Origin: Methylococcales bacterium
GTDB taxonomy: Bacteria > Pseudomonadota > Gammaproteobacteria > Methylococcales > Methylomonadaceae
Assembly: GCA_026399095.1 (NCBI GenBank)
Contig: JAPLRP010000054.1
Span: 1 to 44,393 of the forward strand
Reading direction: 5' to 3'
Length of the DNA stretch: 44,393 nt
The notes under the pieces were generated by a model that ran no database searches, had not been told where the DNA came from, and saw only the letters and a list, made by a program, of their open reading frames with translations. The position numbers and the translations under genes were made by a program. Below are positions 1 through 44,393 of the stretch, piece by piece (positions within the stretch are counted from its first letter, which is position 1; every line of letters begins with the position of its first letter).

Positions 1-1
1 A

Positions 2-325
2 AGTCGCTGCTGCCAGTCTACTAAAGGAGAAGCCCGGACAATCACTACCGATGACAAAGAGCCACTGCGTCAACAGATGAAAGTCAAGATGGAACAACAG
101 GCATCAAAAGACATCTACAGCAAACGCAAAGTCATTGTTGAGCCGGTGTTTGGTCAAATTAAAAATAGCGGCTTTCGAGGCTTCAGTGTGCGGGGTAAAG
201 TAAAAGTCGCCGGTGAGTTTTCAATGGTTTGTGCGGCACACAATTTCAAAAAAATTGCCAAGGCCATTGTTAGGGGATTAATCCGTCCGGAGTTTGGAAA
301 TTTCACTACAAACCCTGCGATATAG
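2..325 (+). CDS. C-terminal fragment of an IS1182-type transposase, cut by the window edge
   Basis: The frame is open from base 2 to the TAG at 323-325, so the first ATG at 77 is internal and the gene begins outside the window. The translation contains SKRKVIVEPVFGQIKNSG followed by GFRGFSVRGKVKVAGEF and an ending of the type CAAHNFKKI. This is the hallmark C-terminal end of DDE transposases of the IS1182/IS5-like superfamily, where the Glu of IVEPVFGQIK is the last acidic catalytic residue. No terminal inverted repeat can be confirmed because the other end of the element is not in view. The element end probably lies between the stop codon and about base 440. The assignment to a DDE transposase is firm; the exact IS family is less so. 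Confidence 0.8.
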   Translation, partial: SRCCQSTKGEARTITTDDKEPLRQQMKVKMEQQASKDIYSKRKVIVEPVFGQIKNSGFRGFSVRGKVKVAGEFSMVCAAHNFKKIAKAIVRGLIRPEFGNFTTNPAI

Positions 326-448
326 GTAAAAACACACGGGATAAGTCCGACATGAATGGGGTATAGCGAAAAACTGTGCAAGTTTTGATCAATTTATAGT
401 TTGGTATCAGGGTAATATAAAATTTTTCTGAAACCCATCAGGAGATAG

Positions 449-472
449 TCGTTCGAGTATCTTATTCTCGGA
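449..472 (-). terminator. Possible weak terminator hairpin downstream of the MscK-like gene
   Basis: Seven-base arms (GTTCGAG and CTCGGAC, with one G-T pair) flank a loop of about nine bases, 8-31 bases past the stop codon of the minus-strand channel gene. There is no immediate T-run on the minus strand, so termination is only a guess. Confidence 0.25.
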
Positions 473-479
473 CAACCTC

Positions 480-3400
480 CTAGACTATTTTTAAGTCATT
501 GTTTGTAAGCCCGGAATGCTGTAATACTGAGCGTATATGGATATCTCGTTGAGGGAAAGGTATTACTATTTTGTTTTCACGTAAGGCCTTTTCAAGGCGC
601 ATATATAAATCATGACTAACCGGCAAGCGGTTTCCTAGTTCACTGACAAAAATACGAATTGAAAAAGACAATGCGTTGTCGCCAAAACCAACCAATAATA
701 CACAGGGAGCTGGCTCGGTAAGAACCAAGGGCGTTGATAGCACGGTATCAAGCATCACTTTATGAGCCAGTTCTATATCAGAGTCATAGGCGATACCAAC
801 AGAAATCTCGACACGGGTTATTGTGTCAGTTAAGGTCCAATTGACCAGTTGACTGGTGATAAAAGTTTTATTGGGTACAACATGCTCTTTTTGATCCCAA
901 TCTATTAGGGTTGTCGCACGCATTTGTATACGACTTACTTTTCCTGTAACGGCACCAATAGTGACTGTATCATTGACACGTATTGGGCGCTCAAACAACA
1001 AAATGATACCCGATACTAGATTAGCAAAAATTTCCTGCAAACCAAACCCCAAGCCGACACTCAGCGCAGCAACGAGCCACTGAACCTGTGACCAACTGCC
1101 ACCCAATTCATTAGCGATACTAATAAAACCAATCGTTACCAAAGTGTAATTAGCTAACTGATTAACAGCATAACGACTGCCAGCTTCTATAGTCCAGCGT
1201 CTGAATACTAACAATTCCATAACGCCTGAGAAATTTCTTACTGAAACAGCTGCTATAAAAAAATAGATACCTGCCAGCATCAGGTTAGTCAAGGTTATCG
1301 ATTCATAGGTATCTTGATTATCTTTGGTGACCAAGTGCTGCCAGAGAACAATATCATCCAAAAAAGAAAAAGCGGGTAATATGTTTTTCCAGATCATCCA
1401 TAATCCAACAATCAAGCCTAAACTAATAAATACATTAAGCAATCTTATAGTTTGAGCATTTATTTTTGGAATATCGACGAGTTGTTCATCTACAGGTATA
1501 ACTAAATCCTCTCCGCCAAGTGTTGGATGTTTTTCCGTGAGTTCAGCTGTTTTACGTTTTTGCTGACTATTTTTTATCGCTAATTGTCGATTAACTAATG
1601 TTAACCAACGAATGACCATCTCATAAATAATGAGTAATCCAAATATTAATCGCAAAGAGACGATTATTTGTTCTTGTAACTGTAATGCACTGAGATAATA
1701 GCCAGAAATCGCAAAACCAATAATGATCAAGGGGATGCTAATAGTTGCCGGATACCAGATATAACGTAATTTACTAAGCCATCCTTCCGGATTGGTCAGG
1801 ATAGGATTTTTTAATAACCCACTATTTGGGTTAAGTAATCGTCCCCAAAAAATCGACAGTGCAATCATGCTTAAAATCAATGCAAAACGCCCCAAGTTAT
1901 CATTATGCATAGTCGCTTTTGATGTGGCAGAAGCATAGATAATAAAAGCAGTTAATACAGCAACAAATCTCAGCCAGGCAATTTGTTTTCGCAACAAACA
2001 GGCGTTATTTATCGTCCATTGAAAATGTTTACGCGCGATACCGTCATCTGCAAAAAGACGGTAAAAAAATTGCAGGAAAAAAAATGGAATTGCCGCATGT
2101 TCTAAGCCTTCACCTATTGCTTTTGTGAAATCAACTGCATGTATACTGCTCCCAAGCAATAATCCAAAATAATAAATAATCAAAGGTAGAGGCAAGCATA
2201 ATATAAGTGTCAAAGTAAGCGCTTGCAGGGTAAAAATAAATTTATCTGTATAGATTTTATCAACGTTAGTTGATACTACTATTAGTTGTTGTTTAACTGG
2301 CTTTTTAACTAATAACAGCAAACCTAAGCTAAGTGCCCCGATAAAAACCAAGAATGGTTTTTTCATTGAAATCATTACAGTATCTTTAATCAATGCAATC
2401 CAATTAAGTGGCGATAATAACCATTTTGTCGATTGATATAAACCGCCAATGTAATCTGTGCTAATTGGATCAGAGCTTTTTACCCATAATAAATTTTCAT
2501 CCAGATATTTTGCAAATTTATTGGCTCGAATAATCATTTGTTGCCGAGCAAAATCAAAATCACCCAACGTTCGCAGATAGGTAGTGTAATCAATGGCTAA
2601 CTTATTAAGTAATTCTTTTTGGGTGTTAAGTAATACACGTAATTCAGCTTGTATCATCATGCGTTCTTCTAAAGGTAATTTTTTATCAACCTCAAGATTC
2701 ATTATCTGCTGTAGTCCGGAATCAATATCATTAAGCTGTTTTAATTTGTCTTCAATTTTAAATTGATCAAGACTGGTAATGGCCGTTTCGTTTTGAATGG
2801 TTTCTGATTGGAGGGTAAATTGATCCTGTGTATCTAAATTTCGTCGTTGTTCACGAAGGATTTTACCGATTGCTGGGCTTAAGCTCGCTAAACTGATTTT
2901 CTTTTCGGCATTTTTAAATTGATTATCTATTTCAGCAGTTTGTTCGTCTACTTTGGTTTTTTGACTGTTATAGTTTTCAATCTTGTCACTAATTGCTTGC
3001 AAATCCCTGCTATTTTGAATATTTTCTCTGGTAAGTGACTGAATTAGTATGTGTTTGCCTGAGAGTTCTTTTTCTGCTTGGCTAAGGGCCGCCTGAATGT
3101 TTTTCGCTTCTTTTTGACGTCTTTCAGCCAAGAGATTATCTATAGATGTTATAACTGCCATTAGTACATTTCTTTGAATATCCAAAAAACGAAATTCTGT
3201 TTTAAGTAGCTCTACTCTAGCTGGATTACTAATTGCCTCGACATCCAACATTTTTAATTCTGCCGAACGAGAATCAAGCAGTGTTTTCAAATAAATGAGT
3301 CCAGCTTCTGATTCCAGTTTTGAATCTTTTTTGTTAGCCGGGGTTTCCAGTTTTTTTTGTGTTAATTCAAAATCCTGTTTTGCAGTAACTGTCTCTTCTC

Positions 3401-3923
3401 TAATAAGCTGAGGACGGCTTTGCTGAAGAACTAATTCGTTTTCTATTTTTTTAATCTGCTCGTCTAAAGCACTTACCTTGCCTTTTTCAATAATTAAACG
3501 CTGATCTAATTCTTCAGTGGGAATATTATTAAAATCTTCAGGTTTTTGTTTGGATACCTTTAGCAAGGTTTGATCAATGTCTTTTTGGAGTGTTTTATTC
3601 TTTTCTGGTGTTTGCTTTATAGCCTGATTAAAGTCGACTATTCGGGTTTTATAATTTTCACTGCTGTTCAGATTATCTTGAGCAGATTGATAAATAGATA
3701 ACATTTTTGATTTTAAAGCATCATCAATCCCTTGCCGGGTGTTGATGGCATCAATTTTGATTTTAATCGTTTCCTTATTTATTTCAACCGCAGAGCTATT
3801 TTGTTTTTGGTTTAAAGCGGCTGCTAATGGTGAAATGCTTGCCAAGCCCATAACAATAAGTATAAATAACCAAGAAGTAGACTGTATCTTGGGAAAAATA
3901 ACCAGACAATAAAGGTGTTTCAT
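480..3923 (-). CDS. mscK: MscK/KefA-type mechanosensitive ion channel
   Basis: The 1147-residue protein is a large mechanosensitive channel that would release solutes during hypo-osmotic shock; E. coli MscK (1120 aa) is the closest well-known size match. A hydrophobic signal-like segment near residues 15-37 is followed by a long periplasmic, coiled-coil-rich region (about 40-470), several transmembrane segments (about 510-900) and the conserved MscS pore module. The pore helix region reads VGLGFGLQEIFANLVSGI and is followed by LLFERPIRVNDTVTIG, the beta domain entry. The soluble tail contains VPNKTFITSQLVNW, typical of MscS channels. The gene stands alone, divergent from the phosphomannomutase gene. 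Family membership is certain; choosing MscK over other long MscS paralogues rests on length and architecture. Confidence 0.88.
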   Translation of the reverse strand: MKHLYCLVIFPKIQSTSWLFILIVMGLASISPLAAALNQKQNSSAVEINKETIKIKIDAINTRQGIDDALKSKMLSIYQSAQDNLNSSENYKTRIVDFNQAIKQTPEKNKTLQKDIDQTLLKVSKQKPEDFNNIPTEELDQRLIIEKGKVSALDEQIKKIENELVLQQSRPQLIREETVTAKQDFELTQKKLETPANKKDSKLESEAGLIYLKTLLDSRSAELKMLDVEAISNPARVELLKTEFRFLDIQRNVLMAVITSIDNLLAERRQKEAKNIQAALSQAEKELSGKHILIQSLTRENIQNSRDLQAISDKIENYNSQKTKVDEQTAEIDNQFKNAEKKISLASLSPAIGKILREQRRNLDTQDQFTLQSETIQNETAITSLDQFKIEDKLKQLNDIDSGLQQIMNLEVDKKLPLEERMMIQAELRVLLNTQKELLNKLAIDYTTYLRTLGDFDFARQQMIIRANKFAKYLDENLLWVKSSDPISTDYIGGLYQSTKWLLSPLNWIALIKDTVMISMKKPFLVFIGALSLGLLLLVKKPVKQQLIVVSTNVDKIYTDKFIFTLQALTLTLILCLPLPLIIYYFGLLLGSSIHAVDFTKAIGEGLEHAAIPFFFLQFFYRLFADDGIARKHFQWTINNACLLRKQIAWLRFVAVLTAFIIYASATSKATMHNDNLGRFALILSMIALSIFWGRLLNPNSGLLKNPILTNPEGWLSKLRYIWYPATISIPLIIIGFAISGYYLSALQLQEQIIVSLRLIFGLLIIYEMVIRWLTLVNRQLAIKNSQQKRKTAELTEKHPTLGGEDLVIPVDEQLVDIPKINAQTIRLLNVFISLGLIVGLWMIWKNILPAFSFLDDIVLWQHLVTKDNQDTYESITLTNLMLAGIYFFIAAVSVRNFSGVMELLVFRRWTIEAGSRYAVNQLANYTLVTIGFISIANELGGSWSQVQWLVAALSVGLGFGLQEIFANLVSGIILLFERPIRVNDTVTIGAVTGKVSRIQMRATTLIDWDQKEHVVPNKTFITSQLVNWTLTDTITRVEISVGIAYDSDIELAHKVMLDTVLSTPLVLTEPAPCVLLVGFGDNALSFSIRIFVSELGNRLPVSHDLYMRLEKALRENKIVIPFPQRDIHIRSVLQHSGLTNNDLKIV

Positions 3924-4294
3924 GATTTGAATAAAATACTGAAAAATAAATTGATGTGTTAATTGAAATACATTAGTTTGTAAGTAACCTTTACTGAAAG
4001 TTGCATAATATTCAAGTTCCTACACTCAATTGTGGAGAAACCTCTGCAAATTTATCAATAAAGCCAATGCAACTCGTTAATAAGAATTGGGGGCATATTT
4101 TTTACCCATGTTACCTGATTGATGAGTAAATGCTAAATCTAATATTTGTCAGCTTGGCAACTAGAACTTTTTGAAATATTCGCTATTAACGGATAAACTA
4201 CCTTTATTGCAGTTTGTATAATTTTTACAATCTTGGTCAATAAAACGGAGCAGTCTTATTGGGCTGCATTGAAAATTATAATTGAAAAAAACAC
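3924..4294. other. Divergent intergenic region, promoter candidates only
   Basis: This AT-rich stretch separates the divergent channel and phosphomannomutase genes. A good -10 hexamer (TATAAT, 4217-4222) points towards the phosphomannomutase gene, but no convincing -35 lies at the right spacing. A short GCAG...CTGC inverted repeat lies near 4250-4267. No RNA gene or coding frame is seen. Confidence 0.4.
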
Positions 4295-5683
4295 ATGACT
4301 AAATTATTAAGCTGCTTCAAAGCCTACGATATTCGTGGACGTATTCCTGATGAGTTAAATGCTGATATCGCCTATCGCATAGGCAGGGCTTTTGCGGAAA
4401 ATATTAAACCAAAGCGTGTGATTGTAGGACGTGATATTCGTTTGTCCAGTAATGAGATGGCAGATGCGGTCATAAAAGGTTTGCAAGATGCAGGTGTTAA
4501 TGTTTATGACATCGGCTTATGCGGTACTGAAGAGGTTTATTATGCTACTTTTGCTTACCAGGATGCCGGACAGCCTATGGATGGTGGTATAATGGTAACG
4601 GCAAGTCATAATCCAAAAGACTATAATGGTATGAAGTTAGTGCGTGAACAGAGTAAGCCGGTGAGTGGTGATACAGGGCTTAATGATATTAAATTATTGG
4701 CTGAAGCCAATAATTTTTCAGAACCAGTTACGCAGCGAGGATCAATAACCCTTGTTTCAATCGGAACTGCTTATACTCAACATCTTTTGCAGTATATTGA
4801 TCCATTAGCATTGAAGCCTTTAAAAGTAGTCGTTAATGCAGGTAACGGTGCGGCCGGCCATGCTATTGATTGGCTGGAAGCAGAATTACAAAAAACGATG
4901 CCGCAACAGCTTGAATTTATCAAAATTCATCATGAACCAAATGGCCATTTCCCTAACGGGATTCCTAATCCCTTACTAATTGAAAATCGTGACAGCACCA
5001 TTGCTGCCATCAAAGAACAGGGTGCAGATTTAGGGATTGCCTGGGATGGCGATTTTGATCGCTGTTTTGTATTTGATGAAACTGGTCGTTTTATCGAAGG
5101 TTATTATATTGTTGGTTTATTGGCTGAAGCCTTCATTATTCAAAATCCGGGGGCAAAAATAGTACATGACCCTCGCTTAACTTGGAACACTATCGATATT
5201 GTTAATAAAATGTCGGGAATAGCGGTGCAAAGTAAAACCGGTCATGCTTTTATTAAAGAAAGAATGCGTCTGGAAGATGCGGTTTATGGTGGCGAGATGA
5301 GCGCCCATCATTATTTCAGGGATTTTTCTTATTGCGATAGTGGCATGATTCCTTGGTTGCTGGTGATTGAACTGATGAGTAAAAGCGGTAAAAAACTGTC
5401 GCAACTAGTCGATGAAAGAATGCGGCTTTTTCCTGCCAGTGGTGAAATTAACCGAACCATAGCTAATCCTGTAGCAGCTATTGATATTGTCAAAAACTTT
5501 TATCAAAATGATGCGCGAGTGGTTGATTACACGGATGGCTTAAGTATGGAATTTGGTAACTGGCGTTTTAATTTGCGGTGTTCCAATACAGAACCTTTGG
5601 TACGTTTGAATGTAGAATCACGAGGCGATGAAACTTTAATGCAAGCAAAAACTGAAGAGATATTGGCGTTGTTAGACTCATAA
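4295..5683 (+). CDS. manB: Phosphomannomutase (CpsG/ManB type)
   Basis: This alpha-D-phosphohexomutase (462 aa) interconverts mannose-6-P and mannose-1-P to feed GDP-mannose synthesis; some relatives also act on glucose phosphates. The N-terminus [18 protein letters not shown] closely matches E. coli CpsG. The phosphoserine loop [15 protein letters not shown] (serine near residue 103), the metal-binding DGDFDRCF loop and the sugar-binding [10 protein letters not shown] motif are all present, and the C-terminal phosphate-binding loop reads [17 protein letters not shown]. Length is normal (CpsG is 456 aa). The ribosome-binding site is weak, but the start matches the family. It precedes the dTDP-rhamnose genes on the same strand after about 180 bases, which fits a role in surface polysaccharide supply. 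Confidence 0.93.
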
Positions 5684-5816
5684 ACAATCCAATCAATTAA
5701 CTGTGTATTTGCAAAGCCACCTACTTGTTTTGCTAATGTATACTTGCTTTCGTCATGGTATTATCAAATCATTGTGACCTAATGGAGCTAGGAAAACAGA
5801 TAACATTGAGATTGAT

Positions 5817-5845
5817 TTGGCCTTGATAAGTCATCACGTTATAAT
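5817..5845 (+). promoter_or_regulatory. Predicted sigma-70 promoter of the rfb operon
   Basis: TTGGCC at 5817-5822 is followed by a 17-base spacer and a perfect TATAAT at 5840-5845. Transcription would start near 5852, giving a short leader that carries the GGAG Shine-Dalgarno before the rfbA ATG at 5865. Only the -10 is a full consensus match. Confidence 0.45.
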
Positions 5846-5864
5846 TTTTTAATGGAGTGTTTTA

Positions 5865-6752
5865 ATGAAAGGCATTATTTTAGCGGGCGGCAGTGGAACC
5901 CGGCTTTACCCTATTACTAAAGGTGTCAGTAAACAGCTAACGCCTATTTATGACAAGCCGATGATTTATTATCCGCTTTCCGCGTTAATGCTTTCCGGCA
6001 TTACGGAAGTGTTAATTATTTCTACGCCCAATGATTTACCGCGGTTTGAAGAATTGCTAGGCGATGGCTCTGATATTGGCATGTCTTTTTCCTACAAAGT
6101 TCAACCCTCGCCAGATGGACTTGCCCAAGCTTTTATTTTGGGTGCAGACTTTATTGGAGACGATAATGTTTGCATGGTGTTGGGTGACAATATTTTTTAT
6201 GGCCATGGTTTGGTTGATATGCTGGCCAATGCAGTTGCCAATGTAACCGACCATAAAAAAGCCACGGTATTTGGTTATCATGTTAAAGACCCTGATCAAT
6301 ATGGCGTTGCTGAATTTGATGCCAATGGTAATGTGCTTTCTATCGAAGAAAAGCCTCTTAAGCCTAAAAGTAATTATGCAGTAGTCGGTTTGTATTTTTA
6401 TCCCAACAGCGTTGTTGAGATCGCAAAAAACATTAAGCCATCATCTCGTGGCGAGTTGGAAATTACGACCGTGAATCAAACTTATCTTGAGCAAGGTGAT
6501 TTGAAGGTTGAACTGATGGGGCGTGGGTTTGCTTGGCTTGATACTGGTACCCATGAGTCTTTATTGGAAGCGTCTAATTTTATTCAGACCATTGAAAACA
6601 GGCAAGGTTTAAAGGTGGCCTGTATTGAAGAAATTGCCTACGAGATGGGTTATATCTCCCAAGCGCAATTAATCCAATTAGCTCAGCCGTTGTTAAAAAA
6701 TCAATATGGCCAGTATCTACTCAAGCGCGCAAGCGAAGGCGTTGATGCGTAA
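5865..6752 (+). CDS. rfbA: Glucose-1-phosphate thymidylyltransferase
   Basis: The first enzyme of dTDP-L-rhamnose synthesis joins dTTP and glucose-1-P to give dTDP-glucose. The 295-residue protein opens with [18 protein letters not shown], the nucleotide-binding signature, with [18 protein letters not shown] following. The metal-binding Asp is in [11 protein letters not shown] (near residues 107-115) and the sugar-binding segment is [19 protein letters not shown]. Length equals that of RmlA. A GGAG Shine-Dalgarno lies at the usual distance. Its TAA overlaps the rfbC ATG by one base (TAATG), so the two are translationally coupled. It is the first gene of a four-gene operon in the order A-C-D-B. 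Confidence 0.96.
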
Positions 6753-7324
6753 TGAAGTTTATAAGAACTGACATAGCTGATGTTGTTATTATTGAACCTT
6801 CGGTTTTTGGTGATGAGCGCGGTTACTTTGTAGAGACCTTTCGCCAAGACAAGTTGGATGCTTTTCTGGATTTTAAAGTTGATTTTATTCAGGATAATGA
6901 ATCCAAGTCCGGTTATGGGGTACTAAGAGGTTTGCATTATCAGCTAGCACCTGCAGCCCAAACAAAGTTGGTGCGGGTTATAAAAGGCAAAGTATTAGAT
7001 ATTGCGGTTGATATTAGAAAAGGAAGCCCTACCTTTGGACAGCATGTTGCTGTAGAACTTTCAGAGCAAAACAAACGCCAGATGTTTGTGCCACGCGGTT
7101 TTGCCCATGGCTTTGTGGTCTTGGAAGAAGAGACTGTTTTTGCCTATAAAGTCGATAACTATTACTCCCCGAAAAACGATAGGGGACTAGCTTTTGATGA
7201 TGCCTCACTATTGATAAATTGGCGGGTACCCAAAGATCAGTTGCAATTGTCAGCAAAAGATACTCGCCAACCGGGCTTGGCTAACGCAGAACTATTTGAT
7301 TTTGGGTTTAATCTTTATGCTTAA
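6752..7324 (+). CDS. rfbC: dTDP-4-dehydrorhamnose 3,5-epimerase
   Basis: This enzyme epimerises C3 and C5 of dTDP-4-keto-6-deoxyglucose. The 190-residue cupin contains the family signatures YFVETFRQDKLD, GVLRGLHYQ (catalytic His) and KLVRVIKGKVLDIAVDIRKG, then FVPRGFAHGFVVLEE. Length is standard for RmlC. It is coupled to rfbA by a one-base overlap, and its end overlaps the start of rfbD by eight bases. No unusual residues were noted. Confidence 0.95.
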   Translation: MKFIRTDIADVVIIEPSVFGDERGYFVETFRQDKLDAFLDFKVDFIQDNESKSGYGVLRGLHYQLAPAAQTKLVRVIKGKVLDIAVDIRKGSPTFGQHVAVELSEQNKRQMFVPRGFAHGFVVLEEETVFAYKVDNYYSPKNDRGLAFDDASLLINWRVPKDQLQLSAKDTRQPGLANAELFDFGFNLYA

Positions 7325-8198
7325 ATCCGTTTTAGTTACTGGCGCCAATGGTCAGTTAGGCAACGAGATTCGTCAATTAAGTGATTTGGCGACCGACTTT
7401 TCTTTTAGTTTTGTTACGCGAGATGAACTGGATTTAAGTGATTCAGTAGCCATACAAAGGTGGTTTGGTGATAAATCTTATGACGTTATCATTAATTGTG
7501 CTGCCTATACTGCCGTCGACAAAGCTGAATCCGAGCCTGATTTGGCAAGAGCTATCAATGTTACAGCGATAGCAACTTTGGCGGGTATTGCCAAAGCAAA
7601 AAAAAGTGCCTTGATTCATGTGTCCACAGACTATGTGTTTGATGGTAAAAACTTTAAACCTTATGTCGAGTCTGACCCTACCAACCCTCAGGGCATTTAC
7701 GGGCTGACAAAACGTGAAGGAGAACAAGCGCTGTTAGCGATAAATCCCGCCAAATCTATTATCATACGAACCTCTTGGGTTTATTCAAGCTTTGGCTCCA
7801 ACTTTGTCAAGACCATGTTACGGTTGGGTCGGGAGCGTGAAGAATTAGGTGTTATTTATGATCAGGTTGGCTCGCCGACTTCGGCTCGGGATTTAGCGGT
7901 CGCGATTCTGGCGATTATCCGGCATCCCAAGCTGGATACCTTAACTGAAACGGAAATAGTTCATTTTAGTAACGAAGGCATTTGCAGTTGGTTCGATTTT
8001 GCTAAAGCCATTTTTGAGTACTCTGCTATAAATTGCCAGGTTAAACCGATAGAAACAAAAGATTATCAAACACCTGCAACTCGTCCTCATTATAGTCTGC
8101 TGAACAAAGCCAAAATTAAAAAAAGTTTTGACCTTAACATCCCCTACTGGAAAGACAGCTTAAACGACTGTCTCGACTTATTAATCGGAAATAAATAA
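7317..8198 (+). CDS. rfbD: dTDP-4-dehydrorhamnose reductase
   Basis: The last step to dTDP-L-rhamnose: NAD(P)H-dependent reduction of the 4-keto group. I use the ATG at 7317 (293 aa), because the encoded MLKSVLVTGANGQLGNEIRQ places the Rossmann GxxGxxG loop at the N-terminus as in other RmlD proteins. A longer form from the TTG at 7296 would add only seven residues. STDYVFDG and YGLTKREGE supply the SDR Tyr-x3-Lys catalytic pair, and RTSWVYSSFGSNFVKTMLRL is a typical RmlD segment. The start lies inside the end of rfbC (eight-base overlap) and the stop overlaps the rfbB ATG by one base, so all four genes are probably co-translated. Confidence 0.94.
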   Translation: MLKSVLVTGANGQLGNEIRQLSDLATDFSFSFVTRDELDLSDSVAIQRWFGDKSYDVIINCAAYTAVDKAESEPDLARAINVTAIATLAGIAKAKKSALIHVSTDYVFDGKNFKPYVESDPTNPQGIYGLTKREGEQALLAINPAKSIIIRTSWVYSSFGSNFVKTMLRLGREREELGVIYDQVGSPTSARDLAVAILAIIRHPKLDTLTETEIVHFSNEGICSWFDFAKAIFEYSAINCQVKPIETKDYQTPATRPHYSLLNKAKIKKSFDLNIPYWKDSLNDCLDLLIGNK

Positions 8199-9226
8199 TG
8201 AAATCAATTTTAGTCACCGGCTGTGCAGGGTTTATTGGCAGTAATTTTGTACCTTATTTTTTAGAAAAGTATCCAGAGCACCAACTGGTTAATCTTGATT
8301 TACTAACTTATGCCGGTAATCTTGATAATCTCAAAGAAATAGAGACTAATGAATGCTATACATTTGTTCACGGTGACATTTGCGACCGTGCATTAGTAGA
8401 GCAGTTGTTTAATCAACATGATATTCGTGGTGTAATTCATTTTGCGGCTGAAAGCCATGTCGATAACTCCATTAAAAACCCCGGTGTTTTTGTACAAACC
8501 AACGTAAACGGCACTTTTACGCTGATTGATGTCGCTTATAAATCTTGGATGGAAAAACCGTTTGTATTTAAGTCAGGTTATAAAGACTGTCGCTTCCATC
8601 ATATCTCAACCGATGAAGTCTACGGAACCTTAGGTGAAACAGGTCTTTTTACCGAAGAAACAGCGTATGCTCCTAATTCACCTTACTCGGCCAGTAAAGC
8701 CGGGAGTGATATGATCGTCCGTAGTTATTATCATACCTACGGAATGAACACTGTTATCACTAATTGTTCCAACAATTACGGCCCGAAACAGCATAACGAA
8801 AAACTGATTCCAACCATTATCCGCAAAGCTATCAGCGGTCAAAATATTCCGATTTATGGCGATGGCAAAAATATACGTGATTGGCTTTATGTTTTGGATC
8901 ACTGTAAAGGTATTGATCTGGTTTACCACGCCGGCAACGTAGGTGAGGTATACAATATTGGTGGACGTAACGAGCGAAATAACAATTATATTGCCGATAA
9001 AGTCTGTGAAATTCTAGACGATTTGCACCCAAAGGCACAGGGTAGCTATAAAGAACAGCTAAGTTTTGTAGAAGACAGAGCAGGGCATGATAAACGTTAC
9101 GCCATTGATGCGACAAAAATAGAAACAGAATTGGACTGGAAAGCTGACGAAAGCTTTGAAAGCGGTATTGTAAAAACCATTGAATGGTATTTGAGCCAAT
9201 CTGCTTTAGTTTCAACTACCTCATAA
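8198..9226 (+). CDS. rfbB: dTDP-glucose 4,6-dehydratase
   Basis: The second pathway step oxidises, dehydrates and reduces dTDP-glucose to the 4-keto-6-deoxy sugar, with bound NAD+. The 342-residue extended SDR has the Rossmann motif GCAGFIGSNFV near residues 7-17, the dehydratase signature HISTDEVYGTLGE and the catalytic YSASKAGSDMIV (Tyr-x3-Lys). NCSNNYGPKQHNEKLIPTII and IPIYGDGKNIRDWLYVLDHC are diagnostic RmlB segments. The length is slightly shorter than the usual 350-360 aa. Being last in an A-C-D-B order is less common than the B-first arrangement. About 100 bases separate it from the next gene. Confidence 0.96.
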   Translation: MKSILVTGCAGFIGSNFVPYFLEKYPEHQLVNLDLLTYAGNLDNLKEIETNECYTFVHGDICDRALVEQLFNQHDIRGVIHFAAESHVDNSIKNPGVFVQTNVNGTFTLIDVAYKSWMEKPFVFKSGYKDCRFHHISTDEVYGTLGETGLFTEETAYAPNSPYSASKAGSDMIVRSYYHTYGMNTVITNCSNNYGPKQHNEKLIPTIIRKAISGQNIPIYGDGKNIRDWLYVLDHCKGIDLVYHAGNVGEVYNIGGRNERNNNYIADKVCEILDDLHPKAQGSYKEQLSFVEDRAGHDKRYAIDATKIETELDWKADESFESGIVKTIEWYLSQSALVSTTS

Positions 9227-9270
9227 ATCTGACCATTGTCTGATTATAAATAGCTTCTCTTTTATAAAAA

Positions 9271-9297
9271 TTGAACCATTATCAGTTTCAGTATAAT
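9271..9297 (+). promoter_or_regulatory. Weak predicted promoter for the inositol-monophosphatase-family gene
   Basis: TTGAAC at 9271-9276 and TATAAT at 9292-9297 are separated by only 15 bases, shorter than the usual 17. The -10 is perfect and lies about 30 bases before the start codon at 9329. Confidence 0.3.
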
Positions 9298-9328
9298 GCA
9301 TTATTTGACTAACTAAGGCTATCCATAG

Positions 9329-10093
9329 ATGTCTATTTCACTGACTGAACTTGAAGATGTAGTTCGAGATGCAGGATCAATTGCACTCACTTATTTTAAA
9401 GACATAAAAAATGTAGGATTAAACAAGAAAAGCCCCCGTGATTTTGTTACAGCAGCGGATGTTGCGGTTGAAGCGTTTTTAAAAGAAACGCTTACTAATA
9501 AATATCCCGAATATGGCTTTTGGGGGGAAGAAAGCGGACAAAGTGCCAATCAAACCAATCGGTGGATAGTCGATCCTATAGATGGTACACATTCATTCTC
9601 TAGAGGGCAATACTTTTGGTCAATCAGTGTTGCACTAGAGATTGAACAAGAGCTAATTGTTGGAGCAGTCTATGCGCCGGCATTAAATGATTACTATTGT
9701 GCCGAGAAAGGCATGGGAGCTTGGAAAAACGGACTCCCAATTCACGTTTCTTCAGAAACAAATCTTGCCGAGTCAATGGTTGCAACCGGTTTTGCCTGCT
9801 TACGCTCCTTTTTAATAGATAATAACCTTGAACGCTTCGCAAGAATAGCGCATAACACCACGGGACAGCGACGCTTTGGCTCTGCCGCAATGGATTTGTG
9901 TTTGGTTGCGGATGGTCAAGTTGATGCGTTTTGGGAGCAGGAACTTAATTTATATGATGTCGCAGCTGGCGCTTTAATCGCCCAAGAAGCGGGGGGGACA
10001 ATCACTGATTTTAAAGGCAATGAAGGTTTATTTCCCAAACAAGTATTAGCGACTAATGGCCTTATTTTAAGTCAAATTCTTCCGCTAATGTAA
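9329..10093 (+). CDS. Inositol-monophosphatase-family phosphatase
   Basis: This metal-dependent sugar or nucleotide phosphatase (254 aa) carries the full family signature: the GEES glutamate pair (FWGEESG), the metal site WIVDPIDGTHSFSRG and the C-terminal ELNLYDVAAGALIAQEAGG. FVTAADVAVEAFLKETL is the usual N-terminal metal-ligand segment. The substrate cannot be read from sequence: members include inositol-1-phosphatase, histidinol-phosphatase (HisN) and 3'-phosphoadenosine phosphatase (CysQ). The phosphatase Trp-Asp of the WDVAAG motif is Tyr-Asp here, which is tolerated. It follows the rhamnose operon but has its own likely promoter, so a link to polysaccharide synthesis is only positional. 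Confidence 0.85.
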   Translation: MSISLTELEDVVRDAGSIALTYFKDIKNVGLNKKSPRDFVTAADVAVEAFLKETLTNKYPEYGFWGEESGQSANQTNRWIVDPIDGTHSFSRGQYFWSISVALEIEQELIVGAVYAPALNDYYCAEKGMGAWKNGLPIHVSSETNLAESMVATGFACLRSFLIDNNLERFARIAHNTTGQRRFGSAAMDLCLVADGQVDAFWEQELNLYDVAAGALIAQEAGGTITDFKGNEGLFPKQVLATNGLILSQILPLM

Positions 10094-10239
10094 CTTGAAA
10101 AGGACTGTATTATTGTTATCAAGAGCCCGGTAAAAACTAACACAGTTTATTTATTTATCATATCACAAGACAAAATATGGGTTTTCCTGTATTTTTGCCC
10201 AGTTTATAGGTTAAAATAGCAGCCTTTATGAGCTGGACG

Positions 10240-10278
10240 AGTGAGCTAGACTGGTGGTTTTTAAAATGCCATCTCACT
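10240..10278 (+). promoter_or_regulatory. Stem-loop in the EF-G2 leader
   Basis: AGTGAG (10240-10245) pairs perfectly with CTCACT (10273-10278), and inside it TGG pairs with CCA around an AT-rich loop. It sits about 200 bases upstream of EF-G2 and just before the possible leader ORF. No T-run follows, so this is not a normal terminator. Function unknown. Confidence 0.3.
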
Positions 10279-10282
10279 TGGC

Positions 10283-10465
10283 TTGGGTTACCTGCATGTA
10301 TCCGATACGTTTCATCCATGCCTTGCCGCTAAGGTCATAGGTTATAATGACTGCAAGTTACAGGTAGATGTTCACAATGCCCCAGTAATAACCCTTGATA
10401 AGGCGTCAACAATTGGCTTACTTGCCAAGGGTAGTCACCAAAAAGTTTTTTATGCCCAACTTTAG
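10283..10465 (+). CDS. Possible small leader ORF (60 aa), function unknown
   Basis: A 60-codon frame starts at a TTG and ends nine bases before the EF-G2 ATG. The predicted peptide (beginning LGYLHVSDTFHPCLAAK) resembles no family I can name, and no good Shine-Dalgarno is visible. The position directly before a translation-factor gene could suggest a leader peptide or upstream coupling, but chance is a real alternative because the start is non-ATG. Confidence 0.25.
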   Translation: MGYLHVSDTFHPCLAAKVIGYNDCKLQVDVHNAPVITLDKASTIGLLAKGSHQKVFYAQL

Positions 10466-10474
10466 AGTAAATAC

Positions 10475-12562
10475 ATGACAGATTTAGCGCACTACAGAAA
10501 TATTGGTATCTTCGCTCACGTTGATGCCGGTAAAACAACCACTACCGAGCGTATTTTAAAACTGACCGGTAAAATTCATAAAATCGGTGAAGTTCATGAT
10601 GGTGAAACTACCACCGACTTCATGGATCAAGAACGTGAACGTGGTATTACCATTCAATCAGCAGCAACAACTTGTTTTTGGAAAGATTATCGATTTAATA
10701 TCATCGACACCCCGGGTCACGTTGATTTTACAATCGAAGTTTATCGCTCGCTTAAAGTGCTTGACGGTGGTATCGGCGTTTTTTGTGGTTCTGGTGGTGT
10801 AGAACCTCAATCAGAAACCAACTGGCGTTATGCGAATGACTCTAAAGTTGCGCGTGTTATTTATATCAATAAGCTTGATCGTATCGGTGCTGATTTCTAC
10901 CGTGTTGTTAAACAGGTTGAAGCGGTATTGGGTGCTGTTCCTGTAGTAATGACATTGCCAATTGGTACAGAAGATGAATTCTCAGGTGTTGTTGATTTAT
11001 TAACCCAGAAAGCATGGGTATGGGATAACTCAGGCGATCCAATGAACTACGTTATTGAAGACATTCCAGCTGATATGGTTGAAATGGCAAAAGAATGGCG
11101 TGAAAAATTGATTGATCAAGTCGCCGATCAATTTGATGATGTTATGGAAGCTTATCTTGAAGGTGAAACACCTGATATTGATACAATTAAACGTTGTCTT
11201 CGCAAGGGTACCATTAATCTTGATTTTTTCCCCACTTTCTGTGGATCTTCTTTTAAAAACAAAGGTGTACAGTTAGTTCTAGATGGCGTTATTGATTATC
11301 TCCCTTGCCCGACAGAAGTAAATCCACAACCAGAAGTCGATTTGGAAGGTAACCCAACCGGTACTTTTGCTATCGTTGATGCTGAGAAACCATTACGTGC
11401 CTTGGCATTTAAGATCATGGACGACCGTTTTGGTGCCTTAACGTTCTTACGTATATACTCTGGAAAACTTGAAAAAGGTACATCAGTTTTAAATACGTTT
11501 ACAGGTAAAACCGAACGTATCGGTCGTATCGTAGAAATGCATGCTGATGTTCGCGCTGAACTTGAATCTGCTCAAGCCGGTGATATTGTTGCCGTTTTAG
11601 GTATGAAAAATGTTCAAACCGGTCATACGCTTTGCGATCCTAAATTCCCTGCGACTTTAGAGCCTATGGTATTTCCTGACCCCGTTATTTCTTTGGCTAT
11701 CTCTCCAAAAGATAAAGCCGCGTCAGAAAAAATGGGTATTGCTCTGGGCAAGATGATTCAAGAAGATCCTTCATTCCATGTTGAAACTGACGAAGACAGT
11801 GGCGAAACCATTCTTAAAGGCATGGGCGAGTTACATCTTGATATTAAAGTTGATATCTTAAGACGTACTCATGGTGTAGATGTTGTCGTTGGCAAACCTC
11901 AGGTTGCTTACCGCGAAACAATTACCAAGTCGGTTGAAGATGAATACACCCACAAGAAGCAATCAGGTGGATCAGGCCAATACGGCAAGATTAACTACAT
12001 TATTGAACCCGGCGAGCCAGGTTCAGGCTTTATCTTTCAATCAGCGGTTACTGGTGGTAACGTACCACGCGAATACTGGCCAGCTGTTGAAAAAGGCTTT
12101 AAAAGCATGCTGGACAAAGGTGTTTTGGCTGGCTTCCCCTGTTTGGATTTTAAAGTTATCTTAACTGATGGAGCTTTCCATGCAGTTGACTCTTCTGCAA
12201 TTGCCTTTGAAATTGCAGCAAAAGCGGCTTTCCGTCAGTCAATTCCAAAAGCAAGTCCTCAGTTAATTGAGCCCATCATGGCTGTAGATACTTTTACACC
12301 ATCTGATCACGTCGGTGATGTTATCGGTGACCTTAACCGTCGTCGCGGCATGATTAAATCACAGGATGCAGGCATCACCGGTGTGCGTATCAAATCTGAT
12401 GTGCCATTAAGTGAAATGTTTGGTTATATTGGTGACTTACGCACCATGACTTCTGGTCGTGGTCAATTCTCTATGGAGTTCTCGCACTATATGCCGTGCC
12501 CGAAAAACGTAGCAGATGAAGTTATTAAAGAAGTAAACGAACGTAACGCCAAAAAGAAATAA
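10475..12562 (+). CDS. fusA2: Elongation factor G paralogue (EF-G2)
   Basis: This translational GTPase (695 aa) has all five EF-G domains. G1 is [16 protein letters not shown]2 lies at [13 protein letters not shown]3 at DTPGHVDFT and G4 at NKLDR; domain IV begins around residue 480 and domain V ends near residue 690. The canonical FCAVGGVQPQSE segment reads [20 protein letters not shown], which marks the second EF-G type seen in vibrios and pseudomonads rather than the str-operon copy. Consistent with this, there is no rpsL, rpsG or tuf nearby. The gene stands alone after a 380-base leader and is followed by a strong hairpin. Whether it works in translocation or recycling cannot be told from sequence. 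Confidence 0.9.
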
Positions 12563-12570
12563 TTGAGTTG

Positions 12571-12604
12571 GTAGCCGGATAGATAATTATCCGGCTACTT
12601 TTAG
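12571..12604 (+). terminator. Rho-independent terminator after EF-G2
   Basis: An 11-base perfect stem (GTAGCCGGATA with TATCCGGCTAC) closes a six-base loop and is followed by TTTTA. It lies nine bases past the stop codon. Confidence 0.85.
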
Positions 12605-12624
12605 TTATTAATGCCTTTTTAGTT

Positions 12625-12653
12625 AGGCTGTACTTAATCTTTAATTACAGCCT
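12625..12653. terminator. Second hairpin between convergent genes
   Basis: AGGCTGTA (12625-12632) and TACAGCCT (12646-12653) form a perfect 8-base stem with a 13-base loop, in the gap where EF-G2 and the agmatine deiminase gene converge. It probably serves the minus-strand operon, although no T-run follows. Confidence 0.45.
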
Positions 12654-12665
12654 GCTAGTTAAAGC

Positions 12666-13688
12666 TTAAATTTTTTCAGGACCTACAGGAAACTGCATGG
12701 TCATGCAATGCAAACTGCCATATTGATGAACAAGCGGCCTGCAGGGTATGGCGATAATTTCATGTTCCGGAAAACAATCAGACAGTCGTTTTAGTGCGAC
12801 CTCATCCATTGGGTCACCATAAGTGGGAACCAATACAGCATGATTAATAATCAAGAAATTAGAATAATTAGCAGGTAATTGCTGGTCTTCTTCATCAAAA
12901 ATAGGTTTTGGTAACGGCAATGATACTAAATGGTAGGGTTCCCCCGCTTGGTTTCTAAAATCCTGTAATTGCCTTTCCATGTACTTTAAGCTGGTGTAAT
13001 GCAAGTCATCAGTATCTTTACAACTCGTATAAGCAATGGTATTCGCGGAGCAAAAACGGGCTAGTGTATCAATATGGGCATCGGTATCATCACCGGACAG
13101 GTTTTCTTGATCTAACCATAATACTCGCTTGGCACCCAAGTTTTCCAATAGTTGTTGTTCAATTTCCTGCTGGTTCAGACCTTTGTTTCTGTTGGGATTA
13201 AGCAGGCATTGTTTAGTTGTTAAAATAGTGTCAATACCATCACTTTCGACACTACCACCTTCCAATATAAAGTAGATATCTTTATGGGCTCTGCCTTTGA
13301 AGGGTTTAGCGTTAAGCAGTTTGTGATTAAGGGCATTGTCATTTTGATGCTGGTATTTTTCACCCCAACCATTAAACAGAAAGTTAAGGTGAGTAATAGC
13401 GCCTTCTTTTTCAACACTTAAAAAAACGGTATCTCTTACCCAAATATCATTAACAGTCGCCTGAATAAAGTCGATATCATCGTGGTTAGTTATTAATGCT
13501 TGTATATGTTGCTGATGGCTATCATCCCTGCAGACGATAATGAGTCGTTGATATTGGGTAATTGTATCAGCAATAACGCTGTAGGATTGTTCTACAGATT
13601 CAAGATGATTGCTGAAATCACCGGTTTTATGTGGCCAGGCAATTAAGACGGCTGATTGTTTTTCCCACTCTGCTGGAAATCGATTCAT
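12666..13688 (-). CDS. aguA: Agmatine deiminase (peptidyl-arginine deiminase family)
   Basis: The enzyme hydrolyses agmatine to N-carbamoylputrescine plus ammonia in the arginine-decarboxylase route to putrescine. The 340-residue protein shows the guanidino-modifying fold motifs: AEWEKQSAVLIAWPH at the N-terminus, VRDTVFLS, LEGGSVESDGIDTIL (acidic substrate ligands), SGDDTDAHIDTLARF (catalytic His) and the C-terminal YGSLHCMTMQFP with the nucleophilic Cys near residue 331. Length is a little below the usual 350-370. It follows recN by five bases on the minus strand, giving a nadK-recN-aguA operon. No other polyamine gene is nearby. Confidence 0.9.
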   Translation of the reverse strand: MNRFPAEWEKQSAVLIAWPHKTGDFSNHLESVEQSYSVIADTITQYQRLIIVCRDDSHQQHIQALITNHDDIDFIQATVNDIWVRDTVFLSVEKEGAITHLNFLFNGWGEKYQHQNDNALNHKLLNAKPFKGRAHKDIYFILEGGSVESDGIDTILTTKQCLLNPNRNKGLNQQEIEQQLLENLGAKRVLWLDQENLSGDDTDAHIDTLARFCSANTIAYTSCKDTDDLHYTSLKYMERQLQDFRNQAGEPYHLVSLPLPKPIFDEEDQQLPANYSNFLIINHAVLVPTYGDPMDEVALKRLSDCFPEHEIIAIPCRPLVHQYGSLHCMTMQFPVGPEKI

Positions 13689-13693
13689 TGTTT

Positions 13694-15400
13694 TTATTTT
13701 CCTGTGGTTGTACCCTCCGGCAGGTTGCCGGAAGTAGATTGTGATAGCATTTCTTTTGCATGTGCCAAGGTATTTGCGGTGATAGTAACGCCGCCTAACA
13801 TGCGGGCAATTTCTTCAACGCGTTCTTCATGAGTTAATAACCTAACACTGGAAGAAGTGATATCGGTTTTATTATTTTTTTCAACGTAAAGGTGTTGATG
13901 GGCTTGTGCTGCAACTTGTGGTAAATGAGTGACACACATCACTTGTCGGGTAAGGCTTAAACTGCGTAATTTTTGCCCTACAATCTCAGCAACGCCTCCG
14001 CCAATACCCGAATCCACTTCATCAAAAATGAGAGAAGGGGTCGTTTTATCATTGGAGGTTATGACTTGAATTGCCAAGCTAATGCGTGATAATTCTCCCC
14101 CCGAAGCTACTTTAGAGAGTGGCTTTGGTGGAAGTCCGGGGTTGGCACTGACTAAAAACTCAATTTTATCAATGCCGTTGAGTCTGGGGTTATCGCTATC
14201 CATTTTAGTGATATCAACCAAAAATTCTCCTTGTGGCATACCGAGTTCTTTAATCATCTCAGAGATCAGTTTTTGGAGCTTACTAGCGGTATGATGACGT
14301 TGCTCAGAGAGCTGTTCAGACAGTGTCTGATAGTGTGTTAGCAATACTGCCGTATCTGCTTTTAAAGTCTCAATGCGATCCCCACTGTGGGTCAAACTAT
14401 CCAGTTCGGCTTCAAGTTTACCGGTTAATTCAGGCAATTCATCAGGGGTTATATGATGTTTTCTGCTAAGATTTTGAATGAAGCCAATCTGGCTTTCAAG
14501 TTCTTGCATACGTTGCGGATCTGCTTCTTGGGATTCCAGAAAACGACGTAATTGAATAGCCGCTTCTTCTGTTTGAATTTGTGCATCAGACAATAAGGTG
14601 CATATTTCAGATAATTCCGGAGCAAATTGAACAATACCGTTTAATTCACTGACGCTATGACTCAGCATTTGATTAACTGATTGCTGATCACTTTCATAAA
14701 GTAGATCAACTTGGACTTGACCTGTCGATAAAATCTCGCCAAGATTGGCCAGTTTACTGTGTTCTTCCAGGATCGCTGAGTAACTATTATTAGCAAAATC
14801 AAGTTGTTGTAGCTCATTGATTTGGTAACGTAGTAATTCTTCTCGTTCGGTTTGATCTACACTGGCTGTTATCAGGTTTGCCAACTCTTTGTGGGTCAGT
14901 TGCCATTGTTTATAGCAAATGTTGACTTGATCCAATAGACTGTGGTTTTTTGCATAAGCATCCAATAACCTTCGCTGTTCATCACTATTAAGTAGAGTTA
15001 GATGAGCATGTTGACCATGAATTTCAACCAGTTTTTCACTAAGTTCCTGTAAAAACTGCAAAGTAACCGGACGGTTATTTATATAGGCTTTAGATCGTCC
15101 ATCCTGATTAACAATTCGCCTTATTAAACAGTGCTGCTCATCATCCAACTCATTATCTTTTAACCATTGATGAGCTTCAGGTGCATCTGTTAAATCAAAT
15201 TCCAAATTGACTTCAGCACGTTTACATTCTGGACGAACATAACCCGAATCAGCTCTATCACCCAAAGCCAAACCTAAGGCGGTTAATAGAATAGATTTAC
15301 CCGCTCCGGTTTCGCCAGTAAGAACCGACATTCCTTTTTCCAGATCCAGATCCAGAGATTTGACGACTGCAAGGTCAATAATAGTAAGATTTAATAGCAT
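13694..15400 (-). CDS. recN: DNA repair protein RecN
   Basis: RecN is an SMC-like ATPase that gathers broken DNA ends during recombination repair. I start at the ATG at 15400 (568 aa), because MLLNLTIIDLAVVKSLDL matches the family N-terminus. A GTG at 15421 would add seven residues, and its GGAG lies too close to be ideal. Walker A is GETGAGKSILLTALG near residue 30. Long coiled-coil arms span about 150-380, the ABC signature region reads ASGGELSRISLAIQVI and Walker B reads LIFDEVDSGIGGG. The start is four bases past the nadK stop (or overlaps it if GTG is used). The nadK-recN pairing is typical of many Proteobacteria. No LexA box was recognised. Confidence 0.95.
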   Translation of the reverse strand: MLLNLTIIDLAVVKSLDLDLEKGMSVLTGETGAGKSILLTALGLALGDRADSGYVRPECKRAEVNLEFDLTDAPEAHQWLKDNELDDEQHCLIRRIVNQDGRSKAYINNRPVTLQFLQELSEKLVEIHGQHAHLTLLNSDEQRRLLDAYAKNHSLLDQVNICYKQWQLTHKELANLITASVDQTEREELLRYQINELQQLDFANNSYSAILEEHSKLANLGEILSTGQVQVDLLYESDQQSVNQMLSHSVSELNGIVQFAPELSEICTLLSDAQIQTEEAAIQLRRFLESQEADPQRMQELESQIGFIQNLSRKHHITPDELPELTGKLEAELDSLTHSGDRIETLKADTAVLLTHYQTLSEQLSEQRHHTASKLQKLISEMIKELGMPQGEFLVDITKMDSDNPRLNGIDKIEFLVSANPGLPPKPLSKVASGGELSRISLAIQVITSNDKTTPSLIFDEVDSGIGGGVAEIVGQKLRSLSLTRQVMCVTHLPQVAAQAHQHLYVEKNNKTDITSSSVRLLTHEERVEEIARMLGGVTITANTLAHAKEMLSQSTSGNLPEGTTTGK

Positions 15401-15404
15401 AAGA

Positions 15405-16289
15405 TTAAATGTGGTAGCCACTGCTCCAGTTTAATTTATTTCTGAGGATCTGAAAAAAATCATGACCTTCAGGATGAAGAATTCTAATGGGTAAAGGATC
15501 TTTTTTAATCAAAATTTTGTCGCTGATTAATACATCTGGTATTTCGATATGATCGCAAGTAACCAAGGCATTTATTTGTTTTGTTTGGCAAAAGCTGATT
15601 TCAATTTCAGCCGTATCATGAATGACAATTGGCCGATTTGACAAAGTATGGGGATTTAGAGGCACCAATATTAGCGCATTTAATGAAGGATACAATATGG
15701 GACCTCCAGCCGATAAGGAATAGGCAGTTGAACCAGTAGGTGTAGAGATGATTAAACCGTCAGAACGTTGTGAGTTTAAAAAAACATTATCAATTTTAGT
15801 AACAATTTCAATCATGCTGGGCGTTACCCATCGAAGAATAGTGACTTCATTAACAGCTGTTTCTTCATGAATAACTTGCTCATCACGAATGATTTTAGCG
15901 CGTAATAAATAACGTTTTTCTTCCGAATAATGACCTTGAAGAATACGATGCAGTTTAGCGGTTAATTCGTTGGGTGAAATATCAACCAAAAACCCCAACC
16001 GTCCTAGATTGATCCCGATTAAGGGAATGTCATATTCAACAATAGCACGAGCAGCAGCCAAAAAAGTACCATCTCCTCCAACAGCAATAACCAAATCGCA
16101 ATATAAGCCCAGTTTATTGATGGAGCAAGAAGTCACTGCTGGATTATTAATAAATTGGGCACTATCATCAGCAACATAGACATTGTATTGCTGCTCGGTT
16201 AAATATCCATATAAACCTAATAATGTTTCAGCAATTCTAGGGTCACTGGGTTTTCCGATAATACCTATCGTCTTAAAAGGTGTCTGCAT
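15405..16289 (-). CDS. nadK: NAD kinase
   Basis: This enzyme phosphorylates NAD+ to NADP+ in the cytosol. The 294-residue protein contains the catalytic GGDGTFLAAAR loop near residue 70, NLGRLGFLVDI, the substrate-binding NEVTILR segment and the glycine-rich DGLIISTPTGSTAYSLSAGG. All are hallmark NAD-kinase motifs and the length is standard (E. coli 292 aa). It is the first gene of the minus-strand operon nadK-recN-aguA and is divergent from the HI0933-type flavoprotein. A TATACT -10 candidate lies on the minus strand at 16319-16324 without a good -35. Confidence 0.96.
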   Translation of the reverse strand: MQTPFKTIGIIGKPSDPRIAETLLGLYGYLTEQQYNVYVADDSAQFINNPAVTSCSINKLGLYCDLVIAVGGDGTFLAAARAIVEYDIPLIGINLGRLGFLVDISPNELTAKLHRILQGHYSEEKRYLLRAKIIRDEQVIHEETAVNEVTILRWVTPSMIEIVTKIDNVFLNSQRSDGLIISTPTGSTAYSLSAGGPILYPSLNALILVPLNPHTLSNRPIVIHDTAEIEISFCQTKQINALVTCDHIEIPDVLISDKILIKKDPLPIRILHPEGHDFFQILRNKLNWSSGYHI

Positions 16290-16565
16290 TGATGATTAAT
16301 AGTCCGTTTAATGATCTTAGTATACAAATTTTACCAATCAGTCTGTTAGTTTTACAGATTTATCAGCTTAATTATCTTAATGGCTATCAGCTTAAGCCAC
16401 TTCAAGAGATAAAACCATTATAATTATTATAATTTAAAATTAAGGTGAGTTAGTTTAATTTGTGGTCCAGAGAAAATTGTTATTAATAAACCCATCAACA
16501 ACCCTTGCAGTGCTCAAATTCAAGATAAATAGGGTAGGGCTGTTGTATGGTTTCGGATACAAAAT

Positions 16566-17744
16566 ATGACTGAAAGTGATGTCATTATTATTGGTGCTGG
16601 AGCCTCCGGCTTAATGTGTGCCATCGAAGCCGGCAAGCGTGGCCGACAAGTAATCGTTCTCGATCATGCCAATAAAGCAGGAAAAAAAATCTTGATGTCC
16701 GGCGGTGGTCGCTGCAACTTTACCAATTATTCCATCGAACCCGATAACTTTATTTCAAATAATCCACACTTTTGTAAATCCGCACTCAGTCGTTATACAC
16801 AATGGGATTTTTTAGCTTTAATTTCGCGCTATCAAATTCCTTATCATGTAAGAGAGCATGGTCAGTTATTTTGTAACGACAGCGCTAAAGATATACGGAC
16901 TATGCTTTTATCTGAATGTATCAATGCTGGTGTCAAGGTGCAATTAAATACGTCTATAGACAATATAGCGTTAAACACTGACAGGTTTTACCTTAACACC
17001 AATCAAGGCAGTTTTAAAAGCCGGTCTTTAGTCATTGCAACGGGTGGCTTATCCATTCCTAAAATGGGTGCTACACCTTTTGGTTACAAAATTGCCGAGC
17101 AATTCGGAATCCCCGTTATTCCTACGCGTCCTGGTTTAGTGCCTTTAACCTTGCAACTTGAAGATAAAGAACAGTTTTCTGCATTGTCAGGGATTGCTAC
17201 TCCATGCATTATTAGTAATAAGCAATACAGTTTTAAAGAAAACATGTTATTTACGCATCGAGGACTTAGCGGGCCGGCGGTATTACAAATTTCATCTTAC
17301 TGGCATAAAGGGGAAGAGATTACTATTGATTTACTACCTGTACTTAATCTAGATAGCGAGCTCAAGCTGAAGAGGCAAGGGAAGATAAAGAGTTCATTAA
17401 AAACTATTTTGGAGGCTTATTTACCTAAACGCCTGTTAAATTGCTTACTACCTGAAGAATTATTAACTATTTCATTACAGGATATATCTGATCGGCAGGT
17501 CGTTCTGATTGCTGATCACTTGCATAATTGGACGATCAAGCCAAATGGTACTGAAGGGTATCGAACTGCTGAAGTTACGGTTGGCGGCGTCGATTGTGAA
17601 TCAATTTCATCTAAAACCATGGAAAGCAAACAAGTGTCCGGACTTTATTTTATCGGTGAAGTGCTTGATGTAACAGGTTGGCTGGGGGGGTATAATTTCC
17701 AGTGGGCATGGTCATCTGCTTGGTGTGCAGGACAGTTTGTATAA
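16566..17744 (+). CDS. HI0933/YhiN-family FAD-dependent oxidoreductase
   Basis: The 392-residue flavoprotein opens with the dinucleotide-binding motif DVIIIGAGASGLMCAIEAG and the family signature GKKILMSGGGRCNFTN. Further markers are FTHRGLSGPAVLQISSYW and the C-terminal FAD segment GLYFIGEVLDVTGWLGGYN followed by FQWAWSSAWCAGQ. The family (HI0933, YhiN, BaiN-like) is widespread and the physiological substrate of most members is not known. The gene stands alone, with an intergenic region of about 275 bases upstream containing no clear promoter. Downstream lies the wrecked lpd gene, to which it need not be related. Confidence 0.85.
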   Translation: MTESDVIIIGAGASGLMCAIEAGKRGRQVIVLDHANKAGKKILMSGGGRCNFTNYSIEPDNFISNNPHFCKSALSRYTQWDFLALISRYQIPYHVREHGQLFCNDSAKDIRTMLLSECINAGVKVQLNTSIDNIALNTDRFYLNTNQGSFKSRSLVIATGGLSIPKMGATPFGYKIAEQFGIPVIPTRPGLVPLTLQLEDKEQFSALSGIATPCIISNKQYSFKENMLFTHRGLSGPAVLQISSYWHKGEEITIDLLPVLNLDSELKLKRQGKIKSSLKTILEAYLPKRLLNCLLPEELLTISLQDISDRQVVLIADHLHNWTIKPNGTEGYRTAEVTVGGVDCESISSKTMESKQVSGLYFIGEVLDVTGWLGGYNFQWAWSSAWCAGQFV

Positions 17745-17975
17745 TTACGCGTTAAGTAGTAAGAAACAGCTTTTTATGTAACAAATAACTTAATACATAG
17801 TGTTGAAGTATACTATTAGGCGTTATAAGGTTAAAGCCATTGGCGTAATAAATAATTACACCGGCTTTGTTTATAACTACTTGGAGATTAACTAAATCCT
17901 CAAAATTTGATGCTTTGTTACTACTAAAATACAGATTAAATCTAATTGACTAACAATAAAGGAAATCAATTGTAA

Positions 17976-18582
17976 GCAGAAGTTCTAATGCTGGGCGGTG
18001 GCCCGAGTGGAAATAAAGCAATGGTCACTTATGAGCTGCCGATAAGGCCGGGGTTAATGTTGATAAACAACAACGAACCAATGTAAAAAATATATTTGTA
18101 ATTAGCGATGTATTGGTTAATCCAATGCTTGTCCATAAAGCCACCCATGAAGGAAAAATTGCTGCTGAATTAATTGCAGGCATGACAGCTAGTGGCAGGC
18201 ATTAACGATTCCTTCGGTAGCTTATACCGATCCTGAAATTACGTGGATGGGCTTAACTGAAAATGAGGCCAAAATGCAAGGCATAGATTATGAAAAAGCT
18301 GCCTTTCCTTGGGCAGCAAGTGGCCGGTCTTTAGCCAACGGCCGAAAAGAAGGTGTGACCAAATTACTCTCCGATTAAAAAACGGGGCATATTTTAGGCG
18401 CGGAAATAGTCGGTAACCATGCAGGTAAATTGATTGCATAAGCGGTGTTGGCACTGGAAATCGGGGCTAATGTTGAAGACTTGGCATTAACTATTAATGC
18501 TCAACCAGCTCCCGCAGAAACGTTGCGTTTTTCAGCAGAAATGATTGAAGGAACCATTACCGACCTTTATATTAAAAAATGA
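17976..18582 (+). pseudogene. lpdA: Decayed dihydrolipoamide dehydrogenase (E3) gene
   Basis: Remnants of an E. coli-type E3 are readable in three frames. First, VLMLGGGPSG from 17982 is the FAD loop. Second, VDKQQRTNVKNIFVISD onward (18053-18205) ends in a TAA. Third, IPSVAYTDPEITWMGLTENE onward (18208-18582) includes FPWAASGRSLANG and ends with ITDLYIKK, but has in-frame TAA codons at 18376 and 18439. About 270 residues of the FAD and NAD domains are missing, including the redox cysteines. The active-site HAHPT motif has decayed to NAQPA. The order of the pieces matches a normal roughly 475-residue E3, so this is internal deletion plus drift. No intact pyruvate dehydrogenase genes adjoin it. 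Confidence 0.9.
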
Positions 18583-18643
18583 TAAGAATTGGCAGTCAAT
18601 TTAGTGCCATAGATTTTAACAAACTACTTGAATTTAATTATCA

Positions 18644-19366
18644 ATGAATAAATTTTTGAACAAAAGCTTTGTCACCAACCTTGTTTCTGTTGTTATTATC
18701 GGCATCGGTTATGTCAGCCCTATACAACCGGAATTAATCAAATCTATCGGCTTTTTTGCCTTATCAGGGGCCATTACCAATTGGCTGGCCATTTATATGT
18801 TATTTGAAAAAGTACCCTATTTATATGGTTCTGGGGTTATACCAGCTCGCTTTGAAGAATTTAAACTTTCAATCAAGCAACTTATGATGAACCAGTTTTT
18901 TACTGTAAAAAATATTGAACAGTTTATTCAAACTGAAGAACAGCAGGGCAGTAAGATGTTAAATCTGGAGCCTTTTTTGAATGCAGTCGATTACGACCGA
19001 ATCTATGAAAGTCTGGTTTCCTCCATTATGGAATCTTCTTTCGGAGGAATGTTACTGATGATGGGTGGACCTGATGCTTTGGTGCCATTAAAAGAACCGT
19101 TTACCGATAAAATGAAAATTACACTGGTTGATATGATTGAATCTGATCGTTTTAAAACAGCACTTAAGGAAGGTCTGGATGCACATAAAATTGGTATTGA
19201 TATAATCGATAAAATCGAAAATGTCATAGATAATCGCTTAAATGAACTAACACCACAACTGGTTAAAGAAATGGTGCAGGCTATTATTCGTCAACATTTA
19301 GGTTGGCTGGTCGTATGGGGTGGTATTTTCGGCGGCTTGATGGGCGCTTTGTTTATTTTTGCGTAA
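18644..19366 (+). CDS. DUF445 family membrane protein
   Basis: The 240-residue protein has hydrophobic segments at residues 10-28 and about 32-52, with FALSGAITNWLAIYMLFEK, the conserved DUF445 membrane motif. This is followed by PYLYGSGVIPARFEEFK and an amphipathic central region. The last 20 residues (WLVVWGGIFGGLMGALFIFA) form a C-terminal membrane anchor. Bacterial DUF445 proteins have no settled biochemical role. This copy is shorter than the roughly 400-residue members. Its stop codon overlaps the ATG of the hydrolase gene (TAATG), so the two are likely co-translated. Confidence 0.8.
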   Translation: MNKFLNKSFVTNLVSVVIIGIGYVSPIQPELIKSIGFFALSGAITNWLAIYMLFEKVPYLYGSGVIPARFEEFKLSIKQLMMNQFFTVKNIEQFIQTEEQQGSKMLNLEPFLNAVDYDRIYESLVSSIMESSFGGMLLMMGGPDALVPLKEPFTDKMKITLVDMIESDRFKTALKEGLDAHKIGIDIIDKIENVIDNRLNELTPQLVKEMVQAIIRQHLGWLVVWGGIFGGLMGALFIFA

Positions 19367-20142
19367 TGTTGGCGGTAGATTTAGCTTTTGAAGAATTTGG
19401 GCATTCTGACAATGCACCGCTGATTATCCTGCACGGTTTTTTTGCCTCTTCCCGAAACTGGCGGCAAGTAGCCGAAAAATTGGCCGTTCGATTTCATGTT
19501 TATGTGTTGGATATGCGTAATCATGGTGTTTCACCTCATCATGAATTAATGGATTATCCGGCGATGACCACCGACTTGTTATTATTCATGGATGTTCATA
19601 AGTTAAATACGGTGAGTTTGCTAGGCCATAGCATGGGCGGTAAAGTAGCGATGTGGTTTGCACTTAATTATCCTGAAAGACTGGATAAATTGATTGTGGC
19701 TGATATTGCACCTATTAGTTACACACACTGCTTTAATAACTTGATTCAGGCCTTAAAGGAGCTACCTTTGCATCAAATCAACAATCGTAAAGAAGCAGAG
19801 TTATGGCTGGTAGAGCACATACCGGAACAAAGTTACCGCCAATTTTTGTTACAAAATCTTATCTTAAAAGAGGGCATTTATTGCTGGCGTGTTAATTTGG
19901 ATACTTTTTATCGAATGGCGCCCAACATCATTGCTTTCCCAATTATTGAGTCGATAGCACCTTATACCGGAAGCGCATTATTTTTGGGAGGTGAAAACTC
20001 AGGTTACATTAAGCTCGAAGATATTAACGTTTTATTTCCAAATGCATTGTTCAATATCATAGCTAATGCAGGGCATTGGTTACATGTGCAGCAACCAATT
20101 TTTTTTATTGAAGAGGTTGAATCTTATTTAGAATCTGGGTAA
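19366..20142 (+). CDS. YbfF-like alpha/beta hydrolase
   Basis: I start at the ATG at 19366, which overlaps the DUF445 stop by one base; the resulting 258-residue protein MLAVDLAFEEFG matches the N-terminus of YbfF-type esterases. Motifs are LHGFFASSRNW (oxyanion region), VLDMRNHGVSP, the nucleophile elbow LGHSMGGKVAMWFA (Ser near residue 92) and the C-terminal catalytic His in NAGHWLHVQQP. YbfF relatives hydrolyse short acyl esters and thioesters; the true substrate here is unknown. Coupling to DUF445 hints at a membrane- or lipid-related role, but only by context. A bidirectional hairpin follows the stop. Confidence 0.85.
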   Translation: MLAVDLAFEEFGHSDNAPLIILHGFFASSRNWRQVAEKLAVRFHVYVLDMRNHGVSPHHELMDYPAMTTDLLLFMDVHKLNTVSLLGHSMGGKVAMWFALNYPERLDKLIVADIAPISYTHCFNNLIQALKELPLHQINNRKEAELWLVEHIPEQSYRQFLLQNLILKEGIYCWRVNLDTFYRMAPNIIAFPIIESIAPYTGSALFLGGENSGYIKLEDINVLFPNALFNIIANAGHWLHVQQPIFFIEEVESYLESG

Positions 20143-20154
20143 AGCATAAGTATC

Positions 20155-20189
20155 TCGCTGTATCCTTACCATTAAGCAGAATACAGCGA
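20155..20189. terminator. Hairpin between the converging hydrolase and multicopper oxidase genes
   Basis: TCGCTGTAT (20155-20163) and ATACAGCGA (20181-20189) form a perfect 9-base stem with a 17-base loop. A T-run occurs about 15 bases further on the plus strand. It can serve both converging genes. Confidence 0.55.
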
Positions 20190-20201
20190 AAGAAGTTAAG
20201 A

Positions 20202-21962
20202 TTATTTTTTTACCAGTTTACTGCGAACTAACTCAAATATATTAAGCGCAATATCTATAAGTGGGCGACGTTTAACAACAACGGTATAACCCAATAAACC
20301 CAATATTAAACCATAAAATAATTTTGCAAAAGATGATGTGCTTTCTGGCTGTGCAACCAATACTTCATCAGATGCCTTTACCGCAACTGTTTGCACGGCT
20401 ACTTTTGAAGGCGTCACTTCTGCACTCAAGTCAGGCAAACCTAAGCTGCGAAAAATATCATAATCTTGCCAAATAGGATATTTTCCTTGCCATAAAGTCT
20501 TGGAGAAATAGGGTGCCAGGCTCATTCCATGCGCCAAAGGAATGCCTCGATCATCAATGAAGCCTTTATATACGACCAGACTAATGTCACCGCCTTCGCC
20601 ATGACCATTGGTTGTAAATGATTTTTCAACGTGGTCGTGAAACATCCAAATACCTTGTCCGAAGCTATTTAATCCATCATCTACACCGCTTAATTCCAAA
20701 TCAAGACGTTGCGCAGGAACCATGCCGTGGACATCGCGCTGTATATAAGATCCAGGGCCATTATCAACACCATCATAATGGGTTGCAGTTGGTTTGTGTC
20801 CATGGATATGCATGGCAAATGATTCTGTATGACCATTTAAAACACGCAATTTAACTTTTTGATTTTCTTCCATGTGAATCAGAGATTCCCTTAATGTATA
20901 AGGGAAAGAACGACCATTAAGCATGAAATAGTCATCAGTAGCATCTGTGATGTCATATTCCATGTTCATGTGTTTGGCTATCAAACGCGGATCGTTAGCT
21001 GATCTGGCAACTAATTCGTGTAGCTCTTTATCTGCTGATTGGTAATGTAAGTCGTATTCTCTCGCGTACTTTTCAAGAACCGAAACCGAAGGATGACGAA
21101 CTTGACCAGCGCCTACATTTAAGGTTTGAACCCAGTTGTTGGGACGATTTTCTTCAACTACAAAAATACCTTGCAACCCCATTGGAATATGGGTGTGTGG
21201 TTGCACATGGCAATGATAATACATGGTGCCGGGTTGGCGTGGTTTAATAACATAGGTTTTACTTTGGCCAGGCATGGTGTCCATGTTGCTGGTTTGTCCA
21301 ACCCCATCATTACCCGTGCCACTCATATCCATAAAAGGATGATCGATACCATGTAAGTGAATTGAATGGGGCAAATAATGCGTATTTTCCAAGACTATCC
21401 AAATCACGTCATCTTGTTCGACTCGAATAACGGGCGAAGGCGCGCGCAAAAGTGAATTAGCTTCTCTTTCATAAAGACTTTTGGTTGACATGTCACGGGT
21501 TTTGGGCGCGTAGACCCAAAAAGTCGGCTGTATGCCGGGCGAAATATCAAAAGTAGTGATCGGCTCTTTAACATCAGGTGAATGGCCGTTTAGCTCAACT
21601 ACTTCAAGCTTGATTATGATTTTATCAGGATCGCCGTCACCATCGAGATCATCTGACATGGTAATGGCGTCGGCGGCAAGTTGCGTTGCCATCAAGGTAT
21701 CCATTGAAACGCCATTAGTACCCTTAACAAAGGCAGCAATATCAGCAGGATTATCGGGATTACAAAGCTTTGATTCCTGAATTAAAACACCGTCAACCGT
21801 CTGTTGTTTGCGCCATTCGGGATCAGTAAATTCAGAGCAAACTTCTTCCACGGGACCCAAGTCAACTTTAGCTGAGGGCGGTAAATCAGTAGTAGCTTGT
21901 GTCAAGGCGTGCATTAGGAGCAAAGCGGTGCCCCCAGTAAAGGAAATTAATTTTTTACGCAT
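20202..21962 (-). CDS. Membrane-anchored periplasmic multicopper oxidase
   Basis: This copper enzyme (586 aa from the ATG at 21962, which has an AGG Shine-Dalgarno; an upstream ATG at 21983 is less likely) would oxidise Cu(I), metals or phenols with O2 in the periplasm. A signal peptide covers residues 1-24. The first cupredoxin unit holds HSIHLHG (near 199) and YYHCHVQPHTHIPMGLQG (near 248), which contains a complete type-1 copper set: His-Cys-His-x3-His-x4-Met. The second unit has FAMHIHGHKP (near 382) and MFHDHVEKS (near 440), retaining the type-3 histidines but with Asp where CopA- or laccase-type enzymes have the type-1 Cys. Near the C-terminus LFYGLILGLLGYTVVVK is a membrane anchor followed by a basic tail. 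No copper-resistance partners lie alongside. Confidence 0.85.
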   Translation of the reverse strand: MRKKLISFTGGTALLLMHALTQATTDLPPSAKVDLGPVEEVCSEFTDPEWRKQQTVDGVLIQESKLCNPDNPADIAAFVKGTNGVSMDTLMATQLAADAITMSDDLDGDGDPDKIIIKLEVVELNGHSPDVKEPITTFDISPGIQPTFWVYAPKTRDMSTKSLYEREANSLLRAPSPVIRVEQDDVIWIVLENTHYLPHSIHLHGIDHPFMDMSGTGNDGVGQTSNMDTMPGQSKTYVIKPRQPGTMYYHCHVQPHTHIPMGLQGIFVVEENRPNNWVQTLNVGAGQVRHPSVSVLEKYAREYDLHYQSADKELHELVARSANDPRLIAKHMNMEYDITDATDDYFMLNGRSFPYTLRESLIHMEENQKVKLRVLNGHTESFAMHIHGHKPTATHYDGVDNGPGSYIQRDVHGMVPAQRLDLELSGVDDGLNSFGQGIWMFHDHVEKSFTTNGHGEGGDISLVVYKGFIDDRGIPLAHGMSLAPYFSKTLWQGKYPIWQDYDIFRSLGLPDLSAEVTPSKVAVQTVAVKASDEVLVAQPESTSSFAKLFYGLILGLLGYTVVVKRRPLIDIALNIFELVRSKLVKK

Positions 21963-21993
21963 ACAACGACCTCGGAAACACACAATTAAAAAC

Positions 21994-22014
21994 GAAACGC
22001 CGTTTCAGAAACGG
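21994..22014 (-). promoter_or_regulatory. Operator-like array of three GAAACG half-sites before the multicopper oxidase gene
   Basis: GAAACG at 21994, its inverse CGTTTC at 22001 and GAAACG again at 22008 interlock into two perfect palindromes: a 13-mer (21994-22006) and a 15-mer with C/G extensions (22000-22014). The array lies 32 to 52 bases upstream of the oxidase ATG and just downstream of its likely -10. This placement suits a repressor site. The regulator is unknown. Confidence 0.5.
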
Positions 22015-22024
22015 TACTTTTATT

Positions 22025-22030
22025 ATTATA
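22025..22030 (-). promoter_or_regulatory. Predicted -10 element of the multicopper oxidase promoter
   Basis: A perfect TATAAT reads on the minus strand at 22030-22025. The matching -35 region is AT-rich and poor, so activation by a regulator is possible. Transcription would start near 22018, immediately before the GAAACG array. Confidence 0.4.
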
Positions 22031-22321
22031 CTTGGCATTTTAACTGATAATTTTATTTAAGTCTTATTTGACTATCGACTAATTTTTTCCGTATTTAATA
22101 AAACAATAAAATTCATTTGTAATAAAGCTAGCATTAATAATGATTAAAACCATCAAAACACTTATTTTATAAATAAATTTAAGCCTTATTTTTTAAATAA
22201 AATTATACTAATCATAAGCCAACCCCTAAAACGATTAAGTTGATTCATTCAACTTAAAATTTAGTTTACTTCTTCACTACACAAATTGTGGTGATTTTAA
22301 TTATAAATATAACCTCCAATC
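22031..22321. other. AT-rich divergent region between multicopper oxidase and Hsp70 genes
   Basis: This stretch between the two divergent genes is very AT-rich, with no coding frame. An inverted repeat, TTAAGTTG-N7-CAACTTAA (22235-22257), lies 65 bases before the Hsp70 start. It does not match the CIRCE element used by HrcA (TTAGCACTC-N9-GAGTGCTAA), and no sigma-32 promoter could be recognised. Confidence 0.45.
22235..22257. promoter_or_regulatory. Inverted repeat upstream of the Hsp70-family gene
   Basis: TTAAGTTG and CAACTTAA form a perfect 8-base inverted repeat around ATTCATT, 65 bases upstream of the GTG start. It may be a protein-binding site or a leader hairpin. No regulator is apparent nearby. 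Confidence 0.4.
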
Positions 22322-25102
22322 GTGAAAAAGCAATCTCAACACTACTTAGTCGGTATCGATTTAGGCACAACCCATACTGTTGTCGCTTTCACCAATAGTG
22401 AAACAGGCCAGCAAGAAATTCAATTATTACAAATCGAACAATTGATAGCCCCAGGTCAAGTAGCGGCAAGACCCTTATTACCCTCAGTGCGTTATCACCC
22501 TGCACCCGGTGAACTATCAGCAGTTGATATTGCCTTTCTTAGTAACACGACAGAGTCTTTGATATCTGAAGTGGCACCGGTGATTGGTGAGGCTGCACGT
22601 TTATTAGGCGCCAAATCAAAGGGTCGATTTGTTACCAGTGCTAAAAGCTGGTTATCACATCCTTCGGTTGATCATAGTGCTGAAATTTTACCCTGGGGTA
22701 GTAGTGACGAGATTAAAAAAGTGTCGCCAATTGACGCCAGCGCCAGCTATTTAGCGCATATTCGTACAGTGTGGGGTCATAAATTTCCAAATACACCACT
22801 TGAACAACAAGATATTGTCATTACTGTTCCCGCGTCCTTTGATGAAGCAGCTCGTTCTCTAACCTTGGAAGCCGCGCGCATTGCCGGACTTACCCAAGTT
22901 AGGCTGCTGGAAGAACCTCAAGCAGTTTGTTATGACTGGTTAAGGCTTAATTCAACAAACATCACACAAGCATTAAGCGATGTACATTTATTGCTGGTGT
23001 GTGACGTCGGCGGCGGTACGACTGATTTAACCTTAATCAAGGTAGAGACTGGTGAACATGAACCAAAATTAACCCGTATTGGTGTGGGCGAACATTTGAT
23101 GTTGGGCGGTGACAATATTGATCTTGCTTTGGCGCATTTGGCTGAAAGTCGCTTAACCGATAGTAATAAACGCTTATCTACTGCCGACTTATCGCAGTTA
23201 ATAGAACAATGTCGCTTGGCTAAAGAACGTCTATTAGCGGAAGATGCGCCAGAAAATACGTCGGTTACCTTGCTGGGCGGCGGCTCCAAATTGATTGGTA
23301 GTTCTCGCTCGGTGATATTTACTCGGGATGAAGTAAGAACGCTTGCCCTGGATGGTTTTTTTCCGTTGTCAGGCTTGGATGACTTGCCTGACAGAAAACG
23401 CAGCGGTGTGGTTGAGTTTGGACTCCCTTATGCAGCAGAGCCATCCATTAGCAAGCATATCGCTGCTTTTTTAAAGTTACATGCCACAGCTTCCAGTGAG
23501 GCTTTAAAAGGTGAGGGTAGAGTACCTGATGCCCTTTTACTTAATGGGGGTGTCTTCCGAAGCAAGCCCATCACACAAAGACTAATTCAACTGCTTTATT
23601 CATGGAGCACCAAAACACCCAAGTTGCTGGAAAACATACATCCTGAACTATCGGTCGCTTATGGCGCAGTCAGTTATGCCATTGCAAGGCGCGAAAAGAA
23701 AATAAAAATTGGGGGCGGTACTGCACGTAGTTATTTTTTGTTAATTGATACGGATCATACAACGGAGCAGCAAGGTATTTGTATTTTGCCCCGAGGCAGC
23801 GAAGAAGGCGAAGAGATTATTTTAAAAGATCGTCATTTTGCTTTGCGTTTAGGTGTGCCTGTGCGTTTTCATTTGGCTTCAACAACGGGTGATGCAGAAT
23901 ATAAACCAGGAGATTTAATAGAGCTAACTGATTTATTTCATTCTTTACCGCCATTGGCAGTCGCTTTTGAAGGTGATGAAAGCAAGCCCAATGAAGAGGT
24001 AATTGTAGAATTGGCGGTTACTCAAACCGAAATCGGCACGCTTAATATTCAATGCGTATCGGTTCAAAACAATCAGCAGCGCTGGAATGTTGAGTTTCAA
24101 ATCAGAAACAAAGGCGCTCTAGGAATATCAAAAGACGTGGATTTACCCCCACAATTTAATGAAGCGGTTGAAAAAATTCAAGCTATCTTTGGTTCAAAAT
24201 CCAAACAAATTGATCCTAAAGCCGTTAAAAACTTGCGTGCAGATCTGGAAAAACAATTGGGTAGTTCTAGAGCTAATTGGGAAACTCCTTTATTAAGAGC
24301 GCTATTTACAACACTGCTCGACGGTTCCAAATATCATCGTCGGTCAGAGAATCATGAAAGAGTCTGGTTAAGTCTGGTTGGGTTTTGTTTACGACCTGGC
24401 TTTGGTTATCAACTGGATGATTGGCGTGTGGAACAACTCTGGAAACTTTATCCACAAGGCCTACAGTTTGTTAATGAAGCCCAAAATTGGTCAGAATGGT
24501 GGACACTCTGGCGCCGTATAGCGGGTGGTTTATCTATAATTGCCCAAGAACAGGTATTTTCGGATATTGCCAAGTTTATAAATCCCGCTGCCGCAAGGCA
24601 GCCTGGGGTTGCAAAACAAATAAAAAGTCGTGGTTATGATGACATGGTAAGGCTTGCAGCGGTATTGGAACGGTTACCGGTTGATAAAAAAATACAATTG
24701 GGGGATTGGTTGTTAAAACGTCTGCAAAAAGCCAGTGAACCTAGTCAAACTTGGTGGGCTGTCGGTCGAATTGGTGCAAGGCTCCCGTTTCATGGGAGCA
24801 GTCATAATGTCATTCCAGCGGATATTGTTTGTAATTGGTTAAACCAGATAATGTCTGAAGACTGGAAAAAGAACCCTCACGCTGGTTTTGCAGCGACATT
24901 GATTGCAAGAATGAGTGGTGATCGGGTAAGAGATATTAATGAAGCTATGCGTGAACAAATTGTAACTAAACTTAAATTCGGTAAAGCGCCTACCTCTTGG
25001 TTAGAGATGGTTGAACACTATAAAGAATTGGATGAAAAAGAGGAACAACAAGTTTTTGGTGAAGCGTTGCCTCCGGGGTTAAAGCTAATCAATAAGCTGT
25101 AA
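22322..25102 (+). CDS. Long Hsp70-family chaperone-like ATPase
   Basis: The 926-residue protein is DnaK-like in its first half and unfamiliar in the rest. The actin-fold phosphate-1 loop VGIDLGTTHTVVAF is at residues 11-24. The middle carries LLEEPQAVCYDWL, the phosphate-2 loop CDVGGGTTDLTLIKVETGEHE split over two segments, and LMLGGDNIDLALA. LLNGGVFRSKPI near residue 400 stands where DnaK has the adenosine motif. From about 550 on the sequence is a helical region, rich in Trp, that belongs to the DUF3731-containing Hsp70 relatives and is not a normal substrate-binding domain and lid. The GTG is the only possible start, because an in-frame TAA lies nine bases before it, and there is no Shine-Dalgarno. 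No DnaJ or GrpE partner adjoins it. Confidence 0.85.
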   Translation: MKKQSQHYLVGIDLGTTHTVVAFTNSETGQQEIQLLQIEQLIAPGQVAARPLLPSVRYHPAPGELSAVDIAFLSNTTESLISEVAPVIGEAARLLGAKSKGRFVTSAKSWLSHPSVDHSAEILPWGSSDEIKKVSPIDASASYLAHIRTVWGHKFPNTPLEQQDIVITVPASFDEAARSLTLEAARIAGLTQVRLLEEPQAVCYDWLRLNSTNITQALSDVHLLLVCDVGGGTTDLTLIKVETGEHEPKLTRIGVGEHLMLGGDNIDLALAHLAESRLTDSNKRLSTADLSQLIEQCRLAKERLLAEDAPENTSVTLLGGGSKLIGSSRSVIFTRDEVRTLALDGFFPLSGLDDLPDRKRSGVVEFGLPYAAEPSISKHIAAFLKLHATASSEALKGEGRVPDALLLNGGVFRSKPITQRLIQLLYSWSTKTPKLLENIHPELSVAYGAVSYAIARREKKIKIGGGTARSYFLLIDTDHTTEQQGICILPRGSEEGEEIILKDRHFALRLGVPVRFHLASTTGDAEYKPGDLIELTDLFHSLPPLAVAFEGDESKPNEEVIVELAVTQTEIGTLNIQCVSVQNNQQRWNVEFQIRNKGALGISKDVDLPPQFNEAVEKIQAIFGSKSKQIDPKAVKNLRADLEKQLGSSRANWETPLLRALFTTLLDGSKYHRRSENHERVWLSLVGFCLRPGFGYQLDDWRVEQLWKLYPQGLQFVNEAQNWSEWWTLWRRIAGGLSIIAQEQVFSDIAKFINPAAARQPGVAKQIKSRGYDDMVRLAAVLERLPVDKKIQLGDWLLKRLQKASEPSQTWWAVGRIGARLPFHGSSHNVIPADIVCNWLNQIMSEDWKKNPHAGFAATLIARMSGDRVRDINEAMREQIVTKLKFGKAPTSWLEMVEHYKELDEKEEQQVFGEALPPGLKLINKL

Positions 25103-25169
25103 ATGATAGTGAATATCATTAATCTGTTAAGTACTGTCACCCTTAACGGTTTTATGACATCTGAACAGT

Positions 25170-25175
25170 TATAAT
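25170..25175 (+). promoter_or_regulatory. Predicted -10 element upstream of topB
   Basis: A perfect TATAAT at 25170-25175 lies 60 bases before the topB ATG. No convincing -35 is present at 16-18 bases upstream. Confidence 0.3.
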
Positions 25176-25234
25176 AGCGTGGCATCTGGAAGTTTCAGTA
25201 TGCCAGAAATTTTCAGCTACTTGCTTCTTATGTC

Positions 25235-27565
25235 ATGAAAGTCATCCTAACCGAAAAACCTTCAGTAGCGCGTGACATCGCCAAATGTCTAAACATTAAC
25301 AGCAAACGTGATGGTTATTTTGAGGGGAACGGCTATCAAATTACCTGGGCGTTTGGTCACTTGGTTGAGCTAAAAGAGCCTGATGAATACCATCCCGAAT
25401 GGAAGCGCTGGTCGTTGGATGCTTTACCCATCATTCCGGAACAATTTGACCTAAAAGCACGGGGCGATGAGTCCGCGCAAAAACAATTAAATATTATTAA
25501 GCGCTTGTTTGAAACGGCGGATGAAATTGTTTGCGCGACTGATGCCGGGCGGGAAGGTGAGTTGATTTTTAGATATATTTTAGCGTGGACACACTGTCTG
25601 AAAAAACCGTTTACTCGCTTGTGGATCAGCTCGTTAACGGATGAGTCCATCCGAAAAGGCTTTGCTCAATTGAAAGATGGCAGTGCCTATGAAGGACTTT
25701 ATCGAGCCGCTAAATGCCGCAGTGAATCAGATTGGATAGTAGGTTTAAATGCGACGCGCCTATATACCCTTAAATTTGGTCAGCAGGGATTATTATGGAC
25801 CATCGGTCGTGTACAGACGCCGGTACTTGCGCTTATCGTGCAGAAAGATTTAGAGATTTCCAAATTTATTCCCAAGGATTTTTGGGAGTTACATACGCTT
25901 TATAGGGCGGCTGATTTTCAGTATGTCGGTGGACGGTGTGATCAAAAACCTGATGCCGAGGCTTTATTAAGCCAGATTGGAGATCATGATTTTGAGATTG
26001 CTTCAGTTAAAGGCAAGCGTGAATTGGTCAATCCGCCGTTATTGTATGATTTAACGGAATTACAAAAAGACATGAGTATTCGTTATGGTTTGACGGCTGA
26101 TCAAACCTTAACCTGCGCCCAGCAATTATACGAAAAAAAGCATATCACTTATCCTCGTACCGATAGTCGTTGCTTAACCAACGACATGAAGCCAGGCATA
26201 AAGCCCTTGCTGGAAAAATTACGCCTGCGTTTTGAAGTACAAATAGGTGCGCTGGATTTTGACAAGTTGCCCTTGGGCAACCGTTATTTTAATGATGCCA
26301 AAGTCAGTGATCACCATGCCATTATTCCTACGACGACTCTGCCGGGATCATTGGCTAATGATGAAGCTAAAGTCTATGAAGCGATTGTTTTGCGCTTTAT
26401 TGCCGCTTTTTATCCGGCTTGTGTCAAACAAATTACGACCGTATTGGGTGCCGTAAAGCAGATGAAATTTAAAACTACCGGCACGATTATCCAAGCACCC
26501 GGTTGGCAGGTGCTGTATAAAAACGACTCACCCAGTCTAGCAGCAAAAGGGGATGAGACAAAGATTTTGCCCAACTTTATACAGGGCGAAACGGGGCCCC
26601 ATAAACCCACTATTAATCAGGGCAAAACTACGCCGCCAAAACCGTATAACGAAGCCAGTTTGCTGGGCATGATGGAGTCCGCCGGAAAAACCTGTGACGA
26701 TGAAGAACTTAAAGAAGCCTTAAAAGAAAAAGGTCTGGGCACTCCGGCGACCCGCGCTTCTATTATTGAAGTGTTAATCAAACGAAACTATATCCAGCGA
26801 CAAAAAAAGCTATTGCTCAGCACCGAATCAGGCCGTCATCTTATTTCGATTATTGCGGATGACAGGCTAAAATCAGCATCTATGACCGGGGAGTGGGAGG
26901 CCAAGCTAAAAAAAATAGAACAAAACGCTTATGATCCCAATCAATTTATGGCGGAGATTATTCAGTTTACCCAACAATTAAAAGATGAATCAGCAAAGCC
27001 ACTCTATGATGACAGCAAGCTGGGCGAATGCCCACTGTGCCAACAGGCTATTATTGAGGGCAGGCAAGGTTATGGTTGCAGTCAATGGAAAGCGGGGTGT
27101 AAATTTGTTTTATGGAAGCAAGTCTATGGCTTAACACTAACCCGTGATATGGCTTGCCAGTTATTACAAAGTGGTCGTACATTAAACGCTTATGCCATAA
27201 AAGTTGATGATACCGTTTTTAATGCCCAATTAACCCTAAATGTAATGGGTGAAATAGCCTATAACAAACTACAAAATCAGCAAGTCATTGATATCAGTGA
27301 GTCGCTTGCTGATTGCCCCTTGTGTAATGGTAAAATCATCGAAACGGCTAAAGCGTTTAGTTGCAGTGAATGGCGCAATGGTTGCAAAGCCGTTATATGG
27401 AAAACCATTGCACAGAAAAACATTACGACAACACTGGCAAAAAAGCTGTTAAAAAAAGGTGAAACAGGCGTACTAAAAGGATTTAAATCAACTAAAGGTA
27501 CTGAGTTTGACGCGAATCTAAAGCTCATTGAAGGCAAAGTGGAAATGGATTTTTCAGGACACTGA
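25235..27565 (+). CDS. topB: DNA topoisomerase III
   Basis: This type IA topoisomerase relaxes negative supercoils and decatenates DNA through a single-strand break. The TOPRIM domain shows ILTEKPSVARDIA (Glu7) and ATDAGREGELIFRYI (acidic triad near residue 103). The active-site tyrosine is Tyr306 in KKHITYPRTDSR. The C-terminal half of the core has GLGTPATRASIIEVLIKR. At 776 residues it is longer than E. coli TopB (653) because two four-cysteine zinc-ribbon-like units follow the core: CPLCQQAIIEGRQGYGC (near 609) and CPLCNGKIIETAKAFSC (near 694), each with a WKAGCK or WRNGCK continuation. The ssb gene follows after 75 bases, a pairing that fits physical contact between the two proteins. Confidence 0.95.
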   Translation: MKVILTEKPSVARDIAKCLNINSKRDGYFEGNGYQITWAFGHLVELKEPDEYHPEWKRWSLDALPIIPEQFDLKARGDESAQKQLNIIKRLFETADEIVCATDAGREGELIFRYILAWTHCLKKPFTRLWISSLTDESIRKGFAQLKDGSAYEGLYRAAKCRSESDWIVGLNATRLYTLKFGQQGLLWTIGRVQTPVLALIVQKDLEISKFIPKDFWELHTLYRAADFQYVGGRCDQKPDAEALLSQIGDHDFEIASVKGKRELVNPPLLYDLTELQKDMSIRYGLTADQTLTCAQQLYEKKHITYPRTDSRCLTNDMKPGIKPLLEKLRLRFEVQIGALDFDKLPLGNRYFNDAKVSDHHAIIPTTTLPGSLANDEAKVYEAIVLRFIAAFYPACVKQITTVLGAVKQMKFKTTGTIIQAPGWQVLYKNDSPSLAAKGDETKILPNFIQGETGPHKPTINQGKTTPPKPYNEASLLGMMESAGKTCDDEELKEALKEKGLGTPATRASIIEVLIKRNYIQRQKKLLLSTESGRHLISIIADDRLKSASMTGEWEAKLKKIEQNAYDPNQFMAEIIQFTQQLKDESAKPLYDDSKLGECPLCQQAIIEGRQGYGCSQWKAGCKFVLWKQVYGLTLTRDMACQLLQSGRTLNAYAIKVDDTVFNAQLTLNVMGEIAYNKLQNQQVIDISESLADCPLCNGKIIETAKAFSCSEWRNGCKAVIWKTIAQKNITTTLAKKLLKKGETGVLKGFKSTKGTEFDANLKLIEGKVEMDFSGH

Positions 27566-27639
27566 GTTTTTTCTTTGTTCAGAGCCTTAAAGCAACCGAT
27601 AATAGCTACATTATTTATATAACCACATGAGATTAAAAA

Positions 27640-28080
27640 ATGAGTAACGTCTTTAGTTTTACCGGGACTGTCGGCAGAGATGCCGAAGTAAGATACGCAC
27701 CATCAGGTGTTGCAATTTTAAATGTAACTGTCGCCAACAATATCGGCTTTGGTGACAAACAACAAACCCTATGGGTTAGAGTTGTTTTATTTGGAAAACG
27801 TGCGGAAGGACAGTTACAAAACTACCTTAAAAAGGGTCAGCAAGTCTTTGTTTCTGGTGAATTAACACAAAGCGAATACAAAGCTAATGACGGCACTACA
27901 AAAACTAGTCTTGAGCTAAATGCCACTATAATAGATTTAATTGGCAAAAGAAATGAGTCCAATCAAGGTCAGCCACAACAAAGCTATCAACCCTCAGGTA
28001 TGCGTGAACAGACACCTGCCAGGCAAGCAACCAGTAATGAAAATTTTGATGCACCTTATGATGATGATATACCCTTTTAG
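27640..28080 (+). CDS. ssb: Single-stranded DNA-binding protein
   Basis: The 146-residue OB-fold protein coats single-stranded DNA and recruits repair and replication enzymes. The N-terminal domain includes FTGTVGRDAEVRYAPSG and VRVVLFGKRAEGQLQNYLKK, then a strand GQQVFVSGELTQSEYK. A glutamine-rich flexible linker (about 107-135) leads to the acidic C-terminal tip DDDIPF, the conserved partner-binding peptide. It follows topB directly. The sequence is somewhat divergent from the E. coli chromosomal SSB and could be a second, specialised copy; the main ssb of many gammaproteobacteria lies beside uvrA instead. Confidence 0.93.
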   Translation: MSNVFSFTGTVGRDAEVRYAPSGVAILNVTVANNIGFGDKQQTLWVRVVLFGKRAEGQLQNYLKKGQQVFVSGELTQSEYKANDGTTKTSLELNATIIDLIGKRNESNQGQPQQSYQPSGMREQTPARQATSNENFDAPYDDDIPF

Positions 28081-28135
28081 GTTTTTTATAAAATAACCAT
28101 AACTTGTTAATTTTATTGAGTTGTCTTGATTAAAA

Positions 28136-28174
28136 AACATCTAATTTATTAAGATATTTTTTTCATTAGATGTT
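28136..28174. other. Inverted repeat after ssb
   Basis: AACATCTAAT (28136-28145) and ATTAGATGTT (28165-28174) form a perfect 10-base inverted repeat with a 19-base loop containing a T-run. It sits between ssb and the kinase gene. As a terminator it is atypical because the T-run is in the loop; it may instead be a regulatory site. Confidence 0.4.
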
Positions 28175-28266
28175 AATAATAATGGCGATTTGATCCTAGA
28201 GAGTTCTTCCATGATGATGTCAATGAGAGTTTTTCAGAGTATTTATGAACCCTTTCGGTTTGAATA

Positions 28267-29832
28267 ATGGGCATTGATAACCCAGCAATTGATACAAGTC
28301 ATTCTATAATCTCAGGGTTAACGCATTGTAGCGCTTATCAGCATGAAGTATCTGCAATTAATATCATTGAAACTCATATTTCATGGGTTTTACTGACGGG
28401 GAAATACGCCTATAAAATCAAAAAGCCGGTTAACTTCGGATTCTTGGACTTTTCTACCCTAGAAAAACGTCAATTTTTTTGTAATGAAGAAATCCGACTT
28501 AATCAGCGCTTAACGCCTGACTTATATCTTGAAGTCGTGCCAATTACCGGTAATCCAGTTCAACCTAAAATAGGTGGAGTAGGTGAGGTTATTGAATATG
28601 CCGTTAAGATGCTTCAGTTTCCTGATAAGCATACACTGAATGAACTCGCTGAAAAGGGGGAATTAGATCTTGGTGAGATTGACCAACTTACTGAAATAAT
28701 TGCTGACTTTCATAATAATATCGAAAAAGCCGAAGTAACCTCGTCTTATGGACATAGTGAGGATATTAAACATTGGTTCGAAGAAAATATTATTCATATC
28801 AGACCTTTGTTGTCTAGTGATGACCAAAAGCATCAACTCAACAAGCTTATTGCTTGGGGCAATAATGAATGGAATAACAAAGTTGACGTAATGGAACAGC
28901 GGAGAATAAATGGTTATGTTCGTGAGTGCCACGGCGATCTGCATTTAAGCAACATGACCCTTATCAACGGCAATGTAACCTTATTTGATTGTATTGAATT
29001 TAATCCACTATTACGCTGGATTGATGTTATCAGTGAAGTCGCTTTTATTTTTATTGATCTTCTATACTTTGGTTATGAGAGATTCGCTTACCGATTGCTT
29101 AATGATTATCTGAAGCTTTCAGGTGATTATCAAGCCGTTACTTTGTTGCGATACTATGTAGTTTATCGTGCGCTGGTGTGTGCTAAAGTTGCGCTATTAC
29201 GCGAAGCCCAACAAAAATATGAGAAAAACAGTCATCAGCGTTGTCCGAGATACAATAAATTCGCTAATTTAGCTGAACGTTTTACCAAAATAACGCCGGT
29301 TACTTTAATTATTACCCACGGCTATTCCGGGTCAGGTAAATCAACAGTTTCAGGTAAGTTAGCAGAAACCATAGGTGCCTTAAAAATAAGTTCAGATGTC
29401 GAACGAAAACGGCTCTATGGCTATGCACCATTGGCTAATACAGAAAGTGCAATTGATAGTGGACTCTATACTAATGAAGTTAGTCAACATAACTATCGTC
29501 ACCTTGCTAATTGTGCAAAAAATATCCTCTTGGCCGGGTTTTCTGCCATTATTGATGCGTCTTTTCTAAAAACCGAGCAACGCAAACTTTTTCAAATACT
29601 TGCTGTTGAATGCGGCGTAAGATTTATTATCATTGATTTTAAGGCATCTTATGAAGAATTGTTCAGACGTATCACAGAAAGACAAAACGATGTTTCTGAA
29701 GCAACTATTGGTGTATTGAATAATCAACTGAAATCAGAACAACCACTATCTGACCAAGAACAAGAATTTGTGATATCGATAAACACCGAGAGTGATAATG
29801 CTTTAGATAAAATACTAGTCGCTTTGGGTTAA
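28267..29832 (+). CDS. Fusion protein: aminoglycoside-phosphotransferase-like kinase plus P-loop ATPase
   Basis: The 521-residue protein joins two phosphotransfer folds. Residues 1-330 form an APH-like kinase: the invariant lysine region YAYKIKKPVNFGFLDFS (near 45), the catalytic loop RECHGDLHLSNM and the metal-binding TLFDCIEFNPLLRWID. From about 345 a second domain starts with the Walker A GYSGSGKSTVSGKLA and continues with SSDVERKRLYGY, typical of small-molecule kinases of the AAA_33/zeta-toxin-like group. This fused arrangement is widespread in bacteria, but the substrate is unknown. Calling it an antibiotic resistance gene would be wrong on this evidence. The gene stands alone and converges with fimV. 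Confidence 0.85.
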   Translation: MGIDNPAIDTSHSIISGLTHCSAYQHEVSAINIIETHISWVLLTGKYAYKIKKPVNFGFLDFSTLEKRQFFCNEEIRLNQRLTPDLYLEVVPITGNPVQPKIGGVGEVIEYAVKMLQFPDKHTLNELAEKGELDLGEIDQLTEIIADFHNNIEKAEVTSSYGHSEDIKHWFEENIIHIRPLLSSDDQKHQLNKLIAWGNNEWNNKVDVMEQRRINGYVRECHGDLHLSNMTLINGNVTLFDCIEFNPLLRWIDVISEVAFIFIDLLYFGYERFAYRLLNDYLKLSGDYQAVTLLRYYVVYRALVCAKVALLREAQQKYEKNSHQRCPRYNKFANLAERFTKITPVTLIITHGYSGSGKSTVSGKLAETIGALKISSDVERKRLYGYAPLANTESAIDSGLYTNEVSQHNYRHLANCAKNILLAGFSAIIDASFLKTEQRKLFQILAVECGVRFIIIDFKASYEELFRRITERQNDVSEATIGVLNNQLKSEQPLSDQEQEFVISINTESDNALDKILVALG

Positions 29833-29886
29833 CGATAGGAAATAATCTACCTCTCGTTTAAACCTGTTTACACATATAAAAAGTCT

Positions 29887-32307
29887 TTATTTCAATCCTT
29901 TCATGAGTACTTCCGCGATTTTTTTTTGTTCTGCGGTGCCATTCTCTAGGACTTCATTAGCAGTGGCCTTGGCACCATCTGAATCATTCATGTCAATATA
30001 CGCTTTTACAAGCTCCAATTTAGTTTCCATATCAGTTAAGTCAAAATAATTATTTTGCTTATCATAATTAACGGATACCGGTTCATTAGAATAAAAGTTC
30101 CTTTGAAACAAGTTATTGCCAGAAAGTTCATTTAAGCTAGTAGACTGTTGATATATCGGCGACTTGTCAGAAATATTGTTTATATCAAGGTCTATATGGT
30201 CGTGTGATTCTGATTCTTCAGAATTTTTAGAGGTAAAATCTAACTCATACTCAAAATAATCCAAGCTTTCATCAGCTTTGATTTCAGAACCATTTGAAGC
30301 AATAGCCTCGTAATCTGTTTTGGATTCTTTGGTTATTGAATCTAAGTTAAAATCCATGATATTAATGATTTCTTCTTCGTTTTCTAAATCCGTTATAAAA
30401 GAAGATTCAATATCTGTTACTTTTTCTTTTAATGGAGGTAGTTCTTCAGGCACAAAGCTATTAAATGTGTCACCGAAAGGCGTTAAGTTAAAATGGTTTA
30501 CTTTAACTTCAGTATCTTTATCATCACCCTCATCCTCTTTATGATCATCTAATTCGACTAATGTTAGTTCTGTTTTATTATAATGATTATGTTCTTTGTC
30601 AGACATTGCGCTTTCTTCAGTAGAAAAAATTGCAGAATCTTTAAAAAAATCATTTGTTATTTCAGTAACTTTAAGCCAAAAATCAACATCATCTTGTTTG
30701 CCCGCTTTAACCAAGTCTTCAATATAAGCATCAAAAGCTAATCTACTCTTCGCTAAATAGAGTATTTTTAACAATTTTAATTTATATTCATCACGTTTAG
30801 GATAATCTTTAATGGCATCCCGCATAAGTATTTCTGCTTGCTGGAAGCGTCCATAAGATATGTATAAATCAGCCTCTACTACAGGATCAATTTCAACTTG
30901 CTCCTCATCCGGGGAAAGATAACTTCCAAAAGTAGCTTCACGTAAGAAAGGTGTTTTACCTTCAATTACTATATCTTTCTCGCTATTTTGATCATTAGAC
31001 ATGCTCAATGGGTTAAAAAAATCTTCATTATAAGTACGCTCTTCAAGTTTACGCTTTCGCCACCAAATCCATCCAAGTAAAGCTAACATTACAGCACAAA
31101 CACTAATCCATATAAAAGAAGAAGATGAGGAGGAATCTTCAGGTACTTGTTGAGCAGTCGTCGGGGTAGTAACTGGTTGAACAGGTTTGATCTTAATAGG
31201 TTCTGCAGGCAAAGCCGGTTTTACTTGAGGCTGAGACTGGTTTTGTAATGTAGCAAGTTGCTGGTCTTTTAATGCCAGTATTTGCTGCATCATTGACAAT
31301 TGCTTTTCTAATGCGACTACTTTATCCTCTAAAGCATCATGAGCTGGCGGTAGCGGACTATCAATTGCTTTGGGAGCCTCAACATTTTGAGTTGCGGGTG
31401 TTTGTTCATTTTCTGGTGCAACAATTACATTTTTATTAACATCGGTTTCAATAGGAGCCACTAATTTCAACTGGTTATCCGTGGACTCTTTTTTATCTAT
31501 TGCTGTTGAAACAGCAGGCTCTTCTTGTAAACGATTTTTCCAAGCTTCTACTTGACGATTAAACTCTTCTAAAGCTTCCTTTCGTGGAATATTTCGAATA
31601 AATTCTCTATTAGGAATTTTAAGTGTTTTCCCGGGTGACAAGGCATGTATATTTTCTTTGTAAAAAGCTTCAGGATTTTTCTTATAAATTGCAATCAAGG
31701 TTTGCTCTACAGAAACATCCGCTTTTAGACTGGCTTTCTGAGCAATCTCCCAAAGCGTATCTTTAGTAGTGGTAGGGCCATAATCAGTGCCAGTAATAAT
31801 ATGTTTTTTTGTTTTATTTTGCTGTTCTTGTGATGCGGGCTTATATTCAGATGTGTTAACTGGCTGAGTATTATAATTTTCAGGGATTAATAGAGGTTGA
31901 TAAGCAGCAGGTGGGTCCAGCAGCACAGTAAATTCTCTATATAAGCTACCTTTAGGCCAGTTAACCTGAAGCAAAAAGTCCAGAAAAGGTTCTTTTACGG
32001 CTTCTGTTGAACTTAGTTTAATTATGACGGTGTTATTAGCCCCCGTTATAGTAGCAAATTTTATTTTTGATAAAAAAGAAGTCCAGGGAACTCCAGCTTC
32101 ATCAAACTTATCAGGAGGTGCTAAATTTACCTTAATATCTGATGCATTATCACCCTTTGACATGATCAATGGGATTTCAGCATTCAAATTTTGATTAAGT
32201 GCCGAGCGTAATTTAATCTCACCTATGCCTAACGAATAGCCGCTAGCCGGTGCCAGCGATACCAGCACTAAAGTTTTTAGTAAATTTCGCACACTGCTCA
32301 AATTCAA
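29887..32307 (-). CDS. fimV: FimV-family pole-organising protein
   Basis: FimV is a peptidoglycan-binding inner membrane hub that controls type IV pilus assembly and polar localisation in Pseudomonas. The 806-residue protein has a signal peptide (residues 1-26), the FimV N-terminal domain beginning GIGEIKLRSALNQNLNAEIP, and a LysM motif near 185-230 (KDTLWEIAQKASLKADVS). A proline/glutamine-rich segment with a coiled coil near 315-345 follows, then one transmembrane helix after a serine run (FIWISVCAVMLALLGWIWW, near 395) and a very acidic cytoplasmic region. It ends in the conserved FimV C-terminal TPR-like domain (ETKLELVKAYIDMNDSDGAK). The protein is shorter than Pseudomonas FimV (about 920). 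It lies 49 bases after asd, which is the same neighbour as in Pseudomonas. Confidence 0.92.
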   Translation of the reverse strand: MNLSSVRNLLKTLVLVSLAPASGYSLGIGEIKLRSALNQNLNAEIPLIMSKGDNASDIKVNLAPPDKFDEAGVPWTSFLSKIKFATITGANNTVIIKLSSTEAVKEPFLDFLLQVNWPKGSLYREFTVLLDPPAAYQPLLIPENYNTQPVNTSEYKPASQEQQNKTKKHIITGTDYGPTTTKDTLWEIAQKASLKADVSVEQTLIAIYKKNPEAFYKENIHALSPGKTLKIPNREFIRNIPRKEALEEFNRQVEAWKNRLQEEPAVSTAIDKKESTDNQLKLVAPIETDVNKNVIVAPENEQTPATQNVEAPKAIDSPLPPAHDALEDKVVALEKQLSMMQQILALKDQQLATLQNQSQPQVKPALPAEPIKIKPVQPVTTPTTAQQVPEDSSSSSSFIWISVCAVMLALLGWIWWRKRKLEERTYNEDFFNPLSMSNDQNSEKDIVIEGKTPFLREATFGSYLSPDEEQVEIDPVVEADLYISYGRFQQAEILMRDAIKDYPKRDEYKLKLLKILYLAKSRLAFDAYIEDLVKAGKQDDVDFWLKVTEITNDFFKDSAIFSTEESAMSDKEHNHYNKTELTLVELDDHKEDEGDDKDTEVKVNHFNLTPFGDTFNSFVPEELPPLKEKVTDIESSFITDLENEEEIINIMDFNLDSITKESKTDYEAIASNGSEIKADESLDYFEYELDFTSKNSEESESHDHIDLDINNISDKSPIYQQSTSLNELSGNNLFQRNFYSNEPVSVNYDKQNNYFDLTDMETKLELVKAYIDMNDSDGAKATANEVLENGTAEQKKIAEVLMKGLK

Positions 32308-32356
32308 ACCAGATGCCTCAACTTCTTATTTTATTTTCTAATAATACTAAATTAGC

Positions 32357-33379
32357 CTATAGATATTTTGCTACAAGAACTTCGGCAATTTGAACGCTAT
32401 TTAAAGCAGCACCTTTTCGAACATTATCACCAACAACCCATAAATCAATACCTTTTGGGTGTGATATATCTTCTCTAATACGCCCCACAAATACATCATC
32501 ATGCCCGGAAGATTCTGTAACTGCTGTTGGATAACCACCATTTTCGCGTTCATCAATAACAGTAACACCAGGGGCTTTTTCTAATAAAGCTCTGACTGTT
32601 TCAGCTGTTATTTTTGTTGATGTTTCAATATGAACAGCTTCAGAATGACCATAAAAAACAGGCACCCGAACGGCAGTTGCGTTAACTAACACATTTGAAT
32701 CACCCAATATCTTTTGGGTTTCCCAAACCATTTTCATTTCTTCTTTTGTGTACCCGTTATCCATAAATACATCAATTTGAGGCAAAACATTGAAGGCGAT
32801 TTGCTTGGGGTAGACGCTTGATTTTATAGGTTGCAAGTTAAGAAGGCTAAGCGTTTGTTTGCCCAACTCTTCTATAGCTTCTTTACCGGTACCGGAGACT
32901 GCCTGATACGTACAGACGTTGATTCTTGTTATACCTGCTGCATCATAAATAGGTTTTAACGCCACTAACATTTGAATAGTTGAACAATTGGGGTTTGCAA
33001 TAATACCCCGATTTTTATAGTCAGCGATTTTTTCAGGATTGACTTCAGGTACCACCAAGGGGATATCATCGTCATAACGAAATTGTGAGGTGTTATCAAT
33101 CACAACACAACCTGCAGCAGCGGCTTTAGGGGCATATATTTCTGAAATTGCTGCACCTGGAGAAAATAGGCCAATTTGTACTTTTGAAAAATCAAATGTA
33201 GCTAAATCTTCTACCCTTAACGATCCACCTTTGAAAGGAATTCGTTTGCCTACTGAATTACTGCTGGCAAGTGCATAAACCTCTCCGACAGGAAAGTTGC
33301 GTTCCTCCAGAATAGACAACATGGCTTCGCCCACTGCACCTGTCGCACCTACAACTGCAACGTTATATACTTTGCTCAT
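32357..33379 (-). CDS. asd: Aspartate-semialdehyde dehydrogenase
   Basis: This enzyme reduces aspartyl phosphate to aspartate semialdehyde for lysine, threonine, methionine and diaminopimelate synthesis. The 340-residue protein begins with the NADP-binding VGATGAVGEAMLSILEER. It has the active-site cysteine in IIANPNCSTIQMLVAL (Cys near residue 132), the loop NVCTYQAVSGTGKEAIEEL and the catalytic histidine region VFYGHSEAVHIET. The length and sequence place it in the Gram-positive/Pseudomonas-like group of Asd rather than the longer E. coli type. It is followed by fimV and preceded by adk on the same strand; about 125 bases separate adk from asd. Confidence 0.95.
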   Translation of the reverse strand: MSKVYNVAVVGATGAVGEAMLSILEERNFPVGEVYALASSNSVGKRIPFKGGSLRVEDLATFDFSKVQIGLFSPGAAISEIYAPKAAAAGCVVIDNTSQFRYDDDIPLVVPEVNPEKIADYKNRGIIANPNCSTIQMLVALKPIYDAAGITRINVCTYQAVSGTGKEAIEELGKQTLSLLNLQPIKSSVYPKQIAFNVLPQIDVFMDNGYTKEEMKMVWETQKILGDSNVLVNATAVRVPVFYGHSEAVHIETSTKITAETVRALLEKAPGVTVIDERENGGYPTAVTESSGHDDVFVGRIREDISHPKGIDLWVVGDNVRKGAALNSVQIAEVLVAKYL

Positions 33380-33505
33380 TTATTAACAACCTTTATATGT
33401 AAGCCAAAAACAACTATATTGTTTAATTATGGATGTGCTTGGTTTTGCGCATTCTTCTAATATCTATCTTTAAATACTAAAATAAGTATCCAATTCAAAT
33501 AAAGT

Positions 33506-34183
<678 letters not shown>

Positions 34184-34314
34184 CTAAAATAACAGAACGT
34201 TAAATAGCAAAATAAAAATAAAAAACTATATTTTATAACACAACCTGTTTAATCTCTTGTAAAAAAGCTTTTCTTTTTCTATTCTTATTAGGTTAACCAC
34301 ACAGGAGAAATAAA

Positions 34315-34791
34315 ATGCGTGTTGAAGTTTTAATGAAAACAAAAGTATTTACAGTAGACCAACATGATTTGATTGATCGGGTCTTTTTTTTAATCCATTA
34401 CGAAAAAGTACGCCACATACCTGTTGTTGACAAAGGTAAAGTGATTGCGATTGTTTCAGACAGAGATTTATATAAAGTGTTAGGGCCTAAAAATAATTCT
34501 AATGTCATAGAGTCAGGTGTAGGTAAAAATACCGCAGAATTACATGTAGTTACACCTAAAGTACAACATATCATGCGACGTGGGGTTTTAACGGTTAATC
34601 CCGACACTTATGTATCAGAAGCAGCTGCCATTATGGCCGATAATAAAGTAGGTGCATTGCCGGTAGTGGACAATGACAACAAGTTATTGGGCATTATATC
34701 AGCAACAGATATACTTCGGGTTTTTTCAAAAATAGAAAAATCAAGCGAGAAAAGAGAGCAAAGAATAACCTCAGGTGTAAGCCACAAATAA
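34315..34791 (+). CDS. Two-CBS-domain protein
   Basis: The 158-residue cytosolic protein consists almost wholly of a Bateman module. The first CBS motif covers residues 1-60 (VEVLMKTKVFTVDQHDLIDR, then HIPVVDKGKVIAIVSDRDLY). The second covers about 83-140 (VQHIMRRGVLTVNPDTYVSE, then GALPVVDNDNKLLGIISATD). Such stand-alone CBS pairs usually bind adenine nucleotides and act as energy sensors or accessory subunits; the partner is unknown. A good AGGAGA Shine-Dalgarno lies before the ATG. It is divergent from adk and about 230 bases before the 2-oxoglutarate dehydrogenase operon; neither neighbour proves a shared role. Confidence 0.85.
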   Translation: MRVEVLMKTKVFTVDQHDLIDRVFFLIHYEKVRHIPVVDKGKVIAIVSDRDLYKVLGPKNNSNVIESGVGKNTAELHVVTPKVQHIMRRGVLTVNPDTYVSEAAAIMADNKVGALPVVDNDNKLLGIISATDILRVFSKIEKSSEKREQRITSGVSHK

Positions 34792-34839
34792 GAACACATT
34801 TTATTGTTGAAACTAATGATATTGAGTTAGTTTTTCCCA

Positions 34840-34893
34840 TATAATATCAAAACTGAGTGCAATATATTTAATTTAGCTACAGTTTATATTGCA
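34840..34893 (+). promoter_or_regulatory. -10 element and inverted repeat upstream of sucA
   Basis: A perfect TATAAT at 34840-34845 is followed by TGCAATATA (34858-34866) and its exact inverse TATATTGCA (34885-34893), separated by 18 bases. The repeat would lie just after the transcription start and about 130 to 160 bases before the sucA ATG. It may be a regulator site or an mRNA hairpin. The -35 is poor. Confidence 0.4.
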
Positions 34894-35019
34894 TTCATTT
34901 CAACATCAAAAAGACACACTAGTAAAATAGTTAATAATTTTTTCATAGAACTTGGCAAAGTGTCTGCTCAAGACTTAATATTAAAATTAAACACTGGCAA
35001 AATATACTGGATATTCATA

Positions 35020-37848
35020 ATGAGTGACCTACTTAAGCTTTTTCAAGATTCGTCTTCCTTTCAGGGTAGTAATGCCGGCTTTATAGAAAATTTATATGAG
35101 CAATTTTTAGAAGACCCTGAATCAGTTGAACTTAGCTGGCAAAAAGAGTTTAAAGCCATACAAGGCAGCGGATCCTATGAAACACCTCACGGCCCTGTTG
35201 TAGAGCGCTTTGCACAACTTGCTGTTAAATCTCCAGGTAGGCTCGCCAAATTACAAGGTTTTACCGAAGAAAGTGTAAAAAAACAGGCGGCCGTTTCCAG
35301 ACTGATAAACCATTACCGTGTTCGTGGTCATCAAATTGCCAATAGTAATCCGCTGGGCAAAACATCACCGCCACCTGCTGATATGGACCCGTCTTACTAC
35401 GGACTCTCCGAACCGGATATGGAAACCTTATTTGATACTGGCGCTATTTTTGGGGGCGTCGATCGTTTACCCTTACGTGATATTCTTGCCAATTTGTCGC
35501 AAATATACTGTGGTAGCATAGGTTCCGAGTACATGCATATTGTCGACACTCAAACCAGGCGATGGTTGATAAATCGACTAGAAAAATCCAAAGCTAAACT
35601 ACATTTTGATTCTGAGCAAAAGCAATGGCTTTTAAAACTCCTAACTGCAGCTGAAGGCATAGAAAGTCATTTACATCATCGCTTTGTAGGACAAAAACGA
35701 TTTTCTCTTGAAGGTGGTGAATCCCTCATTCCTATTCTGGATGAGCTAATTCAGGGTTCTGGCGAAAAAGGCGTTAAAGAAATTGTTATCGGTATGGCGC
35801 ATCGAGGCCGCTTGAATGTTCTGGTTAATATTCTCGGCAAAAGCCCCGTCAGTTTATTTGATGAATTTACAGGCACCTCGACTCTATCCCCCGGTGCTCG
35901 ATCGGGTGATGTAAAATATCACATGGGCTTTTCTTCTGATGTCAAAACTTCTGGCGGCCCAGTACATTTAACATTGTCCTTTAACCCATCTCATTTGGAG
36001 ATCATTAATCCTGTTGTTGAGGGTTCAGTAAAAGCACGTCAGGATAGAGCAGGAAAAGATGGAGTAGACACGGTTATTCCAGTTCTGATTCACGGAGATG
36101 CGGCATTTTCAGGGCAGGGGATCGTCATGGAAACGCTCAACATGTCGCAGACTCGTGCTTTTTATACTGGTGGAACGGTACATATCGTCATTAATAATCA
36201 AATTGGCTTTACCACCAGTAATCCAATGGACGCGCGTTCAACGCTTTACTGTACTGACGTTGCCAGCATGATTCAGGCGCCTGTATTTCATGTTAATGGC
36301 GATGATCCTGAAGCGGTTATATTTGTAACCAAGCTGGCACTTGATTATCGTATGACGTTTAATAAAGATGTTGTTATTGATCTTATTTGCTATCGACGAC
36401 TTGGCCATAATGAAGCTGACGAGCCGGCCACTACACAACCTTTAATGTATAAAAAAATCCGCAAACATAAAACGACGCGGAAACTCTATTCTCAAAAATT
36501 GGTCGCTGAAGGAATCCTGAATGAAGACCAATCTGTAAAGATGGAGCAAGATTATCAAACATTATTGGAAGCCGGTCAGGTAGTATCAAGGCCGCTATTA
36601 GAAAATCCTAATTATTCCTATGCTAATCAATGGAATAAGTTCCTGAATAAAAGCTGGGAGTCTCCGTGTAATACGGCCATATCAATGGATCACTTACGCT
36701 ATTGTAATGATCGCATGCAGCGAATACCCTCAGGCTTTGAACTACACCCCAGAGTAGCCAAAGTAATGGATAACCGTCGCAAAATGGCCGCGGGTGCCTT
36801 ACCCTTGGATTGGGGCTTCGCTGAGAATCTGGCTTATGCCAGTCTGCTACTTGAAAAGCATAATGTTCGTTTAACTGGACAAGATGTTGGACGAGGCACA
36901 TTTGTTCATCGCCATGCAGTTTTACACAGCCAAATCAATAATAAAACATATACGCCCATTAAACATTTAGATAAAGAACAAGGTAGTGCTCAAATCTTTG
37001 ACTCGTTGTTATCGGAGGCAGGTGTATTAGGTTTTGAATACGGTTACAGCACTACAATGCCAAATACGCTTGTTGTATGGGAAGCACAGTTTGGGGACTT
37101 TGCAAATGGTGCTCAAGTTGTTATTGATCAGTTTATAAGTTCAGGCGAGACCAAATGGGGACGACTTTGCGGCTTGGTTTTATTACTGCCGCATGGGTTT
37201 GAAGGGCAGGGACCAGAACATTCATCGGCAAGATTAGAACGGTATCTTCAACTGTGTGCTGAACATAATATGCAGGTTTGCAATCCAACAACACCGGCCC
37301 AAATATTTCATTTATTACGTCGCCAACTATTGCGTCCTTATAGAAAACCACTCATTGTAATGAGTCCTAAAAGTCTCTTAAGACATAAATTAGCTATATC
37401 AACCTTAGAAGATCTTACAACCGGAAAATTTCAGTCAGTAATCGGCGAGCAAGATAAGGTTAATAACAAAAAAATCACCCGATTTATTTTGTGTGCTGGT
37501 AAGGTTTATTTTGATCTTTTAGAGGCTCGTCGCGTTGATAATCTTCAGCACGTGGCCATCGCCAGACTCGAGCAACTTTATCCTTTCCCGGACAAATTGC
37601 TTAAAATAGAACTGGCAAAATACCCTAATTTGGCAGAGTTCGTCTGGTGTCAGGAAGAACCAAAAAACCAAGGCGCCTGGTATCAATCCAAACATCACTT
37701 TACTGATAGTGTGCAAGCAAATATCAGTGTAACTTATGCTGGACGTGACGCTTCTGCAGCACCTGCTGTTGGCAAGTTTCACGTTCATATAGAACAACAA
37801 AAAGCCGTCGTTCAATCTGCCTTATACGGTAACCCTTCAGGAAAATAA
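35020..37848 (+). CDS. sucA: 2-oxoglutarate dehydrogenase E1 component
   Basis: The thiamine-diphosphate-dependent E1 decarboxylates 2-oxoglutarate and transfers the succinyl group to the E2 lipoyl arm. I start at the ATG at 35020 (942 aa), because [18 protein letters not shown] matches the E1 N-terminus. A GTG at 34960 would add 20 unrelated residues. Conserved motifs include the N-terminal [26 protein letters not shown] (near 260), [16 protein letters not shown] and [12 protein letters not shown], which surround the ThDP site, and [17 protein letters not shown]. Length is close to E. coli SucA (933). The sucB ATG follows the stop by one base, indicating one operon sucA-sucB-lpd-like. Confidence 0.96.
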
Positions 37849-37849
37849 T

Positions 37850-39076
37850 ATGAGCATTGAAATACTAGTTCCCAACCTGCCCGAATCTGTTTCAGATGCA
37901 ACATTAATTAACTGGCACAAACAAGAGGGTGATTTCGTTAATAAAAATGAAAATCTGGTTGATCTTGAAACAGATAAAGTAGTACTTGAAGTAACTGCAC
38001 CCGAGTCCGGTATTCTCAGCAAAATATTAAAAGATAACGGCGCTATTGTTATAGGCGGAGAAATACTGGCTACCTTGGAATCATCAGTTGCACCTATAGT
38101 TCCGGCTAGGGAAACAACCACTCCGGTTAAAAAAACACAGGCACACAACGTAGAAGATATTCCTTTAAGTCCATCCGTTCGTCGCTTGGTTCATGAAAAT
38201 ACTTTAGACCCTTCTGGCATTACCGGCACAGGAAAAAGCGGTCGATTAACAAAAACAGATGTATTAGAACACCTTAACAAGCAAGTACAGCCAATTGATA
38301 TAAAACAAGATGTATTATCTGATCCCACTCCTGAAACAATAAAGCCTGTTGAATTAACATCAATTGCATCAAACCTGCGCCCCGAACAACGTGTTCCGAT
38401 GACACGGTTAAGAGCTAAAGTTGCAGAGCGCTTGTTACAAGCTCAACAAAACGCCGCAATGCTAACCACTTTTAACGAAGTCAATATGCAAAACGTTATT
38501 GATCTTCGTAATCAATATAAAACCAGATTCGAACAAAAGCATGGTGTAAAACTTGGCTTTATGTCCTTTTTTGTTAAAGCCTCCATTGAAGCTTTAAAAC
38601 ACTTTCCAGCGATTAATGCCTCCATTGACGGTAATGATATTATCTATCACGGTTATTATGATTTGGGTATTGCCGTAAGTACGCCCCGAGGCCTTATCGT
38701 TCCAGTTATGCATGATGCAGATCAACTTGATTTTGCAGGTATTGAAAAAAGTATCAGTAATTTTGGAGAAAAAGCGAGGGCAGGGACATTAACTTATGAG
38801 GACTTAAAAGGCGGCACCTTTACCATTACTAACGGTGGCGTATTTGGATCAATGCTCTCTACGCCGATACTAAATCCGCCTCAATGTGCTATTCTTGGTA
38901 TGCACGCAATTAAGGAACGAGCTGTTGTTGAAAATGGTCAGATTGTTATCAGGCCGATTATGTATCTTGCTCTCTCATACGATCATCGCTTGGTTGATGG
39001 GCGTGAGGCAGTGCAATTTTTAGTGACTATTAAAGAATGCTTGGAAGCTCCCGCTCATCTTCTACTCAATATTTAA
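37850..39076 (+). CDS. sucB: Dihydrolipoamide succinyltransferase (OGDH E2)
   Basis: E2 forms the core of the 2-oxoglutarate dehydrogenase complex and passes succinyl groups to CoA. The 408-residue protein has one lipoyl domain (residues 1-76) with the lipoylation lysine in ETDKVVLEV (Lys43). It has a peripheral subunit-binding domain near 101-137 ([18 protein letters not shown], then [15 protein letters not shown]), which normally holds E1 and E3, and a catalytic domain ending in [16 protein letters not shown] with His379 and Asp383. Length matches E. coli SucB (405). It lies one base after sucA and four bases before the E3-like gene. Confidence 0.96.
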
Positions 39077-39080
39077 TGCC

Positions 39081-40526
39081 ATGCAAAAAAAACAAACAAA
39101 TTTTGATGTCATTGTTATCGGTGCAGGGCCTGCAGGATTTGCCAGTGCTATTCGTTGTGCCCAACTGGGTTTAAAAACAGCCTGTATAGATAACTGGCGC
39201 AATAAAAAAAATCAGAGTCGATTGGGTGGCTCTCATTTAAATACCGGCGGCGTTGCTTCCATGACACTTCTGGAATCTGCAAAACTTTATCATCAACTCA
39301 ATCATGAGATTGCAAAACACGGTATTCATGCCGAAGCTATTTCAATAGATATCCCATTAATGATGCAACGCAAAGAAAAAGTCATCGAAGGCATCAGCCA
39401 CAAGATGTCTGACTTATTTGCCCATCATCATATAGATCATATCAATGCAAAAGCCAGATTATTAAATACCCACGAAATAGAAGTTGTATCTAACGACACC
39501 CAGATTAAATCAATATTAAATGCTAAACATATTATTTTAGCTTCTGGCTCATCTCCGACAAAATTACCATGCGCACACATCGACAATGAATTCATAATTG
39601 ATTCAATTACCGCATTAAATCTTGAGGCAGTTCCTAAAAAAATGGCTATTATTGGAGCCGGCGTTGTAGGGCTAGAATTAGCCAGTATCTGGAATAGACT
39701 CGGCGCAGAAACCATACTGTTAGAAGCCCAAGATAATTTCCTATCATTACTTGATCAACAAATCTCGGGTGAAGCTTATCGTATCTATCAACACCAAGGT
39801 CTTGATTTACGCTTGGGTGCCCGTGTTATTTCTGCAAAGAAAGGCAATAAAAAAGTCACTATTGAGTACCAAGACCAAGACGGCACGCACACTTTACGTG
39901 TCGATAAACTGATTGTTGCATGCGGTCGAAAACCCAATACTGCAGACTTGGCTGCTCCCGAGGCTAATTTATTATTGGATGATAATGGCTATGTTTATGT
40001 TGATGATAACTGCCGAACTAATTTACCCAGCGTTTATGCCATTGGTGACTTGACTCTCTTGGGTCCAATGCTGGCACATAAAGGTATTGAAGAGGGTGTG
40101 TTTGTTGCTGAACGCATTGCCGGACTCCATAACCCCATCAATTACGATAATCTTCCTTGTGTCGTCTATACCGAACCAGAAATTGCTTGGGTCGGTCAAA
40201 CCGAACAAGCGCTGCGTTCTACTGGTGAAGCCATCAAAATTGGTATCTATCCATTGACCGCTACCATACGCGCACTGGCAATGGACAAAACCGAAGGCTT
40301 GGTCAAAATTATTGCACACGCAGAGACTGATAAAATACTGGGCGTTCATATTATCGGCACACAAGCATCAGAACTTATCGCAGAGGCGGTTATAGCGATG
40401 GAGTTTTCTGCCAGTAGCGAAGATTTGGCCAGAACCATACACGCAAGACCTACTTTATCAGAATCAGTTCATGATGCCGCTCTAGTACTTAAAGATAGTG
40501 CATTACATTTGTCGACACGCCATTAA
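39081..40526 (+). CDS. Dihydrolipoamide dehydrogenase-like flavoprotein lacking the redox cysteines and catalytic His
   Basis: The 481-residue protein has the complete fold of an E3 flavoprotein: an FAD loop (VIGAGPAGFASAI, residues 12-24), an NAD loop (MAIIGAGVVGLELASIW, 188-204), the second FAD segment VYAIGDLTLLGPMLAHKG and the interface segment VVYTEPEIAWVG. The active site is wrong. Where E3 has GGTCLNVGCIPSK, this protein reads GGSHLNTGGVASM (residues 49-61), so both redox cysteines are replaced (His52, Gly57). In the C-terminal HAHPTLSE motif the catalytic His is Arg456 (HARPTLSE), while Glu461 stays. Three key residues are lost but the frame is intact and it sits four bases after sucB. 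It cannot oxidise dihydrolipoamide by the normal mechanism; an altered catalytic or purely structural role is possible. Confidence 0.93.
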   Translation: MQKKQTNFDVIVIGAGPAGFASAIRCAQLGLKTACIDNWRNKKNQSRLGGSHLNTGGVASMTLLESAKLYHQLNHEIAKHGIHAEAISIDIPLMMQRKEKVIEGISHKMSDLFAHHHIDHINAKARLLNTHEIEVVSNDTQIKSILNAKHIILASGSSPTKLPCAHIDNEFIIDSITALNLEAVPKKMAIIGAGVVGLELASIWNRLGAETILLEAQDNFLSLLDQQISGEAYRIYQHQGLDLRLGARVISAKKGNKKVTIEYQDQDGTHTLRVDKLIVACGRKPNTADLAAPEANLLLDDNGYVYVDDNCRTNLPSVYAIGDLTLLGPMLAHKGIEEGVFVAERIAGLHNPINYDNLPCVVYTEPEIAWVGQTEQALRSTGEAIKIGIYPLTATIRALAMDKTEGLVKIIAHAETDKILGVHIIGTQASELIAEAVIAMEFSASSEDLARTIHARPTLSESVHDAALVLKDSALHLSTRH

Positions 40527-40611
40527 TTGACTTACTTTATCAATTTAATTCAATAAGTTGGTAAGTATATTTAACTTAAAGCTTTACCTTTTTTACGCTG
40601 GGAATTAAATT

Positions 40612-41622
40612 TTGAAGATATTGGTTACAGGAGCGGCTGGTTTTATAGGCGCAGCACTGAGTTTACGTCTGTTAGAACGAGGCGATGAGGTTGTAGGCAT
40701 AGATAATCTTAATGATTATTATGATATAAATTTAAAAATTGCAAGATTAGAACGACTAAAGGGTTATGAAAAGTTTAAATTTATAAAGGTCGATATTTCC
40801 GATAGACAAGCCATTGAAGCTCTTTTTGTTAAAGAGCAATTTCAAAGAGTGATGCATTTAGCGGGACAAGCCGGGGTTAGATATTCAATAACAAATCCCC
40901 ATGCTTATATAGACTCCAACATTGTTGGTTTTATGAACATATTAGAAGGCTGTAGGCACAATGCTGTTGAGCATTTAGCTTATGCTTCATCAAGTTCAGT
41001 TTATGGTGCCAATACCCATATGCCTTTTTCTGTGCATGATAATGTGGATCATCCTGTTTCCTTATATGCTGCCAGTAAAAAAGCCAATGAATTAATGGCA
41101 CATACCTATAGCCATCTTTATAAATTGCCTACCACCGGCTTACGATTTTTTACCGTGTACGGGCCTTGGGGAAGACCCGACATGTCACCAATCCTATTTG
41201 CGCGTAATATCCTTGAAGGCAAACCAATCGATGTTTTTAACTATGGCAACCATAGACGCGATTTTACCTATATAGATGATATTGTCGAAGGTGTCATCAG
41301 AGTCATTGATAAATCTGCTACAGTAAACGAAAGCTGGACAGGTAACACGCCAGATCCCGGTTCAAGTTTGGCTCCTTACAGAGTTTATAATATTGGTAAT
41401 AATAATCCGGTTCATTTATTAACTTTTATTGAAACATTAGAAAACTGTTTAAATAAAAAGGCTATAAAAAACTTACTGCCATTACAGCCTGGTGATGTTC
41501 CTGATACATACGCTGACGTTTCAGAACTGGTCAATGACTTTGGTTACAAACCAGAAACAAAACTAGAAACAGGCATTGGTCATTTTGTCGATTGGTATAA
41601 AGCATTCTACAATATTCTCTAA
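40612..41622 (+). CDS. UDP-glucuronate 4-epimerase-like NAD-dependent sugar epimerase
   Basis: The 336-residue extended SDR starts at a [23 protein letters not shown] puts the Rossmann loop exactly at the N-terminus, and there is no better start. Key segments are [17 protein letters not shown], the catalytic [17 protein letters not shown] (Tyr-x3-Lys) and [16 protein letters not shown]. The latter is the signature that separates UDP-glucuronate 4-epimerases (LspL/Cap1J type) from GalE. It would provide UDP-galacturonate for surface polysaccharide. It is separated from the pathway genes at 4-9 kb by 30 kb and follows the OGDH operon by 85 bases, probably as an independent unit. Confidence 0.88.
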
Positions 41623-41632
41623 TGAGACAAAC

Positions 41633-41661
41633 CCACTTAATCGCAGGGAAGGACTAAGTGG
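41633..41661. terminator. Hairpin between the converging epimerase and SulP genes
   Basis: CCACTTA (41633-41639) and TAAGTGG (41655-41661) form a perfect 7-base stem around a 15-base loop, 11 bases past the epimerase stop. There is no T-run. Confidence 0.35.
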
Positions 41662-41752
41662 CAAGCTAATAATCAGATATTCTGTAAATCATCATTAATT
41701 TAACATAATATACATTATGCGAAGCTATAATGGTTAGGTAATGTTACGGGGG

Positions 41753-43379
41753 TTACCACCCTATATAAGGAAATATGTTTTCTTTTCCTAACTGGTCCTG
41801 CGCATCAAGATGTTCACGGAAGTTGATTACAAACTGCATCGGGCGCGCGAGCAGTATTTGAACGCCTTTGCGTTCAAGTTCATGGCATATTTCAATCTGC
41901 GCCTGGATGCCGGTTACATCCAGTTGAGTGACAGCTTCCATTGACAGCACCAACCAGCGAGGGGGAATATCGGCACCATCAACCAGTTCGTGGATGCGTG
42001 ACTTAAAAAACTCGGCGTTAAAAAACAGCAACGGACCCCCGATACGGTAAATAATGATACCCGGAATGGTTTTTGAATCAGGTGATAATGCGATATCATT
42101 GTAGCCATCCATCTCTGGAATTACCCCCAGTATTGCATCTTTTGGCTGGTATATTTTTTGTAAAACATGGATGAGTGCCAGCGAAATAGCCAGCACCACA
42201 CCCGGTAATACGCCAATAGTTAAAACACCAATGGTAGTCAATAATGAGAGCCAAAATTCGAAACGGCTGAGTTTAAACAGTTTTTTCCAGGCGACAATAT
42301 CCAGCAATCCCCAGGCGGAAAAGATTAACACAGCGGCTAGTCCGGTTATGGGGAGCTGTCCGAGAGGTGCTGATAAAAATAGCACCACGCAGGTAGTTCC
42401 CAAGCCGGCAATCACTGAAACCATCTGTGTTTTGCCCCCGCTCGCGTTATTGATGGCGGTGCGCGAATCGGCACCCGTCACGGCGAAGCCACCGAATAGA
42501 CCTGAAGCAATATTGGCAAATCCCACCGCACGCATTTCCTGATCAGCGTTGATACTGTAGTTATTTCGAGACGCAAAGCTACGCGCTGTCAACATACCGC
42601 TGGTAAAACTCACCACCAGCAAAGCGACTGAATCCATAAAAATGGATTGTATCCCATGATAACCCAAGCCGGGTAACGAGAAAGCAGGCAGCTTGGAAGG
42701 CATGGCACCGACCAGCAAAACGCCCTCTTTTTCCATCCCGAAACCATAAGCAAGCATTCCCGCAGAAGCAAGCGCAATAAGAGCGGTCGGTGCCCGAGGT
42801 GCGAGATGATTTACAAGTACTAGTAAGGCAAGTGTCCCTGTGCCAAGTATCAAGGTCAAAAAATTAGTCTCGCCTAGATGTTCTGATAGTTCCAATAAGG
42901 AAATGACAAAATCGCGGCTCGTCACAGTTACACCAAGCATCTTACCCATTTGTCCGGCGATAATGCTTAAGGCAATACCGTTTAGATAGCCCACCAGAAC
43001 CGGAAAGCTGAAAAAATTAACGAAGAACCCCAAATGGGCATAGCCACCGATTACCATCAGCAGGCCGGTAGTGATTGTGAGCCCTGCCATGGGCTAACGG
43101 CAATAAGAGTGCCGCAATCATGGCGCAGGTCGCCGCATCCGGCCCCACCACCAGTTGTCGAGAAGAACTGAATAGCGCATACACTATCACAGGCAGCATG
43201 CTTGCATACAAGCCTACTTGGGGAGAAAATCCGGCCATATTTGCATAAGCCATGGCAGTAGGAATTTGCACGGCAATGACAGACAAACCCGCAAAAGTAT
43301 CCCGTGTCAACCAAGCTATCTTATAGTTGCGAAGATCACGTAGCAGAGGAAACCAGTTGATTAGCATTTCATACTTCAT
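41753..43379 (-). pseudogene. SulP-family anion transporter, broken by a frameshift and probable deletion
   Basis: Two minus-strand frames together make a SulP (SLC26-type) sulfate/bicarbonate transporter. The N-terminal frame from the ATG at 43379 gives the first membrane segments (TFAGLSVIAVQIPTAMAYA, then RQLVVGPDAATCAMIAAL) and runs out of family similarity after LLLPLAHG. The second frame resumes at LTITTGLLMVIGG and continues through the membrane domain (FPVLVGYLNGIALSIIAGQ) to a complete STAS domain (LDVTGIQAQIEICHELERK) ending at 41753. Relatives have roughly a dozen residues between the two parts, so a small out-of-frame deletion near 43080-43095 fits better than a simple slip. An internal ATG at 43090 could still give a truncated protein, but it would lack the first helices. 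Confidence 0.85.
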
Positions 43380-43634
43380 TTTTTTCCTAGTATCAAGAAT
43401 TCATGGTAGCAATCAAGGCGGGTTAGGTCTTACTATTTCCTACTCACAACCGGAAAAATGCCAAAATTGACGGGCTGAAATACATCTTTTTTCTTAAGCC
43501 CAGCAAACCATATACCCAATACAATTTACGCAAAAATGAGTGTAACAGAACTATTTACTGCCAGAACGTTTTATTCCTGTTGCAAGCAATAAAATTAAAG
43601 TGCCCCACTGTCTGAGGATAGTTCAGCACTGTCG

Positions 43635-43697
43635 GTCATTATTACGATGCTGGGGATCATAATTACGGAGCTTCTGATCATACTGGTTATGCTGTGG
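43635..43697 (+). repeat. Three degenerate 21-base tandem repeats
   Basis: Three consecutive 21-base units begin TCAT at their second base and share GCT at positions 15-17 and a final G. The first two agree at most positions (ATTACG is common to both); the third is more diverged. On the plus strand they read as seven-residue units (HYYDAGD, HNYGASD, HTGYAVD) before a stop codon. The frame is only about 27 codons long, so coding is unlikely. Confidence 0.5.
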
Positions 43698-43866
43698 ATA
43701 GTTGATTCAGTACTGATGAAAATAACTGTGGTAATGAGGTCATTTCTCCATCATTGTTCTGTATCCTAGCTCCAACACCGATGTAATTATGATCAACTGC
43801 TGTGTAGTATTGCCCAGCTCTGCTGTAGATACTTTCCACGATGGGATAGTCACTCTCCACTCTCAC
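43687..43866 (-). CDS. Unrecognised small ORF (59 aa, GTG start)
   Basis: A minus-strand frame beginning at GTG 43866 gives VESDYPIVESIYSRAGQYY and later DHNYIGVGARIQNNDG before a stop at 43687. The composition looks protein-like, and a similar YPTVE word lies upstream beyond a stop codon, as if a longer repeat-containing gene had decayed. No family is recognised and there is no clear Shine-Dalgarno. It may well be chance. Confidence 0.2.
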   Translation of the reverse strand: MRVESDYPIVESIYSRAGQYYTAVDHNYIGVGARIQNNDGEMTSLPQLFSSVLNQLSTA

Positions 43867-43947
43867 TATTTATTGCTCGACGGTGGGATACTATCCTTCT
43901 GCTTATGGATTAATAAGCTCAGATGCGCTAATAAACGGCTTAATTGT

Positions 43948-44031
43948 ATAGTTTAAAAAATCAAATATACTCAAAATTGTAAGAACGGCATTAACCCATA
44001 TTGTTTCGGGTTATTTATAATTTTAAACTAT
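43948..44031. repeat. Long AT-rich imperfect inverted repeat
   Basis: ATAGTTTAAAA (43948-43958) is the exact inverse of TTTTAAACTAT (44021-44031). Inside it AAAATTGTAA pairs with TTATAATTTT (one G-T pair; partly competing with the outer arm), and AACCC (43993) pairs with GGGTT (44008). The whole could fold into an 84-base hairpin. It may be an element end, a MITE-like relic or a small RNA; no promoter is clear. Confidence 0.4.
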
Positions 44032-44191
44032 TCTTGTTCGTTTAACGGGCAAAGCAGAGGCCTTTAGGAGAATACAAAAAGCACTGATCAATTTTTCAAA
44101 AAACCAGAGACAGTGACTTGCCCAATACGGCTCAAAACATTGTTAACCCATCTTCGTCGCCAGCATAGGTAAGCGCCTGTTTTACATCAAG

Positions 44192-44392
44192 TTATATTTT
44201 TTTTAGCCTCTCAGATGGCACTACAGATTTTTTATTATCAATAACCGTCTTACATTTACCAAGCGGGTCTGGATTAATGCTCAAGGCAGTGAATAGTTGT
44301 TGTTGCCTGACTTCGGGTTGGGTCGTGGTTCTGAGGTGTATGGTTTTATTAACCTCAGTCGGCAAGGTGAGCGTGAGGCGTTGTTGGGTCGA
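44192..44392 (-). CDS. 3' end of an unrecognised minus-strand gene cut by the window edge
   Basis: A frame enters from the right edge and stops at 44192, giving 66 residues including LTLTLPTEVNKTIHLRTT and SINPDPLGKCKTVIDNK. It is hydrophilic and basic, with no domain I can name. Because the left window edge is also inside a transposase gene, a transposase C-terminus is a reasonable guess, but not shown. The opposite strand is also open here, so coding direction is not proven. Confidence 0.4.
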   Translation of the reverse strand, partial: STQQRLTLTLPTEVNKTIHLRTTTQPEVRQQQLFTALSINPDPLGKCKTVIDNKKSVVPSERLKKI

Positions 44393-44393
44393 C

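Follow-up and report, generated by a model that had tools for sequence, protein, structure and literature searches.

Background

In the 2-oxoglutarate dehydrogenase (OGDH) complex, the redox disulfide of dihydrolipoamide dehydrogenase (E3) takes electrons from dihydrolipoyl-SucB, by well-established chemistry. LpdA (Rv3303c) of M. tuberculosis, an E3-like quinone reductase, combines the E3 fold and kept nucleotide sites with an incomplete cysteine pair, and SthA/UdhA, the Si-specific transhydrogenase, is an E3-like flavoprotein with a single-cysteine motif i.e. with no intact disulfide. E3BP (protein X) of mammalian pyruvate dehydrogenase (PDH) is described as a dead paralogue that was kept as a subunit of the complex (PMC6270654).

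The published evidence on OGDH in type I methanotrophs is mixed. These bacteria have long been said to be without OGDH activity although OGDH genes are present (PMC517821), the statement being made for nearly all of them, M. capsulatus included (PMC517821; PMC8527097), and an enzyme table for M. alcaliphilum 20ZR enters OGDH as 'N.D.' and PDH as 120 (PMC5802761). For M. buryatense growing on methane, 13C work cited in PMC6373157 reports that the oxidative TCA cycle does operate, and succinate accumulation by an sdh mutant of Methylomonas DH-1, described in the same source, favours such a cycle; a later methanol model of M. buryatense set the cycle as incomplete from 13C data (PMC6456754). Our literature search of open-licence PMC papers found no description of an inactive E3 in methanotrophs. 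A selected relative of E3 that is without the reactive sulfur pair and is encoded in the OGDH operon may bear on this hard-to-detect enzyme.

An E3 homologue without the redox disulfide in the sucAB operon

We analysed a stretch of 44,393 nucleotides (the window), which is contig C65 of a host genome of 2.77 Mb that is 98% complete. The window carries sucA, sucB and an E3-like gene in this order, all on the forward strand, and the three products exceed the cut-offs of the NCBIfam profiles for E1o, E2o and dihydrolipoyl dehydrogenase. The features needed here are as follows.

35020 to 37848, forward strand: sucA (E1o); the open reading frame is called from the GTG at 34960, the likely start being the ATG at 35020
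37850 to 39076, forward strand: sucB (E2o), from its NCBIfam match; lipoyl Lys43 and catalytic His379/Asp383 intact
38165 to 38281, forward strand: peripheral subunit-binding domain of SucB, about residues 106-144, placed on conserved residues with limits set by eye
39081 to 40526, forward strand: E3-like gene, an open reading frame with an ATG start, encoding a disulfide-less dihydrolipoamide dehydrogenase homologue of 481 aa
39120 to 39137, forward strand: FAD-binding GxGxxG, residues 14-19 of the E3-like protein, from the alignment of genomes of the host's family (f1)
39225 to 39263, forward strand: former redox-disulfide segment, residues 49-61, GGSHLNTGGVASM, from the f1 alignment
39654 to 39671, forward strand: NAD-binding GxGxxG, residues 192-197, from the f1 alignment
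40044 to 40049, forward strand: second FAD motif, Gly322-Asp323, present in 150/150 readable f1 genomes
40440 to 40463, forward strand: former His-Glu dyad, residues 454-461, HARPTLSE (Arg456, Glu461), from the sequence and the f1 genomes

The product resembles the E3 of P. aeruginosa (LpdG, 5u8u) and P. fluorescens (1lpf) at 46-47% identity, sharing their fold, FAD/NAD motifs, interface domain and sucAB operon, and at 454.4 bits it exceeds the cut-off of the dihydrolipoamide dehydrogenase profile TIGR01350 (408.8). Unlike the Pseudomonas enzymes, it has neither the redox disulfide nor the active-site Lys, and its catalytic His is replaced by Arg. The family model takes the gene for Lpd; the missing redox cysteine gives metabolic models of methanotrophs a reason not to treat it as a working one. 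The protein remains below the cut-offs of the profiles for NAD(P)H-quinone dehydrogenase (NF005883; 240.5 against 479) and for SthA/UdhA (NF003585; 304 against 465). It shares with LpdA/Rv3303c the E3 fold, an incomplete cysteine pair and kept nucleotide sites, but differs from that type in that its own kind is linked to sucAB and has an aromatic residue or His at position 52; with SthA/UdhA it shares the character of an E3-like flavoprotein without an intact disulfide. Like E3BP, it would be a dead paralogue serving as a subunit of a 2-oxoacid dehydrogenase complex, although E3BP derives from E2 and the window protein from E3, its place in the complex being putative.

An earlier reading of the window by a model that saw the sequence only (the sequence-only reading) had described a full-length frame 4 bases after sucB with three catalytic residues lost, and both points were confirmed. 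The interior of the frame is free of stops, sucB ends at 39076, and His52 and Gly57 occupy the two positions that align on the redox cysteines (Cys-x4-Cys) of the Pseudomonas E3s 1lpf and 5u8u. In the same alignment Arg456 falls on the catalytic His preceding PTLSE, leaving Glu461 of the His-Glu dyad. A fourth loss, beyond those listed, is that of the active-site Lys at the PSK end of the motif, which is Met61. The FAD and NAD motifs are present. With no cysteine pair there is no disulfide acceptor for electrons from dihydrolipoyl-SucB, and from the chemistry of E3 the protein is therefore predicted not to be a working E3, being unable to relay electrons to NAD+ from dihydrolipoyl-SucB. All alignment columns were searched for a cysteine pair that might stand in for the old one, and none was found fixed near the old site, so no such pair is proposed; Cys311 is present in 89/98 altered vs 10/27 canonical rows and Cys164 in 59 vs 3.

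Stepwise loss of the catalytic residues

Homologues of the linked E3 (E <= 1e-100) were found in 147 of 201 sampled f1 genomes, sucA being present in 199/201 and sucB in 198/201. Residues were counted in 151 genomes, i.e. all 147 and four members of the host genus of lower completeness. Among the 148 f1 genomes that could be read at the disulfide segment, position 52 is Tyr in 69, His in 53, Phe in 25 and Val in 1, with Cys in 0, and position 61 is Met in 68, Ile in 45, Leu in 21, Val in 13 and Phe in 1, with Lys in 0. Position 57 is Cys in 104 of the 148 (Ser 19, Gly 18, Asp 4, Asn 2, Thr 1), and in the 144 genomes readable at the dyad, position 456 is His in 105 (Arg 29, Tyr 7, Ser 2, Asn 1) and position 461 Glu in 120 (Lys 20, Asp 2, Ser 2). 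The gene is present in 34 of the 35 genomes of the host genus that were searched, the host's own included; His52 and Met61 occur together in 32/32 of those with a readable segment, and among the readable genomes Cys57 is lost in 32/32 and His456 in 30/30.

The claim that three catalytic residues were lost is true of the host but has to be modified, since the losses are stepwise, are older than the genus and include Lys61. Loss of Cys52 and Lys61 probably came first, followed on more than one occasion by loss of Cys57 and of the dyad; losses of Cys57 and His456 in the host genus and some others are read as belonging to this later stage. The E3-like genes thereby offer a natural gradation of active-site loss in E3 proteins that remain under selection. 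A separate dyad loss was seen in many genomes of genus g24 (e.g. L160, L199), where Glu461 is replaced by Lys and His456 is kept (HAHPTLAK); it reads as the mirror image of the loss in the host genus.

The nucleotide sites contrast with the catalytic one in their constancy, as the FAD glycines G14 and G16 are present in 147/147 readable f1 genomes and G19 in 144/147, and the NAD glycines G192 in 150/151 and G194 and G197 in 151/151, with residue 215 being Glu in 128 and Asp in 23. His333 is kept in nearly all readable f1 genomes.

Linkage to sucB is also widespread. In 73 of the 78 f1 loci read with flanks, sucB lies immediately upstream on the same strand, the gap between aligned ends being 5-53 bases in 67 loci and 163-404 in six. 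The five exceptions are G072, G118, G110 and G124, where no sucB lies ahead of the E3-like gene, and the second copy in G211. Co-encoding with sucB, as looked for in a subunit of the OGDH complex, is found across f1, and binding to SucB/SucA is predicted. The G211 bin holds two altered E3-like copies (L163, L164), one after sucAB and the other on a 5.4-kb contig.

Selection and new constraints

The purifying selection that had been supposed to act on the pseudo-E3 was borne out: dN/dS (Nei-Gojobori) was 0.03-0.16 in 18/18 finite f1 pairs, 19 having been tried and one being saturated. The f1 pairs gave 0.05-0.13 for sucB and 0.02-0.08 for sucA, and values were 0.03-0.05 for the canonical linked E3 of families f7 and f8 (4 pairs) and 0.05 for PDH E3 (2 pairs). 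Because the E3-like values lie near those of sucB and above those of canonical and PDH E3, constraint on the gene is strong, yet looser than for a working E3.

The 27 canonical rows share 119 invariant positions, and 78 of these hold the same residue in at least 90% of the 98 altered rows. By hand count, the lost positions make up 9/15 of the catalytic segment vs 32/104 elsewhere (Fisher p 0.04), a modest enrichment. The altered rows also have features that we interpret as new constraints, i.e. an insertion of one residue (325) adjoining the FAD Gly-Asp motif, found in f1 rows and not in f2 or f5-f8 rows, and Phe341, found in 91/98 altered rows. Together, these comparisons show the E3-like gene to be a selected E3 paralogue of the OGDH operon in which the FAD, NAD and E3-fold features stay.

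Structure model and interface residues

An AlphaFold model of the E3-like protein was built from 37 of the sequences in a set of 80 loci (that of the window, those of 10 loci of the same kind, and 26 further ones) and has a mean pLDDT of 89.6, the ten residues 451-460 reaching only 57. Among solved structures it comes closest to Pseudomonas E3 chains, with an rmsd of 1.2-1.6 A. At the interface positions of the altered E3, residue 447 is Glu in 98/98 rows, 448 is Asp in 97/98, and 451 is Arg in 86 and Lys in 4 of 98; we take positions 448 and 451 to be equivalent to human D444 and R447. Human E3 disease variants at D444 and R447 are described as binding PDHc poorly (PMC6776566). Because the interface residues are shared with the canonical rows and form part of the dimer contact as well, they are no proof of binding. 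E3 contact residues were sought in PMC9974300 and gave no match. On the partner side, Arg111, Lys129, Arg132, Lys135 and Asp137 of SucB are present in 71/71 SucB rows with a linked altered E3, and the lipoyl Lys, HxxxDG site and subunit-binding domain are intact in the rows compared. For SucA, 8 motif words were tried, of which 6 are present and differ little from row to row.

Linked E3 in other families and origin of the altered form

The linked E3 of f7 and f8 is canonical at 52, 57, 61, 456 and 461 in 14/14 genomes. Among the 67 loci of lower identity (L048-L114), both cysteines and the lysine are present in all 65 that have the segment, which is missing in L088 (an f1 fragment) and L103. 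AMO-family matches occur in 9/12 f7 and 2/2 f8 genomes at E 1e-85 to 1e-110; those in most f1 and f4 genomes are stronger, mostly beyond 1e-117. We infer that the substrate oxidised by f7 and f8 is not methane.

No linked E3 was found in f4 (0/34 sampled genomes at E <= 1e-100), although sucA is present in 34/34; in the 12 f4 sucA loci read (L284-L286, L318-L324, L326, L327) an E3 follows sucA in 0/12 and sucB is present in 11. The 54 of 201 f1 genomes without a linked E3 belong to g21 (29), g22 (16) and g30 (4), with five others, and all 49 sampled genomes of the three genera have sucA. Since the sampled genomes of g21, g22, g30 and f4 have sucA and are without the E3-like gene, the gene is dispensable. 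A linked E3 was found in 2/10 genomes of f6, 1/3 of f2 and 1/1 of f5. Among the genomes sampled from the order, the linked E3 outside f7 and f8 is altered or absent. At two g22 loci (L209, L210) sucA has no adjoining sucB and no linked E3 was found; in the g22 genomes G069 and G143, sucB is on another contig.

An E3 tree calculated without the catalytic columns united the 98 altered rows in one clade (99*) next to f7+f8, and a maximum-likelihood tree of 41 rows, from which f6 and g27 had been left out, also recovered the altered clade (100*). In the sucB tree f7+f8 fall outside the altered rows (91, branch not starred). The sucA tree joins f2+f5 with f7+f8 (97*), a grouping that an AU test did not reject for E3 (p 0.0865). 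The f6 sequences have Ser52, keep Lys61 and lie on a long branch. The E3 tree is most simply read as one early loss, but the losses may instead have been parallel, or the sucB-E3 pair may have been transferred to f2/f5. In the f2 and f5 loci (L136, L128; L309-L312) sucB forms a pair with the E3-like gene, and sucA, as far as the loci were read, has none after it, an arrangement that may reflect a separate movement of the sucB-E3 pair.

The host and its other E3

The host had been guessed to be a type I methanotroph, and this agrees with what we found. Because its genome carries a pmoA-family gene (on C12) and its genus appears to include Methylobacter sp. KS41, the host is most likely a type I methanotroph. 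One intact canonical E3 was found in the host, the PDH-linked E3 on C92, with GGVCLNVGCIPSK and HPHPTLAE. A PDH-type E3 is present in 191/201 sampled f1 genomes (E <= 1e-120), and the motif of the PDH-linked E3 was intact in 22/22 genomes read, two of them f4. If OGDH works, the PDH-linked E3 presumably serves it, being the one evident candidate for reoxidation of SucB in the host. The host has two further Pyr_redox_dim matches, one to a frame of 726 codons on C10 and one to a decayed remnant that lies in the window itself.

That 2-oxoglutarate:ferredoxin oxidoreductase provides a bypass was rejected as a general explanation, as TIGR03710 exceeded its cut-off in only 5/201 f1 genomes, all five in genus g20, and did not do so in the host. 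The g20 motif is GGTYINAGCVSSM, with HAHPTISE, in 5/5 genomes. The 20ZR paper lists 2-oxoglutarate:ferredoxin oxidoreductase for M. alcaliphilum 20ZR (PMC5802761), and because the enzyme occurs in both, g20 may be the genus of this strain.

Role of the E3-like protein

From the sequence evidence we infer a repurposed FAD/NADH-binding subunit associated with SucB, probably a regulatory one. The roles put forward in the sequence-only reading (a structural or regulatory E3 subunit, an FAD-dependent enzyme with a new substrate, a brake on OGDH) are likewise candidates. The reading that we favour, tentatively and short of calling it probable, is that OGDH is limited because this subunit takes a share of the complex's E3 sites. 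The canonical E3 of the PDH operon would reoxidise SucB; the E3-like protein, a dimer that binds FAD and NADH and is co-produced with SucB, would occupy E3 sites on the OGDH complex; and the share of sites so held, possibly tuned by NADH, would set OGDH capacity. A limiter on the 2-oxoglutarate branch would in this way be built into bacteria that use the cycle mainly for biosynthesis. The proposal is supported by the operon linkage, the kept interface residues and the kept SucB domain, and also by the intact PDH E3 and the 'N.D.' entry for OGDH in M. alcaliphilum 20ZR. It is opposed by the absence of the gene in several lineages, by the four unlinked cases, by a dN/dS looser than that of canonical linked E3 and PDH E3, and by the working cycle reported for M. 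buryatense on methane; moreover, the strict conservation of the NAD site is more than a mere plug would need, and for the human complex it is said that E3 may be bound, and weakly, by E1 instead of E2 (PMC6776566), which tells against a site on SucB.

The strictness of the NAD and FAD sites, which are nearly invariant, would be expected of a repurposed NADH-dependent flavoprotein. Such a new NADH:acceptor enzyme is a close rival of the regulatory subunit, and we consider it possible without expecting it. Its FADH2 would directly reduce an acceptor that is not a disulfide (quinone, O2 or some other small molecule), with residues 52 (aromatic or His) and 61 (hydrophobic) reshaping the old dithiol face of the flavin, and the E3-like quinone reductase LpdA of M. 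tuberculosis is a precedent. The choice of residues is narrow and unlike drift (His/Tyr/Phe at 52 in 147/148 and a hydrophobic residue at 61 in 148/148 f1 genomes), the inserted residue 325 and Phe341 are new constraints, and Cys57, His456 and Glu461 are all kept in 73/113 readable f1 genomes outside the host genus. However, such an enzyme leaves the persistent sucAB linkage unexplained, scores well short on the quinone dehydrogenase and transhydrogenase profiles, and would have to do without Cys57 and the dyad His, which are dispensable in the host genus. Operon position, together with the full-length E3 fold and retained interface residues, also suits a noncatalytic assembly subunit on which the OGDH complex would depend for its geometry or solubility, with no limiting effect on activity i.e. 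a dead-paralogue scaffold, as E3BP is to E2. We think this decidedly unlikely, as strict conservation of the NAD site would be superfluous in a scaffold, and sucA and sucB persist without the E3-like gene in the sampled genomes of g21, g22 and g30, as does sucA in those of f4.

These absences (54/201 f1 genomes, 49 of them in three genera) could instead be the end state of slow decay, in which a redundant E3 is on its way out by deletion in several lineages; the further erosion in the host genus and g27 and a dN/dS looser than that of canonical E3 point the same way. We disfavour decay as very improbable and rejected a pseudogene, because dN/dS remains low in every finite f1 pair, the FAD/NAD motifs are kept across 151 genomes, and stops within the alignments occur only at the C-terminal residues 475 and 479, in three f1 loci. 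A sequencing, assembly or annotation artefact is refuted by the same replacements in 32/32 readable genomes of the genus, including the separately assembled Methylobacter sp. KS41.

The sequence-only reading had suggested that, in a type I methanotroph, the gene could bear directly on the OGDH puzzle. It is relevant to it but insufficient as the sole cause, the sampled f4 and g21 genomes being without a linked E3 and some strains having a working cycle according to PMC6373157. A bolder form of the limiting-subunit proposal, which we regard as unlikely, is that in methanotrophic Methylococcales the E3 of the OGDH operon was turned, at an early stage, into a subunit without the disulfide, which senses FAD/NADH and drives active E3 off the complex, that the complex is E3-starved by design, and that this, with gene loss elsewhere, is the basis of the classical absence of OGDH in type I extracts. 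If it is true, active E3 added to extracts of type I methanotrophs would restore OGDH activity, and the puzzle can now be tested with this one reagent.

Other features of the window

The decayed remnant of another E3-family gene (L004) lies at about 17970-18580 on the forward strand, its wider extent judged by eye; its Pyr_redox_dim match covers 18208-18525 and has two TAA inside. On the reverse strand, at 41753-43379, a gene that by eye is SulP-type transporter-like is present as two overlapping open reading frames in different frames (41753-43090 and 43017-43379), possibly as the result of a frameshift.
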